Assembly (NCBI RefSeq): GCF_018474005.1
Contig: NZ_JAHCSH010000002.1
Location: 310,001 to 374,000 of the forward strand
DNA length: 64,000 bases
Source of the DNA: Curvibacter sp. CHRR-16
GTDB lineage: Bacteria > Pseudomonadota > Gammaproteobacteria > Burkholderiales > Burkholderiaceae_C
Direction of reading: 5' to 3'
The position numbers and the translations under genes were made by a program. Shown piece by piece: positions 1 to 64,000 of the stretch. The notes beneath the pieces were generated by a model. It had not been told where the DNA came from. It worked only from the letters and a program-made list of their open reading frames with translations, and ran no database searches. The stretch's first letter is position 1; each line of letters begins with the position of its first letter.

Positions 1-1
1 C

Positions 2-514
2 CTCAGCCAACTGGATGCTGGCAGCTGGCACAGCCGCCGCTATGCTGGGGAAACCTTGCCCACCCTAGAAGCGATTGCCCGCTTTTGCTTGGCCAATCGG
101 CACTTTCTGAACATCGAAATCAAACCCACCCCCGGCACCGAACACCACACCGGTGCCGTGGTTGCACAGCACGCCGCCCGCTTATGGCAAGGCCAGGCCG
201 TACCACCTTTGCTCAGCTCCTTTGCACCCGAAGCGCTGGCCGGAGCCAAAAGCAGCCGCCCCGCGCTGCCGCGCGGCCTGCTGCTGGAGGAGCTGCACCC
301 CGGCTGGCTAGACACCGCCCTGCAACTGCAGTGTGTGGCCGTGATTTGCGACTATCAGTTGTGGACCCCCGAAAGCGTATCGGCGGTGCAGGATGCTGGC
401 CTCAAAGCCCTGAGCTACACCGTCAACGACGCCGCTGCTGCCACCCACTTGCTGGAGGTGCTGCACACCGACGGCATCATCACCGACCGAGTGGACTTGT
501 TCAGCGCGGCGTAG
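2..514 (+). CDS. Glycerophosphodiester phosphodiesterase, 3' part (truncated by window edge)
   Basis: The frame is open from base 2, so only the C-terminal 170 residues are present. GDPD-family enzymes hydrolyse glycerophosphodiesters to glycerol-3-phosphate and an alcohol. Visible family landmarks are LDAGSW near the left edge, NIEIKPTPG (the EIKP metal-site strand), SFAPEAL, and the C-terminal YTVNDAAAATHLL followed by DGIITDRVD, which matches the usual barrel-closing end of short bacterial GDPDs. The family is clear. Substrate and the upstream part cannot be judged from here. Confidence 0.85.
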   Translation, partial: LSQLDAGSWHSRRYAGETLPTLEAIARFCLANRHFLNIEIKPTPGTEHHTGAVVAQHAARLWQGQAVPPLLSSFAPEALAGAKSSRPALPRGLLLEELHPGWLDTALQLQCVAVICDYQLWTPESVSAVQDAGLKALSYTVNDAAAATHLLEVLHTDGIITDRVDLFSAA

Positions 515-545
515 AGTGAAAGACGCAATGTCGCACGTACTGCCA

Positions 546-929
546 CTAGGTTTCTGGGGCTTTGTAACGTTCTCTCAGCACAATGCGGGCTATGCGATCC
601 TCCACCACCTTCACATAAGGTTGGTCTGTATCGAGTGAAACCAACACCATGACGTATTGGCCCTTGGTGTTGAGGATGTAAGTTGTGAGGCTTCGGACAT
701 CACCCGATTCGATACGCCGATGCATCGCCAATTCAGCCGACACTGCCTCGTAACGTTCAGGATCAATCGACAACTGTCTCGCCGCTGAACTTTGCACCCA
801 TTCTTGCAATTGGGCTTGCAGGGCTGCCAACCCATGATTTGCGCGACCATTTTTCGAATCAGACAGCCACGGCAGGAATACGCCCAACAGCACGGCTACG
901 ACGACAATCAACAAAAAACCGACATCCAC
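546..929 (-). CDS. Hypothetical protein with one N-terminal membrane segment
   Basis: 127 aa, GTG start preceded by a GGAGG ribosome site eight bases upstream. Residues 4-21 are a hydrophobic segment (FLLIVVVAVLLGVFLPWL), followed by a soluble domain of about 100 residues rich in charged helices. I do not recognise the family. It is probably an inner-membrane-anchored protein with the soluble part in the periplasm. It lies 32 bp downstream of the HAD phosphatase gene on the same strand, so the two may be co-transcribed. Confidence 0.6.
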   Translation of the reverse strand: MDVGFLLIVVVAVLLGVFLPWLSDSKNGRANHGLAALQAQLQEWVQSSAARQLSIDPERYEAVSAELAMHRRIESGDVRSLTTYILNTKGQYVMVLVSLDTDQPYVKVVEDRIARIVLRERYKAPET

Positions 930-961
930 AGTTCAGCCCTCCCAAACAGAAGCGCGGCGCA

Positions 962-1669
962 TTAGCTTTTCTGCGCCAGCTCCCTTTGCAACTGCCCCAA
1001 ACTCTCCATCACCCGCACGGCCTTGGCAAAGTCGTGGTGGGCTGACAAGGGCGTGGGAATGGCCACGCAGGCCACCCCCGCGCCGTGGGCGGCAGCCAAG
1101 CCAAACTGGGTATCTTCCACCGCCAGCGCTTGGGAGGCTTGTAAGCCCATGCGCTGCAAAGCCAGCAGGTAGCAGGCGGGATGGGGCTTGCTGTGCTGCA
1201 CGTCATCGGCGCTGACGACGGTTTCAAACACGCCCTCCAGCCCATGAAAGCGCAGCGTAGCCTCCACCACAAACTGGCGCGCCCCGGTCACGATGGCCAT
1301 GCGCAGCCCTGCTTGCTGGCAAAACTGCAGCATCTCGCGCACACCGGGCATCAGGGGGAAGGCACCGCCTTGCAAATAGGCCCGCGTGGCGGCCTGCTTG
1401 CGCGCCACCAAGTCTTGCACCGTCAGGCGCTGCTCGGGCGGTTTGCGCGACTCGGACTCGCACAGCAGAGTGTCCAGCAAGCGCTGGGCGTTGTTGACCG
1501 TGGGCAAGCCCGCGTAGTGGGCGGAATAATCGGCTTCGTCTATGGACACGCCCAGTTCGGCCAGCGCTTGGTTCCATTGCTGCCAGTGGCCGGTTTCGGA
1601 ATCGACCAAGGTGCCATCGTGGTCAAACAGCAGCGCTTGCAGTGGCGCAGGGTTCCATGCATTTGACAT
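962..1669 (-). CDS. HAD-superfamily phosphatase (phosphoglycolate phosphatase / beta-phosphoglucomutase type)
   Basis: 235 aa. HAD motif I is FDHDGTLVDSE (nucleophile and acid/base Asp), with a helical C1 cap at about residues 20-90, motif II Thr in AIVTGARQ, motif III Lys in HSKPHP, and motif IV acidic residues in VEDTQFG. These make it a catalytically intact HAD hydrolase of the Gph/YqaB/PGMB subgroup. The substrate cannot be read from sequence. It is encoded 11 bp downstream of a small membrane protein gene on the same strand. Confidence 0.85.
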   Translation of the reverse strand: MSNAWNPAPLQALLFDHDGTLVDSETGHWQQWNQALAELGVSIDEADYSAHYAGLPTVNNAQRLLDTLLCESESRKPPEQRLTVQDLVARKQAATRAYLQGGAFPLMPGVREMLQFCQQAGLRMAIVTGARQFVVEATLRFHGLEGVFETVVSADDVQHSKPHPACYLLALQRMGLQASQALAVEDTQFGLAAAHGAGVACVAIPTPLSAHHDFAKAVRVMESLGQLQRELAQKS

Positions 1670-1680
1670 GCATCAAGCTT

Positions 1681-1950
1681 TCATCGGTGTTGAAACCACC
1701 ACTGTACCGTAGCCACCACCAGCACCAGCGCGCCATACATGAGCATCTTGCCATCGTGCTGCGTCCACACCAAAGCCGCCAGCACCACAGCCAAACCTGC
1801 TACAAAATTAATAGCTGCCTGAGCAAGCAGGACGGGCGCTGCAGCCCGTTTTTTCATAAAAATACGCCCACACAAGGCGAGCAAAATTGCCAACGCAGCA
1901 GGGGCCAACAACAGGTTGGCGATGTGGTTGAGCAGATCAAAAAAACCCAT
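1681..1950 (-). CDS. Small integral membrane protein (about three TM segments) carrying a dispersed repeat in frame
   Basis: 89 aa, almost entirely hydrophobic with three likely membrane spans (about residues 5-30, 38-60 and 68-85). The middle part, about residues 32-51 (KKRAAAPVLLAQAAINFVAG), is encoded by a copy of a roughly 55-bp repeat also found at 37.9 kb and, in a diverged form, at 54.3 kb. That segment may therefore be acquired rather than ancestral. Family not recognised. Confidence 0.55.
   Translation of the reverse strand: MGFFDLLNHIANLLLAPAALAILLALCGRIFMKKRAAAPVLLAQAAINFVAGLAVVLAALVWTQHDGKMLMYGALVLVVATVQWWFQHR
1797..1854 (+). repeat. Dispersed short repeat, copy A (inside a coding sequence)
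   Basis: Begins TGCTACAAAATTAATAGC and ends GCTGCAGCCCGTTTT. Hand alignment with copy B (37887-37943, opposite strand) gives about 40 identities in 55 positions without gaps. The ends and the central AATAGCT are best conserved. It lies entirely within the small membrane protein gene on the opposite strand and keeps that frame open. Confidence 0.6.
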
Positions 1951-2065
1951 GAAAAATCACTATGAAGACCATGCAAAAGCCCTTGCTGCAGGGCTAGGGT
2001 AAGAGGAGGGGCAATTCTATAATCGCCCCCGACTTAGCTCTTGCTTGCGCACCGCACCCTTTTCC

Positions 2066-3343
2066 ATGGCCGCTGTCTGGACTCTTGGCATCAACCACAA
2101 CACTGCTCCGCTGGATGTGCGGGGCCGTTTTGCGTTTGCTATGGATCGCATCGCGCCGCATTTGGAGGCCTTGCGCCGCGCACACCCAGTGGCACAAGCC
2201 AATGCTCTGCCCGAAGCGGCCATCGTCTCCACCTGCAACCGCACCGAGATTTACTGCGCAGGCGACGAAATGGCCATGGACCACACGCTGGACTGGCTGG
2301 CCCAAAGCGGCGGCGTGTCGGTGCAAGAGCTGCGCCACCACACCTACCGCCTGCAAGGCCCCGAGGCGGCCCGCCACGCCTTTCGCGTCGCCAGCGGGCT
2401 CGATTCCATGGTGCTGGGAGAAGCCCAGATACTGGGCCAGCTCAAAGACGCCGTGCGCGCTGCCGACGAAGCGGGCGCGCTGGGCACCACGCTGTCACAA
2501 CTGTTCCAGCGCTCCTTTGCTGTGGCCAAAGAGGTGCGCACCAGCACCGAGATCGGTGCCCACAGCATCAGCATGGCCGCCGCCGGGGTGCGTTTGGCCA
2601 GCAATTTGTTTGAAGACCTCTCGCGCATCAAGGTGCTGTTTGTTGGCGCGGGCGAGATGATCGAGCTGTGCGCCACCCACTGGGCTGCACGCCAACCAGC
2701 CAGTATGGCCATTGCCAACCGTACGCTGGAGCGCGGAGAGAAGCTGGCCAGTCGCTTTGGGGCCGAAGCCCTGCTGCTGTCCGACTTGCCCAACCGCCTG
2801 CACGAGTTCGACGCCATCATCAGCTGCACCGCCAGCAGCCTGCCCCTGATTGGCTTGGGCGCGGTAGAACGCGCTCTCAAGCGCCGCAAGCACCGCCCGC
2901 TCTTCATGGTGGACTTGGCCGTGCCCCGCGACATCGAACCCGAGGTGCAACGCCTCTCAGACGTATACCTCTACACCGTGGACGACTTGGCCCAGGTGGT
3001 GCAAACCGCCCAAGCCAACCGCCAAGCCGCCGTGGCGCAGGCCGAGGCGATTGTGGACGCCGGGGTGCAAAGCTTTATGCACTGGGTAGACCAGCGCGAA
3101 ACCGTGCCGCTGATCCAGCAACTCCAAGCCCAAGCCGATGACTGGCGCCAAGCCGAACTGGCGCGCGCGCGCAAAGCCTTGGCCAAAGGCGAAGACATGG
3201 ACGCCGTGCTGGAAGCCTTGTCCCGCGGCCTGACCCAAAAAATGCTGCACGGCGCCATGGCCGAGCTGCGCGCTGGTGACGCCAGCACCCGCGAACGTGC
3301 GATGCACGCCATACGCCACTTCTTTTTGCGCAACAGCCGTTAG
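2066..3343 (+). CDS. hemA: Glutamyl-tRNA reductase
   Basis: 425 aa. Catalyses NADPH-dependent reduction of glutamyl-tRNA(Glu) to glutamate-1-semialdehyde, the first committed step of C5-pathway tetrapyrrole synthesis. Start chosen at [19 protein letters not shown], the usual N-terminus; an in-frame TTG lies seven codons upstream. The nucleophilic Cys sits in STCNRTEIY and the family signature [16 protein letters not shown] follows. The NADPH-binding Rossmann segment is [17 protein letters not shown]. It is followed 20 bp later by prfA, the common hemA-prfA pairing. Confidence 0.97.
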
Positions 3344-3363
3344 CTGTTCAACCCCCTTTCGCT

Positions 3364-4485
3364 ATGAAACCCTACCTGCGCGCTCAGATGGAGCGCTACA
3401 CCCAACGCCTGTCCGAACTGGAGTTTTTGCTCTCGCGCGAAGACATCATGAAAGACATGGAGCAGTTCCTCAAACTCTCGCGTGAGCACACTGACGTAGC
3501 CGCCGTGGCCAAACGCTGGGAGCGCTACCAGCAGCGCGAGTCCGACTTGGCTGCAGGCCAAGAGATGCTCAACAGCGCCGAGGGCGATGCCGACATGCAA
3601 GCCATGGCGCAAGAAGAAGTGACCAGCGCCGAGCGCGAAATGGCCGAGCTGGAAGAGTCCCTGCAGCGCATGCTGCTGCCCAAAGACCCCGACGACCAGC
3701 GCGCCGCGTTTCTGGAAATCCGCGCAGGCACAGGCGGGGACGAATCGGCCCTGTTTGCCGCCGACTTGGCGCGCATGTACACCCGCTACTGCGACAGCGT
3801 GGGCCTGCGCACCGAAATCATCAACGCCAGCGACAGCGAGTTGGGCGGCTACAAAGAAGTGGTGCTGCGCATAGACGGCAGTGTGCAAACCAGCACCGGC
3901 TCGTGCGGGGCCTATGGCGTGTTCAAGTTTGAAAGCGGTGGCCACCGCGTGCAGCGCGTGCCCGCCACCGAGACGCAAGGCCGCATCCACACCAGCGCCT
4001 GCACCGTAGCCGTGCTGCCCGAGCCGGACGAGCAGCAAGCCATCCAGCTCAACCCAGCAGACCTGCGCATCGACACCTACCGCGCCAGCGGCGCGGGCGG
4101 TCAGCACATCAACAAAACCGACTCAGCGGTGCGCATCACGCACATCCCCACCGGCATCGTGGCCGAGTGCCAAGATGGCCGCAGCCAGCACAGCAACAAG
4201 GCCTCGGCCATGCGCGTGCTGCTGGCACGTATTCAAGAAAAAGAACGCTCTGAGCGTGCTGCCAAAGAGTCCGCCCAGCGCAAGAGCCTGATCGGCAGCG
4301 GCGACCGCAGCGACCGCATCCGCACCTACAACTACCCCCAAGGCCGCCTGACCGACCACCGCATCAACCTCACGCTCTACAAACTAGACCGCGTGATGGA
4401 AGGCGACTTGGCCGACGTGGTAGACGCCCTGCAAGCCTTCGAGGCGGCGCAGCAATTGGCCGAGTTGGAAAACAGCGTGGTGTAA
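3364..4485 (+). CDS. prfA: Peptide chain release factor 1
   Basis: 373 aa, normal length is about 360. RF1 recognises UAA and UAG stop codons and triggers peptidyl-tRNA hydrolysis. The universally conserved GGQ loop is present in [17 protein letters not shown], and the N-terminal coiled-coil domain and central domain are intact. It is downstream of hemA in a probable operon that ends with the terminator at 4488-4518. The often-adjacent methyltransferase gene prmC is not next to it here. Confidence 0.97.
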
Positions 4486-4487
4486 AG

Positions 4488-4518
4488 CAACAAACCCCGC
4501 ACTGGGCGGGGTTTGTTG
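4488..4518 (+). terminator. Intrinsic terminator after hemA-prfA
   Basis: Perfect 13-bp inverted repeat CAACAAACCCCGC / GCGGGGTTTGTTG with a 5-nt loop, three bases after the prfA stop codon. There is no long T tract on the plus strand. It probably also separates the convergent gene at 4538-5485. Confidence 0.75.
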
Positions 4519-4537
4519 TATGCGGCACAAGGTCCAC

Positions 4538-5485
4538 TCAAGGCGCGAGGCTGAGTGCTACTGTGCAAGGTGGTGCTTCACTTTTACGATTCTTCTCGCA
4601 AAAGGCAAGTGCGTCTTTCTCCGCCTCTTCCTTGCTCTTGCGATCAGCAGCAAAACCCCAAGTGGTTTTGTAGTCTTCTAGCGGTGAATACGCCACTGCT
4701 CTAAAACCTACTTTGTTGTCTTGCACATCCGCCAGCACACTCAAGAAATTGGTGGACACCTTTTGCTGCACAAACTCTTGCGGTGCATTGATCACCGTGC
4801 GAAAAGACGGCATAGCGTTCAAGGCATCGGGTTTCTTGGTGTCAAACACGTCGCGGGTGGCGTCTTGCAACTGGATTCCCCACTGTGTCAAACGCTTGAC
4901 CAAAGCGGCGCGGCTCGGAGTGACTTCAATGGACGTAGATCGCCAGTCTTCAGGCTTGGTATCACGGGCACCCAGCATCACAGGGTTGAGTACAAACGTC
5001 ACTTTGTAATAACGACCACCACGGCTAGAGTGGCTCACAACCAGTTGCAGGAGCTTAGATGTCTCCAAGTAGTCCAACGTCAAGCAGTTGTCATCGCGCC
5101 CACTGCTCTTTTTATTCACTACAAGATGCGAACCACCACAAGGGTCGCTATTCCAATAACTGGTGTTCCCTGGCTGCAAATTGGCCCGTACCCGCAACTC
5201 CCCCACCCACGTAACGCCCTCAGTCAAAACAAAAACAACTTCGCCCAAAGGAACGGGCGTGCCACCTTCTCGGGACGGTTGAGAAATCCACACATTGCTA
5301 CTGGAGAAGCGCCACAGCCCACCCGGCTGGAAGATGGGATAGCCACCAATCGTATGACTCGCTTCCAAGGCCGTGCGGGTATTAATACCCTCTGCGGGTT
5401 TGTCATCCACAAACAAATCCCCCGCTTGCGCGATCTGCAACACCATGGCACTGATCGCCGCTAGCCATATCCGGTACTGACGCAT
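4538..5485 (-). CDS. Exported protein of unknown function
   Basis: 315 aa with a cleavable signal peptide (MRQYRIWLAAISAMVLQIAQAG, likely cut after AQA). The mature part is mostly beta-rich with scattered cysteines (PCGGSH, DDNCLTL). The C-terminal 60 residues (FRAVAYSPL, WGFAADRKSKEEAEKDAL, CEKNR) resemble the DUF4189-type pattern of an Ala/Trp-Gly strand followed by a helix and a Cys. Likely periplasmic. It stands alone, convergent with prfA. No function assigned. Confidence 0.65.
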   Translation of the reverse strand: MRQYRIWLAAISAMVLQIAQAGDLFVDDKPAEGINTRTALEASHTIGGYPIFQPGGLWRFSSSNVWISQPSREGGTPVPLGEVVFVLTEGVTWVGELRVRANLQPGNTSYWNSDPCGGSHLVVNKKSSGRDDNCLTLDYLETSKLLQLVVSHSSRGGRYYKVTFVLNPVMLGARDTKPEDWRSTSIEVTPSRAALVKRLTQWGIQLQDATRDVFDTKKPDALNAMPSFRTVINAPQEFVQQKVSTNFLSVLADVQDNKVGFRAVAYSPLEDYKTTWGFAADRKSKEEAEKDALAFCEKNRKSEAPPCTVALSLAP

Positions 5486-5595
5486 TATGACTCCCTTTAC
5501 TTTAAAGCCTTATTAACGAAGCGGGCATTATGCCGAGCAATATCTGGGGGTTTTCTCTAGTCGCAGGACATCTGTGGCCCAGTAGCATCGCCCAC

Positions 5596-5620
5596 CTTGG
5601 CATCGCAACCCGGTGCCAAG
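5596..5620. repeat. Inverted repeat upstream of the decarboxylase gene
   Basis: CTTGGCA / TGCCAAG, 7-bp arms separated by 11 bases, in the 208-bp gap between divergent genes. It could be a regulator site or an mRNA hairpin. No other recognisable element was seen in the gap. Confidence 0.3.
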
Positions 5621-5693
5621 ACCCCGGCAAGGTTTGTCGTGACCAACGCATGCCCGGCCATTCACAACATCCACAAGATGAGGCGACATTTCT

Positions 5694-6842
5694 ATGCTCA
5701 ATGCACAGCACCAAGCGCGCTTGGACGCGCTGCACCGTTCCCTTTCCGAGTCCAGCCAGCACTTTCTGGGCTACCCGTGTGCCAACGATATTGACTACAC
5801 GGACTTGCTGCGGTTTTTGCAGTTCCCGTTCAACAATGTGGGCGACCCCTTTCAGCCCAGCACCTACCGCTTGGCCACGCGCGACTTTGAGCAAGAGGTA
5901 CTGCACTTTTTTGCCCAGCTGTTTCGCGCACCGGCCAATGACTACTGGGGCTACGTGACCAACGGCGGCACCGAAGGCAACCTGTACGGCCTGTACTTGG
6001 CGCGCGAGCTGTACCCCAACGGGGTGGTGTATTTCTCGCAAGACACGCACTACAGCGTGACCAAAAACGTGCACCTGCTGGGGCTGCGGCACATCATGAT
6101 TCGCACCCAGCCCAACGGCGAGATCGACTACGACGACCTGCGCGACACCGTGCGCCTGCACCGCGATGTGCCTGCCATCGTGTTTGCCAACATTGGCACC
6201 ACCATGAAGGAAGGCAAGGACGACATTGGCCGCATCCAACAACTGCTAGACGAGCTGGTGATCGAGCAGCGCTACATCCACTGCGATGCGGCTTTATGTG
6301 GCCCCTACGCACCGTTCCTAGAACCGCGCCCCGCTTTTGACTTTGCTGATGGTGCCGATTCGCTGGCCTTTAGCGGCCACAAATTCATTGGCTCACCCCT
6401 ACCCTGTGGTGTGGTGCTGGCACGCAAGCGCTACGTGGAGCGCATTGGCCGCGCCATTGGCTACATCGGCAGCATGGACACCACCATCACCGGCTCGCGC
6501 AGCGCCTTCACGCCCCTGCTGCTGTGGCACGCTATCCACAGCATGGGGGCCGAAGGCCTGCAGCGCCGCCTGCAGCAGTGCCAAGCGGTAGCCGCCTACA
6601 CCGTGCAGGCCCTGCAAGCCGTGGGCATTACCGCGTGGCGCAACCCCGGCGCACTGACCGTGGTGCTGCCCCGCGTGGGCGATGCCATCAAGCACAAGTG
6701 GCAACTGGCCACGCAGGACGATTACTGCCACATCATCACCATGCCAGGGGTGACCACGCAGCACATCGACGCTTTGGTGCAAGACATCGTGCAAGAGCGC
6801 TCTACCACCCGCTTGCAGCACGGGGAAACCGCATTGGCCTAA
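5694..6842 (+). CDS. hdc: PLP-dependent histidine-decarboxylase-like protein
   Basis: 382 aa, the length of group II histidine decarboxylases, which convert histidine to histamine with pyridoxal phosphate. Visible features are the N-terminal FLGYPCANDIDYTDLL, the cofactor region NGGTEGNLYGLYLARELYP, the strand IHCDAALCG (PLP-ring Asp), and the PLP lysine in SGHKFIGSPLPCGVV. All are compatible with an active enzyme. Histidine specificity is inferred from overall similarity, and related amino-acid decarboxylases cannot be excluded. It lies 69 bp upstream of the FMN protein gene on the same strand. Confidence 0.8.
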   Translation: MLNAQHQARLDALHRSLSESSQHFLGYPCANDIDYTDLLRFLQFPFNNVGDPFQPSTYRLATRDFEQEVLHFFAQLFRAPANDYWGYVTNGGTEGNLYGLYLARELYPNGVVYFSQDTHYSVTKNVHLLGLRHIMIRTQPNGEIDYDDLRDTVRLHRDVPAIVFANIGTTMKEGKDDIGRIQQLLDELVIEQRYIHCDAALCGPYAPFLEPRPAFDFADGADSLAFSGHKFIGSPLPCGVVLARKRYVERIGRAIGYIGSMDTTITGSRSAFTPLLLWHAIHSMGAEGLQRRLQQCQAVAAYTVQALQAVGITAWRNPGALTVVLPRVGDAIKHKWQLATQDDYCHIITMPGVTTQHIDALVQDIVQERSTTRLQHGETALA

Positions 6843-6911
6843 GGCCGATACAGACACACACACCAGAGAACGCACTTTCGCTGACAATCGCCAGCACAGG
6901 AGGTCTCCCCC

Positions 6912-8537
6912 ATGCTGGATTTCATCAACGCCCGTTTCCCGGTGCGCTTAGTTCCCTTGTTACTGGTGTGTGTGCTGTGTTTGCTCAGCGCCGCCACAGC
7001 GCTGGCCGCTGGCGTGGGGTGGGTCTGGTTTGTATTGAGCCTGCTACTGCTGGTGCGCGGCGTGTACGACCTGCGCCAAACCCGCCACGCCGTGCTGCGC
7101 AACTACCCACTCATTGGGCACTTTCGCTTCATGCTGGAATTTGTTCGGCCCGAAATTCGCCAGTACTTTTTGGAAAGCGACATGGAAGCCCAGCCCTTCT
7201 CGCGTGCCCAGCGCTCACTGGTGTACCAACGCGCCAAAAAAGAATCGGACAAACGCCCTTTTGGCACCCAACTGGATGTGCACGCACAAGGTTATGAATG
7301 GGTCAACCATTCGCTAGCCCCCACCCTGCTTGCCACGCACGACTTTCGCATCACCATAGGCCCAGACTGCGCCCAGCCCTACAGCGCCAGCGTGTTCAAC
7401 ATTTCGGCCATGAGCTTTGGTGCGCTCAGCGCCAACGCCATTTTGGCCCTCAACCAAGGTGCCAAGCGCGGCGGCTTTGCGCACGACACGGGTGAGGGTT
7501 CCATATCGCAGCACCACCGCGTGCACGGTGGTGACCTCATCTGGGAAGTGGCATCGGGCTACTTTGGTTGCCGCGACGAGCAAGGCCGCTTTGACGCCGA
7601 CAAATTTGCCGCCCAAGCCCAAGACCCCCAGGTCAAGATGATCGAGCTCAAGCTCAGCCAAGGTGCCAAGCCTGGCCACGGCGGCATGCTGCCTGGCCCC
7701 AAGGTGACCGCCGAAATCGCCGCCGCCCGTGGCGTGCCTGAAGGCGTGGATTGCATTTCACCCGCTACCCACAGCGCCTTTAGCACCCCGGTGGAGATGC
7801 TGCAGTTCATCGCCCGCCTGCGCGAGCTGTCGGGCGGCAAGCCCACGGGCTTTAAGTTTTGCGTAGGCCACCCGTGGGAGTGGTTTGCCATTGTCAAAGC
7901 CATGCTGCAAACCAATATCACGCCGGACTTCATCGTGGTCGATGGCGCTGAAGGCGGCACCGGCGCTGCGCCACTGGAGTTCACCAACCACGTGGGCGCG
8001 CCACTGCAAGAAGGCCTGCTGCTGGTGCACCACACGCTGCGTGGCGCGGGCCTGCGCCAACGCATCCGCATAGGTGCGGCGGGCAAGGTGGTCAGCGCGT
8101 TTGACGTTGCCCGCCTCATGGCACTGGGTGCGGACTGGTGCAACAGCGCGCGTGGTTTCATGTTTGCGCTGGGTTGCATCCAAGCACAGCACTGCAACAC
8201 CGGCCACTGCCCCACTGGCGTGGCGACGCAAGATCCCGTGCGCCAGCAAGCGCTGGTGGTGCCCGACAAGGCCGAGCGCGTCTACAACTTCCACCAGCAA
8301 ACACTGGAGGCACTGAAAGAACTGGTGCAAGCCGTGGGCCTGCAACACCCCGGCCAATTCACCCCCCACCACATCGTGCGGCGCATGGAGGACGACACCG
8401 TCAAGTCACTCGCCCAGCTCATCTTGGTGCAAGTGCAAGAAGGCTGTCTGCGCAACGGCTCGCTGGACGACCTGCCCCAGATTTACCGCACCCACTGGCC
8501 CGTGGCCAGCGCGGACACCTTCGCGCCCAAGTGGTGA
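6912..8537 (+). CDS. FMN-binding glutamate-synthase-family protein (membrane-anchored)
   Basis: 541 aa, with a ribosome site AGGAGG just upstream. Residues 15-55 contain two hydrophobic segments not found in classical GltB. The rest is a GltB-type FMN TIM barrel: AMSFGALSANAILALNQGA, the glycine-rich GAKPGHGGMLPG, IVVDGAEGGTGAAP, and the Fe-S cysteines CIQAQHCNTGHCPTGV. The amidotransferase domain and the usual small subunit are absent, as in the short GltB-like family whose reaction is not settled. It may be a membrane-bound flavoenzyme using another amino donor. Confidence 0.85.
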   Translation: MLDFINARFPVRLVPLLLVCVLCLLSAATALAAGVGWVWFVLSLLLLVRGVYDLRQTRHAVLRNYPLIGHFRFMLEFVRPEIRQYFLESDMEAQPFSRAQRSLVYQRAKKESDKRPFGTQLDVHAQGYEWVNHSLAPTLLATHDFRITIGPDCAQPYSASVFNISAMSFGALSANAILALNQGAKRGGFAHDTGEGSISQHHRVHGGDLIWEVASGYFGCRDEQGRFDADKFAAQAQDPQVKMIELKLSQGAKPGHGGMLPGPKVTAEIAAARGVPEGVDCISPATHSAFSTPVEMLQFIARLRELSGGKPTGFKFCVGHPWEWFAIVKAMLQTNITPDFIVVDGAEGGTGAAPLEFTNHVGAPLQEGLLLVHHTLRGAGLRQRIRIGAAGKVVSAFDVARLMALGADWCNSARGFMFALGCIQAQHCNTGHCPTGVATQDPVRQQALVVPDKAERVYNFHQQTLEALKELVQAVGLQHPGQFTPHHIVRRMEDDTVKSLAQLILVQVQEGCLRNGSLDDLPQIYRTHWPVASADTFAPKW

Positions 8538-8558
8538 ACAGGCCTTCCATCGCCAAGC

Positions 8559-9779
8559 ATGCCATCTGTTGAGACACCTACCGCATCGAGCCCCGCCGCT
8601 TTGGCGGGCCTGAAAGTCATCGAAATGGGCCAGCTCATAGCCGGCCCATTTGCCGCCAAAACCCTGGCCGACTTTGGGGCCGATGTGATCAAGATCGAAT
8701 CCCCCGACGGCGGCGACCCGCTGCGCAAGTGGCGCTTGCTCAAAGACGGCACATCGGTGTGGTGGCAAATCCAGTCGCGCAACAAACGCTCCATCGCGCT
8801 GGATTTGCGCACGCCCGAAGGGCAAGACATCGTTCGCCGCTTGGCCCACGAAGCCGATGTGCTGATTGAGAACTTTCGCCCCGGCGCGCTGGAGAGTTGG
8901 GGGCTAGACCCCGCTGTGCTGCTGGAGCACAACCCCCGCCTGATCGTGCTGCGCGTCAGCGGCTACGGGCAAACCGGCCCCTACCGCAACCGCCCGGGCT
9001 TTGGCGTCGTGGCCGAAGCCATGGGCGGCCTGCGCCACCTCACCGGCGAGCCTGATCGCACCCCCGTGCGCGTGGGCGTGAGCATGGGCGACACCCTGGC
9101 CGCCTTGCACGGGGTCATAGGCATTTTGCTGGCGCTGCAGCACCGGCACCGCAGCGGCCAAGGACAGGTGATTGATGTGGCGCTGTACGAAGCCGTCTTC
9201 AACTGCATGGAAAGCCTGCTGCCCGAGTACAGCGCCTTTGGTGCTGTGCGCGCCCCCGCAGGCAGCGCTCTGCCCGGCATAGCGCCCACCAACGCCTACC
9301 GCTGCCAAGACGGTGCTTACGCGCTGGTGGCGGGCAATGGCGACAGTATTTTCAAGCGGCTCATGACCCTGATTGGCCGCGACGACTTGGCCAAGGACCC
9401 CAGCTTGGCCGACAACACCGGACGCGTAGCGCGGGTAGAGGAGCTGGACGCAGCCATTGGTGCATGGACGGCTCAGCGCAGCGTGGACGAGGTACTGACC
9501 CTGCTCGATGGTGCCTCGGTACCAGCCGGGCGCATCTACACCGTGGCCGACATTGCCGCCGACCCGCACTACCAAGCACGCGGCATGCTGCACACCATCG
9601 CAATGGACGACGGCAGCAGCCTGGCCATTCCGGGCATAGTGCCCAAGCTCTCGGCCACGCCAGGCCAGCATCGGCGCAACGCCCCCACACTGGGGCAAGA
9701 CACCGACAACGTGCTGCAAGACATGGGCCTGAGCCCAGCGCAAATCGCCGAACTCAAACGCCAAGGCATCGTGCACTAA
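8559..9779 (+). CDS. CaiB/BaiF-family CoA-transferase
   Basis: 406 aa, the normal size for family III CoA-transferases. N-terminal VIEMGQLIAGPFAAKTLADFG and DVIKIESPDGGDPLR are family signatures. The catalytic Asp is expected in the GGLRHLTGEPDRTPVRVG to SMGDTLAAL region. The enzyme moves CoA between carboxylic acids. It is followed 16 bp later by an HMG-CoA-lyase-like gene, a frequent pairing in Burkholderiales that suggests activation of a dicarboxylic or branched acid and then C-C cleavage. The actual substrate is unknown. Confidence 0.9.
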   Translation: MPSVETPTASSPAALAGLKVIEMGQLIAGPFAAKTLADFGADVIKIESPDGGDPLRKWRLLKDGTSVWWQIQSRNKRSIALDLRTPEGQDIVRRLAHEADVLIENFRPGALESWGLDPAVLLEHNPRLIVLRVSGYGQTGPYRNRPGFGVVAEAMGGLRHLTGEPDRTPVRVGVSMGDTLAALHGVIGILLALQHRHRSGQGQVIDVALYEAVFNCMESLLPEYSAFGAVRAPAGSALPGIAPTNAYRCQDGAYALVAGNGDSIFKRLMTLIGRDDLAKDPSLADNTGRVARVEELDAAIGAWTAQRSVDEVLTLLDGASVPAGRIYTVADIAADPHYQARGMLHTIAMDDGSSLAIPGIVPKLSATPGQHRRNAPTLGQDTDNVLQDMGLSPAQIAELKRQGIVH

Positions 9780-9795
9780 GCCCCGCCACCCTCGT

Positions 9796-10707
9796 ATGCA
9801 ACGCATTCACTTCCACGAAGTCGTCACCCGCGATGGCTTTCAGAACGAAGCCACTTTTGTGCCCACCGACACCAAAGTGGTCCTCATCGACGCGCTCAGC
9901 CGCTGCGGCTACGCCAAGATAGAGGTCACCTCCTTCACCTCGGCCAAGGCCATTCCCATGCTCAAAGACGCCGAGGAAGTCATGGGCCGCATCCAGCGCC
10001 AACCCGACGTGGAGTACACCGTCTTAGTGCCCAATGTGCGCGGTGCCGAACGGGCGCTGGAGTGCCGTGCCAACGAGTTCAACGTGGTCATGTCCGTCTC
10101 TGAAACGCACAACCTGACCAACCTGCGCATGACGCGTGCGCAAAGCTTTGCCAGCCTGCGCGATGTGATTGCCATGGCCCAGCAGCATGTGGCCATCAAC
10201 GTGTCGCTGTCCACCAGCTTTGGCTGCCCCATGGAGGGTGTAGTGCCCCAAGACGAGGTGCTGCGCTGGGCCGACCAGTTTGCCGCCTTGGGCGTGCGCG
10301 GCCTGACCATTTGCGACACCACAGGCATGGCCAACCCGGCGCAAGTGGCGCGCATGGCGCGGGCGCTCAAGCAGCGCTTCCCCACCCTGCAACTGACCCT
10401 GCACTTTCACAACACCCGGGGCATGGGCTTGGCCAACGTGCTGACCGCTGTGCAGGAAGGCATAGACCGCTTTGACGGCTCGCTCGGCGGCTTGGGCGGC
10501 TGCCCCTATGCGCCCGGAGCTAGCGGCAATATTTGCAGCGAAGACGCCATCCACATGCTCAGCGAAATGGGCTACGACACCGGCATAGACCTGCCCCGGC
10601 TGCTCGATGTGGCGCGGCGCATGCCCGCCATCGTGGGGCACGAGGTGTCAGGCCAATTGGCCAAAGCCGGTCTGTGCACCGACCTGCACCCAGCCCCCTC
10701 CATGTAG
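9796..10707 (+). CDS. Hydroxymethylglutaryl-CoA-lyase-family enzyme
   Basis: 303 aa DRE-TIM-fold lyase. Catalytic landmarks are all present: VVTRDGFQNE (Arg-Asp pair), the metal-binding His pair in LTLHFHNTRGMG, and the active-site loop Cys in GGLGGCPYAPGASGN. The family cleaves 3-hydroxy-3-methylglutaryl-CoA to acetoacetate and acetyl-CoA, or related acyl-CoAs. The neighbouring CaiB transferase leaves open a leucine-degradation or a citramalyl/itaconyl-type role. Starts 16 bp after the CoA-transferase, so likely the same operon. Confidence 0.88.
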   Translation: MQRIHFHEVVTRDGFQNEATFVPTDTKVVLIDALSRCGYAKIEVTSFTSAKAIPMLKDAEEVMGRIQRQPDVEYTVLVPNVRGAERALECRANEFNVVMSVSETHNLTNLRMTRAQSFASLRDVIAMAQQHVAINVSLSTSFGCPMEGVVPQDEVLRWADQFAALGVRGLTICDTTGMANPAQVARMARALKQRFPTLQLTLHFHNTRGMGLANVLTAVQEGIDRFDGSLGGLGGCPYAPGASGNICSEDAIHMLSEMGYDTGIDLPRLLDVARRMPAIVGHEVSGQLAKAGLCTDLHPAPSM

Positions 10708-10728
10708 CCACACTGCGGGAGAACACGC

Positions 10729-11127
10729 ATGATTGACCACCTCGACCACTTGGTACTGACCACTTCTCGCCGCGATGCCTGTGTGGACTTTTACACCCGC
10801 GTGCTGGGTATGCAGCTCGAATCGTTTGTCGGCGGCACGCCCCCGGTGGAGCGCTACGCATTCAAGTTTGGCAACCAGAAAATCAACCTGCATGTGCAGG
10901 GTGCGGAGTTCGAGCCCAAAGCCCACCTGCCCGTGCCCGGTGCGCTAGACCTGTGCTTTATCGCCTCCATCCCCTTGGACAGCGTGGTAGCGCGCCTGCA
11001 CGCCGAGAACTGGCCCATTGTGGAAGGCCCGGTTCTGCGCACCGGGGCCACGCACAAGATACGCTCGGTCTACGTACGCGATCCGGACTTCAACCTCATC
11101 GAAATATCCGAACTGGTACAGCCCTGA
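10729..11127 (+). CDS. VOC-superfamily protein (glyoxalase/dioxygenase fold)
   Basis: 132 aa. Two babbab modules, starting IDHLDHLVLTT (first metal His) and ending YVRDPDFNLIEISEL (metal Glu). The family includes glyoxalase I, extradiol dioxygenases and methylmalonyl-CoA epimerases. Sequence alone does not give the substrate. It lies 21 bp after the lyase gene in the same run, so a role in the same catabolic pathway is the simplest guess. Confidence 0.85.
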   Translation: MIDHLDHLVLTTSRRDACVDFYTRVLGMQLESFVGGTPPVERYAFKFGNQKINLHVQGAEFEPKAHLPVPGALDLCFIASIPLDSVVARLHAENWPIVEGPVLRTGATHKIRSVYVRDPDFNLIEISELVQP

Positions 11128-11144
11128 CGCCTAGCGCCCAACCC

Positions 11145-12479
11145 ATGACCGCCCTGCCACCCCGAGACATACCAGCCCGCCAGCTTTTGCGCGCCTTGTA
11201 CGACGCCGCCGTAGCCCGCGCCCAAGCGGCGCAGGTACTGCCCGCGCATTTGCCACCACCGCCAGCCAAAGGGCGCACGGTGGTGGTAGGCGCAGGCAAA
11301 GCGGCAGCGGCCATGGCGCAGGCGGTGGAGGCCGCTTGGCCTGCGAGTGCACCCCTCTCTGGCGTGGTGGTTACGCGCTACGGGCACATACCGCCACAGG
11401 TCAGCACGGCCACGCAGCGCATCCGCATACTGGAAGCCGCCCACCCCGTGCCAGATGCGGCAGGCGTAGCCGCATCGCAGCAGATACTGCAGGCGGTGCA
11501 GGGCCTCACGGCGGATGATTTGGTCATCGTCCTCATGTCCGGTGGGGCTTCGTCCCTGCTGGTGCTGCCCGTGGATGGCGTGGACTTGGAAGCCAAACGG
11601 CGCATCAACCAACAATTGCTGCACAGCGGCGCGCCCATTGACGCCATGAACTGCGTGCGCAAGCACCTCTCGCGCATCAAAGGCGGGCAACTGGCCGCCG
11701 CCTGCCACCCCGCCCGGGTGCTGACGCTGGCCATTAGCGACGTGCCGGGCGACGACCCCGCCACCATAGGCAGCGGCCCCAGCGTGGCAGACCCCAGCAC
11801 CTGCGCCGAGGCACTGGCCATCGTGGAGCAATACCGCATAGACATACCGCCCGCCATACGCCAAGCGTGGGCCAGCGGCCTGCTAGAAACCATCAAACCC
11901 GCCGATGCCCGCTTGGCCCAGTGCGAAACCCGCGTGGTGGCTGCACCTTGGCAGTCGCTGCAAGCGGCGGCAGCGGTGGCGCAAGCTGCGGGCTACACGC
12001 CCTACCTACTGGGCGACAACATAGAGGGCGAATCCCGCGAGATAGGCCGCATGCACGCCGCGCTGGCCCTGTCCTGCGCGCAGCGCGGGCAACCATTCCA
12101 AACACCGTGCGTGCTGCTGTCTGGCGGCGAAACCACCGTGACCGTAGCCCCAAGAGCCGCTCACGAACCACGTGGCAAGGGTGGACGCGCTGCCGAGTTT
12201 TGCCTAGGCCTGGCCCAAGGCTTGGCAGGTGGGCAAACAGACGCTGTTGGCATATGGGCGCTGGCCGCAGATACCGACGGCATAGACGGCAGCGAAGACA
12301 ACGCCGGCGCATTCGTCACCCCCGACACGCTGCAGCGCGCCCGCCAGCAGGGCCTGCGCCTAGAGCAATACTTGGCCCGCAACGACTCGTACAGCTACTT
12401 CGCCCAGCTGGGCGACCTGCTGGTGACTGGCCCGACGCATACGAATGTGAATGACTTTCGGGCGGTGGTGATTGTGTGA
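11145..12479 (+). CDS. Glycerate 2-kinase (MOFRL family; also annotated hydroxypyruvate reductase TtuD)
   Basis: 444 aa. Start taken at MTALPPRDIPARQLLRAL, which begins 17 bp after the VOC gene; a longer open frame upstream overlaps that gene and is rejected. Landmarks are VVGAGKAAAAMAQAVE, the glycine loop VLMSGGASSLLV, the DAMNCVRKHLSRIKGGQLA region, the ISDVPGDDPATIGSGPS motif of class II glycerate kinases, and the C-terminal MOFRL segment (LLSGGETTVT, GIWALAADTDGIDG, DLLVTGPTHTNVND). It phosphorylates D-glycerate to 2-phosphoglycerate. Last gene of the CaiB-lyase-VOC run. Confidence 0.9.
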   Translation: MTALPPRDIPARQLLRALYDAAVARAQAAQVLPAHLPPPPAKGRTVVVGAGKAAAAMAQAVEAAWPASAPLSGVVVTRYGHIPPQVSTATQRIRILEAAHPVPDAAGVAASQQILQAVQGLTADDLVIVLMSGGASSLLVLPVDGVDLEAKRRINQQLLHSGAPIDAMNCVRKHLSRIKGGQLAAACHPARVLTLAISDVPGDDPATIGSGPSVADPSTCAEALAIVEQYRIDIPPAIRQAWASGLLETIKPADARLAQCETRVVAAPWQSLQAAAAVAQAAGYTPYLLGDNIEGESREIGRMHAALALSCAQRGQPFQTPCVLLSGGETTVTVAPRAAHEPRGKGGRAAEFCLGLAQGLAGGQTDAVGIWALAADTDGIDGSEDNAGAFVTPDTLQRARQQGLRLEQYLARNDSYSYFAQLGDLLVTGPTHTNVNDFRAVVIV

Positions 12480-12498
12480 GTAAGCGCTAGCTGGGTGC

Positions 12499-12918
12499 TT
12501 AAGCTTGCCATGGGTTGATCAGCTCAACCCCTGCATTGGCAAAGTCCCGCACGTTGCGGGTTACCAATTGGCATTGGTACGCGCGTGCCGTGGCCGCGAT
12601 GATCGAGTCGAAGGCTGACATGGGTTTGCCTTGCACATCGGCCTGCACAGTCATTTGAGCCCAAGCATCGGCCACTGACTGATCAAACGCCAAGATACGG
12701 CCTTCAAACCCCGCGCCTAACTGCTCCAGCCAAGACGTCAATTCCGCACGGCGTTTGGACTCCGGCAGTCTGCCCACGCCCCGCTGCAACTCACCCCATG
12801 TCATGGCGCTTATGTACAGCTCATGCGGTTTGCGTGCGGCAAACCAGTCAATCACTCGGGCATCTGGCGCACTCTTGACCAGCTCGGACAGCGCACAGGT
12901 GTCTAGCAAATACTTCAT
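12499..12918 (-). CDS. VapC-type PIN-domain ribonuclease toxin
   Basis: 139 aa. PIN acidic residues are visible: Asp in MKYLLDTCALSEL, Glu in MTWGELQRGVG, Asp in SAFDSIIAATA, and the C-terminal LVTRNVRDFANAGVELINPW. VapC toxins are endoribonucleases, often cutting initiator tRNA. Its start overlaps the antitoxin stop by 4 bp (ATGA), the standard antitoxin-toxin coupling. It is the left edge of the accessory island. Confidence 0.92.
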   Translation of the reverse strand: MKYLLDTCALSELVKSAPDARVIDWFAARKPHELYISAMTWGELQRGVGRLPESKRRAELTSWLEQLGAGFEGRILAFDQSVADAWAQMTVQADVQGKPMSAFDSIIAATARAYQCQLVTRNVRDFANAGVELINPWQA

Positions 12919-13160
12919 AGCGCTATATCGCGAATGGCCTTGCTGGAGCGATCCAGCACCAATGCCTCACCGCGTGGCGCGTTGAGCAGGCAGTCCATCA
13001 GATTAGCGGTCTGACCGCTCAAGCGGCGGTAATCGTGGGCAGCCAGAATGACCACGGCCTCCTCACCTCGCCGGGTGACGAGCTGCGGCCCCTCTTTGAG
13101 CGTGAGATCAACCAGCTCGCTGAACCGGCTCTTGGCCTCTTGTAGTTGCCATGTGTGCAT
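12915..13160 (-). CDS. Phd/YefM-type antitoxin of the VapC pair
   Basis: 81 aa from the ATG at 13160, which has GGAG 6 nt upstream; a TTG four codons earlier is in frame but poorly placed. The N-terminus MHTWQLQEAKSRFSELVDLT is the Phd/YefM DNA-binding fold, followed by GPQLVTRRGEEAVVILAAHDYRRL (shown in part: VTRRGEEAVVIL). The C-terminal tail should bind and block the PIN toxin. Probably autoregulated through the palindrome at 13175-13187. Confidence 0.92.
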   Translation of the reverse strand: MHTWQLQEAKSRFSELVDLTLKEGPQLVTRRGEEAVVILAAHDYRRLSGQTANLMDCLLNAPRGEALVLDRSSKAIRDIAL

Positions 13161-13174
13161 GATGCACTCCAAAT

Positions 13175-13187
13175 CTAGTCAGACTAG
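13175..13187. promoter_or_regulatory. Palindromic operator of the Phd/VapC operon
   Basis: Perfect CTAGTC-A-GACTAG palindrome, starting 15 bp upstream of the antitoxin start codon and close to where its promoter should lie. Phd/YefM antitoxins typically repress their own operon through such palindromes. Binding is inferred. Confidence 0.6.
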
Positions 13188-13334
13188 TCATTATCATCCC
13201 CAAAGTGTCTTCGAATGTCAATCGCGTGCGCAAACGTTATAAATTTAAAAACTATACTGGTATGAAGACAAAGGCTGAGAATGCTTCGCACCGCTGCCTT
13301 GAGTATTGGGTTTCACAATTTCATAGGAAGAACC

Positions 13335-13901
13335 ATGAGTTTGCTTTACGGCAACAATTCACCGCGCCACAAGGTGTTTGTCAGTTATCACCACGCCAAT
13401 GACCAAGCATATCGGGACTACTTCGAGAGGCTATTTGCGCATACACACGATGTCATGGTTTCAAAGTCGGTACAGATCGGCGACATTGATCCAAATCTAA
13501 AGACAGAAACTGTCCGACAAAAGATCCGCGACGAATATCTGCGCGACTCAACAGTGACAGTGGTTCTGATTGGGTCGCAAACTTGGCAAAGGAAGCACGT
13601 TGACTGGGAAATCGGGTCGAGCATTAGGCAAACGCAGTTCAGTTCACGCTCCGGGTTGCTCGGTATCATCCTGCCTACATATCCTCGCAACGACACCACC
13701 AAGTACGACGGGTATACGATTCCTCCTAGGCTCTACGACAACATTCAATGTGGGTTCGCCAAAATCTACAACTGGAGCACCGATGCAGCCTCAGTGCAAC
13801 AGTGGATTCATGAGGCATACGAACGGAGAAAACAGATTAATCCCGACAATTCCTTTCCGAGTTTTGTGAATAACCGATCTGCTGATAGGTGGCAAAAATG
13901 A
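13335..13901 (+). CDS. TIR-like protein of the MTH538/DUF1863 (ThsB-like) type
   Basis: 188 aa. Start set at MSLLYGNNSPRHKVF with AGGAAG four bases upstream; an upstream ATG at 13281 lacks this site. The flavodoxin-like TIR core is RHKVFVSYHHANDQAYRDYF, then VTVVLIGSQTWQRKHVDWEI, where Glu92 in DWEIGSSI occupies the place of the TIR catalytic Glu. Proteins of this kind make NAD-derived signals or consume NAD in bacterial immunity, e.g. ThsB of Thoeris. No thsA partner gene is present. First gene of a three-gene operon with base composition more AT-rich than the flanks. Confidence 0.75.
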   Translation: MSLLYGNNSPRHKVFVSYHHANDQAYRDYFERLFAHTHDVMVSKSVQIGDIDPNLKTETVRQKIRDEYLRDSTVTVVLIGSQTWQRKHVDWEIGSSIRQTQFSSRSGLLGIILPTYPRNDTTKYDGYTIPPRLYDNIQCGFAKIYNWSTDAASVQQWIHEAYERRKQINPDNSFPSFVNNRSADRWQK

Positions 13902-14377
13902 AATGGAGCAAGTGGTTAGAAAACTGGGATATGGCGTCTTTGAAGATCAAAGCGCCATTTCTGGAGATGGAGTGGAAGCCTCAAGACGAGGATAAAGCCG
14001 CCGCGTGGGAGTTGTATGTCGAACTGCTAACCCGAATTGCTACCCAGCCGCTTGATGAAAAACACGGCGACGAAAAAACGGCTTTGGATAGCGTTTACTC
14101 GCTCTTCGCCATTACGCGCCAAGTTTTGAAAAACAACACTAGAAACTGCACGGAGTTCACGAAGATTGCCATAGTCGTACTGAATCAGGTGATTCGACCA
14201 TTCACGGCGAAATGGCACCGCCTGAGCATTGATGGGGCATTCTCAGATGTCGAGAAGCAAAAGGAATTCCGAGATGAGCTCGCAGAGCTGCAATCAGTAC
14301 TCAAAAAATACACAAAAATGCTTGCTGATATGGCAGGTGTTGAAGACCTCACGACTCTGGAAGATAGTGAAACCTAG
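13898..14377 (+). CDS. Small helical protein between two TIR genes, function unknown
   Basis: 159 aa. The ATG overlaps the stop of the first TIR gene (ATGA) and has GGTGG upstream, so the two are translationally coupled. Predicted almost fully helical, soluble, without signal peptide or TM segments. Notable stretches are AAAWELYVELLTRIATQPL, DSVYSLFAITRQVL, AIVVLNQVIRPFTAKWHRLS and a C-terminal coiled-coil-like helix (FRDELAELQSVLKKYTKML). No catalytic motif seen. Position suggests an adaptor, sensor or inhibitor for the TIR proteins, which is inference only. Confidence 0.7.
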   Translation: MKWSKWLENWDMASLKIKAPFLEMEWKPQDEDKAAAWELYVELLTRIATQPLDEKHGDEKTALDSVYSLFAITRQVLKNNTRNCTEFTKIAIVVLNQVIRPFTAKWHRLSIDGAFSDVEKQKEFRDELAELQSVLKKYTKMLADMAGVEDLTTLEDSET

Positions 14378-14473
14378 CACGGGCAACGATTTCGCACTAT
14401 CCGGTCGCTGGTCGTTGTGCGATAAAACAGCACAGCCCTCGGTCGCCCAAACGTTAGATTGCAAGGAGGAAAT

Positions 14474-15283
14474 TTGGAGCAGAACTATCTGTATCTTTTC
14501 GAGTGCGACTACGGCTCGCGCATAAAAGAGCGCCAATTCGTCAAAGACATTCTTCGATCCTTTGATAAAGATTACGCCACGATGGTGGGTGTCGTCGTCA
14601 ATAACAGCCCCTACTGCCTTGAGTTTTCGATCGCTGTTAATCTTCAAGACGATCCAATTAAGTTTGAGCGATGGCTCAGAGCCAACTACCCAAACAAGTT
14701 GAAACGACACAACGTATTCCTTGAAAATGCACTCCCCTTCAATGTCGTGACGTTCATTGATGACTTTATGGTTGATTTGACCCTCACAAGTGAAGGGGAC
14801 GGACTCTTGTTTTTATGGCCGGAGAGAGAACACCTTGAGTCGCAACACCCTCAGTTCAAATGCATGAAGAAGAACGCATCAAGGGTCTTCATTGGTCACT
14901 CGTCAAAGGATAAGGAATTAATTGTTAATCCGTTGAACGCATACCTTCAGGCTCAGGGAATTGGCACTTGGGTTGATAGCTACGAGATCGATTATGGGGA
15001 AAACATCTATTCGAAGGTCAATGAAGGTATCGAGAACGCAAAGGTCGGCTTATTCATCCTGACAGACAGCTTCTTCGATAGCACCAGTGGTTGGCCAATC
15101 ACTGAGTTTTCCACCTTCTTCATGCAGCTAATGAAAAGCAATAAAAAGGTTCTCATGGTGAACGCCGGAGTTGATCCAGAGAAAATTCATGCAATGATGA
15201 AAGCATACCGATACATAGACTGGAATGGCGGCAACGGCATGCCTGAGATCGCTGCCGCGATTAAACGGAAACTTGCTACCTAA
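14474..15283 (+). CDS. Two-domain protein with C-terminal TIR domain
   Basis: 269 aa from a TTG start (14474) chosen because AGGAGG lies 5 nt upstream. Residues 1-130 are an unrecognised alpha/beta domain (NYLYLFECDYGSRIKERQFV at the start). Residues 137-265 are a TIR domain: ASRVFIGHSSKDKELIV, GIGTWVDSYEIDYGENIYSK, VGLFILTDSFF, and the catalytic-type Glu211 in SGWPITEFSTFF. It lies 96 bp after the helical gene. The likely activity is NAD+ cleavage on activation, with the N-terminal domain as trigger sensor (inference). Its stop overlaps the convergent PIN gene by 8 bp. Confidence 0.75.
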   Translation: MEQNYLYLFECDYGSRIKERQFVKDILRSFDKDYATMVGVVVNNSPYCLEFSIAVNLQDDPIKFERWLRANYPNKLKRHNVFLENALPFNVVTFIDDFMVDLTLTSEGDGLLFLWPEREHLESQHPQFKCMKKNASRVFIGHSSKDKELIVNPLNAYLQAQGIGTWVDSYEIDYGENIYSKVNEGIENAKVGLFILTDSFFDSTSGWPITEFSTFFMQLMKSNKKVLMVNAGVDPEKIHAMMKAYRYIDWNGGNGMPEIAAAIKRKLAT

Positions 15284-15695
15284 TCTCCACCCCCAACCCC
15301 GCCAGCCGTTTGCGCATTTTCAGCACGGCTTTGTCTTTGCTCCACAGGGGGCAGGTGTGGGCTACGGCCAGGTCAATGAAGCATTGGTCGTCCGGGTCTT
15401 TGCAGGTGTAGGGGGCTTTGGGGGCCACGTCCACCAGTTGTGCCCATGCGTCGCGCTGGGCTAGCACAGTCTCCGCGCTCAGGGTTTGACCATTGGCTTG
15501 ACTATCTGCAGCGGTTTGCAGGCGCTGCTGCACGTGGGGGTAGTGCAGCACGCGCTCTAGCTCGTCGCGCATGCGCTGGGTGGCTATCCAGCGTTGGCGG
15601 CCTTGGGCCAGGTCGTCCTTCAGGCCCTGCACACGCGGGTCGCGGAAGACGAACATGTCCAGCACCACGTTGGTGTCGATCACGACCAGCGTCAT
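15276..15695 (-). CDS. PIN-domain protein (putative toxin, no adjacent antitoxin)
   Basis: 139 aa of the 'putative toxin-antitoxin system toxin component, PIN family' type: MTLVVIDTNVVLDMF (first Asp), RMRDELERVL (Glu), DPDDQCFIDLAV (Asp cluster), PLWSKDKAVLKM. No antitoxin-like gene flanks it. The start overlaps the stop of the rRNA methyltransferase gene by 4 bp, so it is translated as the last gene of that unit. It might be a housekeeping nuclease rather than a toxin. Confidence 0.8.
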   Translation of the reverse strand: MTLVVIDTNVVLDMFVFRDPRVQGLKDDLAQGRQRWIATQRMRDELERVLHYPHVQQRLQTAADSQANGQTLSAETVLAQRDAWAQLVDVAPKAPYTCKDPDDQCFIDLAVAHTCPLWSKDKAVLKMRKRLAGLGVEIR

Positions 15696-16978
15696 GCAGC
15701 GTCACCAGCTTGTGCGCTGTCGGGGTTGGTTGGTTCGGCGGGGCGTTTGGCTTTGTCCAAGCGGCCGGCCACCATGTCAAAGCGGAACAGGCGGCACTCC
15801 AGCGGGCCGTTCCACATGGGCACGCGGCGGCTTTCTTTCAGGCGCATGCGGCCGGGCAGTTTCAAGTCGGGCGTCAGCATCCACGCGGTCCAGCCGGTGA
15901 AGTTTTTCTTCCAGTGGGCAGAGAGTTGTTCGAAGAAGGAGCCATCGCCCTCAAACTCCACCAACTCGCGCGCGCCGGTTTTGGCCACACCGCCCACGCC
16001 AATGCGCTCGCCATAGGGGGGGTTGAGCATCATGACGCCGCCGTTGGCGGACTTGACCGGGGGCATGCGCTGCAGCGCGTCGCCGCCGCGGAACTCGATC
16101 ACGTCGCCCACACCAGCGCGGTCTGCGTTGCGCTGGGCAAAGTCCACCATGCGGTGGGACACGTCGCTGCCGTAGAACAAGAAGGCTTGGCCGGGGTCGG
16201 GCTTGGCGATGTTGGCTTGCGCTTCGGACTTCATGGCCTGCCATGCGGGGCCGTGGTAGGGGCGCAGCTTGGTAAAAGCGAACGGGCGCTGCAGGCCGGG
16301 GGCCATGCCGCAGGCCATTTGCGCGGCCTCGATGACGATGGTGCCGCTGCCGCAGCAGGGGTCGTACAGGGGTTGCAGGTTGCCGTCGGCATCGCCCTTC
16401 ACCCAGCCGCTGGCGTACAGCATGGCGGCGGCCAGCGTTTCTTTCAGCGGGGCGTCGCCCTTGTCTTCGCGCCAGCCGCGCTTGAACAGCGGCTCGCCCG
16501 ATGTGTCCAGATACAGCGAGCAGGCGTCGGTGGTCAGGTGGGCAAATATGCGTACATCGGGGCGCTGGGTATCCACGTCGGGGCGCACGCCGCCGCTGGT
16601 TTCGCGAAAGCGGTCGCACACCGCGTCTTTGACGCGCAGGGCGGCAAAGTTCAGGCTTTGCAGCGGGCTGTGCTGGGCGGTTATCTCGACCTTGATGCTC
16701 TGGCGCGGGGTGAACCACTGTTCCCACGGCACGTTCATACCGGCGCGGTAGATGTCTTGCTCGGTGCGGTATTCGGTGTACGAGAGCAGCACCAGCACGC
16801 GCTGGGCCAGGCGGCTGTGCAGGTTGAGCAGCATGACCTCGTTCCAGCTGGCGTTGACGCGCACGCCGCCGCGCTGGGGGCTGATGGCTTTGGGCGGCAG
16901 TTGCACGACCGAGCGGATTTCGGTGGCCAAAAATTCCTCAACGCCAGCGGCGCAAGGCAAAAACAGTTGCAGGTTCAT
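15692..16978 (-). CDS. THUMP-domain 23S rRNA (guanine-N2)-methyltransferase, RlmL-N-like
   Basis: 428 aa. N-terminal THUMP region (MNLQLFLPCAAGVEEFLATE, VEITAQHSPLQSLNF), then a Rossmann methyltransferase with PLYDPCCGSGTIVIEAAQMA (SAM loop) and the catalytic MMLNPPYGERIGVG. This is the N-terminal half of E. coli RlmKL, which methylates G2445 of 23S rRNA; the RlmK part is not fused here. Lies 12 bp downstream of rpoN on the same strand and is coupled to the PIN gene. Confidence 0.88.
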   Translation of the reverse strand: MNLQLFLPCAAGVEEFLATEIRSVVQLPPKAISPQRGGVRVNASWNEVMLLNLHSRLAQRVLVLLSYTEYRTEQDIYRAGMNVPWEQWFTPRQSIKVEITAQHSPLQSLNFAALRVKDAVCDRFRETSGGVRPDVDTQRPDVRIFAHLTTDACSLYLDTSGEPLFKRGWREDKGDAPLKETLAAAMLYASGWVKGDADGNLQPLYDPCCGSGTIVIEAAQMACGMAPGLQRPFAFTKLRPYHGPAWQAMKSEAQANIAKPDPGQAFLFYGSDVSHRMVDFAQRNADRAGVGDVIEFRGGDALQRMPPVKSANGGVMMLNPPYGERIGVGGVAKTGARELVEFEGDGSFFEQLSAHWKKNFTGWTAWMLTPDLKLPGRMRLKESRRVPMWNGPLECRLFRFDMVAGRLDKAKRPAEPTNPDSAQAGDAA

Positions 16979-16990
16979 AGCTAAAAGGTG

Positions 16991-18565
16991 TCAGAGCGCT
17001 TTGCGCAGCGTTGCGGTGGGGATCTTGAGTCCCTCACGGTATTTGGCCACGGTACGGCGGGCGCAGTCTATGCCCTGCTCTTTGAGCATGTCCGACAGTT
17101 GGCTGTCGCTCAGGGGCTTGCGGGTGTCTTCGTTGGCAATGAATTGCTTGATAAGCGCACGCACCGCCGTGCTGGAGGCGTTGCCGCCCGCGTCAGTGCC
17201 CAGACCGGAGCCAAAGAAGTACTTGAGCTCAAACGTGCCAAAGGGCGTGGCCATGTATTTGGCGGTGGTGACGCGGCTGATGGTGGATTCGTGCAAGCCC
17301 AGCTCGTCGGCAATCTCGCGCAGCACCAGCGGGCGCATGGCCAGCTCGCCATGGGTGAAGAAGCCTTTTTGCCGCTCCACGATGGCATTGGACACGCGCA
17401 AGATGGTGTCAAAGCGCTGCTGGATGTTTTTGATAAACCAGCGCGCCTCTTGCAAGCGCTGCTGCAGCGCGCCGGAGGATTCGCCCCCGCGCTGGCCGCG
17501 CAGGGCGTTGGCGTAGATGTCGTGCACGCGCAGGCGGGGCATCACGTCGGGGTTGAGCAGGACGCGAAAACGCGGCATGCCGCCCACCTTGCCCGCCAGA
17601 GTGACGATGACGTCGGGCACGACGATGTTGCGCTCCACCTGCACAAAACGGCGGCCGGGTTTGGGTTCTAGCCGGGCAATGCGCTGCAGGGCTTCGCGCA
17701 CGTCGGCCTCGCTGCCGCAGCCGGCTTGCACCAGGCGCTTGACGTCGCGGCGGGCCAGCCACTCGGCAGGCTGCTGGCTCACGGCCAAGGCGGTTTGCCA
17801 CAGGGCCACGGCATCGTCATCGCCCTCTTTGTCGGCCAAGGTTTTCTCATGGCGGATTTGCAAGGCCATGCACTCAGCCAGGTTGCGCGCGCCCACGCCC
17901 ACGGGCTCTAGGCTGTGCAGCAAGGACAAGGCGGTGCGGAAGTGGTGCAAGAGCTGCTGGTACTGCTCTTCGGACTCGGGGCGCAACGACTGTGCCAAGT
18001 CCTCGATGGACTCTTCCAAGTAGCCGTCGTCGTTGAGCGACTCGATGAGAAAGCGCAAAGCGGCAGAATCTTCGGCCCCCACTCGCAGGGACAGGGTTTG
18101 CCGGTGCAGGTAGTCCTGCAGGCTTTCGCCACTGCGCGCCAAGGTAACAGCGTCGGCTTCTTCGTCATCGTCGTTGTTGTGGGTGCGGGCTTTGGCTTCT
18201 ACGCCCCACTCGCTGTCATCGGCGGCAAAGTCGTTTGTGCCATCACCTTCCCAACTGGGATCATCGCTCAGGGCAGAGGGCTCCCATTCCGCCTCGCTGC
18301 TGTCCGCCATGTGGTCAGTGCTGTGTTCGGTGGCTACCTCGCTCACATGGTCGCCCAAACTGACGGGGGCATCGGCCTGGCCAAGACCAAAGTCTTCGCG
18401 TTCAGCCCGCTCTTCTGCCAACTCCAAAAAGGGGTTTTCATCGAGCATTTGCTCGACTTCTTGGCTCAGTTCCAGCGTGGAAAGCTGCAGCAAGCGGATG
18501 GATTGCTGTAACTGCGGCGTCAGGGCCAGATGCTGCGAAACGCGCAGCGACAGTCCGGGCTTCAT
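16991..18565 (-). CDS. rpoN: RNA polymerase sigma-54 factor
   Basis: 524 aa, slightly longer than most because of the acidic region II. Region I is [20 protein letters not shown] with the glutamine-rich activator-responsive segment. The C-terminal RpoN box is ARRTVAKYRE. The start overlaps the lptB stop by one base (TAATG). The lptA-lptB-rpoN order is typical of beta- and gammaproteobacteria. Confidence 0.97.
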   Translation of the reverse strand: MKPGLSLRVSQHLALTPQLQQSIRLLQLSTLELSQEVEQMLDENPFLELAEERAEREDFGLGQADAPVSLGDHVSEVATEHSTDHMADSSEAEWEPSALSDDPSWEGDGTNDFAADDSEWGVEAKARTHNNDDDEEADAVTLARSGESLQDYLHRQTLSLRVGAEDSAALRFLIESLNDDGYLEESIEDLAQSLRPESEEQYQQLLHHFRTALSLLHSLEPVGVGARNLAECMALQIRHEKTLADKEGDDDAVALWQTALAVSQQPAEWLARRDVKRLVQAGCGSEADVREALQRIARLEPKPGRRFVQVERNIVVPDVIVTLAGKVGGMPRFRVLLNPDVMPRLRVHDIYANALRGQRGGESSGALQQRLQEARWFIKNIQQRFDTILRVSNAIVERQKGFFTHGELAMRPLVLREIADELGLHESTISRVTTAKYMATPFGTFELKYFFGSGLGTDAGGNASSTAVRALIKQFIANEDTRKPLSDSQLSDMLKEQGIDCARRTVAKYREGLKIPTATLRKAL

Positions 18566-19350
18566 TACATGCGGAAGTGTTCACCCAGATAGACGCGGCG
18601 CACATCTGGGTTGTTGACGATCTCGCCGGGCGTACCTTGGGCCAGCACATGACCATCGCTGATGATGTAGGCCCGGTCACAAATGCCCAAGGTCTCGCGT
18701 ACGTTGTGGTCAGTAATAAGCACCCCGATACCCCGGGCACGCAAGAATTTGATGATGCGCTGGATCTCGATCACGGCAATCGGGTCAATGCCCGCAAACG
18801 GTTCATCGAGCAAGATAAAACGAGGACGCGAAGCCAAAGCCCGGGCAATCTCGACGCGGCGGCGCTCGCCACCGGACAGCGCCACCGAGGGCGAGTCGCG
18901 CAAGTGATCGACACGCAGCTCTTCTAGCAAAGCGGTCAGGCGTTCTTCGACCTCCGCACTGCTGAGCTTTTTTCCATGCTCGTTGTGCTGCAGTTCCAGC
19001 ACGGCGCGCACGTTGTCCGCCACGTTGAGCTTGCGAAAGATGGATGCTTCTTGGGGTAAATAGCCCAAGCCCAAGCGTGCCCGGTGGTGGATGGGCATGT
19101 GGTCCACGCGCTGGTCATCAATGGTGATTTGGCCCGCGCTGGCGCGCAGCAGGCCCACAATCATGTAGAACGAAGTGGTCTTACCCGCGCCGTTGGGGCC
19201 GAGCAAGCCCACCACTTCGCCAGTGGCAACTTCCATCGACACGTCTTTGACCACAGGCCTGCGTCCATACGACTTTTGCAGGTTCAATGCCCGGAGCTGA
19301 CCATGCGGAGCCTTCTCTGAGGCCAACAAAATATGAGCGGCCGCGTTCAC
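18565..19350 (-). CDS. lptB: LPS export ABC transporter ATPase LptB
   Basis: 261 aa cytoplasmic ATPase powering LPS extraction by LptB2FGC. Walker A is [16 protein letters not shown], the Q-loop is in [12 protein letters not shown], the signature is [18 protein letters not shown], Walker B is [14 protein letters not shown] and the H-loop is in [11 protein letters not shown]. Starts inside the end of lptA (ATGA overlap, 19347-19350), so translation is coupled. Confidence 0.97.
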
Positions 19351-19943
19351 TGATTGGACTTTTCGATTTGGTTGCTGGGTTTGAGCGGCACCGCTTCGGT
19401 GCTGGTCGAGCTGGGCTTGGGAGTGAACATGGCGCGCACACGACCACCAGTACCAGCCGCCGTCTTGGGTGCACCATCCACACTGAAACGATCCGACAGG
19501 TTCTCGTACAGAACCGAGTCCCCGGTTACTTCATCGGCCAAGGTGCTGCCACGCAAGCGACGTAATTGGGCTTGTTTCAGAAAACGAACTGTGTCGGCAC
19601 GACCATCGTATTGGATGGTTTCACCGGTGCCTTCAATGAACTCATCCACACCATCACGCTTTTGACGGAAATAAGCGGGCGTTTGCGAATTACCCACTAC
19701 GGTGGCGTATTGGTAGCCATCGGGATCTTGGCGAACCTCCACCGTAGCGCCGCGAATGACGATGCTCCCTTTGGTCAGCACTACATTGCCAGTGAGCACA
19801 CTGACTTGGCGCACGTCGTCATAGCGCAAGGCATCCGCTTCTAGCTGTATCGGCTTATTGCGATCTGCCCGCTCTGCAGCGGCTGGTGCCACCAGACTTC
19901 CAACCAAAGCGGCGCACCACAGTAACGAGGAGATTTTTTTCAT
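19347..19943 (-). CDS. lptA: LPS transport periplasmic protein LptA
   Basis: 198 aa from [20 protein letters not shown], which is a cleavable Sec signal ending APAAAE; an upstream in-frame extension is rejected because it lacks this. The mature part shows the OstA/LptA beta-jellyroll pattern ([48 protein letters not shown]). LptA bridges LPS across the periplasm. The Ser/Pro-rich C-terminus is variable. The usual upstream partner lptC is not here; dsbA lies upstream instead. Confidence 0.92.
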
Positions 19944-20044
19944 AAAGGCACGAAACTTGCTGTTAAAGCGTTTCGGGCCATTGTACGGGGAGAGTGGGCC
20001 ATCGTGCGTGCGATGACCCATCGTATCGATATTGAAAAGATTTT

Positions 20045-20692
20045 TTACACTGGTTTAGCGCGAACCTGATCGACCAATTGCTGGACGATTTGCAGAGCAC
20101 GCCCCATACCCCCCGCCATACCAGCATCAGTCAAGAAGCGACCAGCCACGCCCAAGGAAGGCACACCTTCGATCTTGTAGGCATTTTGCAACTGCGTTGC
20201 TTTGCCCGCTTTGGTGGCAGTAGCAAAGGAGTTGTAGGCTGCAGTAAAGGCATTTTTATCAATGCCCTGCTTGGCAACCCAATTGATGATGGCATCAGGC
20301 TTGGTCAAATCTTGACGCTCGACATGGATGGCGGCGAACACCTTAGCCTGCATTTTTTCGACCAAACCCATGGTCTCCAACGCGTAGAAAAAGCGCTGTT
20401 GTGGAACAAAGTCGTCACGGAACGCCACGGGTACTCGGCGGAAATGCACGTCTTTGGGCAGCTTGGGAATCCAAGCTTGCAAAGTGGGTTCAAACGCATT
20501 GCAGTGCGGGCAATTGAACCAAAAGAACTCCACCACTTCGATCTTGCCAGCCGGTGCCTCCACCGGGGCACGGGGATCAATCACTTGGTAGTCAGTGCCT
20601 GCCACTGGTTTGGCACCTTGGGCCCAAACAGTGCTACCAGCCGTAGTGGCCAAACCTGCACCGGCCAATTGTGCGAATTCTCTGCGTTTCAT
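20045..20692 (-). CDS. dsbA: Thiol:disulfide interchange protein DsbA
   Basis: 215 aa periplasmic oxidase that introduces disulfide bonds. The active site is FNCPHCNAFEP (CPHC). The cis-Pro region lies in EGVPSLGVAGRF. The signal MKRREFAQLAGAGLATTAGS has an RRxF pair close to a Tat motif, followed by a cleavage region VWAQG. Arranged argS - SPOR protein - dsbA on the minus strand, the usual Comamonadaceae cluster. Confidence 0.93.
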   Translation of the reverse strand: MKRREFAQLAGAGLATTAGSTVWAQGAKPVAGTDYQVIDPRAPVEAPAGKIEVVEFFWFNCPHCNAFEPTLQAWIPKLPKDVHFRRVPVAFRDDFVPQQRFFYALETMGLVEKMQAKVFAAIHVERQDLTKPDAIINWVAKQGIDKNAFTAAYNSFATATKAGKATQLQNAYKIEGVPSLGVAGRFLTDAGMAGGMGRALQIVQQLVDQVRAKPV

Positions 20693-20744
20693 GCTTTACT
20701 CCTTTGTAGACTGGGATGCTTGGTAATCCAAGAAAGTTCCGAAA

Positions 20745-21380
20745 CTAGGGGGTTACTCGAACCACCGCTGCATCCAGACCGTTTTTTTCCAGTTTGTCGC
20801 GGTTGGCTTCGGCGTCTTCTTTCTTGTCGAAAGGCCCCACCCGCACACGGTACACCGTCCGCCCGTTTTGTTCGCGCTGCGACACCTTGGTATCAATGCC
20901 ACTGATTTGCAATTTAGCGCGCTGTCCTTCGGCCTCATCGGCGTTGAAGTAAGCGCCCACTTGCACCCAGAACACTACACCGCCAATGGCGCCTTTGGCC
21001 TTGGCCAAATCTGCAATGGGGTCAGCCGATGCAGGTTGCTTGGCATCAGCAGGCGTGCTTTTAGGGTCAGGGGCTTTGGCTTCCGCTGGCTTGGCATCCG
21101 CACCCTTAGTTGGCTCAGCCTTGGTGGCTTTACTGCCGGGAACCGTGATAGTGGGTGGCACCGGAGCCGGGTTTTTGCCGTACAGGGGCGCATTGGGATC
21201 CCAGTTCTTATTTTTTTCGGCTTCTGCCGCATCTTGTTCGGCAGAGCGCGTTTGGGTTTTGTTCACAAACGGCACGGGTACCTTGGTGATGTAAATCGCC
21301 ACCACCAAGGCGATAGCCAAGCCCACCAGCAAGCCGGCTATAAAACCGACTACGGTTCCACCACGTTGTTTTGTCAGCAT
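20745..21380 (-). CDS. SPOR-domain cell-division-associated membrane protein
   Basis: 211 aa. One N-terminal TM helix (about residues 10-30, VVGFIAGLLVGLAIALVVAI), a Pro/Ala/Lys-rich linker (residues 60-120, PTKGADAKPAEAKAPDPKS), and a C-terminal SPOR domain (VVFWVQVGAYFNADEAEGQR, TVYRVRVGPFDKKEDAEAN). SPOR domains bind denuded peptidoglycan at the septum, so a FtsN-like or DedD-like periplasmic role is likely. 18 bp downstream of argS. Confidence 0.88.
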   Translation of the reverse strand: MLTKQRGGTVVGFIAGLLVGLAIALVVAIYITKVPVPFVNKTQTRSAEQDAAEAEKNKNWDPNAPLYGKNPAPVPPTITVPGSKATKAEPTKGADAKPAEAKAPDPKSTPADAKQPASADPIADLAKAKGAIGGVVFWVQVGAYFNADEAEGQRAKLQISGIDTKVSQREQNGRTVYRVRVGPFDKKEDAEANRDKLEKNGLDAAVVRVTP

Positions 21381-21398
21381 AAATCTGCCTTTGCAGGG

Positions 21399-23123
21399 TT
21401 ACATTTTTTCTGGCGCATCCACACCCAACACAGCCAAGCCATTGCGCAGCACTTGCGCGGTAGCTGCCACCAAGGCCAAGCGGGCCAGTTTGGTGGGCTC
21501 GTCGTCCACCAGAATGCGCTCGGCATCGTAATAGCTGTGGTAGCTCGCAGCCAGCTCGCGCAGGAAGAAAGTCACGTCGTGTGGTGCTTCTCCATCACAT
21601 GCAGCCGTCAACATGGCGGGGTATTTGGCCAATTGCAACATCAGCGCCTGTGCCTGTGGACCCTGCAAGGGCGACAAGTCGGTTGTCTGCAAGTTGGCCA
21701 CACTGGCACTTTGCCCTGCCGCCTGCGCCGCCTCTTGCCACGCACGCAACACCGAGCAGATGCGGGCATGCGCGTACTGCACGTAGTACACAGGGTTGTC
21801 ATTGTTCTGGGCCACGGCCAAGTCGACATCAAAGGTGTATTCGGTATCGGGTTTGCGGCTGAGCAAGAAGAAGCGCACTGCGTCCTTGCTGGTCCACTCA
21901 ATCAGATCACGCAGCGTGACGTAACTACCGGCGCGCTTGCTGATTTTGACCTCTTCACCCCCGCGCACCACGCGCACCATGGTGTGCAGCACGTAGTCGG
22001 GATAGCCCAGGGGAATACCCACATCAGCCGCCTGCAGGCCAGCGCGCACGCGAGCGATGGTGCCGTGGTGGTCGGTACCCTGGATGTTGACGACTTTGGC
22101 AAAACCGCGCTCCCACTTGGCAATGTGGTAGGCCACATCGGGCACGAAGTAGGTGTATGTGCCGTCTTTCTTGCGCATCACGCGGTCTTTGTCGTCACCG
22201 TAGTCGGTGGACTTAAGCCACAGCGCGCCGTCTTGCTCGTAGGTCTTGCCGTTGGCGACCAGTTTGTTCACTGTGGCATCCACACGGCCACTGCTGTATA
22301 GACTGGATTCGAGGTAGTACTGGTCAAAGTGCAGGTTAAAGGCCTGCAAGTCCTTGTCCTGCTCGTTGCGCAAGTAGGCCACGGCGAACTGGCGGATGTT
22401 GTCGTAATCCTCTACATCCCCATTGGCGGTGAACTCACGGTCATCGGCCTTGACAGTAGCCTTGGCTTTAAAGGCTTCGGCAATGTCGGCGATGTAGTCA
22501 CCGTTGTAGAAGTTCTTGGCCAGTGGGTTGTCACTGTCGGTGGGCCAGCAGTCGTCACCGGGCTTGAAACCCTTGGCGCGCAGCTGGGTGCTCTTGGTCA
22601 AAGTGTCGATCTGCACGCCCGCATCGTTGTAATAAAACTCGCGGTGCACATTCCACCCTTGGGTGGCAAACAGGTTGCTGATGGCATCGCCCAGCGCAGC
22701 CTGGCGACCATGGCCCACGTGCAAGGGCCCCGTGGGGTTAGCCGACACAAACTCCACCAGCACGCGCTGGCCGTTGGACTCTTGGTAGCCAAAGCGATCG
22801 GCCTGTTGCAGCACTTCCCGCACGACCTGCTGCTTGGCAGCAGGTTTGAGTCGGATATTGATAAACCCTGGCCCGGCGATTTCCAGTGCCTCTACCCACT
22901 GCTGATAGGGCGTGGTCGCTTGCAGGGCATCAATCAAATCTTGTGCCACTTGGCGGGGGTTGAGTTTGAGTGGCTTGGCCAACTGCATCGCAGCCGTGCA
23001 GGCGAAGTCACCGTGAGCGGCCACTTTAGGGGTTTCAAACGCAGCTTTGGCACCGGCACCGGGGCTCAGGCGCTCCAAAGCATCGGCCAAGATGGCCAAC
23101 AATTCATTTTTGACAGAAAGCAT
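21399..23123 (-). CDS. argS: Arginyl-tRNA synthetase
   Basis: 574 aa class I synthetase that charges tRNA(Arg). Start chosen at [19 protein letters not shown]; the frame is open seven codons further upstream without better support. The HIGH motif appears as [19 protein letters not shown], the KMSKS-like loop as [15 protein letters not shown], and the C-terminal DALR anticodon-binding domain ends in [16 protein letters not shown]. First gene of the argS-SPOR-dsbA unit. Confidence 0.96.
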
Positions 23124-23247
23124 GGCCGCGATTCTACGGGTCAACCCAAAACCGCCTGCGCCGTTGTATGCTGGTGTGCGGCTAGGCAGCTAGCGCTCTT
23201 GCTTGCTAGCCCACAACCTTCTTAACCATCTTGATGAGGAGTTCGCA

Positions 23248-23544
23248 ATGAAAGTATGGATGACCACTCTGGTACTGGCCTGCACCTTGGCAGCAGGCCA
23301 TAGCTACGCTGGCGCACAACAAGAGAAGATGAAAACCTGCAACGCCGATGCCAAAACCAAAGACCTCAAAGGCGATGAGCGCAAAAAGTTCATGAGTGAG
23401 TGCTTGAGCGCCAAAACCGAAGAACCCGCCAAGCCCGTCAAGCAACAAGACAAAATGAAAACCTGCAACGCCGATGCCAAAACCAAAGACCTCAAAGGCG
23501 ATGAGCGTAAAAAGTTCATGAGTGAGTGCTTGAGCGCCAAATAA
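23248..23544 (+). CDS. psiF: PsiF-family exported protein with two near-identical repeats
   Basis: 98 aa. Signal peptide MKVWMTTLVLACTLAAGHSYAG, then two copies of the PsiF repeat (KMKTCNADAKTKDLKGDERK then KFMSECLSAK) joined by TEEPAKPVKQQD. Usual single-repeat PsiF homologues carry this motif with paired Cys, and E. coli psiF is phosphate-starvation induced. GAGGAG lies before the ATG. Periplasmic; function not established. The two repeats differ at only about two bases, so the duplication is recent or kept identical by conversion. Confidence 0.85.
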   Translation: MKVWMTTLVLACTLAAGHSYAGAQQEKMKTCNADAKTKDLKGDERKKFMSECLSAKTEEPAKPVKQQDKMKTCNADAKTKDLKGDERKKFMSECLSAK

Positions 23545-23565
23545 GCAGCGCCCACTCCAATCTCT

Positions 23566-23601
23566 GGCGCAGTTTGTTGCATGAATTGCCCAAACTGCGC
23601 C
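23566..23601. terminator. Inverted repeat between convergent psiF and tetR genes
   Basis: 11-bp perfect arms GGCGCAGTTTG / CAAACTGCGCC with a 14-nt spacer, between the psiF stop and the tetR stop. There is no T tract on either side, so termination is only suggested by position. Confidence 0.35.
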
Positions 23602-23619
23602 CAAGCGATGGGACGCAGT

Positions 23620-24234
23620 CTACTGAGCGATCCCAGACAAAAACATGTCAACGGTCGCCATACCATCGCCTTCAATATCGAATACAGACGGGTCAAGCAA
23701 CCAGTTGCGCAAAAGGCCTGCCATCAAAGCATCCAACCCAACCACCGCTGCCCGCACACTCACCTGCGGGCGCAATTGCCCTTGCTCCTGCGCCAAGTCG
23801 AGCAAGAACTGCATCTCTTGCATAAAACGCACCCTATCGCGCTGGTACTGCAGATAAATCCCTTGCATTTCGTCCACGTACTCCAGCTTGAACGAAACAA
23901 TGGCAAAGACGCGTCGTCCTCGCTCATTTTGGGCCACCAAACTCAAGCCCATACGCAAATTAGTCCGCAGCCGCTCAAGTGGTTGCACAGCACTGTTGGT
24001 ACTGTGTGCATCCCAAGATGCAAAGAACGGCTTGGTAACCCGATCCACCATGGCCTGAAACAAATCACTTTTATTCTTAAAGTGCCAGTAAATAGCGCCC
24101 CGTGTAACACCCGCTGATTGGGCAATTGCCTGCAATGATGTGCGCGACACGCCGTGCGCCAAAAACACGGTCTCCGCAGTGTCCAAAATCAGTTCTCGCG
24201 TAGCCTGCGCTTCTTCCTTGGTTTTCCGTGCCAT
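23620..24234 (-). CDS. TetR/AcrR-family repressor of the adjacent RND pump
   Basis: 204 aa. The N-terminal HTH (ILDTAETVFLAHGVSRTSLQ, VTRGAIYWHFKNKSDLFQAM) is the AcrR/TtgR/MtrR subtype. The C-terminal ligand domain is helical. Divergently transcribed from the efflux operon with the palindrome at 24280-24299 between them, which closely resembles the E. coli AcrR operator. Expected to repress both itself and the pump until a drug or solvent binds. Confidence 0.9.
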   Translation of the reverse strand: MARKTKEEAQATRELILDTAETVFLAHGVSRTSLQAIAQSAGVTRGAIYWHFKNKSDLFQAMVDRVTKPFFASWDAHSTNSAVQPLERLRTNLRMGLSLVAQNERGRRVFAIVSFKLEYVDEMQGIYLQYQRDRVRFMQEMQFLLDLAQEQGQLRPQVSVRAAVVGLDALMAGLLRNWLLDPSVFDIEGDGMATVDMFLSGIAQ

Positions 24235-24279
24235 GTTTCTCCCTTAGTGGCCGAAAGGGTTATTTAACAATTGCTCAAG

Positions 24280-24299
24280 CATACATTCAAGCATGTATG
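24280..24299. promoter_or_regulatory. AcrR-type operator in the tetR / efflux intergenic region
   Basis: CATACAT-TCAAGC-ATGTATG: 7-bp inverted arms spaced by 6. The arms match the known AcrR box (TACATACATT...AATGTATGTA) of E. coli almost exactly. It sits about 45 bp from the repressor start and about 60 bp from the MFP start. Confidence 0.7.
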
Positions 24300-24357
24300 T
24301 AAACTGTTTGCCATTTTCCACCTTTATGGTTGCGTCGCCTCCCCTTTAAGGACATAT

Positions 24358-25569
24358 ATGCCTACGTCACATCAAATACTGCACCCACGACACCTTGCAC
24401 TGCTGAGCATCCCCGCCGTTTTGGCTTTAGCTGCCTGTGGCGCAAAAACCGATGCACCAGGAGGTGCCATGGGGGGCATGCCCCCAGCAGAAGTAGGCGT
24501 AATCACCGTTGCTCCGCAATCGGTGGCATTGCAAACCGAACTACCGGGTCGCGTTAGCGCCCTGCGGGTTGCGCAAGTACGCGCCCGTGCCAATGGAGTG
24601 GTGCTCAAGCGCTTGTTCCGCGAAGGCAGCGAAGTGCAAGCTGGCCAATTGCTCTACCAAATCGACGATGCACCCTACCGCGCCGCACTGGAAAGTGCCC
24701 AAGCCACCTTGGCTAAAAGCTCGGCCACTTTGGCCCAAGCCAATGCCCAGCTAGAGCGCAACAAAGCCTTGGTAGAAGCCAATGCAATTAGCAAACAAGA
24801 CTTCACCACGCTGCAAACGACGCAGCGCCAAGCCGAGGCCGATGTTGCGGCCGCCAAAGCCGCTATAGAAACCGCACGCATCAACCTTGCATACGCCAGC
24901 GTCACAGCGCCCATCTCTGGCCGTATAGGTCAATCCCAAGTGACTGAAGGCGCACTGGTCAGCGCCTCTGAGGCTACCCAACTGGCCACTATCCAACAGA
25001 TCTCTTCGGTTTACGTCAATTTCACCCAAAGCAGCACCGAAGTGCTGCGCTTGCGCAAAGCGATTGCCTCCAAGCAGCTACGTGCTGCCAGTGATGGTTC
25101 GGTGGCTGTACGCATAGTGCTAGAAGACGGCACGGAGCTTCCCAAACCCGGCAAACTGTTGTTCAGCGACCTGAGCGTCGATGCCACCAGCGGCCAAATC
25201 ACCCTGCGTGCCGAAGTGCCCAATAGCGATGGTTTGCTGTTGCCAGGTCAATACGTGAGAGTGCGCTTGTCGCAAGCGGAATTGCCATCGGGCATCTTGC
25301 TGCCCCAGCAAGCGGTGACCCGCAGCAACCAAGGTGACACGGTTATGGTGATAGGCGAAGGCGGTAAACCCGGACCTCGCCCCGTGAAAGTGGGTAACTC
25401 GCAAGACGGCCAATGGGTCATCTTGGATGGCCTCAAAACGGGCGACCAAGTGATCGTCGATGGTTTCCAAAAAATGATGGTGCCCGGCGCCCCCGTGAAA
25501 CCCGTTCCATGGACAGGTAGCGCACCCGCTAACGCCGCTCCAGCCACTGGCGCACCTGCCAGCAAATAA
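24358..25569 (+). CDS. RND efflux periplasmic adaptor (AcrA/MexA type lipoprotein)
   Basis: 403 aa from MPTSHQILHPRHLALLSIPA, giving a lipobox VLALAACG with the lipidated Cys; the frame runs further upstream into the operator region and that extension is rejected. Typical adaptor parts are the lipoyl half-motifs (ELPGRVSALRVAQVRARANG, INLAYASVTAPISGRIGQS), a central coiled-coil hairpin (about residues 110-170), a beta barrel, and a membrane-proximal domain. C-terminal tail is Ala/Pro-rich. First gene of a three-gene tripartite pump. Confidence 0.93.
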   Translation: MPTSHQILHPRHLALLSIPAVLALAACGAKTDAPGGAMGGMPPAEVGVITVAPQSVALQTELPGRVSALRVAQVRARANGVVLKRLFREGSEVQAGQLLYQIDDAPYRAALESAQATLAKSSATLAQANAQLERNKALVEANAISKQDFTTLQTTQRQAEADVAAAKAAIETARINLAYASVTAPISGRIGQSQVTEGALVSASEATQLATIQQISSVYVNFTQSSTEVLRLRKAIASKQLRAASDGSVAVRIVLEDGTELPKPGKLLFSDLSVDATSGQITLRAEVPNSDGLLLPGQYVRVRLSQAELPSGILLPQQAVTRSNQGDTVMVIGEGGKPGPRPVKVGNSQDGQWVILDGLKTGDQVIVDGFQKMMVPGAPVKPVPWTGSAPANAAPATGAPASK

Positions 25570-25590
25570 GCACACACAAGGCGCAGACCT

Positions 25591-28500
25591 ATGTCGCAGT
25601 TCTTTATCCAACGCCCCATCTTTGCATGGGTGATCGCTCTCTTCATTTTGGTGCTGGGCGCGGTGTCCATCACCAAGCTACCCATTTCGCAATATCCACC
25701 CGTTGCCCCGCCGTCTATTACGATCAACACCAGCTACCCTGGCGCGTCGGCACAAACGCTGGAAGACAGCGTTCTGTCGGTGATTGAGCGCGAAATGAAC
25801 GGTTCGCCCGGTTTGATCTACATGGAATCGGTCGCACAAGCCGATGGTTCTGGCAGCATCACACTGACTTTTGAAACTGGCACCAACCCTGATTTGGCCC
25901 AAGTGGATGTGCAAAACCGCTTGGCCCGCGCCACCCCTCGGCTGCCCAGTGCGGTGTCCCAGCAAGGGGTGCGCGTTGACAAATCGCGTTCCAACTTTCT
26001 GCAGTTCGTCATGTTGTCGTCCACCGACCCCAACACCGACACCATCGCCTTGGGTGACTATGCCTCCCGCAACATCGTGCCCGAACTCCAGCGCGTAGCG
26101 GGGATTGGTCAAGCGCAGTTGTTTGGTACTGAGCGCGCCATGCGCATTTGGCTCGATCCCGCCAAGCTGGCCTCTTACAACCTGACTGCAACCGATGTAA
26201 ACAGTGCCATTTCCGCGCAAAACGCCCAAGTTTCCGCAGGTGCCATCGGTGATCGTCCCAACATCACCGGGCAAAACATCGCAGCCACCGTCGTTGTCAA
26301 AGGGCAGCTCGCTAACACCCGCGAGTTTGGCAACATCGTCTTGCGCGCCAATACCGATGGCAGCAGCGTACGACTTAAAGACGTAGCCCGCATCGAGCTG
26401 GGCGCACAAGCCTATGCCACCGCAGCCCGCGTCAATGGCAAACCAGCCATTGGCATTGGTTTGCAACTCTCCACCAGCGGCAATGCCATGGCTGCAGCGC
26501 AAGCAGTGCGTGACCGCATGACACAACTGCACGCTTACTTCCCCAGTGGCATGCAGTGGAGCATTCCCTACGACACATCGCGTTTCGTAAAAATCTCCAT
26601 CACCCAAGTGGCACAAACCCTGCTTGAAGCAGTGGTGCTGGTGTTCTTGGTGATGTTCCTGTTCCTGCAAAACTGGCGCTACACCATCATCCCATCGGTG
26701 GTGGTTCCCATTACCTTGCTAGGTACTTTTGGTGTGCTGTACAGCATGGGCATGTCCATCAACGTGCTCACCATGTTTGGCATGGTGCTGGTCATCGGTA
26801 TCGTCGTGGATGACGCCATCGTGGTGGTCGAAAACGTCGAACGCATCATGAGCGAAGAAGGTCTGTCACCGCTCAAAGCAACCCAAAAAGCAATGCACCA
26901 AATCTCTGGTGCGATTGTGGGCGTGACCTTGGTGCTGATTGCCGTATTTGTGCCGTTGGCTTTCTTTGCGGGTTCTGTGGGCAATATTTACCGCCAGTTC
27001 TCCGCCGTGATGGTGTCCGCCATTGCCTTGTCTGCCCTCATGGCACTGACACTAACCCCCGCTTTGTGCGCCACGCTGCTCAAACCAGTAGAAGCAGGGC
27101 ATGCACACGCCAAGACAGGTTTCTTTGGCTGGTTCAACCGCGGCTTTAGTCGCACCGCCAAATCTTATGAAGGCTGGGTACAGCGCCTCCTGGGCAAAGC
27201 ATGGCGCTATGTGGTGGTCTATGCAGCCATCATCGCTGCTGTGGGTGTGATTTATTTGCGCCTGCCAACCTCGTTCTTGCCCGCCGAAGACCAAGGCAAT
27301 GTGTTCGTCAACATACAACTGCCCCCCGGTGCCACCATGGAACGCACCACCAAAGTGGTGGAGCAAGTGGAGCAATTCTTCCTCAAGCAACCAGAAGTAG
27401 AAAGCATTGTGGGCGTGCTGGGCTTTAGCTTCTCGGGCCAAGGTCAAAACGCCGCGCTAGGCTTTGTGTCGCTCAAAGACTGGAAGGAACGCGCTGGTGA
27501 ACAACACTCAGCCCAAGCGCTAGCAGGCCGGGCTTTTGGGGCACTCATGGGCATTCGCGATGCCTTCATCTTCCCCTTGAGCCCTCCCCCCATTCCCGAG
27601 TTGGGCAACGCATCGGGCTTTACCTTCCGTCTGCAAGACCGCAGCAACCAAGGCCACGATGCACTGCTGGCCGCCCGCAACCAGCTTCTGGGCATGGCAT
27701 CCAAGAGCAAAATCCTCACCCAAGTGCGCCCTGACGGTTTGGAAGATGCACCGCAACTGCAAATCGACGTCGACCGCGACAAGGCCAGCGCACTGGGCGT
27801 AGGCTTTGCCTCGATCAACAGCACCATATCCACCGCGCTGGGTTCCAGCTACGTGAACGACTTCATCAACGCTGGTCGTATGCAGCGCGTGGTGGTGCAG
27901 GCCGATTCTCCAGCGCGCATGCAGCCCGAAGACATCCTCAAGCTCAACGCCATCAACAGCAGTGGCAAAGCCGTTCCCCTGTCGGCCTTTGCCAGCACCC
28001 GCTGGATCAAGGGCCCCATGCAAACCGTGCGCTACAACGGCTACCCCGCTATGCGCATTGGCGGCAGCGCTGCACCAGGCTACAGCACAGGCGATGCCAT
28101 GGCCGAAATGGAACGCCTAGCCAGCCAATTGCCCACAGGCTTTGGCTTTGAGTGGACGGCCCTATCCCGCGAAGAAAAAATCGCTGGCAACCAAGCCATG
28201 GTGGTGTACGGCTTTGCTATCTTGGCCGTGTTCCTGTGTTTGGCAGCGCTCTATGAAAGCTGGAGCGTGCCGCTGGCCGTGATTTTGGTCGTGCCATTGG
28301 GCGTATTCGGTGTGGTTCTGGCAACGCTGCTGCGCAGCTACGCCAACGATGTCTACTTCCAAGTGGGCCTCATCACCATCATCGGCTTGTCAGCCAAGAA
28401 TGCGATTTTGATTATCGAGTTCGCCAAAGACCTGCAAGCGCAGGGCAAAACAGCCATCCAAGCGGCCCTGAGCGCGGCACACCTGCGCTTCCGCCCCATC

Positions 28501-28746
28501 GTCATGACCTCACTGGCCTTCATGCTGGGTGTGGTGCCCTTGGCTATCGCCACGGGTGCAGGTTCTGCCAGCCAGCGCGCCATCGGCACCGGCGTGATTG
28601 GGGGCACTGTTGCCGGCACCGTGCTGGCCGTGTTCTTCGTCCCCCTGTTCTACGTCCTCGTTCGCAGCATCTTCAAAGGCAGCAAACGTCAGCAGCAATT
28701 TGACTTGGAGCACTCCCACCAAACCGGAGTGGAATCCCATGAATAA
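25591..28746 (+). CDS. RND multidrug efflux permease (HAE1 family, AcrB/MexB type)
   Basis: 1051 aa, the normal length. N-terminus MSQFFIQRPIFAWVIALFIL, 12 TM segments with two large periplasmic loops. The proton-relay pair is visible as GIVVDDAIVVVENVERIM (TM4 Asp-Asp) and the TM10 Lys is in IIGLSAKNAILIIEFAKDL. Drives substrate/proton antiport from the periplasm and inner leaflet. 21 bp after the adaptor gene; the downstream outer-membrane gene overlaps its last 8 bp. Confidence 0.96.
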   Translation: MSQFFIQRPIFAWVIALFILVLGAVSITKLPISQYPPVAPPSITINTSYPGASAQTLEDSVLSVIEREMNGSPGLIYMESVAQADGSGSITLTFETGTNPDLAQVDVQNRLARATPRLPSAVSQQGVRVDKSRSNFLQFVMLSSTDPNTDTIALGDYASRNIVPELQRVAGIGQAQLFGTERAMRIWLDPAKLASYNLTATDVNSAISAQNAQVSAGAIGDRPNITGQNIAATVVVKGQLANTREFGNIVLRANTDGSSVRLKDVARIELGAQAYATAARVNGKPAIGIGLQLSTSGNAMAAAQAVRDRMTQLHAYFPSGMQWSIPYDTSRFVKISITQVAQTLLEAVVLVFLVMFLFLQNWRYTIIPSVVVPITLLGTFGVLYSMGMSINVLTMFGMVLVIGIVVDDAIVVVENVERIMSEEGLSPLKATQKAMHQISGAIVGVTLVLIAVFVPLAFFAGSVGNIYRQFSAVMVSAIALSALMALTLTPALCATLLKPVEAGHAHAKTGFFGWFNRGFSRTAKSYEGWVQRLLGKAWRYVVVYAAIIAAVGVIYLRLPTSFLPAEDQGNVFVNIQLPPGATMERTTKVVEQVEQFFLKQPEVESIVGVLGFSFSGQGQNAALGFVSLKDWKERAGEQHSAQALAGRAFGALMGIRDAFIFPLSPPPIPELGNASGFTFRLQDRSNQGHDALLAARNQLLGMASKSKILTQVRPDGLEDAPQLQIDVDRDKASALGVGFASINSTISTALGSSYVNDFINAGRMQRVVVQADSPARMQPEDILKLNAINSSGKAVPLSAFASTRWIKGPMQTVRYNGYPAMRIGGSAAPGYSTGDAMAEMERLASQLPTGFGFEWTALSREEKIAGNQAMVVYGFAILAVFLCLAALYESWSVPLAVILVVPLGVFGVVLATLLRSYANDVYFQVGLITIIGLSAKNAILIIEFAKDLQAQGKTAIQAALSAAHLRFRPIVMTSLAFMLGVVPLAIATGAGSASQRAIGTGVIGGTVAGTVLAVFFVPLFYVLVRSIFKGSKRQQQFDLEHSHQTGVESHE

Positions 28747-30211
28747 ATCTTTCCTCACCCCCCCGGCAGCACTGCGTCCGCGCGCCGTGGTTTTGGCACT
28801 GGGCACCACCATGCTCATGGCTGGATGCAGCTTGATCCCCAGCTACCAGCGCCCAGCCGCACCAGTGGCCGAGCGCTTTGACAGCAGCGCCGCCACCAAT
28901 GCCAACACCAAGGCCGTGGCCGATATTGAATGGCAAAGCTTCTTTCAAGACGCACGCCTCAAACGCCTGATTGAGATCGCCTTGGCCAATAACCGCGACC
29001 TGCGCGTGGCCGCCCTCAACATCGAGCAGATGCGTGCCAAATTGCAAGTGGCCCGCGCCGATCAGTTGCCCACTGTCAATGCCAGCCTTTCAGGAACCCG
29101 TGGCCCCTCTGCCAGCAGCAACTACACCACGGTCACCAGCAGCTACACCGCTGGCCTGAACATCACGTCGTACGAACTGGACTTCTTCGGTCGCGTGCGT
29201 GCACTCAGCCAAGTGGCCCAGGCCCAGCTACTGAGCACTGAAGAAGCCCGCAAGACCGTGCAAATGAGTTTGGTCGCCTCGGTAGCCACCACCTACCTGA
29301 GCCTGCTGTCTGACCAAGAGCAACTGCAACTGACGCGCGAGACACTGCAATCGCGCCAAGAGTCGTTGCGCCTAACACAGCTCAAATACGACAACGAGTC
29401 AGCCTCCAAATTGGATCTGAGCCAAGCCCAATCGCTGCTAGAAGCCGCCAAAGTTTCCTTGGCCCAGCTAGAACGCCAGCGCGCCCAAGACGAAAGCAGC
29501 TTGGCCCTGCTGCTAGGCCAACCTCTGCCCACCGACTTGCCTGCTGGCTTGCCGCTGAGCCAACAAGGGTTGGTCGCCGATTTGCCTGCGGGCGTGCCCT
29601 CTGAACTGCTGACCCGCCGCCCCGATGTGCGCCAAGCCGAGCAAACCCTGCTGGCCAACAACGCCAACATCGGTGCTGCCCGTGCCGCCTTCTTCCCCAA
29701 CATCACGCTCACTGCCAGCGCAGGGGTAGCCAGCGGGGATTTAGACAAGCTCTTTAGCGACGGCACCTCGGTTTGGTCATTCACTGGCCAGTTGCTGCAA
29801 CCCATCTTCAACGCGGGCCGCAACAAGGCCAATCTGGAGGTGGCCAAGGTCAACCGCGACATTGCCATTGCCCAGTACGAAAAAGCCATCCAAACCGGCT
29901 TCAAAGAAGTGGCCGACGCACTGGCTGGCCGCGCCACACTGGCCGATCAGCTACGCGCTCAAAACGCCCAGCTGCAAGCCTTGCAGAGTACCCTGCAGCT
30001 GACCAAACTGCGATTTGACAACGGAACAGCCAGCTCCTTTGAAATGCTGGACGCCCAGCGTTCGCTGTTTGCAGCCCAGCAATCGACCATTCAGGTGCTG
30101 GCCCAGCAGCAACAAAACTTGGTCACGCTGTATAAGGTGCTGGGAGGTGGTTGGACTCAGACAAGCGAAACACCGACACAGACTGCACCAAGTCCTGCGC
30201 CTGCGCCCTGA
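28739..30211 (+). CDS. Outer-membrane efflux channel lipoprotein (OprM/NodT family)
   Basis: 490 aa from the ATG at 28739, inside the end of the permease gene. Lipobox [11 protein letters not shown] gives an N-terminal lipidated Cys. Two OEP repeats follow: [20 protein letters not shown] and the second half with [20 protein letters not shown] and [20 protein letters not shown]. Forms the TolC-like trimeric channel of the pump. Its 3' end overlaps the convergent chemoreceptor gene by 89 bp, so the last about 29 codons (a Thr/Pro/Ala tail) double as antisense to that gene. Confidence 0.93.
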
Positions 30212-31685
30212 GGCTGGCCGCCGAGGCGGCCACTTCTTCCACCAACGCGGCATTGTGTTGGGTCACTTGATCCATCTGACCCACAGCCTCACTCACTTGC
30301 GACACCCCAGCGCTTTGCGCGCTGGAGGCGTCGCTGATAGTCTCCACAATGCGCGCCACCTGGTTAATGGACTGCACCACCTCAGCCATGGTGGCACGCG
30401 CCTCTTCCACCTGCTTGCCTCCCCGCTCCACCTGCTGAACACTAGCCGTAATCAACGCACTGATCTCCTTGGCCGCCGATGCACTGCGGCCAGCCAAAGC
30501 CCGCACCTCACTGGCCACCACGGCAAAGCCGCGGCCTTGCTCGCCCGCACGGGCAGCCTCTACCGCCGCATTGAGGGCCAGAATATTGGTCTGAAAGGCA
30601 ATGCTGTCGATCACGGCAATGATGTCGCCAATCTTGCTGCTCGATTCGTTGATGCCACGCATGGTGCTCACCACATCAGCAACCACCACACCACCGCGCT
30701 GCGCCACTTGCGAGGCGGTTTGTGCCAAGGTATTGGCCTCTTGCGCCGAATCGGCGTTTTGTCGCACCGTGCTGGCCAATTCGTGCAAAGAAGCGGACGT
30801 CTCCTCCAGCGCACTGGCTTGGTTCTCGGTACGGGCGGACAAGTTCTGGTTCCCCTCAGCAATCTCACTGCTGACGGTGGCCAAAGTATCAGCGTTGTGC
30901 TTAACCCGTTCCACCATAGAGTGAAATGCACTCTGCGCCCGCCCCATGGCCAGTAGCAAATGCCGCGTATCGTCATTACCCATAGGCTGTACCTGCACGG
31001 TCAAATTGCCATCGGCCAAGGCATCAGCCAGCTTTTCAGCCTGACTCATAGGCTGCTGCGTCACCCGCGCCAACCACAGCGCCACCGCCACCATGGTGAC
31101 AGCGCCCATGAGCAAAGCCAGCCCCACCAACCAGCGCGTACGCGTGAGGCTGCTGTCGGCCAGCTCAGCTTGCACCTCCCACACAGACGACACATCCTCA
31201 CCAATCTGAGCCATTTGTGTCTCTAGCTCACTGAACGACTGCTGAAAAGCAGACAAGCCCTCGTAAGCCGCATCTGCATCCGACTGGGCTTTGTCCACCA
31301 CCTGCTCAGCCAAACGGATATAGCCATCAACCAGCGGTAGCACCTGCTCCACGCGCTTTTGCAGCTCGGGCGTGAGCTGTGCATTGCGCACTTCTTGCAT
31401 GCGCTCCCGAAAGTTTTTGCCATGCTCAAGCAAATCACTCTTCGCCTCTTTGGCCTGCTGGACATTGCTGGTGTGCGCCGCCGTCAAGGCTAGCAACACA
31501 TCGCCGCGTATGGCGTCATGCATCATGTCCGCGTCTTGGCTGCTCTGCAGCGCCTTGGCCGCACCTATGGCTTTGTCCATCAGCAGACCCAGTTGCCCCG
31601 CCCCCAGCAAGCCCACACCACCCACCAAAGCGGCCAATACAGCCCCCACCACACCAAGCCCCACCACCTGATCGCGTAGCCGCAT
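30123..31685 (-). CDS. Methyl-accepting chemotaxis protein (chemoreceptor 1)
   Basis: 520 aa from [17 protein letters not shown] (GGAGG just upstream); a longer open frame upstream is rejected. TM1 at 7-30, a four-helix periplasmic sensor domain (about 35-200), TM2 ([20 protein letters not shown]), HAMP, and a cytoplasmic hairpin whose tip [20 protein letters not shown] is the invariant CheA/CheW-binding region. No C-terminal CheR pentapeptide. The convergent overlap with the OprM gene covers its last about 29 codons. Confidence 0.93.
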
Positions 31686-31834
31686 CGCTCCCTCCTGTAC
31701 CCGCACTACCTCAATGGCAATGCAATAGAGGCCAACGTAACAGCAAAGGCCGCAACGTAGGTATTGAAGTTGTAAACAACTGCTAGAGAAAACGCTACTG
31801 CTAACAGCTGATTGCAAACCGAAAACAAACGCAC

Positions 31835-31921
31835 AAAAGACGAAAGGCCGCATATAGCGGCCTTTCCATTTGGTGCATCTTTCAGCTTGTTAGCGTCCAG
31901 AGCGCATCCCAATCATTTAGT
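31835..31921 (-). ncRNA. tracrRNA, predicted short form
   Basis: About 87 nt on the minus strand. Read 5'-3' it contains the anti-repeat CTAAATGATTGGGAT then GCGCTCTGG then ACGCTAAC (31889-31920). This matches the array repeat in the plus orientation except for a 2-nt deletion and a few changes near the lower stem, so it base-pairs with a crRNA read from the minus strand. A nexus-like AAGCTGAAAGATGCACC follows, then a perfect 10-bp terminator hairpin and TCTTTT. The 5' end is placed by a TATGAT -10 box. It is required by Cas9 for crRNA maturation and cleavage. Confidence 0.88.
31842..31866 (-). terminator. Intrinsic terminator of the tracrRNA
   Basis: Perfect 10-bp stem GAAAGGCCGC / GCGGCCTTTC with a 5-nt loop. 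On the minus strand it is followed by GTCTTTTGTG. It ends the tracrRNA about 150 bp before the chemoreceptor start codon. Confidence 0.85.
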
Positions 31922-31928
31922 GGCTGTG

Positions 31929-31934
31929 ATCATA
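31929..31934 (-). promoter_or_regulatory. Candidate -10 box for the short tracrRNA
   Basis: TATGAT on the minus strand, eight bases before the anti-repeat, so transcription would start exactly at it. It also forms the loop of the 6-bp hairpin in the long form. The -35 region is weak (TTTCCG at 17-bp spacing). Confidence 0.45.
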
Positions 31935-31938
31935 CACA

Positions 31939-31974
31939 GCAGCGAAGGATTCGGAAATGCACTCTGGCCGGAAC
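31939..31974 (-). repeat. Degenerate CRISPR repeat immediately upstream of the tracrRNA
   Basis: Same length as the array repeat. The 16 bases GCACTCTGGCCGGAAC (plus-strand reading) differ from the array repeat at one position, and the 20-nt end differs at two. The other half (GAAGGATTCGG...) matches at about 12 of 17. It is in crRNA sense on the same strand as the tracrRNA. Confidence 0.85.
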
Positions 31975-31985
31975 CACGAACCACA
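31975..31985 (-). other. Guide 3' end (seed) of the long tracrRNA
   Basis: The 11 nt directly 5' of the degenerate repeat, TGTGGTTCGTG on the minus strand, occupy the PAM-proximal seed position of a Cas9 guide. They are repeated exactly at 32033-32043. Confidence 0.7.
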
Positions 31986-32021
31986 GTCATGAGCAATTCA
32001 AGATTGGCTTTCATTCTTGCG

Positions 32022-32027
32022 ATTATA
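32022..32027 (-). promoter_or_regulatory. Candidate -10 box of the long tracrRNA promoter
   Basis: Consensus TATAAT on the minus strand. A start seven bases downstream (about 32015) gives a 41-nt leader before the degenerate repeat. No consensus -35 is visible at 16-18 bp (the hexamers there are CAATTT, GCAATT and TGCAAT). Confidence 0.6.
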
Positions 32028-32032
32028 TCCCT

Positions 32033-32043
32033 CACGAACCACA
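32033..32043. promoter_or_regulatory. Predicted Cas9 self-target site in the tracrRNA/cas9 divergent promoter region
   Basis: TGTGGTTCGTG on the minus strand is identical to the 11-nt guide seed of the long tracrRNA. The PAM side reads AGGGATAT on the same strand and runs into the tracr TATAAT. Bound Cas9 would cover the tracr promoter spacer and reach the candidate cas9 -35 at 32046. Matching stops after 11 nt, a length expected to allow binding without cleavage. Confidence 0.6.
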
Positions 32044-32045
32044 AA

Positions 32046-32073
32046 TTGCATAAAACGCAGATTTATGCATAAT
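32046..32073 (+). promoter_or_regulatory. Candidate cas9 promoter
   Basis: TTGCAT (32046-32051), 16-bp spacer, CATAAT (32068-32073), with a predicted start near 32080 and a leader of about 220 nt. Divergent from the tracrRNA promoter. Confidence 0.5.
32047..32069. repeat. 8-bp inverted repeat across the cas9 promoter
   Basis: TGCATAAA / TTTATGCA with a 7-base centre, spanning the -35 to -10 interval of the candidate cas9 promoter. It could be a protein operator independent of the RNA-guided site. Confidence 0.45.
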
Positions 32074-32091
32074 GCACTACACAAAAAGAAA

Positions 32092-32251
32092 GGCGACGGT
32101 TGCTACCAACAACTCGCCGCCTCGTTCGCCAACCCACCCTGCGAGGGGATAACTTGGCTATCTGGGCCAAGAGGAGGATGCATATGTGATTAAACACATG
32201 ATCAGAAGAAACTTGGCCCGGCTCAACTCGTTATGAATTGAGCCGGGCCAA
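32092..32251 (+). promoter_or_regulatory. Structured cas9 leader with candidate attenuator
   Basis: Hairpin 1 spans 32092-32118 (GGCGA/TCGCC and GGTTG/CCAAC). Hairpin 2 is CTTGGC (32153-32158) with GCCAAG (32166-32171). Hairpin 3 is terminator-like at 32213-32251. GGGCCAAG (32164-32171) is also perfectly complementary to CTTGGCCC (32212-32219), so it can pair either with hairpin 2's left arm or with the left arm of hairpin 3. Between them an AGGAGG (32172-32177) precedes ATG-TGA (32184-32189), a start-stop element. The arrangement fits a transcription attenuator; no ligand is apparent. Confidence 0.45.
32213..32251 (+). terminator. Strong terminator-like hairpin upstream of cas9
   Basis: Perfect 14-bp arms TTGGCCCGGCTCAA / TTGAGCCGGGCCAA, 11-nt loop, then TTGTCTTAT. 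It ends 51 bp before the cas9 start codon. The T tract is interrupted, so it may be a conditional or weak terminator. Confidence 0.6.
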
Positions 32252-32302
32252 TTGTCTTATAAATGAACAGAAAGCTCAAAGATGAGCAGCAGGGAGAAGA
32301 AT

Positions 32303-35300
32303 ATGGCGAACATGCGCTACAGGCTTGCGCTCGATTTGGGAACAACATCACTAGGCTGGGCCATGATTCGGCTCAACCACGAAACACCACCTGCGCCAGT
32401 CGCCATCATCAAAGCCGGCGTGAGAATCTTTGCCGATGGACGCAACCCGAAAGATGGCTCATCCCTTGCCGTAACCCGGCGCGAAGCGCGTGCCATGCGC
32501 CGCAGGCGCGACCGATTGCTCAAGCGCAAAGCGCGCATGGAAAAGACGCTGATTGACCACGGTTTTTTCCCAGCCAATGAAGCTGAGCGCAAAGCCTTGG
32601 TCACTCTTGACCCCTACGAGCTGCGAGCCAAGGGCTTGGATGAAGCGCTGACGCCCGCCGAATTTGCCCGCGCCCTTTTCCACATCAACCAGCGACGCGG
32701 CTTCAAGAGCAACCGCAAGACGGACAAGAAGGACAACGACAGCGGTGCGCTGAAGCAGGCTATCTTGGGCTTGCGCTCCCAACTCCACCCGCAAGGCCAC
32801 GATGGCAAGGCACGCACGGTGGGCGAACTGCTGTACCGCCGTTTGACCAACACCGCCCTACCGCCCACCCAGCGCACGGTGCGCGCCCGCTACCGCGAGC
32901 AGCGCATCGTCAAAGACGACGGCAAATCCAAAATCGACAAGAGCTACGACCTCTACATCGACCGCGCCATGATCGAGGCTGAGTTCGATGCACTGTGGGC
33001 GAAACAATCGTCGCTCAACCCCACCCAGTTCAACCCCACGGCACGCGACCAGCTTAAAGACTGCCTGCTGCACCAGCGCCCGCTCAAACCCGTCAAGCCC
33101 GGGCGCTGCACCTTGCTGCCCGACGAAGAACGCGCCCCACTGGCTCTGCCTAGCGTACAGCGCTTTCGCATCTACCAAGAGGTGAACAACTTGCGCATCT
33201 TGCGCGAAGGCTTGAAGGAAGAAGCCCTCACGCTACAGCAACGCGATGCCTTGGTAGCCGCGCTGGAAGCCAATAGCAAACGCAGCTTCACGCAAATCAA
33301 AAAACTGCTAGGCATTGGTGGCGCAGTGCAGTTCAACTTTGAAGACCCCAAACGGCAAGAACTCAAGGGCAACACCACCAGCGCGATCTTGTCCAAGGAC
33401 GAATACTTTGGCAAAACATGGCTTGCCTTTGATGAAACCAAGCAAGACGCCATCGTGCTGCAACTGGTCACCGAAGAGAACGAAGCCAAGCTGGTGCAGT
33501 GGCTGCAAGCAGAAACAGGCATTGACGAACGCCGCGCCGATGCAATTGCCAATGTGGGACTGCCCGAAGGCTACGGCAGCCTGAGTAGCAAGGCGCTGGC
33601 GCGCATACTGCCCGAGCTACGGCGCGATGTGGTGACGTACGACAAAGCTGTGGTGGCAGCGGGGTTTGAACACCACAGCAACATAAGCCCGGCAGCCACT
33701 GGCGAAATACTGCCCGAGCTGCCGTATTACGGCATTCCGCTGCAGCGCCACGTAGGCTTTGGCACCGGCAAGCCCGAAGACCCTGATGAAAAGCGCTACG
33801 GCAAGATCGCCAACCCCACGGTACATATTGGCCTCAACCAAGTGCGCTTGGTTGTGAACGCCCTTATCAAACGCTACGGCCACCCCAGCGAAGTGATTGT
33901 GGAATTGGCACGCGACCTCAAGCAAAGCAAGGAGCAGCGTGATGAAGAGAATAAACGCCAGGCCGAGAACCAGCGACGCAACGCCCGGTTGCGCGCCGAC
34001 ATTGCAGGCGTATTGAACATCAGCCCCGAGCGCGTACGGGCTGCTGATATTCAAAAAATGATTCTGTGGGAAGAGTTGAGCGACAACGTGGCCGACCGCC
34101 GCTGCCCCTACTCGGGCGTGCAAATCAGTGCGGCCATGCTGCTGAGCGAGCAGGTCGAGATAGAACACATCCTGCCCTTCTCTGAAACACTGGATGACAG
34201 CCTGAACAACAAAACTGTTTCGCTGCGCCAAGCCAACCGCATCAAGGGAAACCGCACGCCATGGCAGGCGCGGGATGACTTTGAAGCGCAAGGCTGGAGC
34301 TATGCCGCCATGCTGGAGCGCGCCGAACAAATGCCCAAGGCCAAGCGCTACCGCTTTGGTGAAGATGGCTATGCACGTTGGCTCCAAGACGATGCGGGCT
34401 TTCTAGCCCGTGCACTCAACGACACCCGCCACCTGAGCAAAGTCGCCCGCGAATACCTAAGCCTGATCTGCCCGCAAAACACCCGCGTCATACCGGGGCG
34501 CATGACAGCCATGCTGCGTGCCAAGTTTGGTTTGAACGATGTGCTGAGTTTGCAAGGGGAGAAGAATCGCAACGACCACCGCCACCACGCGGTGGATGCC
34601 TGTGTGATTGGCGTAACCGACCAAGGTCTGCTGCAACGCTTTGCACAAGCCAGCGCCAGCGCACGGGAGCAGCAGCTAAATCGATTGGTGGAAAACATGC
34701 CTCCCCCGTGGGGCGAAAACCTGGATAACTATCGCGCCCATGTGCAACGAGCCATACAAAACATCTGGGTCAGCCACAAACCCGACCACGGCCATGAAGG
34801 TGCCATGCACAACGACACCGCCTACGGCCTGCTAGGCAATGGTCGTGTGAGCGTGCACAAGGTGGTGGATGGCAAGCGTGAGCGCATAGAAGACAACCTC
34901 AAAGTCATTGAATTCAGCAGCGCCAAAGCCGTAGCTCGCCACGGCGTACTGCCCACGGGCGAACCGCGCCCCTACAAGGGCTACAAGGGCGACAGCAACT
35001 ACTGCATCGAAATCGTGCGCAATGACAAGGGCAAGTGGGAAGGCGAAGTGATTTCCACCTTCGAGGCCTACCAACTGGTACGCACACATGGGCTGGCTCG
35101 GCTGCGGCATCCCAAATTGAGTGTGAGCGGGAAACCACTGGTGATGCGACTAATGATTGGTGACACCGTACGACTCAACAACGATGATCAACTGCTAACT
35201 GGACGAGTGGCGTGGATTAAGTCAAACACACAAATTGCACTCGCAGCCGTTCACGAAGCGAATACCGATGCACGGGCACGCGATAAAAATGACCCGTATA

Positions 35301-35401
35301 CATACACCGTAAAAACTGCTGGGGTATTCCAAAAAGTGAGCGCCCGCCGAGTCACCATCTCCCCCATCGGCGAACTCCACGACCCCGGATTCAAGGGGTA
35401 A
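32303..35401 (+). CDS. cas9: Cas9 endonuclease, type II-C
   Basis: 1032 aa, typical of compact II-C Cas9. Start set at MANMRYRLALDLG, six bases after AGGGAG; an ATG seven codons upstream has no such site. RuvC-I is LALDLGTTSLGWAMI (Asp11), then an arginine-rich bridge helix (TRREARAMRRRRDRLLKRKA). RuvC-II is EVIVELARDLK (Glu534), HNH is VEIEHILPFSET (His622) with Asn645 in RQANRIKGN, and RuvC-III is NDHRHHAVDACV (His762, Asp765). All nuclease residues are present. It cuts DNA guided by crRNA:tracrRNA, with a C-terminal PAM-interacting domain. cas1 follows 5 bp later. Confidence 0.98.
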   Translation: MANMRYRLALDLGTTSLGWAMIRLNHETPPAPVAIIKAGVRIFADGRNPKDGSSLAVTRREARAMRRRRDRLLKRKARMEKTLIDHGFFPANEAERKALVTLDPYELRAKGLDEALTPAEFARALFHINQRRGFKSNRKTDKKDNDSGALKQAILGLRSQLHPQGHDGKARTVGELLYRRLTNTALPPTQRTVRARYREQRIVKDDGKSKIDKSYDLYIDRAMIEAEFDALWAKQSSLNPTQFNPTARDQLKDCLLHQRPLKPVKPGRCTLLPDEERAPLALPSVQRFRIYQEVNNLRILREGLKEEALTLQQRDALVAALEANSKRSFTQIKKLLGIGGAVQFNFEDPKRQELKGNTTSAILSKDEYFGKTWLAFDETKQDAIVLQLVTEENEAKLVQWLQAETGIDERRADAIANVGLPEGYGSLSSKALARILPELRRDVVTYDKAVVAAGFEHHSNISPAATGEILPELPYYGIPLQRHVGFGTGKPEDPDEKRYGKIANPTVHIGLNQVRLVVNALIKRYGHPSEVIVELARDLKQSKEQRDEENKRQAENQRRNARLRADIAGVLNISPERVRAADIQKMILWEELSDNVADRRCPYSGVQISAAMLLSEQVEIEHILPFSETLDDSLNNKTVSLRQANRIKGNRTPWQARDDFEAQGWSYAAMLERAEQMPKAKRYRFGEDGYARWLQDDAGFLARALNDTRHLSKVAREYLSLICPQNTRVIPGRMTAMLRAKFGLNDVLSLQGEKNRNDHRHHAVDACVIGVTDQGLLQRFAQASASAREQQLNRLVENMPPPWGENLDNYRAHVQRAIQNIWVSHKPDHGHEGAMHNDTAYGLLGNGRVSVHKVVDGKRERIEDNLKVIEFSSAKAVARHGVLPTGEPRPYKGYKGDSNYCIEIVRNDKGKWEGEVISTFEAYQLVRTHGLARLRHPKLSVSGKPLVMRLMIGDTVRLNNDDQLLTGRVAWIKSNTQIALAAVHEANTDARARDKNDPYTYTVKTAGVFQKVSARRVTISPIGELHDPGFKG

Positions 35402-35406
35402 GCAGC

Positions 35407-36336
35407 ATGATCGGTCGCATCGTAGAAGTGGCCGATGATCGTCGGCATCTGTTCATGCACCGCGGCTTTATGGTGGTGCAAGACACTGAAGGCGAGCGCA
35501 AAGAGTTGGGCCAAGTGCCGCTGGATGACATTGCTGCCGTCATCGCCAATGCACACGGCCTGAGCTACACCAACAACCTGCTGGTGGCGCTGGCCGAGCG
35601 CGGAGCGCCCTTTGTGCTGTGCGCGGCCAACCACAACGCAGTGGGCATGTTGCTGCCGATTGACGGCAACTTTGAGCAAGCCAAACGCATAGAAGCCCAG
35701 ATAGCCGCCAGCCAACCCACTCACAAACGCCTCTGGGCGGCTGTGGTGCGCAGCAAGCTGGAGCAACAGGCCGCTGCACTAGAAGCCGCAGGCTCCCCCA
35801 CCGCACCGCTCACTGCGTTGGTATCCAAGGTCAAAAGTGGTGATCCAGAAAACGTGGAGGCACAAGGCGCTCAACGCTACTGGAAGCTGCTGTTTGGTGA
35901 CGCTTTCCGGCGTGATCAAAATGGCGGCGGGCTCAATGGTCTGCTGAACTACGGCTACACCGTACTGCGCGCCGCCACAGCACGGGCTGTGATCGCCGCT
36001 GGCCTACACCCCAGCATTGGCCTGCACCACAGCAACGACAACAACGCCATGCGCTTGGTAGACGATGTGATGGAGCCGTTCCGCCCCATCATCGACTTGA
36101 AGGTTTGGCATCTGCGCCGCAATGGCGAAGGCGAAGTAACCCCCGAAACCAAACGCGCCTTGGTTCGCACCCTGTACGACGACATGCAAACCGAGGCAGG
36201 GGCCACGCCTGTGATGGTGTGCACACAGAAGCTGGCCGTATCACTTGCACAGGTGTATTTAGGTGAAAGAGAAAAACTCGATTTACCGCTCCCGGGTCTG
36301 CCGTTGGCACTCATCAACGCACTGCAAGATGAATAG
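35407..36336 (+). CDS. cas1: CRISPR-associated endonuclease/integrase Cas1, type II-C
   Basis: 309 aa. Beta N-terminal domain then helical catalytic domain with metal-site residues Glu151 (VEAQGAQRYWK), His in GLHHSNDNNAMRLVDD, and Asp in the MEPFRPIIDLKVW region. With Cas2 it integrates new spacers into the array. Five bases after cas9 and 12 before cas2, so one operon. No csn2 or cas4 gene is present, which defines subtype II-C. Confidence 0.97.
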   Translation: MIGRIVEVADDRRHLFMHRGFMVVQDTEGERKELGQVPLDDIAAVIANAHGLSYTNNLLVALAERGAPFVLCAANHNAVGMLLPIDGNFEQAKRIEAQIAASQPTHKRLWAAVVRSKLEQQAAALEAAGSPTAPLTALVSKVKSGDPENVEAQGAQRYWKLLFGDAFRRDQNGGGLNGLLNYGYTVLRAATARAVIAAGLHPSIGLHHSNDNNAMRLVDDVMEPFRPIIDLKVWHLRRNGEGEVTPETKRALVRTLYDDMQTEAGATPVMVCTQKLAVSLAQVYLGEREKLDLPLPGLPLALINALQDE

Positions 36337-36348
36337 TGGCGTGCACCC

Positions 36349-36675
36349 ATGCTTTCTGGATACAGACTCATGTGGATGGTGGTGATGTTTGACCTGCCTG
36401 TGGTGGAAAAGGCCGAACGCAAGGCTGCCACTGAGTTTCGCAACACACTGTTAGACATGGGCTTTGAGATGAGCCAGTTCAGCGTATATATGCGCTTTTG
36501 CACCAGTGCAGCGCAAGTGGATACCTACTGCAAACGCGTAGAAGCAGCCTTGCCCGAAGGGGGTAAAGTGAATATCCTGCAATTCACTGACAAGCAGTAC
36601 GAACGCATTGTCAGCTTCCACGGAAAAGCAAAACTACCCGCCAATAAAACGCCCGATCAGTTCGACCTTTTTTAA
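36349..36675 (+). CDS. cas2: Cas2, type II-C
   Basis: 108 aa ferredoxin-fold protein, central dimer of the Cas1-Cas2 integrase. N-terminal strand WMVVMFDLPVVEKAERKAAT with the conserved Asp, then FSVYMRFC and KVNILQFTDKQYERIVSFHG. The ATG lies 12 bp after the cas1 stop; ends 71 bp before the first CRISPR repeat. Complete. Confidence 0.97.
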   Translation: MLSGYRLMWMVVMFDLPVVEKAERKAATEFRNTLLDMGFEMSQFSVYMRFCTSAAQVDTYCKRVEAALPEGGKVNILQFTDKQYERIVSFHGKAKLPANKTPDQFDLF

Positions 36676-36711
36676 CCTATGCCTGCGATTTTTCCAGCGC
36701 CAAAAACGATA

Positions 36712-36735
36712 AACCCCTTGACGAATCAAGGGGTT
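36712..36735 (-). terminator. Terminator at the cas2-proximal end of the array, minus-strand reading
   Basis: AACCCCTTG / CAAGGGGTT, 9-bp stem with a 6-nt loop. On the minus strand it is followed by TATCGTTTTTGG, an intrinsic terminator for RNA coming out of the array toward cas2. On the plus strand no T tract follows. This supports crRNA synthesis opposite to the cas genes. Confidence 0.75.
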
Positions 36736-36746
36736 ACCGTATCTAG

Positions 36747-37706
36747 AGTCTAGATGATTGGGATATGCGCTCTGGCCGGAACTACTTCCTTCTCAAAGTT
36801 TCCGACTTGTCGAGTCTAGATGATTGGGATATGCGCTCTGGCCGGAACAGGTAGATCGTTGTGTCGCTTTTGCGCAGAAGTCTAGATGATTGGGATATGC
36901 GCTCTGGCCGGAACCTGCAAGCCAAGCTATATGCGCTGGAGCATAGTCTAGATGATTGGGATATGCGCTCTGGCCGGAACAGCGCAGCCGCTACAGCGTG
37001 TTGGCCAACCAGTCTAGATGATTGGGATATGCGCTCTGGCCGGAACGGATAATGGCTGGATACGAATAATGGCGCAAGTCTAGATGATTGGGATATGCGC
37101 TCTGGCCGGAACGCGGTCTAGTCGGTGCACGTTGGTTCGGCTAGTCTAGATGATTGGGATATGCGCTCTGGCCGGAACATTGCTGCAACGACATTGCCCG
37201 CCTTCACAAGTCTAGATGATTGGGATATGCGCTCTGGCCGGAACATTGCTGCAACGACATTGCCCGCCTTCACAAGTCTAGATGATTGGGATATGCGCTC
37301 TGGCCGGAACTGCCGTGCCCGCACTGTGGCCACATGCAGTAGTCTAGATGATTGGGATATGCGCTCTGGCCGGAACCGCCATGCAGCACTGGCGTGATGC
37401 GGATCGAGTCTAGATGATTGGGATATGCGCTCTGGCCGGAACTGGCTTCGATTGCGACTGCTGGGTCAGGCAAGTCTAGATGATTGGGATATGCGCTCTG
37501 GCCGGAACGTACGCGAATAGTTCGATTCGTTTGGAAGCAGTCTAGATGATTGGGATATGCGCTCTGGCCGGAACTTGGCTATGCTGGCAGTGCTCGAAAG
37601 TCGCAGTCTAGATGATTGGGATATGCGCTCTGGCCGGAACACAGACCGACTGATAGATATTTCGCCTGCTAGTCTAGATGATTGGGATATGCGCTCTGGC
37701 GTAAGC
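36747..37706 (-). CRISPR. CRISPR array: 15 repeats of 36 bp, 14 spacers of 30 bp
   Basis: Repeats start at 36747 and every 66 bp up to 37671, with no spacer length variation. On the plus strand each begins AGTCTAGATGATTGGG and ends CTCTGGCCGGAAC; on the minus strand it begins GTTCCGGCC, the usual GTT start of type II repeats. All are identical except the last (37671-37706), whose final six bases are GTAAGC instead of CGGAAC. Spacers 7 (37179-37208) and 8 (37245-37274) are identical. Complementarity to the tracrRNA and the terminator at 36712 place crRNA synthesis on the minus strand. Spacer targets are unknown. Confidence 0.98.
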
Positions 37707-37724
37707 GATACCTAGAATGGTCCA

Positions 37725-37886
37725 ATGCTTTCAGAGATTCTGTTTTCCGGTGCCGCCGTTTTGCTCACACTCATGGGGATAGCAATGTGCTTCCTACCGT
37801 TCATCTTGGTTTGGGGAGCTTTTGCCATCTACCGCGCCTACATCCACACACCAGACGACAGCGACACGAATCACCAAGAAAAATAA
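37725..37886 (+). CDS. Small membrane protein next to the array
   Basis: 53 aa open frame starting 18 bp after the last repeat. One long hydrophobic stretch (about residues 8-38, from FSGAAVLLTLMGIAMCFLPF to WGAFAIY), then a short polar tail with HTPDDSDTNHQEK. A weak ribosome site (GAATGG) precedes the ATG. It could be a real small inner-membrane protein or a chance frame. Family not recognised and no CRISPR role is claimed. Confidence 0.4.
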   Translation: MLSEILFSGAAVLLTLMGIAMCFLPFILVWGAFAIYRAYIHTPDDSDTNHQEK

Positions 37887-37943
37887 TAAAACGGGCTGTA
37901 CAGCGCGTCCCTATTGCTGGAGTAGCTATCAAATTGATAGCAA
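37887..37943 (-). repeat. Dispersed short repeat, copy B
   Basis: Fills the gap between the small membrane ORF and the ubiA stop. On the minus strand it starts TTGCTATCAATTTGATAGC and ends ACAGCCCGTTTTA. About 40/55 identical to copy A at 1797-1854. Confidence 0.65.
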
Positions 37944-38798
37944 TCACCACACTGCCAGCACAGTGGTCAGGGCCACCGTCAGGCCCAGCCAGTGGTTCAG
38001 GCGGAAGGCCTTGAAGCAGCCATCACGGCTGCGGTGGCGGATCAGCAGGCCATGCCAAACCACTTGGGCGGCAGCCACTGCCCCACCCAGCACCAGCACC
38101 CACGGGCGCTGCACCTGCGGGGCGATGGCCAGCCCCCACAACAGGCCGTAGGCCACATAAAAAGCCAGCACGCCCAGCACATCAAAACGCCCCAAGGTGA
38201 TGGCCGAGGTTTTGATGCCAATGTGCAAGTCGTCGTCGCGGTCCACCATGGCGTATTCGGTGTCGTAGGCCAGCACCCAAAACAGGTTGGCCAGCAGCAG
38301 TAGCCAGGCTTGTGCAGGCACGTGGCCCAGCACAGCGGCGTAGGCCATGGGGATGCCAAAGCTAAAGGCCACCCCCAGCACGGCTTGGGGCATGGACACA
38401 AAACGCTTGGCAAAGGGGTAGACCAGCGCCAGCACCAGCGCGGCAAACGACCACAGCACGGTGGCGGTGTTGGTGGTGAGCACCAGCGCAAACGCCACCA
38501 ACACCAGCACCAAGGCCACCCACAGCGCTTCCTTCACACCCAAACGGCCACTGGTAACGGGGCGCTGGGCGGTGCGTTTGACGTGCTTGTCAAAGTCGCG
38601 GTCGGCCACGTCGTTGACGGCGCAGCCTGCGCTGCGCATGAGGATGGTGCCCGCCGTGAACACCAGCAGCAAATGCCAACCGGGAAAGCCGCCGGCTGCC
38701 AAAAACAAAGCGGCCAGCGTGGGCCACAACAAGAGCAACCAGCCTGCGGGGCGGTTCCAGCGGATCAAGTCCAAGTACAAAGCCAGTTTGGAGCGCAT
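37944..38798 (-). CDS. ubiA: 4-hydroxybenzoate polyprenyltransferase
   Basis: 284 aa from [20 protein letters not shown]; the frame extends seven codons upstream. About eight TM helices. The two Asp-rich prenyl-diphosphate motifs are NDVADRDFD and [17 protein letters not shown]. Attaches the polyprenyl chain to 4-hydroxybenzoate in ubiquinone synthesis at the inner membrane. Part of the ubiA - oxyR - recG block on the minus strand, which is the core flank to the right of the CRISPR locus. Confidence 0.95.
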
Positions 38799-38827
38799 GG
38801 CAAACAAAGAAATCAACAAAAAACAGC

Positions 38828-39781
38828 CTAAGCGTGCAAACGCTGCACACCGGGCAGGTCACAGGCGTAGATGGCGTTGCGCAGGGCGGCAATGGCCTCG
38901 TAGCGGGTGAAGCTGCGCCGCCACGCCAGCACCACGCGGCGCGTGGGGGCATCGCCGTTGGCAGGGTCTACCACGGGCACGTAGCGCACCAAGCCGCCTT
39001 CGTGCTCGGCCATGGCGGCATTGGCGGGCACACTCAGGCGTGGCACCAGGGTCACGCCCATGCCAGCGGCCACCATGTACTTGATGGTCTCCAGCGACGA
39101 GCCTTCAAAGCTCTTGCGAATGCCATCGGCGTCGCTGGAAAAGCGCGCGAACTCGGGGCACACCTCCAGCACATGGTCACGAAAGCAGTGGCCGTTGCCC
39201 AGCAACAGCATGGTTTCGGCCTTGAGCTGCTGGGGCGTGATGCTGTCTTGCTGGGCCAGCGGGTGGCTGGTGGGCAAGGCAGCGTAAAACGGTTCGTCGT
39301 ACAGCTCGGCGGTGGCCAGGCCCGTGTCGGGAAACGGCTCGGCCAAGATGGCGCAGTCGATCTCGCCATTGCGCAGCAGCTCCAGCAGCTTGACGGTGAA
39401 GTTCTCCTGCAGCATGAGCGGCATTTGCGGCACGTGGGCAATGAGGTGGCGCACCAGCGCAGGCAGCAAATACGGGGCGATGGTGTAGATGACGCCCAGC
39501 TTGAGCGGCCCGGCCAGCGGGTCTTTGCCGCGGCGGGCAATGTCTTTGATGCCTGCCGCCTGCTCCAGCACCACTTGGGCTTGGCGCACCACTTCCTCGC
39601 CCAGCGGGGTGACGGTGATTTCGTTGGCGCTGCGCTCAAAGAGTTTGATGTCCAGCTCTTCCTCCAGCTTTTTAACCGCCACCGACAGCGTGGGTTGGGA
39701 CACAAAGCAGGCATCGGCGGCGCGGCCAAAGTGGCGCTCGCGGGCCAAGGCGACGATGTATTTGAGTTCAGTCAGGGTCAT
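38828..39781 (-). CDS. oxyR: Hydrogen-peroxide-sensing LysR regulator OxyR
   Basis: 317 aa. LysR HTH ([40 protein letters not shown]) and a ligand domain with both redox cysteines in [20 protein letters not shown], matching E. coli Cys199 and Cys208. Oxidation forms the disulfide and switches on catalase and peroxiredoxin genes. 29 bp upstream of ubiA on the same strand. Start at [10 protein letters not shown]. Confidence 0.95.
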
Positions 39782-39801
39782 CGTGGAGCAGCGTCAGATG
39801 A

Positions 39802-40935
39802 TTAACGTTTATAGGCAGGGTCGTTGCGGTTCAAATCATCGCGCAGCATGAGCAAGCGGTCTTTCCACGCCCGGCGCACTTCGGGCGATTCGCCCTTGAG
39901 TACGCGGAATTTTTTCGGTTCCGACTGCAAATTGGCGTCCTGAGCCAGTACCGCCACTTCCAACTCCCCCGTCAGCGATGACACACTGGCCCCACGCAAG
40001 GTGGTGTGGATGACATGGTCACCATTGACCAAGGTGATTTTTCCCGTGGGGTCTAAGTCAATGAACCAGTCCACAAAGCCTTGGCGGTTGGCCCCATAGG
40101 CGCTGGTGGTGCCCGTAAAGCCCGCCTCTTGCCGCCAATGGTTGAGCTGCTCATGGATGCGCTCTTTGGGGTCTTTGATCTGCGTGAGCGCCGCTTTTTC
40201 GGCTGCTTTGGCAGCAGCCTCGGCCACAGCGGCCAAGCGATCGCTCTCTTCCTTGCGGCGCTTGGCTTCTTCGTGGATCAGGATGCGCTCCATGCGCTCA
40301 ATCCACAGCCCCACTTGGGTGGCAAAGGGCGCAAAACCACGCACCACCAAAGGGGCTAAGCCAGTCAGCAGCACTTCAGTCGTAGGAGTGGGGCCAGCCA
40401 AGGCGTTCGCTTCGTCCTCTGGCACGGGGGCTTCGGTGCTAAAGACCTGGGGCTCCAGCGGTTCAAACTGAAACGGCGTGTCGGCAGTGGCACCCGGACT
40501 GCTGGGGGTGGCGGGTGCTGCGGGCATTTCGGGTTGCACCACGGGGGCCAAGTCTGCCGGTGGCTCCCACGCTTTGGCCACAAAGCGCACCGACCACTTG
40601 CCTGTGGGTTTGGGTTCGGCGTCGTTCTCGGACTGTTGCACTTCGGGCGCGGTGACGATGCGCAGGCCCGCTGCATCGAGCGTGATTTGCACTGGCCCTT
40701 GGGTGATTTGGGGCGCGTCGTCGCCTTGGCGCTGGATCAATTCGGCTTGGCTGGCGTTGATGTGGATTTGGCGCTGCGCGCGCAGAATTTCGACCGTCCA
40801 GCCGTGGCTCTCAAAACGGGCACCGCCCGGCACCTTGAGGATGCGGGTAGTCCAACGGTCAACCCTTTTTTCCAAATATATGAACCAGCCCGCCAGCGGC
40901 AAACCCACCAGACAAGCCCACATCCACCATTCCAT
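39802..40935 (-). CDS. Membrane-anchored protein of unknown function with Ala/Pro-rich linker
   Basis: 377 aa from MEWWMWACLVGLPLAGWFIY, a TM anchor (start uncertain: TTG and GTG codons lie 11 and 3 codons upstream). A cytoplasmic or periplasmic beta-rich segment follows, then a Pro/Ala/Thr-rich linker (about residues 125-185), a charged helix (EEAKRRKEESDRLAAVAEAA), and a C-terminal domain with GFVDWFIDLDPTGKITLVNG. It sits 20 bp upstream of oxyR and 29 bp downstream of recG, a position conserved in related genomes as far as I recall. Function unknown. Confidence 0.65.
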   Translation of the reverse strand: MEWWMWACLVGLPLAGWFIYLEKRVDRWTTRILKVPGGARFESHGWTVEILRAQRQIHINASQAELIQRQGDDAPQITQGPVQITLDAAGLRIVTAPEVQQSENDAEPKPTGKWSVRFVAKAWEPPADLAPVVQPEMPAAPATPSSPGATADTPFQFEPLEPQVFSTEAPVPEDEANALAGPTPTTEVLLTGLAPLVVRGFAPFATQVGLWIERMERILIHEEAKRRKEESDRLAAVAEAAAKAAEKAALTQIKDPKERIHEQLNHWRQEAGFTGTTSAYGANRQGFVDWFIDLDPTGKITLVNGDHVIHTTLRGASVSSLTGELEVAVLAQDANLQSEPKKFRVLKGESPEVRRAWKDRLLMLRDDLNRNDPAYKR

Positions 40936-40964
40936 TGCAGCCACTACCCTTTCTGTATCGCGTA

Positions 40965-43139
<2,175 letters not shown>

Positions 43140-43169
43140 GGGCCGATTGTGGAGCAGGACTGACCCCCG

Positions 43170-45356
43170 CTAAGGCTTGCGCGCTATCTCCTGCAGCAAA
43201 GCCTGCAGGCTGGGCGCGTGCAAAGGTTTGCTGACAAAGTGGTCCATGCCCACATCCAAGCAGGCTTGGCGGTCTACGTCGTGGGCATTGGCCGTGACGG
43301 CCACTATGGGCACACGTGCCATGCCGTGGCTTTGCTCCAGCGCACGGATGCGGCGGGTCGCCTCCATGCCCGACATCACGGGCATTTGCATGTCCATCAG
43401 CACCACGGCCCATGGGCGTTGCAAAAAGGAATCTACCGCTTCTTGCCCGTTGTGGGCCGTGAGCACTTGGTAGCCCCAGCGCTGCAACAGGATTTGGGCC
43501 AGTTTCTGGTTCACCGGGTGGTCTTCAGCCAGCAGCACCCATGCGCCATTGGCGCAGGGAGAGGCTGTGGGAGCAGTGCTGCAAACCTGCGCCGCTGGCT
43601 GGGCCGAACTGGGTTGCACACGCACCATAAACCCAAAGGTACTCCCCTGCCCCGGCGTGCTGTGCAAATGCATGCTGCCCCCCAGCAACTGCACCAAGCG
43701 GCTGCAAATACTCAACCCCAACCCCGTACCACCAAACAACCGGGTGGTGGAGGTATCGGCTTGGCGAAAGGCTTCAAATACCAATTGCTGCTTCTCGGGG
43801 GCAATGCCAATGCCGGTGTCGCGCACGCTGCCGTGCAGCTCCAAGCCACCGTCTAAGGTTGAACAGGTATGCAAGCGCAACTCCACCTGCCCTTGGGGGG
43901 TGAATTTGATGGCGTTGTCTACCAAGTTGGTCAGTATCTGCGCCAAACGCACAGGGTCGCTGCGCACACAGGTGGGCATATCAGGACTGCATTGCAAGAG
44001 CAACTGCACGGGTTTGTCTTGCACTTTGCAGCGCAGGCTGTCCATGACCTGCTGGGCCACTGCACGGGGGGAAAAATCGACCGACTCCACGCCCAACTGC
44101 CCGGCTTCCATTTTGGAAAAATCCAATATGTCATTGAGCAATGCCAGCAAGACCCCTGCCGATTGGCGTGCAAGCAGCAACTGTTCACGCTGGGAGGCCA
44201 ACAAATCCCCTTCCAACACCAAATCGGTCATACCCAGTATGCCGTTCATGGGGGTACGGATTTCGTGGCTCACATTGGCCAAAAACTCACTCTTGGCTTG
44301 GCTGGCAGCTTCGGCTTTTTCTTTGGCCTGCTGCAGTTGTTGGCGCGTGCGCTGCAGGGACATGATGGTGCGGTTCAACCCTACCAACAGCAGCGTAAAC
44401 GCCAAGGACACCGCGATGGCCAGCACCAGTGCATTGCGCCAATACTGGTCAGCACTGGCATGGATATCGGCCAAAGGCATGCCGACAACGAAACCCAAAC
44501 CATAGAACGGCAGGGTTTGAAACGCATACATCCGATTCACCGCCCCCAACCATGCGGCATTGGAGAAGTTACCCAACTGCGTGGCGGAGGATTGGCTGTA
44601 AGGCAAACCTTGCAAGGCTTGTCCGTAGACTTGATCGTCTGCAGGACTCAAGGCCAACACACTGCCATCCAAGCGCGTGACCAGCACCACCGATTGGGTG
44701 CCTTCGTTGATGCGAGCGCCAAAGCGTGCAAACACCTCGGGACTGACCGAGATGACAATCACCCCTGAAAAAACGCCTCCCCGAAACAAGGGGCGGGTGA
44801 ACTGGATGGACCAACGTCCCGACACCTTGCCTTTGACGGGCTTGCTGATGAACAACTGGTCTTGATGCGGTGCGCGTTGGTGCACGCGAAAGTGTTCGCG
44901 CTCGCTCAAATCCACCCGCTCGCTGGCCTTAGCCAGATTGCTAAAGAGCAGCAAACCATCTGCGCCTACGATGCTGATTTGGAAAGCCAAATCGCTGAGG
45001 CTTTCTTGCCGCCGTATGACCTCTTGTGCAAAGCGGCGATCATCCCCCTCCCACTGGCTGCCCAAATCCAGCGCTAGCTCATTGAGGCGGCGAATGGAAG
45101 ACAATGAAAATTCAGCAAACAGTTGGGCTTGGTCTTGCAAATCGCGCTGGGCTTGCTCCACCACCCCTTGGCGGTAACGCACCGTCTCATAGCCCATAAC
45201 CCCCCAAATGCAAGCCATGGATAGCCACCACAAACCGACCAAATGCCCATTGCGCAGGCCCAATACCTCGACAAACCAGTGCCAAGTGGCGGCCCAGCGT
45301 GGAACAACTATCGGGGTCGTGTCGGTTGTCGTGCGCGAATGCTGCGTAGCCTGCAT
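43170..45356 (-). CDS. Hybrid sensor histidine kinase / response regulator
   Basis: 728 aa from the ATG at 45356 (a GTG two codons upstream is also possible). TM1 (about 38-60), a periplasmic Cache-type sensor domain (about 65-285, with [16 protein letters not shown]), TM2 ([19 protein letters not shown]), coiled coil, HisKA with phospho-His in [16 protein letters not shown], HATPase with [23 protein letters not shown] and [10 protein letters not shown], and a C-terminal receiver ([14 protein letters not shown], phospho-Asp in [12 protein letters not shown]). There is no partner regulator nearby; the signal is unknown. Confidence 0.93.
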
Positions 45357-45469
45357 GCCCACCCCGTGAAAAAGATTGAAACTCTAGGAAGTACCAAGGC
45401 ACTGCCATTGACTTTGAACAAAGCGATCATGGCTTGGGAGACAATCGCGCTTCGTTTTTTTTTGTAGCC

Positions 45470-46552
45470 ATGTCCTCAAGCCTTGCTGGCACCGCGCGTG
45501 CTTACACCCTGTCCGATTTCGATTTCGAGCTGCCCGAAGCACTGATTGCCCAGCACCCAGCGGCACAGCGCAGTGCTTCGCGACTGCTCGATGGTTTGCA
45601 ACTGCCGCCCACCGACCGCATTTTTCGGGATCTGCCCACGCTGCTGCGCAGCGGTGATTTGCTGGTATTCAACGACACCAAGGTGCTGCACGCCCGCCTG
45701 TTTGGCGAAAAACCCACCGGCGGCAAAGCCGAGCTGCTGGTAGAGCGTGTACTGGGCAACAACGAAGTGGCCGTGCACCTGCGGGTGAGCAAAAAACCCG
45801 AAGTGGGCACCACCTTGCGCATGGCCTGCGCGCCCGGTCACGACGAAGAGTTTGGTGCCACGCTGTTGGGCCGCTGGCCCGATGCCGATGGCCCGCTGTT
45901 TCGCTTTCGCCTCTTTAACGCGGCGGGCGACGATCCCTATACCCTGATGGAACGCCACGGCCACGTGCCGCTGCCACCCTACATCACCCACAGCGATTCG
46001 GCCGAAGATGCCCAGCGCTACCAAACCGTATTCGCCCGCAACCCCGGCGCTGTAGCCGCGCCCACCGCCGCCCTGCACTTTGACGAGTCGCTGCTGGAAC
46101 GCCTAGAAGCCATGGGCGTGCAGCGTGCCAACGTCACGCTGCACGTGGGCGCAGGCACTTTCCAGCCGGTCAAGACCGAGAACATCGCCGAGCACCGCAT
46201 GCACAGCGAGTGGTACCAAGTACCTGAAGCCACCCAACAAGCCATTGCCCAGTGTCGTGCCCGTGGTGGCCGCGTGGTGGCGGTAGGCACTACCACCGTG
46301 CGCACGCTAGAGAGCTGGGCGCAAAGCGGACAGGCACAGGGCGATACCAACATCTTCATCACGCCAGGCTATGCCTTCCAAGTGGTGGATGTGCTGATTA
46401 CAAACTTTCACCTGCCCAAGTCCACCTTGATGATGTTGGTAAGTGCTTTCGCAGGTTACGAAGAGATACGCACCCTCTACGGGGAAGCCATTAGGCGGCA
46501 GTACCGCTTCTTCAGCTATGGTGATGCCATGCTGCTGCAGCGCCAACGGTGA
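45470..46552 (+). CDS. queA: S-adenosylmethionine:tRNA ribosyltransferase-isomerase
   Basis: 360 aa from [20 protein letters not shown]. Transfers the ribosyl moiety of SAM to preQ1-modified tRNA to form epoxyqueuosine. Family landmarks are [60 protein letters not shown], and [19 protein letters not shown]. tgt, the enzyme of the preceding queuosine step, lies 3 kb downstream on the same strand, separated by two signalling genes. Confidence 0.97.
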
Positions 46553-46598
46553 CTGCACAGCCAGCCTGTCACACCACACTGCTGATTAGAGGGATACC

Positions 46599-47729
46599 GT
46601 GTCTGCATACAGCCCAGCCACCAGGGGCATGCAGGTGCTTGGGCACCAGCAAAGCCTCGTCAACCGCGACCTGTACACGCGCTTTAGGCCGTGGCCTTTG
46701 TTGTTGCTGGCCATGACGCTGGCTATTGCCGCTGTGAATGGTGATTGGCTCGGACAGCCCGCTTTGATTGCGTTTGTGTGTGCTTTGTATCTGACCAACT
46801 GGCTTTTGCACCGCCGCGCCCAGCCTCCCGAGAACGGAGAAACCTCCACCAATACCCAATGGCTGCGTGGAATGTGGTTACACATTTACAGCACCAGTTT
46901 GATCTGGGGGCTGTTTTACGGCTGGATAGGCAACAGCCAGCCCGTACTTTCTTACCCTTTTTTACTCGCCACGGGGGTAACGCAAGCCTTGGCTTTCTCC
47001 AGTTGCGACAACTACCCCCTGCATCCACGCCAAAGCATGGGTGCGCTGCTGCTTTTGCAACTGCCTTGCTTGCTGGTGCTGTTGACGCATGAACAGACGC
47101 TCAAGTTGGTGCCATTTTTTGCCCTGCTCATGGTCTTGCAGTGGGTGCGCATTCGCAGCAGCGCCCGCCACTACGAGCATGTGTTGCGCAGCGAAATAGC
47201 CTTGCAAGAAAGTCGCCGCGAAATTGAGCGCTTGTCCTCGCACGACAACCTGACGGGCCTATGCAACCGCCGCGGGTTGGAAACCACGCTTTATAGCCAG
47301 TGGCACTTGGCTGCCCGCCAGCAAGGGGCCGTGTCTTTGATTGCGTTGGACTTGGATCACATCAAGCGTGTCAACGAACGCTTAGGCCATGGCGCTGGAG
47401 ATGCCTGTCTGCGCCATGTGGCCCAGCTACTGCGCTCGCAGTTCCGCCGCTCTTCCGATTTGGTAGCACGCATGGGCGGCGATTCGTTTGCCGTGCTGCT
47501 ACCGCAAACCGATGCCATCGAAGCCATGCGTTTGGCACGCGATCTGCGCGACCAGTTGATGCGCAGTTCACTGGAGTGGAACGGCCAATCCCTGAACATC
47601 ACGGCCAGCATGGGGGTGGACTGTGCGCGATGGGACATGGATCTGTCCCCCGACGACACACTCAAGCGCATTACCGCAGCCTGCCATGAAGCCAAAACCA
47701 AAGGCCGCAACCGTGTTTTGCAGGCCTAA
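46599..47729 (+). CDS. GGDEF-domain protein with a degenerate active site
   Basis: 376 aa, GTG start with AGAGGGA upstream. An N-terminal membrane region of about six hydrophobic segments (residues 32-185), a short coiled coil, then a GGDEF domain from HDNLTGLCNRRGLETTLYSQ. The signature reads ARMGGDSFAVLL, GGDSF in place of GG(D/E)EF, and the nucleotide-binding Asn-Asp is Asn-Glu (HIKRVNERLGHGAGD). Diguanylate cyclase activity is therefore doubtful; it may be a c-di-GMP- or GTP-sensing relic. Confidence 0.85.
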   Translation: MSAYSPATRGMQVLGHQQSLVNRDLYTRFRPWPLLLLAMTLAIAAVNGDWLGQPALIAFVCALYLTNWLLHRRAQPPENGETSTNTQWLRGMWLHIYSTSLIWGLFYGWIGNSQPVLSYPFLLATGVTQALAFSSCDNYPLHPRQSMGALLLLQLPCLLVLLTHEQTLKLVPFFALLMVLQWVRIRSSARHYEHVLRSEIALQESRREIERLSSHDNLTGLCNRRGLETTLYSQWHLAARQQGAVSLIALDLDHIKRVNERLGHGAGDACLRHVAQLLRSQFRRSSDLVARMGGDSFAVLLPQTDAIEAMRLARDLRDQLMRSSLEWNGQSLNITASMGVDCARWDMDLSPDDTLKRITAACHEAKTKGRNRVLQA

Positions 47730-47743
47730 ACACGTCATGCTCC

Positions 47744-49324
47744 CTACAGCTTAAAAGTAGCCACCACCTGCACCAAATCATGGGCTTGGTGCTTAAGGCT
47801 GCTGGCAGCCGCCGCCATTTCTTCTACCAACGCGGCATTTTGTTGGGTGGACTGATCCATGGCGACAACCACCTCACCAACCTGCTCTACCCCTGCACTT
47901 TGCTCATGGCTGGCGGTACTGATGGCCCCCATGATGTCCGTCACGCGGTGGATACTGTTGACCACTTGCGTCATGGTTTCACCGGCCTTATCCACCAAAG
48001 CCGAACCCAACTCGACCTGCTCGACACTGGCGGTGATCAAGCCCTTAATCTCTTTGGCGGCGTCTGCGCTGCGGCTGGCCAAAGACCGAACCTCCGATGC
48101 CACCACGGCAAAGCCTCGACCTTGCTCTCCCGCCCGAGCGGCTTCTACCGCTGCATTGAGCGCCAATATATTGGTCTGAAAGGCAATGCCATCAATGACA
48201 CCGATGATGTCTGCAATCTTGCTGCTAGCGCCATGGATGCCTTTCATCGTCTCGACCACTTGGCCCACCACTTCCCCACCTTGGATCGCCACAGTAGAAG
48301 CATTCATGGCCAAATGATTGGCTTGGCGGGCTGAATCAGCGTTTTGCTTGACGGTGGAACCCAGCTCCTCCATGGAAGCAGCGGTTTGTTGCAAGGCGCT
48401 GGCCTGTTGTTCCGTACGGGCACTGAGATCGTGGTTGCCCTGTGCTATTTCGGCACTGGCGATGGCAACGGACTCGGAGCCTTGGCGAACATTCGACACC
48501 ACATCCACCAAGTGGGTGCGCATGCGCTCCAAGCTGGCCAAAAGACGGCTCATTTCATCATGCCCCTGCACAGGCACTTGGTGCGTCAAATCCCCTTCGG
48601 CAATGCTGTGGGCCATTGCAACGGCTTGATTGACGGGTTCGATCACGCTGCGGGGAATAAACCAAATCAAGCCGCCCCCTATGAGCAAACTCACCAGCAA
48701 AGCACCGACCATGGCCTGTTCCGTAGTGCTGACTTTTTGCGCCACCATGGTGGAGGTTTGTGCCGCACCCTTCATGTTGAACAAAAGAATGGCCTCCATC
48801 GCATCGGCAGCTTTGCGAAATGCGACTGGGCCATTGATGGAATACTGCTGCCGCAGCTTGCTCAATTCGCCTTCATCACCCATCGCATCATCCACCGCTT
48901 GGGTGCTACTTTTCGCAATGGCAAAGTAGGCGTCGCGCTTGGCGCGGTAATCCGCGTACAAAGCCTGTTCTGATGCGCCCTTGGCAGAGTCCTCGGTCGA
49001 AGTTGTCAGCGTGGCTGCGTAGATGTCGGTCGCTTTGGATAAATTGGACTCGAGCTCTTGGATCTTTTTTTGAAAGCTCATTGCATCCAAGCTTCCTTGC
49101 ACGGCAAGACGATCATTGATCACCAAGTAATGCTCCGACAGATAGCCTTTCATTCGCCCCAAATTCTCAATGGCTGGGAGCCACGAGTTACTCACCTGCC
49201 GAGCTTCCTGCTTAACCGAGATGTTCTGGTACAAAGAATTAACGGCACTCAAAACCGCTAACACCAGAATTACCAGCAAGCCAAGAGTAATGCGCGCGCG
49301 AATGCCTAGTCGATTCAAGTTCAT
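47744..49324 (-). CDS. Methyl-accepting chemotaxis protein (chemoreceptor 2)
   Basis: 526 aa. TM1 (IRARITLGLLVILVLAVLSA), a four-helix-bundle sensor domain of about 150 residues, TM2 (MVGALLVSLLIGGGLIWFIP), HAMP (NQAVAMAHSIAEGDLTHQVP), then the signalling hairpin with [20 protein letters not shown] and methylation helices. The C-terminus ends HDLVQVVATFKL, without a pentapeptide. Convergent with the GGDEF gene (14-bp gap). Confidence 0.94.
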   Translation of the reverse strand: MNLNRLGIRARITLGLLVILVLAVLSAVNSLYQNISVKQEARQVSNSWLPAIENLGRMKGYLSEHYLVINDRLAVQGSLDAMSFQKKIQELESNLSKATDIYAATLTTSTEDSAKGASEQALYADYRAKRDAYFAIAKSSTQAVDDAMGDEGELSKLRQQYSINGPVAFRKAADAMEAILLFNMKGAAQTSTMVAQKVSTTEQAMVGALLVSLLIGGGLIWFIPRSVIEPVNQAVAMAHSIAEGDLTHQVPVQGHDEMSRLLASLERMRTHLVDVVSNVRQGSESVAIASAEIAQGNHDLSARTEQQASALQQTAASMEELGSTVKQNADSARQANHLAMNASTVAIQGGEVVGQVVETMKGIHGASSKIADIIGVIDGIAFQTNILALNAAVEAARAGEQGRGFAVVASEVRSLASRSADAAKEIKGLITASVEQVELGSALVDKAGETMTQVVNSIHRVTDIMGAISTASHEQSAGVEQVGEVVVAMDQSTQQNAALVEEMAAAASSLKHQAHDLVQVVATFKL

Positions 49325-49451
49325 GTTCGTCTTTCAGAGCAAGCGCTTCCAACGCGCAGTATTTTTTAATGGGGTGAACGTGAACATTCTGGGCACAATC
49401 CGCCCAGACAAAACCGGTAACATCTTCTAACCATCATCACTTCCGCATTAA

Positions 49452-50720
<1,269 letters not shown>

Positions 50721-50725
50721 CTGAC

Positions 50726-51829
50726 ATGGGACAAGGCAAGTTGATCATCGTTGGCGGCGGCTATTTGGGTGCTGGCTTGGCGCGGCGCATGGATGCACAC
50801 GCCGATGTCACCTTGGTTGAGCCCCGCGAAGCGTTTGTACACAACTCGGCCATGATTCGTGCCTTGGTAGAGCCAGCACTGCTGGAGCAAGTGCTCATGC
50901 CCTACGACAAACTGCTGCAACGCGGCCGCGTGCTGCGCCAGCGCGCCACAGCCTTGCATGCCGATGGGGTGACCTTGGCCAATGGTGAACGTTTGCATGC
51001 CGATGCCGTTGTAGTGGCCACCGGGTCGCGCTATGCCCTGCCATTCAAACCGGCTGGGGACTCGATTGAAGCCCTGCGCCAAGCCTGTTTGGACACCCAC
51101 CAACAACTCCAAGCCGCCAAGACTGTCGTCATCATCGGTGGTGGCGCAGTTGGCATAGAGCTGGCAGGCGAAATTGCAGCGAGCATGCCTGGTAAGCAGA
51201 TCACATTGGTCAATAAAGACCCCCACTTTTTGCCCGACTATCCCGATCGCTTAGGTCAAAAAATTCAGAGCCAGTTGCAAGCGATGGGCGTGCATACCAT
51301 GCACAGCAACTACGCCTTGCGCTTGAACCAGCGCCATGCGCCCTACTGTGGCACGGTGCAGCTTTTCCAAGGACAAACTCTGTACGCCGACCTCATCATC
51401 CCGGTGGTGGGTGCCAGCGCCCAAAGCGAATTACTCACCACATTGCCGGATGTACAACTAGGCTCTGCGGGCCGCATCATCACCGATGACTGGTTGCGCC
51501 CCAGCCCCAGCATGCCCAAGGTATTTGCTGCGGGTGATGTGGCCGATACAACCGATGGCATGACCATCGTGGCGGCCCTGCGCCAACTGCCATGGCTGGC
51601 CAAAACACTGCGCCGTGTGCTCAATGGCGGCCCCGTGCAACGAGGTTGTCACTACCACCCATGGCAGCAAGCACCGATTTTGTTGCCCCTAGGGCCCCGC
51701 AAAGGCAATAGCTGGCTGCCCTACATCCCCACCCACAAACTGGCTGTGCAAGGCCCTCGGTTGACGTCCTTGATGAAGGGACGCGATTTGTTTATTCCCA
51801 AATACCGCAAGCTATTCAGGCTGGAGTAA
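50726..51829 (+). CDS. NAD(P)/FAD-dependent oxidoreductase (AIF/FSP1-like, NDH-2 superfamily)
   Basis: 367 aa. FAD-binding N-terminus [20 protein letters not shown], a second dinucleotide site [19 protein letters not shown], and the FAD C-terminal motif [14 protein letters not shown]. The N-terminal extension and absence of redox cysteines point to the AIF/NDH-2 type rather than disulfide reductases. Possible role is quinone reduction, not proven. The 3' end overlaps chemoreceptor 3 by 14 bp, tail to tail. Confidence 0.88.
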
Positions 51830-53381
51830 GCATCTGCTCGCGGTGAAGGCGAAACACACTGACTGCCTGCACCAAATCGTTCGATTGCGCACGCAAGCTG
51901 GCAGCAGCAGCCGCCATTTCTTCCACCAAAGCGGCGTTTTGCTGGGTGGTTTGGTCGATGCTAGAAACGGCTTCACCCACCTGCACCACGCCCCGGGCTT
52001 GCTCATCACTGGCCGCCGATATGGAAGCCACGCTCTCGCTCAAGCGCTGGATACTGACCACCACTTGCTCCATGGTCTGCCCGGCATACTGGGCTTGCGC
52101 AGCACCTTGCTCAACGCGCTCGACACTGGTGTTGATGAGCACCTTGATCTCGCGGGCCGCCTCGGCACTGCGCCCAGCCAAAGCGCGCACTTCGCTGGCT
52201 ACCACCGCAAAGCCACGCCCCTGCTCTCCGGCGCGGGCTGCCTCTACCGCCGCGTTCAGCGCCAAGATATTGGTCTGAAACGCAATGCCATCGATCACCC
52301 CAATGATGTCGGCAATCTTGCGACTGGATTCTGAAATACCGTCCATGCTCTGCACCACTTGGGCCACTGCTTGACCACTTTGCTGGGCAACGCCCGACGC
52401 CTCTTGTGCATGCGCATTGGCACGCTTGGCGTTGTCCGCGTTTTGGCGCACGGTGGAACCCAGTTGCTCTGTGCTGGCTGCCGTCTGCTGCAAGGCACTG
52501 GCTTGGCTTTCAGTGCGCGCCGACAGGTCTTGGTTGCCATGGGCGATTTCGGCACTGGCTGTGGCCACGTTCTCCGAACTTTGGCGCACTTTGTGCACGA
52601 TGTGGGCGATGCTGCCCTTCATGCGCTCCAAGGATTGCAGCACGACCCCAATTTCATCTTGGTTGCGGACTTGGATATCGACATCCAGATTGCCCTTCTC
52701 GATTTGCTCGCAAGCATGCTGGGCTCCGTGCAAAGAGGCTCGGATGCGACGCAGCAATGACAAGCCCATGAATGCAGCGCCGCCTATGCCCAGCAGCGTT
52801 ACGCCAACAGATATCCAAAACATGCGCTCATAGCGCTTCTCGGAGTGATCGTATTCGTCTTGTGCTTCTTTGAGCTGCACTGCGATGAGTGCATCCATGA
52901 TTGGCTGGTATTGGGCCGCAATGGGACTGAGTTTTTTCTCGTACACCTCTTTGGCCTGCTCAGTTTGGCCTGCCAAGGCGGCATCCCGCGTGGGCAGCAC
53001 GCCCTCTTCCACATAGCGCTTGCGAATCGCCGCGAATTGCTCTGCCAATTCTTTTTCTTTCAGCGTCATGGAGGTACTGGCGTACTGCGCCAAAATCTCT
53101 TGAACTGTCTTGCGGTTCTTTTCCAGTTCTGTGTTGCGTCTGTTCATGCGCTCTGGTTCTGGAAACAAAACCATGTCCATCACCAGCACACGGTTGCGGA
53201 TCATCAACCGACCAACCTCTTCGAGCTGCCCCAACGCCACCACGCGGTCTTCGTACACCGTCTTGAGACTTTGCATCCCAACACGAGAGACCAACACACC
53301 AAACACACCTTGCAACAACAGCAAAGCAGACGAAACAAAAACCAGCATAAAAAGGCTGGTGGAAATCTTCATATGGCGCAT
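51816..53381 (-). CDS. Methyl-accepting chemotaxis protein (chemoreceptor 3)
   Basis: 521 aa from [20 protein letters not shown]; the start could instead be the ATG three codons downstream, which is further from the GGGAG site. TM1 (7-28), a periplasmic four-helix domain with [22 protein letters not shown]2 ([20 protein letters not shown]), HAMP, then the signalling hairpin with the same conserved tip as receptors 1 and 2. Ends in [14 protein letters not shown]. The upstream 160 bp are AT-rich. Confidence 0.93.
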
Positions 53382-53544
53382 AACTCCCTTTCTCACTCCT
53401 GCTGTTTTTTCATTTTACTAAGCAGTCGATAGTTATATATACAAATTAAATATATACATACTACTATCTAAAAATGATACGCATTCGCTAACACCCCAAT
53501 CTTCTATCATTGGCACCTCTGCTTGATGACCACAAGCCACCACC

Positions 53545-55359
53545 ATGATCCGCATCACTGAACTCAAACTACCCCTATCGGCACTGCCCGTCGAAATACG
53601 CCGTGCTGCCGACGCCCCCAGCGAAACCGAGGAAGACCGCCGTCCGGTATCGCACCCCACCGAAGCTCTGCAAAGACTGGTAGCGCAAACGCTCCAAATC
53701 CCCTCGGATGCCATCGCCCACCTGCATGTGCACAAGCGCAGCTTTGATGCCCGCAAAGCCGACCTGCAGGCGGTGTACATCGTGGACGTTGCGCTAGTCG
53801 ATCCCTCGCAAGAAGCCGCACTGCTGGCGCGCTTGGCCCAACACCCGCATGTGGCAGCCACGCCGGACATGGACTACCACTTGGTAGGCCAAGCCCCGGC
53901 TGGCTTTGCACGCCGCCCCGTGGTGGTGGGCTTTGGCCCCTGCGGCATGCTGGCCGCACTGGTGCTGGCGCAAATGGGCTTGCGCCCCATCGTGCTTGAG
54001 CGCGGCCCCAGCGTGCGCCAGCGCACCAAAGACACCTGGGGCCTGTGGCGCAAAAAGACACTCAACCCCAACAGCAATGTGCAGTTTGGCGAAGGCGGCG
54101 CAGGCACCTTCTCGGACGGCAAGCTGTACAGCCAGATCAAAGACCCGCGCCACCTGGGCCGCAAAGTGCTGCAAGAGTTCGTGCGCTTTGGCGCGCCCGA
54201 GGACATCTTGTTCGAAGCACACCCGCACATTGGCACCTTCAAGCTGGTCAAAGTGGTGGAGGGCCTGCGTGAAGAAGTCATGCGCTTGGGCGGTGAGGTG
54301 CGCTTTGGCCACATGGTGAGTGATTTGCTATCAAAACAGGAGCACGGTCAGCAATCCCTGCAAGCTCTAGAGGTCAAAAACATCTTAGAAAACACCAGCT
54401 ACACACTGGAGGCCGACCACGTCATCATGGCGCTGGGGCACAGCGCCCGCGACACCTTTGCCATGCTCTACGAACGCGGCGTGGCCATGCAGGCCAAGCC
54501 CTTCTCGGTGGGGGTGCGCATAGAGCACCCGCAAAGCGTGATCGACCGCGCGCGCTGGGGCCGGCACGCAGGCCACCCCCTGTTGGGCGCTGCCGACTAC
54601 AAACTGGTGCACCACGCCGCCAATGGCCGTGCGGTCTACAGCTTTTGCATGTGCCCCGGCGGCACCGTGGTGGCCGCCACCAGCGAGCCCGAGCGCGTGG
54701 TGACCAACGGCATGAGCCAATACTCCCGCGCCGAGCGCAATGCCAACGCCGGCATGGTGGTGGGCATAGAACCCAGCGACTACCCGCAAGACGAGGCTGC
54801 ATTCGTGCACGCTTGGGGGCCCGAGCGCGGCGTGCGCTACGCCCGCGAGGCCGCCGCCCTGCGCGCCAAGCACCCGGACGACCCGCAAATGGCCCACCCA
54901 TTAAGCGGCGTGAACCTGCAGCGCCAACTGGAAAGCCTAGCCTATGTGGTCGGCGGTTCCAACTACGAAGCCCCCGCCCAACTGGTGGGCGACTTTTTGG
55001 CCCAGCGCCCCTCGGGCCAACTGGGCGCGGTGCTGCCCTCGTACAAGCCGGGCATCAAGCTAGGCGATTTGTCGCAGGTGCTGCCCGTTTACGCCATCGA
55101 GGCCATGCGCGAGGCCCTGCCCGCTTTTGGCCGCAAGATTCGCGGCTACGACATGCCCGATGCTCTCATGACAGGGGTGGAAACACGCACCTCCAGCCCC
55201 ATCAAAATCCCCCGTGGCGAGGACCTGCAGTGCACCAACCTGCGCGGCCTGTACCCAGCCGGTGAAGGCGCGTCCTACGCGGGCGGCATTTTGTCGGCGG
55301 GGGTCGATGGCATCAAAGTCGCCGAGGCCGTGGGCAAAAGCCTGCTGGGTTTGCACTAA
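53545..55359 (+). CDS. FAD-dependent oxidoreductase of the COG2509 type
   Basis: 604 aa. N-terminal about 90-residue domain (MIRITELKLPLSALPVEIRR), then FAD Rossmann site RRPVVVGFGPCGMLAALVLA, NSNVQFGEGGAGTFSDGKLY, HVIMALGHSARDTFAML, and C-terminal GLYPAGEGASYAGGILSAG. Function of this widespread family is unsettled. About residues 260-279 (LLSKQEHGQQSLQALEVKNI) are encoded by a diverged copy of the dispersed repeat, apparently an in-frame insertion between conserved blocks. A weak Fur-like ATGATA/CATT pattern lies at 53474-53485 upstream. Confidence 0.85.
   Translation: MIRITELKLPLSALPVEIRRAADAPSETEEDRRPVSHPTEALQRLVAQTLQIPSDAIAHLHVHKRSFDARKADLQAVYIVDVALVDPSQEAALLARLAQHPHVAATPDMDYHLVGQAPAGFARRPVVVGFGPCGMLAALVLAQMGLRPIVLERGPSVRQRTKDTWGLWRKKTLNPNSNVQFGEGGAGTFSDGKLYSQIKDPRHLGRKVLQEFVRFGAPEDILFEAHPHIGTFKLVKVVEGLREEVMRLGGEVRFGHMVSDLLSKQEHGQQSLQALEVKNILENTSYTLEADHVIMALGHSARDTFAMLYERGVAMQAKPFSVGVRIEHPQSVIDRARWGRHAGHPLLGAADYKLVHHAANGRAVYSFCMCPGGTVVAATSEPERVVTNGMSQYSRAERNANAGMVVGIEPSDYPQDEAAFVHAWGPERGVRYAREAAALRAKHPDDPQMAHPLSGVNLQRQLESLAYVVGGSNYEAPAQLVGDFLAQRPSGQLGAVLPSYKPGIKLGDLSQVLPVYAIEAMREALPAFGRKIRGYDMPDALMTGVETRTSSPIKIPRGEDLQCTNLRGLYPAGEGASYAGGILSAGVDGIKVAEAVGKSLLGLH
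54324..54381 (+). repeat. Dispersed short repeat, copy C (inside the FAD oxidoreductase gene)
   Basis: Starts TTTGCTATCAAAACAGGAGC and ends CTCTAGAGGTCAAAAACA. The first half resembles copies A and B (TGCTATCAA). The tail matches the GCTAGAGG..AAAA form known to me from related Comamonadaceae repeats. It is about 58 bp and keeps the reading frame. Confidence 0.5.
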
Positions 55360-55371
55360 GCGCCCCCAGCG

Positions 55372-57189
55372 ATGCTCCCCCTAGCATTGCGCAAACCCAA
55401 CCGATATTGGCTAGCGGCCATGGCCGCGGTGCTGCTGGCCTGGGCTTTGGCCTACGGCGCAGCGCAGCGCCAGCAAAGCGCCACGCTGCAAGCGCTGGGG
55501 CGCGACATTCAGGTGCACGCCCTGGCCCTGCGCGGAGCCACGGCGCGCCACAGCTACCTGCCCTACACCGTGGCCCAGCACCCACTGGTGCAAGCCGTGC
55601 TGCGCCACCCCAGCCCCGCCAATGTGGCTGCGGCCAACCACTACCTGGAAGACATCAACCGCAACGCTGGCTCCTTGGCGCTGTACGCCATGGACGCCCA
55701 CGGCCGCACCCTGGCCGCCAGCAACTGGCGCAGCAGCCAAAGCTTTGTGGGGCAGGACTACGGCAACCGGCCTTACTTTTTGCAAGCACTGCGCGGTGAA
55801 CAAGGCCGCTTTTACGGCGTGGGCAAAACCACGGGCGAGCCGGGCTACTTTTTGTCCGCTCCGGTGCGCAGTGCAGCGCCTGCAACGCCATCAGCACAAG
55901 CAGCGCAGACGCTGGGCGTGGTGGCGGTGAAGGTGGATTTGCGCCCCCTGCAAACCACGTGGCAAAACGCCGCCTACCCGGTGCTGCTAACCGATGCGCA
56001 CGGCATCGTCATGCTGGGGTCTGAACCCGCATGGCTGTACCACGCCACCCGCCCGCTGGACGGGGCCGAACAAGACTGGCTGGCGCGCCACAGCGTGTAT
56101 GGCACCCACCCCGTCAACCGCCAAACCCTGCCGTGGGATGTGCGCCCCGTGCCTAACGACAGCGCGCAAGGCGTGGAGCACGGTGCCATCGTGCAGACCG
56201 CACTGGCAGGGCAAGTGCAACAACTACTAGCTGTGCAAGACACCCTGCCCGAGCTGGGCTGGACGCTGACCGTGACCCACAGCGCCGCCGTAGTGCAGCA
56301 GGCCTTTTACGCCACCGCCACCCTCACCCTGCTGGTGGCCGCCCTGTTGGCCACCGCTTGGCGGCTGGTGCAAACGCGGCGGCTGCAGCAGTACCAGGCC
56401 CAGCAAGCCCAACTGCAGCACGTGCAGCGCCGCGCCATGCTGGACGAAATGGCCTCCACCCTCGCGCACGAAATCAACCAGCCGCTGCTGGCCATAGGTG
56501 CCCAAGCGTCGGCCGCGCTCTTGTGGCAAGAGCAAGGCAAGACCGACGCCCTGCGCGAAAGCCTGCAGCGCATAGAGGAGCAAAAGAACCGCGCCGCCAC
56601 CATCGTGAGCCGCATACGCAGCCACGTCAAAAGCCAAACCGCCGGGGCCGAGGTGTGCACCCTGCGCCAACTGGTGGACAACGTGGCCGGCTTTTTGGCC
56701 CCCGAACTGCGCCAGCACCACACCACGCTGACATGCGAAGTGCCCACCACCCTGCCACCGCTGCGGGTGGACAAGGTGCTGATGGAGCAGGTGCTGCTCA
56801 ACCTGCTGCTAAATGCCTTACAGGCCCTGCAAGCCCAGCACGGCCCCCCCGCCACCCAGCGCTGGGTGGGCGTGCGCGCCAGCAGCGACGGCGGCGAAGG
56901 GAGCGGCCACACCCTGACCGTGGTGGTGGAAGACAACGGCCCGGGCATTGCACCGGCCATCGCCGCGCAGTTGTTCCGCCAATTTGTCAGCACCAAGCCG
57001 CAAGGCCTGGGCATGGGCTTGAGCATTTGCCGCTCCATTGTGGAAGCGCACCGGGGCACCCTGCAGTTTGCCAACCGCCCCGAAGGCGGTGCGCGCTTTA
57101 CCCTGACACTGCCAGCCCATACAGCAGCCCATACAGCAGACCATGCGACAGACCATGCGACAGACCATGACCCAGCCCCTAAGCCCTGA
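55372..57189 (+). CDS. Sensor histidine kinase (DctB-like)
   Basis: 605 aa. TM1 (NRYWLAAMAAVLLAWALAYG), a double-Cache periplasmic sensor (about 40-300; SQSFVGQDYGNRPYFLQALR is typical of DctB), TM2 (FYATATLTLLVAALLATAWR), coiled coil, HisKA phospho-His in STLAHEINQPLLAIGAQ, and HATPase with NLLLNALQAL, VVEDNGPGIAPAI and GLGMGLSICRSIVEAH. C-terminal tail HTAAHTADHATDHATDHDPA is a repeat product. 12 bp after the FAD gene; overlaps the regulator gene by 47 bp. Confidence 0.93.
   Translation: MLPLALRKPNRYWLAAMAAVLLAWALAYGAAQRQQSATLQALGRDIQVHALALRGATARHSYLPYTVAQHPLVQAVLRHPSPANVAAANHYLEDINRNAGSLALYAMDAHGRTLAASNWRSSQSFVGQDYGNRPYFLQALRGEQGRFYGVGKTTGEPGYFLSAPVRSAAPATPSAQAAQTLGVVAVKVDLRPLQTTWQNAAYPVLLTDAHGIVMLGSEPAWLYHATRPLDGAEQDWLARHSVYGTHPVNRQTLPWDVRPVPNDSAQGVEHGAIVQTALAGQVQQLLAVQDTLPELGWTLTVTHSAAVVQQAFYATATLTLLVAALLATAWRLVQTRRLQQYQAQQAQLQHVQRRAMLDEMASTLAHEINQPLLAIGAQASAALLWQEQGKTDALRESLQRIEEQKNRAATIVSRIRSHVKSQTAGAEVCTLRQLVDNVAGFLAPELRQHHTTLTCEVPTTLPPLRVDKVLMEQVLLNLLLNALQALQAQHGPPATQRWVGVRASSDGGEGSGHTLTVVVEDNGPGIAPAIAAQLFRQFVSTKPQGLGMGLSICRSIVEAHRGTLQFANRPEGGARFTLTLPAHTAAHTADHATDHATDHDPAPKP
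57115..57174 (+). repeat. Five 12-bp tandem units at the kinase/regulator overlap
   Basis: GCCCATACAGCA twice, GACCATGCGACA twice, then GACCATGACCCA. In the kinase frame they encode AHT/DHAT repeats. In the regulator frame each GACCATGCGACA unit supplies an ATG (57143, 57155, and 57167 from the last unit). Confidence 0.85.
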
Positions 57190-57793
57190 GCTGCACCTGC
57201 ACATCGTGGACGACGACGACGGCGTGCGCCTGTCCCTGTCCACCCTGCTCACGGCCAGCGGCCACCGCGTACACGAGTACGCCAGTGGCGAAGACTTTTT
57301 GGCCCAAGCCGACACCACCCAGCCCGACTGCGTGCTGCTGGACCTGCGCCTGCACGGCATGAGCGGCCTGCAGGTGCACGACGCCCTGCGCCAGCGCGCC
57401 AGCCCCATGGGGGTGGTGTTTTTGTCCGGCCACGGCGACATACCCACCGCGCTGGACGCGGTGAACCACAAAGGCGCGCTGGACTGGATCGTGAAAGGCA
57501 GCCCCAACGCCGAGCTGCTAGAACGCATCGCCCGCGCCATGCAGCACCTGCGCCAACAAGCCCAACACCAGCAAGCCCGCCAAGCCGTGCTACAGCGCTG
57601 GCACAGCCTCACCCCGCGCGAAGCCGACGTAGCCCGCCTGCTGCGCCAAGGCCTGAGCAACAAAGCCGTGGCGCAAACGCTGGACATCGGCGTGCGCGCC
57701 GTAGAAACCCACCGCGCCCGCGTCTACGACAAACTATGGGTGAGCAACCCGACGGAGTTGGAGCGGCTGCTTAGGGAGCATGGGGTGGGGTGA
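57143..57793 (+). CDS. FixJ/NarL-type response regulator
   Basis: 216 aa at most; three in-frame ATGs (57143, 57155, 57167) lie in tandem repeats and the receiver itself starts at ELHLHIVDDDDGVRLSLS. Acidic pocket DDDD, phospho-Asp in VLLDLRLHGMSG, Thr/Ser in VFLSGHGD, Lys in DWIVKGSPN. C-terminal LuxR HTH LTPREADVARLLRQGLSNKA and VAQTLDIGVRAVETHRARVY. Partner of the upstream kinase. DctB-like kinases more often pair with sigma-54 activators, but here the output is LuxR-type. Confidence 0.93.
   Translation: MRQTMRQTMTQPLSPELHLHIVDDDDGVRLSLSTLLTASGHRVHEYASGEDFLAQADTTQPDCVLLDLRLHGMSGLQVHDALRQRASPMGVVFLSGHGDIPTALDAVNHKGALDWIVKGSPNAELLERIARAMQHLRQQAQHQQARQAVLQRWHSLTPREADVARLLRQGLSNKAVAQTLDIGVRAVETHRARVYDKLWVSNPTELERLLREHGVG
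57758..57793 (+). repeat. Direct repeat, left copy (3' end of the response regulator gene)
   Basis: 36 bp from TTGGAGCGGCTGCTTAGGGA to the TGA stop, encoding LERLLREHGVG. 30 of 36 bases recur at 58573-58608. Confidence 0.75.
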
Positions 57794-57855
57794 ATCCATC
57801 CGTCCAAGTGGTTACGTGATTGAACGTGCTTGCAAGTAGCACGCGCATGCGTAAA

Positions 57856-57876
57856 ATATGGTTGCATATGTGCAAC
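57856..57876. promoter_or_regulatory. Overlapping inverted repeats upstream of the PIN/RHH operon
   Basis: ATATG-GTTG-CATAT (57856-57869) and GTTGCA-TATG-TGCAAC (57861-57876), 22-42 bp before the toxin start. They fit an operator for the ribbon-helix-helix antitoxin. Confidence 0.5.
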
Positions 57877-57897
57877 TAGATTCATCGATACAAGCAC

Positions 57898-58320
57898 GTG
57901 CGAGTCATTCTTGATACTTCCGTTTTGGTTGCTGCCACGCGTTCGCGCAATGGGGCGAGTTTCCAACTGCTCTCGATGCTACCTAGCAGCCAATTTGAGA
58001 TTGCCTTGACTGTGTCCTTGTATACGGAATGGCAGTCGGTACTGACTAGACCCGAGCATCTGCCACCCGGCGCAAGTGCTGAAGCGGCGATAGGGTTCTT
58101 GCGGTATTTGGCGTCGATTGCCCACTTGCAAGACGTGCACTTCTTGTGGCGGCCGTTCTTGCGCGACCCGGACGACGATATGGTCTTGGAATGTGCCGTG
58201 GCATCAAGCAGCCGCTACATAGTCACGCACAACGTAAAAGACTTCAAGCGTTGCGCAGAGTTGAATGTGCAAGCCGTTACCCCAGCCGAATTTTTAACAT
58301 TCCTTAGGAGGCCAACATGA
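57898..58320 (+). CDS. PIN-domain toxin (first gene of toxin-antitoxin pair)
   Basis: 140 aa, GTG start with no strong ribosome site. PIN residues are MRVILDTSVLVAATR (Asp), SLYTEWQSVL (Glu) and DPDDDMVLECAVA (Asp cluster), and it ends YIVTHNVKDFKRCAE. A probable endoribonuclease. Order is reversed compared with usual systems: toxin first, antitoxin overlapping its stop by 4 bp. Confidence 0.88.
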   Translation: MRVILDTSVLVAATRSRNGASFQLLSMLPSSQFEIALTVSLYTEWQSVLTRPEHLPPGASAEAAIGFLRYLASIAHLQDVHFLWRPFLRDPDDDMVLECAVASSSRYIVTHNVKDFKRCAELNVQAVTPAEFLTFLRRPT

Positions 58321-58547
58321 CAGCATTGACCGTACGACTGCCGAACTCCGTGCATCAAAAAGTGCGCGAGTTGGCCGAGCGTGATGACATTTCGGTGAAC
58401 CAGTTCATCGCAGCCGCCGTATCAGAAAAGATGGCTTCGGTGATGACGCTGGATTACTTGAAGGCAGAAGCCGCCAAGGGCAACCGCAAGGACTTTGATC
58501 AGTTCTTGGCAATGGTGCCGGATGTGCCTGCGCCTAGTGGCGACTGA
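58317..58547 (+). CDS. Ribbon-helix-helix antitoxin
   Basis: 76 aa. N-terminal RHH MTALTVRLPNSVHQKVRELA and DDISVNQFIAAAVSEKMASV, of the HicB-C-terminal/CopG type. The C-terminal part (KGNRKDFDQFLAMVPDVPA) should bind the PIN toxin. Ribosome site TAGGAGG lies 4-10 bases before the ATG, inside the toxin gene. Likely autoregulator of the operon. Confidence 0.88.
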   Translation: MTALTVRLPNSVHQKVRELAERDDISVNQFIAAAVSEKMASVMTLDYLKAEAAKGNRKDFDQFLAMVPDVPAPSGD

Positions 58548-58572
58548 ATAGTCGAGGCACACCACCAATGAC

Positions 58573-58608
58573 TTGGAGCAGCTACTCAGTGAGCATGGGG
58601 TAGGGTAA
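58573..58608 (+). repeat. Direct repeat, right copy (remnant of a response-regulator 3' end)
   Basis: Encodes LEQLLSEHGVG followed by TAA in one frame, paralleling LERLLREHGVG-TGA at 57758-57793. 30/36 identity. No complete gene precedes it. Confidence 0.7.
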
Positions 58609-58760
58609 AGAGAGTCGAAATCGTGCCAAGTCGTGGCTTTGGTCAAGCAGCCACGCCCCTCCCCTAGTGGTTTTCCCGCGTTTGCGTAGTTTTACGCACG
58701 ACCGGGTGGGGCAAGTCTTCGCATCATCGCGCCACAAGTTTTTATGCGAGGAGACTCCCC

Positions 58761-59756
58761 ATGCAACTGGCATTGCGCCCCCAGACCGTTGCCCGCCTGA
58801 GCGCTGTATGCGCCCTGCTGGCCAGTTCCCTAGCCCCCAGTGCCCACGCCCAAGAAGTGGTGCGTTTGGGCAACCTGAAGTTCGCGCACTATGGCGCGGT
58901 GTCCTACATCAAAGAGATTGCGCCCAAGTGCGGTATCAAGGTGGAGGAAAGCATGTTCGCCAAGGGCCCGGACATCATGCAAGCCATCGTGGCGGGCGAG
59001 TTGGATGTGGGCGCATCGGCATCGGAAGCAGCCATTGCAGCGCGTGCCAAGAACGTGCCCATCTACGTGGTGGCGGGCTTTGCCAAAGGCGGGGCGCGCT
59101 TGGTGGCGCGCACCGATGCAGGCATCAAGACCGTGAAAGACCTCAAGGGCAAAAAAGTAGGCGTGACGCGTGGCGGCATTCAAGAGGTACTGCTGGCGGC
59201 GCAACTGGGCCAAGCAGGCCTGAGCTTTTCGGACCAGCCGGGCAAGGACGTGCAGATCGTCTACTTGGCCTTCCCCGACCTGAACCAAGCGCTGATGGGC
59301 AAGAACATCGACGCCATGCTGCAAAGCGAGCCCTATGCCTCACAAGCGCTGAACAAGAACTTTGGCACCGAGATCAACCGCCCCTACGACACGCCCATTG
59401 GCGAGCCGGTGCGCACCTTGGTCATGACCGAGAAGTTCTACAAAGAGCGCCGCCCTGTGGCCGAGAAGTTCATGCGCTGCTTTGTGGAGGCAACCAAAAC
59501 CTTCATGGACAACAAAGCGCTGGCCGAGAAGTACGTGACGCAGACCATGTTCAAGGGCCAAGTGACCAAGGACGACTTTGAGGACGCCATCGACAACTCG
59601 CCCTACAGCTTTGACATCACCGCTGCGCATATCCAAACCACGGGCGAGGTGATGCAAAAGTACGGCATTGGCAAGATGGACAAAGTGCCCACAGCCACTG
59701 AGTGGGTGAAGACCGATTTGCTGGATGCGGCCAAGAAGTCGCTCAACATCAAGTAA
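58761..59756 (+). CDS. ABC transporter substrate-binding protein, NMT1/SsuA/TauA-like
   Basis: 331 aa. Signal peptide ending SSLAPSAHAQ, then a periplasmic binding fold: VVRLGNLKFAHYGAVSYIKE, DIMQAIVAGELDVGASASEA, LKGKKVGVTRGGIQEVLLAA. Resembles nitrate/sulfonate/taurine/thiamine-precursor binding proteins; the ligand cannot be assigned. GCGAGGAG before the ATG. First gene of a compact three-gene importer. Confidence 0.88.
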   Translation: MQLALRPQTVARLSAVCALLASSLAPSAHAQEVVRLGNLKFAHYGAVSYIKEIAPKCGIKVEESMFAKGPDIMQAIVAGELDVGASASEAAIAARAKNVPIYVVAGFAKGGARLVARTDAGIKTVKDLKGKKVGVTRGGIQEVLLAAQLGQAGLSFSDQPGKDVQIVYLAFPDLNQALMGKNIDAMLQSEPYASQALNKNFGTEINRPYDTPIGEPVRTLVMTEKFYKERRPVAEKFMRCFVEATKTFMDNKALAEKYVTQTMFKGQVTKDDFEDAIDNSPYSFDITAAHIQTTGEVMQKYGIGKMDKVPTATEWVKTDLLDAAKKSLNIK

Positions 59757-59765
59757 GGGGGCGGC

Positions 59766-60587
59766 ATGCTGGCAAAGCGTTTAACGCAATGGCTGAGCGG
59801 CGCGGTGGTGCCTGCGGCAGTGCTGCTGCTGTGGCAGGGGGTGTGCTCCATGGGCTGGGTCAATGAGCATGTGCTGCCATCGCCCACGGCGGTGGTGCAC
59901 AAGTGGGTGCTGTACCTGCTGCCGCTGCAAACACTGGAGGAAAGCGGCCTGCCCTATTGGCGCTGGCTGCTCTCGGGCGAGCTGCTGAGCGACGCGGCAG
60001 GCAGCCTGTACCGCGTGGTGGTGGGCTTTGCAGTAGGTGCGGTGCTGGCACTGCCGCTGGGCTTGCTCATGGGCAGCAGCCAGCGGGCCTACCGCATGTT
60101 CAACCCCATCACACAGGTGCTGCGGCCCATACCACCGATTGCCTATATCCCTCTGGCCATTTTGTGGTTCGGGCTGGGCAATGCACCGGCTATCTTCCTC
60201 ATCGCCATCGGCGCGTTCTTTCCGGTGCTGATGAACACCATCGCCGGGGTACGCCATGTGGATGGCATTTACCTGCGTGCGGCGCGCAACCTGGGCGCGG
60301 GGCAGTTCACCATCTTCACCCGCGTCATATTGCCTGCGGCTGTGCCCTACATCCTGACGGGGGTGCGCATTGGCATCGGCACGGCCTTCATCGTGGTGAT
60401 CGTGGCCGAGATGATTGCCGTGAACAACGGGCTGGGTTTTCGCATTCTGGAAGCGCGCGAATACTTTTGGTCCGACAAGATCATCGCGGGCATGGTCACC
60501 ATTGGCCTGTTGGGCTTGGCCATCGACTCGGCGGTGAACAAACTGAACAACCACCTGCTGCGCTGGCACCGTGGACTGGAGAACTGA
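59766..60587 (+). CDS. ABC transporter permease, SsuC/TauC-like
   Basis: 273 aa, about six TM helices. BPD_transp_1 features are PLGLLMGSSQRAYRMFNPIT, RPIPPIAYIPLAILWFG, and the EAA loop DGIYLRAARNLGAGQFTIFT. Nine bases after the binding protein gene and one base before the ATPase gene. Works as a homodimer with the ATPase. Confidence 0.9.
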   Translation: MLAKRLTQWLSGAVVPAAVLLLWQGVCSMGWVNEHVLPSPTAVVHKWVLYLLPLQTLEESGLPYWRWLLSGELLSDAAGSLYRVVVGFAVGAVLALPLGLLMGSSQRAYRMFNPITQVLRPIPPIAYIPLAILWFGLGNAPAIFLIAIGAFFPVLMNTIAGVRHVDGIYLRAARNLGAGQFTIFTRVILPAAVPYILTGVRIGIGTAFIVVIVAEMIAVNNGLGFRILEAREYFWSDKIIAGMVTIGLLGLAIDSAVNKLNNHLLRWHRGLEN

Positions 60588-60588
60588 C

Positions 60589-61383
60589 ATGAGCGAGAAC
60601 GCCATTGCCATTCGCAATGTGAACAAGGTGTTCAACACCGGTGAGCGTGAAGTGATCGCGCTGCGCGACATCACGCTGGACATTCCCAAGGGCCAGTTTG
60701 TGTGCCTGCTGGGGCCATCGGGCTGCGGCAAGTCCACGCTGCTCAACGCGGTGGCGGGCTTTGCCCTGCCCAGCAGCGGCAGCATCGTGGCCAATGGCCG
60801 CACCGTGACCGAGCCCGGCCCGGATCGCGGCATGGTGTTCCAAGAGTACGCGCTGTTTCCGTGGATGACGGTGGAGAAGAACATCGCCTTTGGCATGGAG
60901 ATCAAAGGGGCGAGCGCTGCCGACATCACCCACACCGTGGACGCGATGCTGGACAAGCTGGGGCTGACGGACTTTCGCCACCGCTTCCCCAAGGATCTGT
61001 CGGGCGGCATGCGCCAGCGCGTAGCCATCGCACGGGTGCTGGCACTGGATTCGCCCGTCATGCTGATGGACGAGCCCTTTGGCGCGCTGGATGCGCTGAC
61101 CCGCCGCACGCTGCAAGACGAGCTGCTGCGCATTTGGGCAGAGTCGCACAAGACGGTGATTTTTGTGACCCACAGCATTGAAGAAGCCGTGTACCTGGCC
61201 GACCGCATCGTCGTCATGACCTACCGCCCCGGCACGGTCAAGCGCGACATGCTGGTGGATCTGCCGCGCTTGCGCGACCCATCATCCGCAGGGTTTAACG
61301 CCCTCAAACGCGAACTGGCCGCACTGGTGATGGAAGAGCAAAACCGCTACCAGCAAGCAGAACTGACAGCGGCGGTGGACTGA
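60589..61383 (+). CDS. ABC transporter ATPase, SsuB/TauB-like
   Basis: 264 aa from MSENAIAIRNVNKVFNTGER. Walker A LLGPSGCGKSTLLNAVAGF, Q-loop MVFQEYALFPWM, signature DLSGGMRQRVAIARVLA, Walker B MLMDEPFGALDAL and H-loop FVTHSIEEAVYLADRIVVMT. Completes the importer with the two upstream genes. The gap after it holds only a weak inverted repeat (GCCGTA/TACGGC) before the convergent patatin gene. Confidence 0.93.
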   Translation: MSENAIAIRNVNKVFNTGEREVIALRDITLDIPKGQFVCLLGPSGCGKSTLLNAVAGFALPSSGSIVANGRTVTEPGPDRGMVFQEYALFPWMTVEKNIAFGMEIKGASAADITHTVDAMLDKLGLTDFRHRFPKDLSGGMRQRVAIARVLALDSPVMLMDEPFGALDALTRRTLQDELLRIWAESHKTVIFVTHSIEEAVYLADRIVVMTYRPGTVKRDMLVDLPRLRDPSSAGFNALKRELAALVMEEQNRYQQAELTAAVD

Positions 61384-61417
61384 GGCGTAGCCCCCTTGGC
61401 CGTATGGTCTATAGGGC

Positions 61418-62455
61418 CTACGGCTTGCTGCGCGCTTTGCTCGGCACCCGCAGGTCATCCAGATAGTCAGTCGCGATGTTCACCGTGCTGTGCTGGCCCA
61501 GTGCATCAAAGTGCTTGTGCAGCCATTTGGCTGCGCACTCGCGCCCCAGCTCGTACAGGGTGTAGATGAGCTTGGCATCGGTCTGCGTTTTGCTGGAGGC
61601 GGGGTAGCTCTCCAGCGCCTCGCCCCCGTCTATGCGGTGCAGCAGCACGTCTTTGTAGCGGGTGGGGTCTAACTTGCCGTCGGCCAGCAGGCGTTTGACA
61701 AAGTCGATGGCGCGCATCTCGGCTATCAAGGCGGCGTTGAAGGTGATCTCGTTCACCCGGTCCATGATGTCCGCCGCCGTAGTGGGCAACTTGTCGCGAC
61801 GAATGGGGTTGATCTGCACCAGCAGCACGTCGCGGCTTTTGCATTCGTAAAACAAGGGGTGGATGGCTGGGTTGCCCGCAAAGCCGCCATCCCAGTAATG
61901 CTCGCCCTCTATCTCCACCGCCTGAAACAGCGTGGGCAAGCAGGCCGAGGCCATCACCGCATCGGGCGTGAGGCGTTTGCCAGAAAACACCTCCGCCTTG
62001 CCGGTGCTGACCTTGGTAGCCACCACAAACACCTTGGGGCTGCGGCTGGCAGCCAAGCGTTCAAAGTCGATATGCAGTTGCAAGAACTGGCGCAGCGGGT
62101 TGATGTCCAACGGATTGGTTTGGTAGGGCGATACGGACTGCGCCCAAAAGTTGTTGACCGCATTGCTGAGCATGCGTGGCAAGCCCGGCAGCGCAGACTG
62201 CAGCGCACCCATGGCGATAACGCCTTCCCATAAACCGCGCAGCGACTTGCGGGCTGCTTCGCGTTCTTTGTCGGGCGACTGGCCCTCGGCCTGCGCCAGC
62301 CCGTTGGCCAGCGCCACGGCATTCATGGCCCCGGCGCTGGTGCCGCTGATGCCGTCAAACGCGATGCGACCATCTTCTAGCAGGGCATCCAGCACGCCCC
62401 AAGTAAACGCACCGTGGGAGCCTCCGCCCTGCAGGGCGAGGTTGATTAAAGCCAT
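61418..62455 (-). CDS. Patatin-like phospholipase
   Basis: 345 aa from MALINLALQGGGSHGAFTWG with GGAGG upstream. Oxyanion loop LALQGGGSHGAF, nucleophile elbow ISGTSAGAMNA (GTSAG), catalytic Asp in WDGGFAGNPAI (DGG). All parts of the Ser-Asp dyad are present. Hydrolyses lipid acyl esters; could be cytoplasmic housekeeping (RssA/YchK-like) since no signal peptide is seen. Confidence 0.92.
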   Translation of the reverse strand: MALINLALQGGGSHGAFTWGVLDALLEDGRIAFDGISGTSAGAMNAVALANGLAQAEGQSPDKEREAARKSLRGLWEGVIAMGALQSALPGLPRMLSNAVNNFWAQSVSPYQTNPLDINPLRQFLQLHIDFERLAASRSPKVFVVATKVSTGKAEVFSGKRLTPDAVMASACLPTLFQAVEIEGEHYWDGGFAGNPAIHPLFYECKSRDVLLVQINPIRRDKLPTTAADIMDRVNEITFNAALIAEMRAIDFVKRLLADGKLDPTRYKDVLLHRIDGGEALESYPASSKTQTDAKLIYTLYELGRECAAKWLHKHFDALGQHSTVNIATDYLDDLRVPSKARSKP

Positions 62456-62535
62456 ACACACACCTCCTACAGACACCAATGAACAAAGCCTCCAGCAGGG
62501 GGGCTCCAGCCTTGGGTGTGCAGATTAGCACGGGC

Positions 62536-62964
62536 TTATGAACGTTGGCGACGGGCGTCCAAACTCCAAGCACCTGCGCCTTGGGCTGCCAGCACCAGTA
62601 AACCACCGGCTATAGCGATGTTCTTGAAGAACAGCAGCTGCACCACAAAAGCTTGATCCGCAGGCACAGCCCAGAAGGGGTGGAAAAAGAAGCTAGCGGC
62701 CAAGGTAAACAGCGCCAGCACCACCGCAGCGATGCGAGTACCAAAACCTGTAACGAGCGCTACGCTGCCCAAAATTTCGACCGTGAGGGCCAGCACTGCA
62801 CCCACTGCAGGCAGTGGCAAGCCCGCAGAGGCGATGTAGCCCACGGTGCCCGAAAAACCAGCCAACTTGCTAATGCCTGCGGGCAAAAACAAGAGGGCCA
62901 ACAGCACGCGGCCCGCCAAGTTAAGGGCGTTCTGGACTGGGGCGGGAAAAGTAATGGTGTTCAT
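62536..62964 (-). CDS. DoxX-family membrane protein
   Basis: 142 aa from MNTITFPAPVQNALNLAGRV, AAGGAG eight bases upstream. Four TM helices: VLLALLFLPAGISKL (with the family Pro-x-Gly), AVGAVLALTVEILGSVALV, AAVVLALFTLAASFFFHPFW, and IAIAGGLLVLAAQGAGAWSL. DoxX proteins accompany oxidative-stress or quinone-related functions in some bacteria. Divergent from the LysR gene, which probably controls it. Confidence 0.9.
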   Translation of the reverse strand: MNTITFPAPVQNALNLAGRVLLALLFLPAGISKLAGFSGTVGYIASAGLPLPAVGAVLALTVEILGSVALVTGFGTRIAAVVLALFTLAASFFFHPFWAVPADQAFVVQLLFFKNIAIAGGLLVLAAQGAGAWSLDARRQRS

Positions 62965-63044
62965 GGTGGTAGCTCCTTGCATTTCATACAGTGTTGCGAT
63001 GGGTGAACTATATCCGCCAACAATGACCCTGAAAATGCCCTTTA

Positions 63045-63983
63045 ATGGATATCATTGTTGCCACAATGGAACAATCATCCACCAGCATAGACCCCAATGA
63101 CCTGCTGATTTTCGCCCGGGTGGCCGAGCTGGGCAGCTTTAGCCGCGCAGCCGAGAAGCTGGGTCTGCCCAAGTCCAGCGTGTCGCGCCGTTTGGCTGCG
63201 CTGGAGCAACGTTTGGGCGAGCGCTTGCTGCTGCGCACCACCCGACGCCAAACCCTGACGGAGCTGGGCACCCAATTGTTGGAACACGCCCAGCAGGTTG
63301 CGCAAGAAGTGCAAGCCGTGCAAGACCTGAGCGAGCATCGGCAAACCACCCCCAGCGGGCGACTGCGCGTGTCCATGCCCGCCGACTTGACCACCCTGCT
63401 GCTGGCCAAGCACTTGGCCGACTTTGCCGCGCAGTACCCCCACATAGCGCTGGAGATCGATTTATCGGCCCGCCGGGTGGATTTGCTGGGCGAAGGCTTT
63501 GACGTGGTGCTGCGCGCAGGCATATTGACCGACGACAACCTGCTGGCCGCGCGCAAGCTGTGCGACCTATCCTCCAGCCTGTACGCCGCCCCCAGCTATC
63601 TGGCACGCCATGGCGAGCCGCACACCCCCGCCGACTTGCAGCAGCACCACACCGTGCGCCTGCAGCGCAGCAGTGGCGAACTAGCGCCCTGGCCGCTGCG
63701 CTGCGGGGAGCAAACTGAGCACGCCAGCCCCCCATGCCGCCTGAGCGCCAATGCGCCCGACTTGGTACTGCGCTGGGTGGTTGCAGGCTGCGGCATTGGC
63801 TCAGTGCCCAATGCACTGGCGCGCCGCGACTGGGAGCAAGGCGCATTGGTGCGCGTGCTGCCCGATTGGCAACTGCCTACCGTACCTATATCGGCCGTGT
63901 TTCCGGGCCGCAAGCTCATGCCACCCAAAACCCGGGTGTTCATCGACATGCTGCACAGGGCTTTTAGCGAGAACGGGCTGTAA
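63045..63983 (+). CDS. LysR-family transcriptional regulator
   Basis: 312 aa from the first ATG, or 305 aa if the start is MEQSSTSIDPND at 63066; neither has a strong ribosome site. HTH in LLIFARVAELGSFSRAAEKL and PKSSVSRRLAALEQRLGERL. Effector domain RLRVSMPADLTTLLLAKHL onward, of the CrgA/YhjC subgroup that often acts on adjacent DoxX, pirin or quinone-reductase genes. Likely regulates the divergent DoxX gene. Confidence 0.92.
   Translation: MDIIVATMEQSSTSIDPNDLLIFARVAELGSFSRAAEKLGLPKSSVSRRLAALEQRLGERLLLRTTRRQTLTELGTQLLEHAQQVAQEVQAVQDLSEHRQTTPSGRLRVSMPADLTTLLLAKHLADFAAQYPHIALEIDLSARRVDLLGEGFDVVLRAGILTDDNLLAARKLCDLSSSLYAAPSYLARHGEPHTPADLQQHHTVRLQRSSGELAPWPLRCGEQTEHASPPCRLSANAPDLVLRWVVAGCGIGSVPNALARRDWEQGALVRVLPDWQLPTVPISAVFPGRKLMPPKTRVFIDMLHRAFSENGL
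63053..63068. promoter_or_regulatory. Inverted repeat at the LysR start, possible operator
   Basis: CATTGT-TGCC-ACAATG, perfect 6-bp arms fitting the LysR T-N11-A pattern (T of ATTGT and A of ACAAT). It overlaps the second candidate start codon and lies about 90 bp from the DoxX start. Confidence 0.45.
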
Positions 63984-64000
63984 CTCGCCAGCATTGCTGT

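Follow-up and report, generated by a model that had tools for sequence, protein, structure and literature searches.

A putative natural single-guide RNA with a short match near the predicted tracrRNA and cas9 promoters of a type II-C CRISPR-Cas locus in Curvibacter

Extended tracrRNAs have been described in some type II-A CRISPR-Cas systems, where 11 nt of the RNA match a site next to a PAM, and the passages of one review that deal with them state that they are not found in other subtypes (PMC8616872). In Streptococcus pyogenes the 11-nt match of the long form, tracr-L, has its target at the cas promoter (PMC8616872, PMC11417352), and tracr-L occurs in many Streptococcus species with a 9-bp guide match (PMC8730458); the tracr-L of S. 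pyogenes and other streptococci, a result of Workman et al. 2021, is also cited in PMC12216829. In the type II-B system of Francisella novicida a diverged repeat has been repurposed in the scaRNA, with which Cas9 acts as a transcriptional repressor through a short guide match; this is a separate RNA that pairs with the tracrRNA in trans and represses lipoprotein genes (PMC8730458, PMC13431127). The scaRNA of Neisseria meningitidis is an RNA of a type II-C locus with a predicted sgRNA-like fold, which binds the efeO mRNA and lowers its translation, and the part of the report that presents it describes no guide match to its own cas promoter (PMC13431127). Finally, the type II-C locus of Bordetella pseudohinzii (BpsuCas9) has the genes cas9, cas1 and cas2, which match those of Alicycliphilus, and repeats of 36 nt; upstream of cas9, in divergent orientation, lies a putative tracrRNA, for which the section on this locus gives one predicted promoter and describes no fused repeat (PMC4624362). 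Within the literature searched, which covered few subscription papers and no preprints, autoregulation by a natural single-guide RNA is described only for type II-A, and no type II-C counterpart of tracr-L was found, the nearest being the meningococcal scaRNA.

We analysed a 64-kb window of Curvibacter sp. CHRR-16, by which we mean the whole stretch of 64,000 nucleotides at positions 310,001 to 374,000 of contig NZ_JAHCSH010000002.1, numbered from its first letter. As described for streptococcal tracr-L, there is a short guide match to the cas promoter region, for which binding without cleavage is predicted, and the long form would act as its own guide; for the two tracrRNA promoters of the streptococcal system the locus has candidate sites. 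Unlike tracr-L, it belongs to a type II-C Cas9-Cas1-Cas2 locus without csn2, and its predicted target falls between the predicted promoters of tracr-L and of cas9, which are divergent and may both be hit. It resembles the F. novicida scaRNA in its diverged repeat, its short guide match and the proposed role of Cas9, but here repeat and anti-repeat stand in cis and the site lies in the CRISPR locus. With the meningococcal scaRNA it shares the II-C setting and the sgRNA-like predicted fold, whereas the guide match to its own cas promoter region sets it apart, and it has the gene order, repeat length and divergent tracrRNA of the B. pseudohinzii locus, but with a second predicted promoter and a fused repeat.

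The type II-C locus and its fused repeat

We found cas9 on the plus strand at 32282-35401 (TIGR01865, 623 bits; PADLOC Cas9), followed by cas1 at 35407-36336 (TIGR03639, type II Cas1) and cas2 at 36349-36675 (TIGR01573; PADLOC Cas2_II), also on the plus strand. The cas9 open frame is whole, runs from 32282 and corresponds to a protein of 1039 aa, which contains stretches that we take to be the RuvC-I and HNH motifs; the ATG at 32303, behind GGGAGAAG, is the likelier start. A CRISPR array at 36747-37706, with its crRNA sense on the minus strand, consists of 14 exact repeats and one degenerate repeat of 36 nt (GTTCCGGCCAGAGCGCATATCCCAATCATCTAGACT in crRNA sense) and 14 spacers of 30 nt, which comprise 13 different sequences; an identical neighbouring pair of spacers lies at 37179-37274. 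Neither csn2 nor cas4 was found among the scanned proteins, and no open frame of at least 100 aa lies between cas2 and the array. With cas9-cas1-cas2 beside an array and without csn2 or cas4, the locus is type II-C. It also has the small Cas9 of this subtype (1039 aa, against about 1000 aa) and a tracrRNA in the locus, whose gene lies upstream of cas9 in divergent orientation and whose anti-repeat pairs with the array repeat. No Rfam family scored above its threshold anywhere in the 64-kb window.

The tracrRNA anti-repeat, at 31889-31920 on the minus strand, forms 25 predicted pairs with the array repeat and appeared in the repeat search as an 82% complementary stretch. It is followed by an intrinsic terminator hairpin at 31842-31866 on the same strand, with a 10-bp stem and then a T-rich tail. 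The anti-repeat is 2 nt shorter than in close relatives (GGGATGCG vs GGGATATGCG), and this loss gives a 2-nt bulge in the crRNA:tracrRNA duplex.

An earlier note on this DNA, made from the letters alone, had proposed that a degenerate repeat stands upstream of the anti-repeat and terminator on the minus strand, and the sequence confirms this arrangement. The note had the repeat extend over 36 nt (31974-31939); its first 27 nt, at 31948-31974, are indeed homologous to the array repeat (24/27 identical), whereas the final 9 nt are not, which leaves 25/36 identical overall. The first 13 nt of the repeat, GTTCCGGCCAGAG, occur with at most one mismatch at 16 sites in the organism's own genome, of which 14 are in the array, one is at the fused repeat and one, mismatched, is elsewhere, exact copies being confined to the array and the fused repeat. 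The fused repeat shares its strand with the tracrRNA and precedes the anti-repeat by 27 nt, and nothing resembling a terminator separates them; we therefore rejected a scaRNA of the II-B type, in which the diverged repeat of a separate RNA pairs with the tracrRNA in trans.

Next, we considered the fold of the RNA. The 181-nt stretch that would be transcribed folds to -68.1 kcal/mol (shuffles: mean -48.6, sd 4.0; z -4.8), and none of 200 shuffles was equally stable. In this predicted fold the fused repeat pairs with the anti-repeat in cis, within one transcript, in an sgRNA-like arrangement that contains a 2-nt bulge and a 1x1 mismatch and is capped by a 6-bp apical hairpin at 31923-31940 (minus strand), the hairpin that the note had placed after the repeat; its idea that the repeat half could fold onto the anti-repeat as in an engineered sgRNA is likewise borne out by the prediction. 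The modelled structure supports the anatomy of a natural single-guide RNA.

Predicted guide segment, predicted promoters and flanking sequence

We scanned the region 31870-32310 for promoters with a simple weight matrix of generic base frequencies. The best minus-strand site is a TATAAT at 32022-32027, the predicted -10 of a long tracrRNA starting near 32015, and the second best is a TATGAT at 31929-31934, in the loop of the apical hairpin, the predicted -10 of a short tracrRNA; on the plus strand the best site is TTGCAT-16 nt-CATAAT at 32046-32073, the predicted cas9 promoter. Their scores (9.5, 8.2 and 6.9, respectively) fall within the range of shuffled sequence, for which the top score has a median of 7.6 and a 90% point of 9.9, the predicted cas9 promoter being below that median, and a strict consensus scan found no promoter. 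The two minus-strand boxes would yield RNAs of about 181 and about 87 nt; for the long and short tracrRNAs of S. pyogenes type II-A the earlier note gives 171 and 89 nt.

Flush with the 5' end of the fused repeat lies an 11-nt segment, TGTGGTTCGTG, at 31975-31985 on the minus strand, which is the predicted guide (seed), and an exact copy of it, the predicted target site or protospacer core, lies at 32033-32043 on the same strand. This match, which formed no part of the earlier note's account, is rare at such a place: when 32016-32304 was dinucleotide-shuffled 20,000 times, 7 shuffles contained a match of at least 11 nt anchored at the repeat boundary, and none of 3142 other 289-nt segments of the window, taken every 20 nt, had one, the longest there being 10 nt. 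There are four copies of the 11-mer in the genome, namely the guide, the site and two within long open frames; with a chance expectation of about 1.6 copies and five copies of the reversed control, it is the place and not the number of the match that is remarkable. Beyond the 11 nt, guide and site are identical at 3 of 13 positions, and the two other copies match the guide at 1 and 3 of the next 13.

A short segment that matches the cas promoter region, as the guide of a natural single-guide autorepressor would, is present here (11/11 nt at 32043-32033), and its complementarity to the site would be too little for cleavage: with only 11 nt paired and 3/13 further positions matching, binding without cleavage by this Cas9 is expected. 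On one side the site is bounded by the -10 predicted for the long tracrRNA, on the other by the -35 predicted for cas9. If the predicted promoters are right, it falls within the -35/-10 interval of the long-tracrRNA promoter and just upstream of the cas9 -35; a single -35 hexamer, read from opposite strands, would then serve both promoters. The 11-nt match strengthens the natural single-guide reading. Two features of the full transcript as predicted call for caution: the seed has about 30 nt ahead of it, and part of the guide is taken up in a 5' hairpin rich in wobble pairs.

The flank 3' of the target, at 32025-32032 on the minus strand, is AGGGATAT and occupies the candidate PAM position. 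For the related BpsuCas9 a tentative PAM, 5'-WGR-3', was proposed from eight protospacers, according to the part of the report that treats it (PMC4624362). The flank fits this motif, as would 1 in 16 sites. Additionally, it carries a T and then a purine at positions 6-7, as do 5 of 9 candidate protospacers, a motif chosen post hoc. These protospacers came from a set of 96 distinct spacers of the window and seven relatives, 93 of which were run against 399 family genomes (35 + 58) and gave imperfect matches only, the arrays themselves aside. We kept the best match per spacer at 26/30 or better, in rows with a locus, which left nine spacers (L087, L089, L090, L092, L103, L107, L108, L140, L141); excluded were one spacer matching many genomes at no more than 25/30 (L086, L088, L091, L093-L102), sites of one spacer that ranked second (L109, L110) and those rows for which no locus was given. 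The flanks of the nine display no clear common motif. The window array and four further arrays (L059, L051, L062, L065) were searched against phages, and plasmids were searched with the window array as well; no protospacer matched exactly, and only the Limnohabitans array itself gave an E-value below 0.01. None of seven exact spacer seeds was found in viral contigs.

Distribution of the fusion among relatives

Relatives were collected by Cas9 search, which gave 6 of 61 relatives, 34 of 399 genomes from the family and 8 of 300 from the order (the window's own genome counted each time), and by tracrRNA search, which gave 9 of 103 genus genomes, again with its own counted. Each distinct region upstream of a tracrRNA, one row per region and with copies of the window locus skipped, was searched for a copy complementary to its own anti-repeat, in a test whose lowest possible p is 0.002. 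This value was reached in 2 of 37 rows, the window locus and L039. The other 35 rows gave p of at least 0.04, four of them below 0.1, as chance would give, and six further loci gave p of at least 0.39. The fused repeat is therefore found in none of 41 relatives (35 + 6 loci), whose Cas9 identity reaches 82%; nineteen closer Cas9s, of 85-92% identity (P0002-P0020), sit on metagenome contigs outside the 41. Left out of this number were loci identical to others (L007, L038, L040, L044, L046, L048), one in which no tail was found (L036), one with no clear anti-repeat (L045), one that was not recovered (L014) and one that entered a separate test only (L037, z -0.3).

The earlier note had proposed a search of related II-C loci for the same fusion and had named a lack of conservation in relatives as a ground for refutation; in all 41 relatives covered here, the sequence upstream of the anti-repeat is indeed not conserved. 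We therefore rejected the fused repeat as a general feature of these II-C loci. Its absence from these relatives points to a lineage-specific origin, which we infer to be independent of streptococcal tracr-L; going by these sequences, the trait would be recent in this lineage or have been lost in the others.

Among the relatives, plasmid pTEGF4 of Limnohabitans sp. TEGF004 (L051) carries a complete II-C locus of the same group, with a Cas9 71% identical and a short tracrRNA only, adjoined by transposase-like remnants as judged by eye. We also observe broken cas9 genes in some relatives (L014, L015, L003/L007), with internal stop codons in G079 and G244 and two pieces in different frames in G026; the tracrRNA is kept in G244 and G026 despite the broken cas9.

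We also scanned for the fused pattern more widely, requiring GGGA, CTCTG and CGCTAACAAGC, a filter that fusions with a more diverged tracrRNA escape. The scan gave three matches in species genomes (L038, L040, L039) and none in viral contigs. Two of the three, from Vandammella (L038 and L040, the same loci as L018 and L022), were rejected as chance occurrences of CAGAG (p 0.12 and 0.11). The remaining one, L039, at about 830-640 on the minus strand of the Rugosibacter MAG contig JAUSQB010000463.1, is a real fusion of repeat, anti-repeat and tracrRNA tail with near-perfect pairing (z -4.9). It is an orphan that sits between unrelated genes. Its genome gave no match to Cas9, its presumed 11-nt guide has no second copy, and it is either a natural sgRNA without Cas9 or a relic. 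In the same genus as the window, genome G034, which has no Cas9 match, holds a decayed tracrRNA-like tail with a terminator at about 1495-1570 (L045).

Proposed autorepression and competing readings

The layout, one of binding without cutting as reported for S. pyogenes tracr-L, leads us to read the RNA as a natural single-guide autorepressor in a type II-C system, with a probability of roughly 0.6. The predicted promoter at 32027-32022 would produce the long RNA of about 181 nt and that at 31934-31929 the ordinary tracrRNA of 87 nt. In the long RNA the repeat would pair with the anti-repeat in cis, as computed, like an engineered sgRNA, and Cas9 would load it as a single guide. The 11-nt seed would then direct Cas9 to its match at 32043-32033, where pairing ends after 11 nt, and by analogy with S. 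pyogenes Cas9 would bind without cleaving. Once bound, Cas9 with its RNA would lie over the -35/-10 interval of the long-tracrRNA promoter and reach the cas9 -35, exerting negative feedback on the level of Cas9. Several observations speak against this reading: the fusion is absent from the 41 relatives, the promoter scores do not exceed the range of shuffled sequence, most candidate protospacers are imperfect and differ in their flanks, the guide is partly paired and not at the 5' end of the predicted transcript, and the fused repeat pairs with the anti-repeat less well than the array repeat does (-51.3 vs -62.2 kcal/mol).

It is possible, though unlikely, that the structure is instead a fossil, a stray repeat duplicated beside the tracrRNA gene and now decaying, with the long RNA unmade or guideless and the 11-nt match a product of chance or of a small duplication. 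Decay would agree with the degenerate repeat (24/27, with the last 9 nt unlike the array repeat), its absence from all 41 relatives and the decayed orphan tracrRNA of G034, but the changes in the repeat leave most of the pairing with the anti-repeat. Furthermore, the match is flush with the repeat and between the predicted promoters, a coincidence seen in only 7 of 20,000 shuffles, and the lack of homology past 11 nt, by eye and by position count, indicates that it is not part of a larger duplication. It seems improbable to us that the long form is a self-sequestering tracrRNA, which would restrict crRNA loading by masking its anti-repeat in cis and in which the upstream 11 nt would play no part: the predicted fold does take up the anti-repeat in cis, but the fused repeat pairs with it more weakly than the array repeat (-51.3 vs -62.2 kcal/mol), and the 11-nt match is left unexplained.

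An RNA of the same anatomy could also have its targets outside the locus, in other genes or in a mobile element, in the manner of the F. novicida scaRNA, and the genome does hold two other exact copies of the 11-mer. We regard this as very improbable: chance would give about 1.6 copies and the reversed control has five, and these two copies continue the match at only 1 and 3 of the next 13 positions and are located within long open frames rather than a promoter region; on this last ground we rejected the idea that the guide acts mainly on them.

Returning to the autorepressor, a fuller history can be proposed, to which we give even odds: a II-C system would have evolved its natural single-guide autorepressor independently, when, in a single lineage, a copy of the repeat came to lie next to a short tracrRNA and acquired an 11-nt guide to the shared tracrRNA/cas9 promoter region, through which Cas9 would repress its own operon and the repressor RNA. 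A II-C case absent from relatives would show that control by natural single-guide RNAs has evolved repeatedly. It would also serve, with its compact Cas9, as a model of the cost of Cas9 and would put to a natural test the rule that Cas9 binds but does not cleave at 11 nt, and a length of 11 nt as in streptococci would, if true, point to a general rule of binding but not cutting among distant Cas9s.

Upstream of the cas9 start we additionally observe a 17-bp hairpin at 32213-32251, preceded, as judged by eye, by further small inverted repeats; it may serve cas9 as a structured leader or as an attenuator. By eye, the relatives examined lack this hairpin and have a short gap between tracrRNA and cas9.
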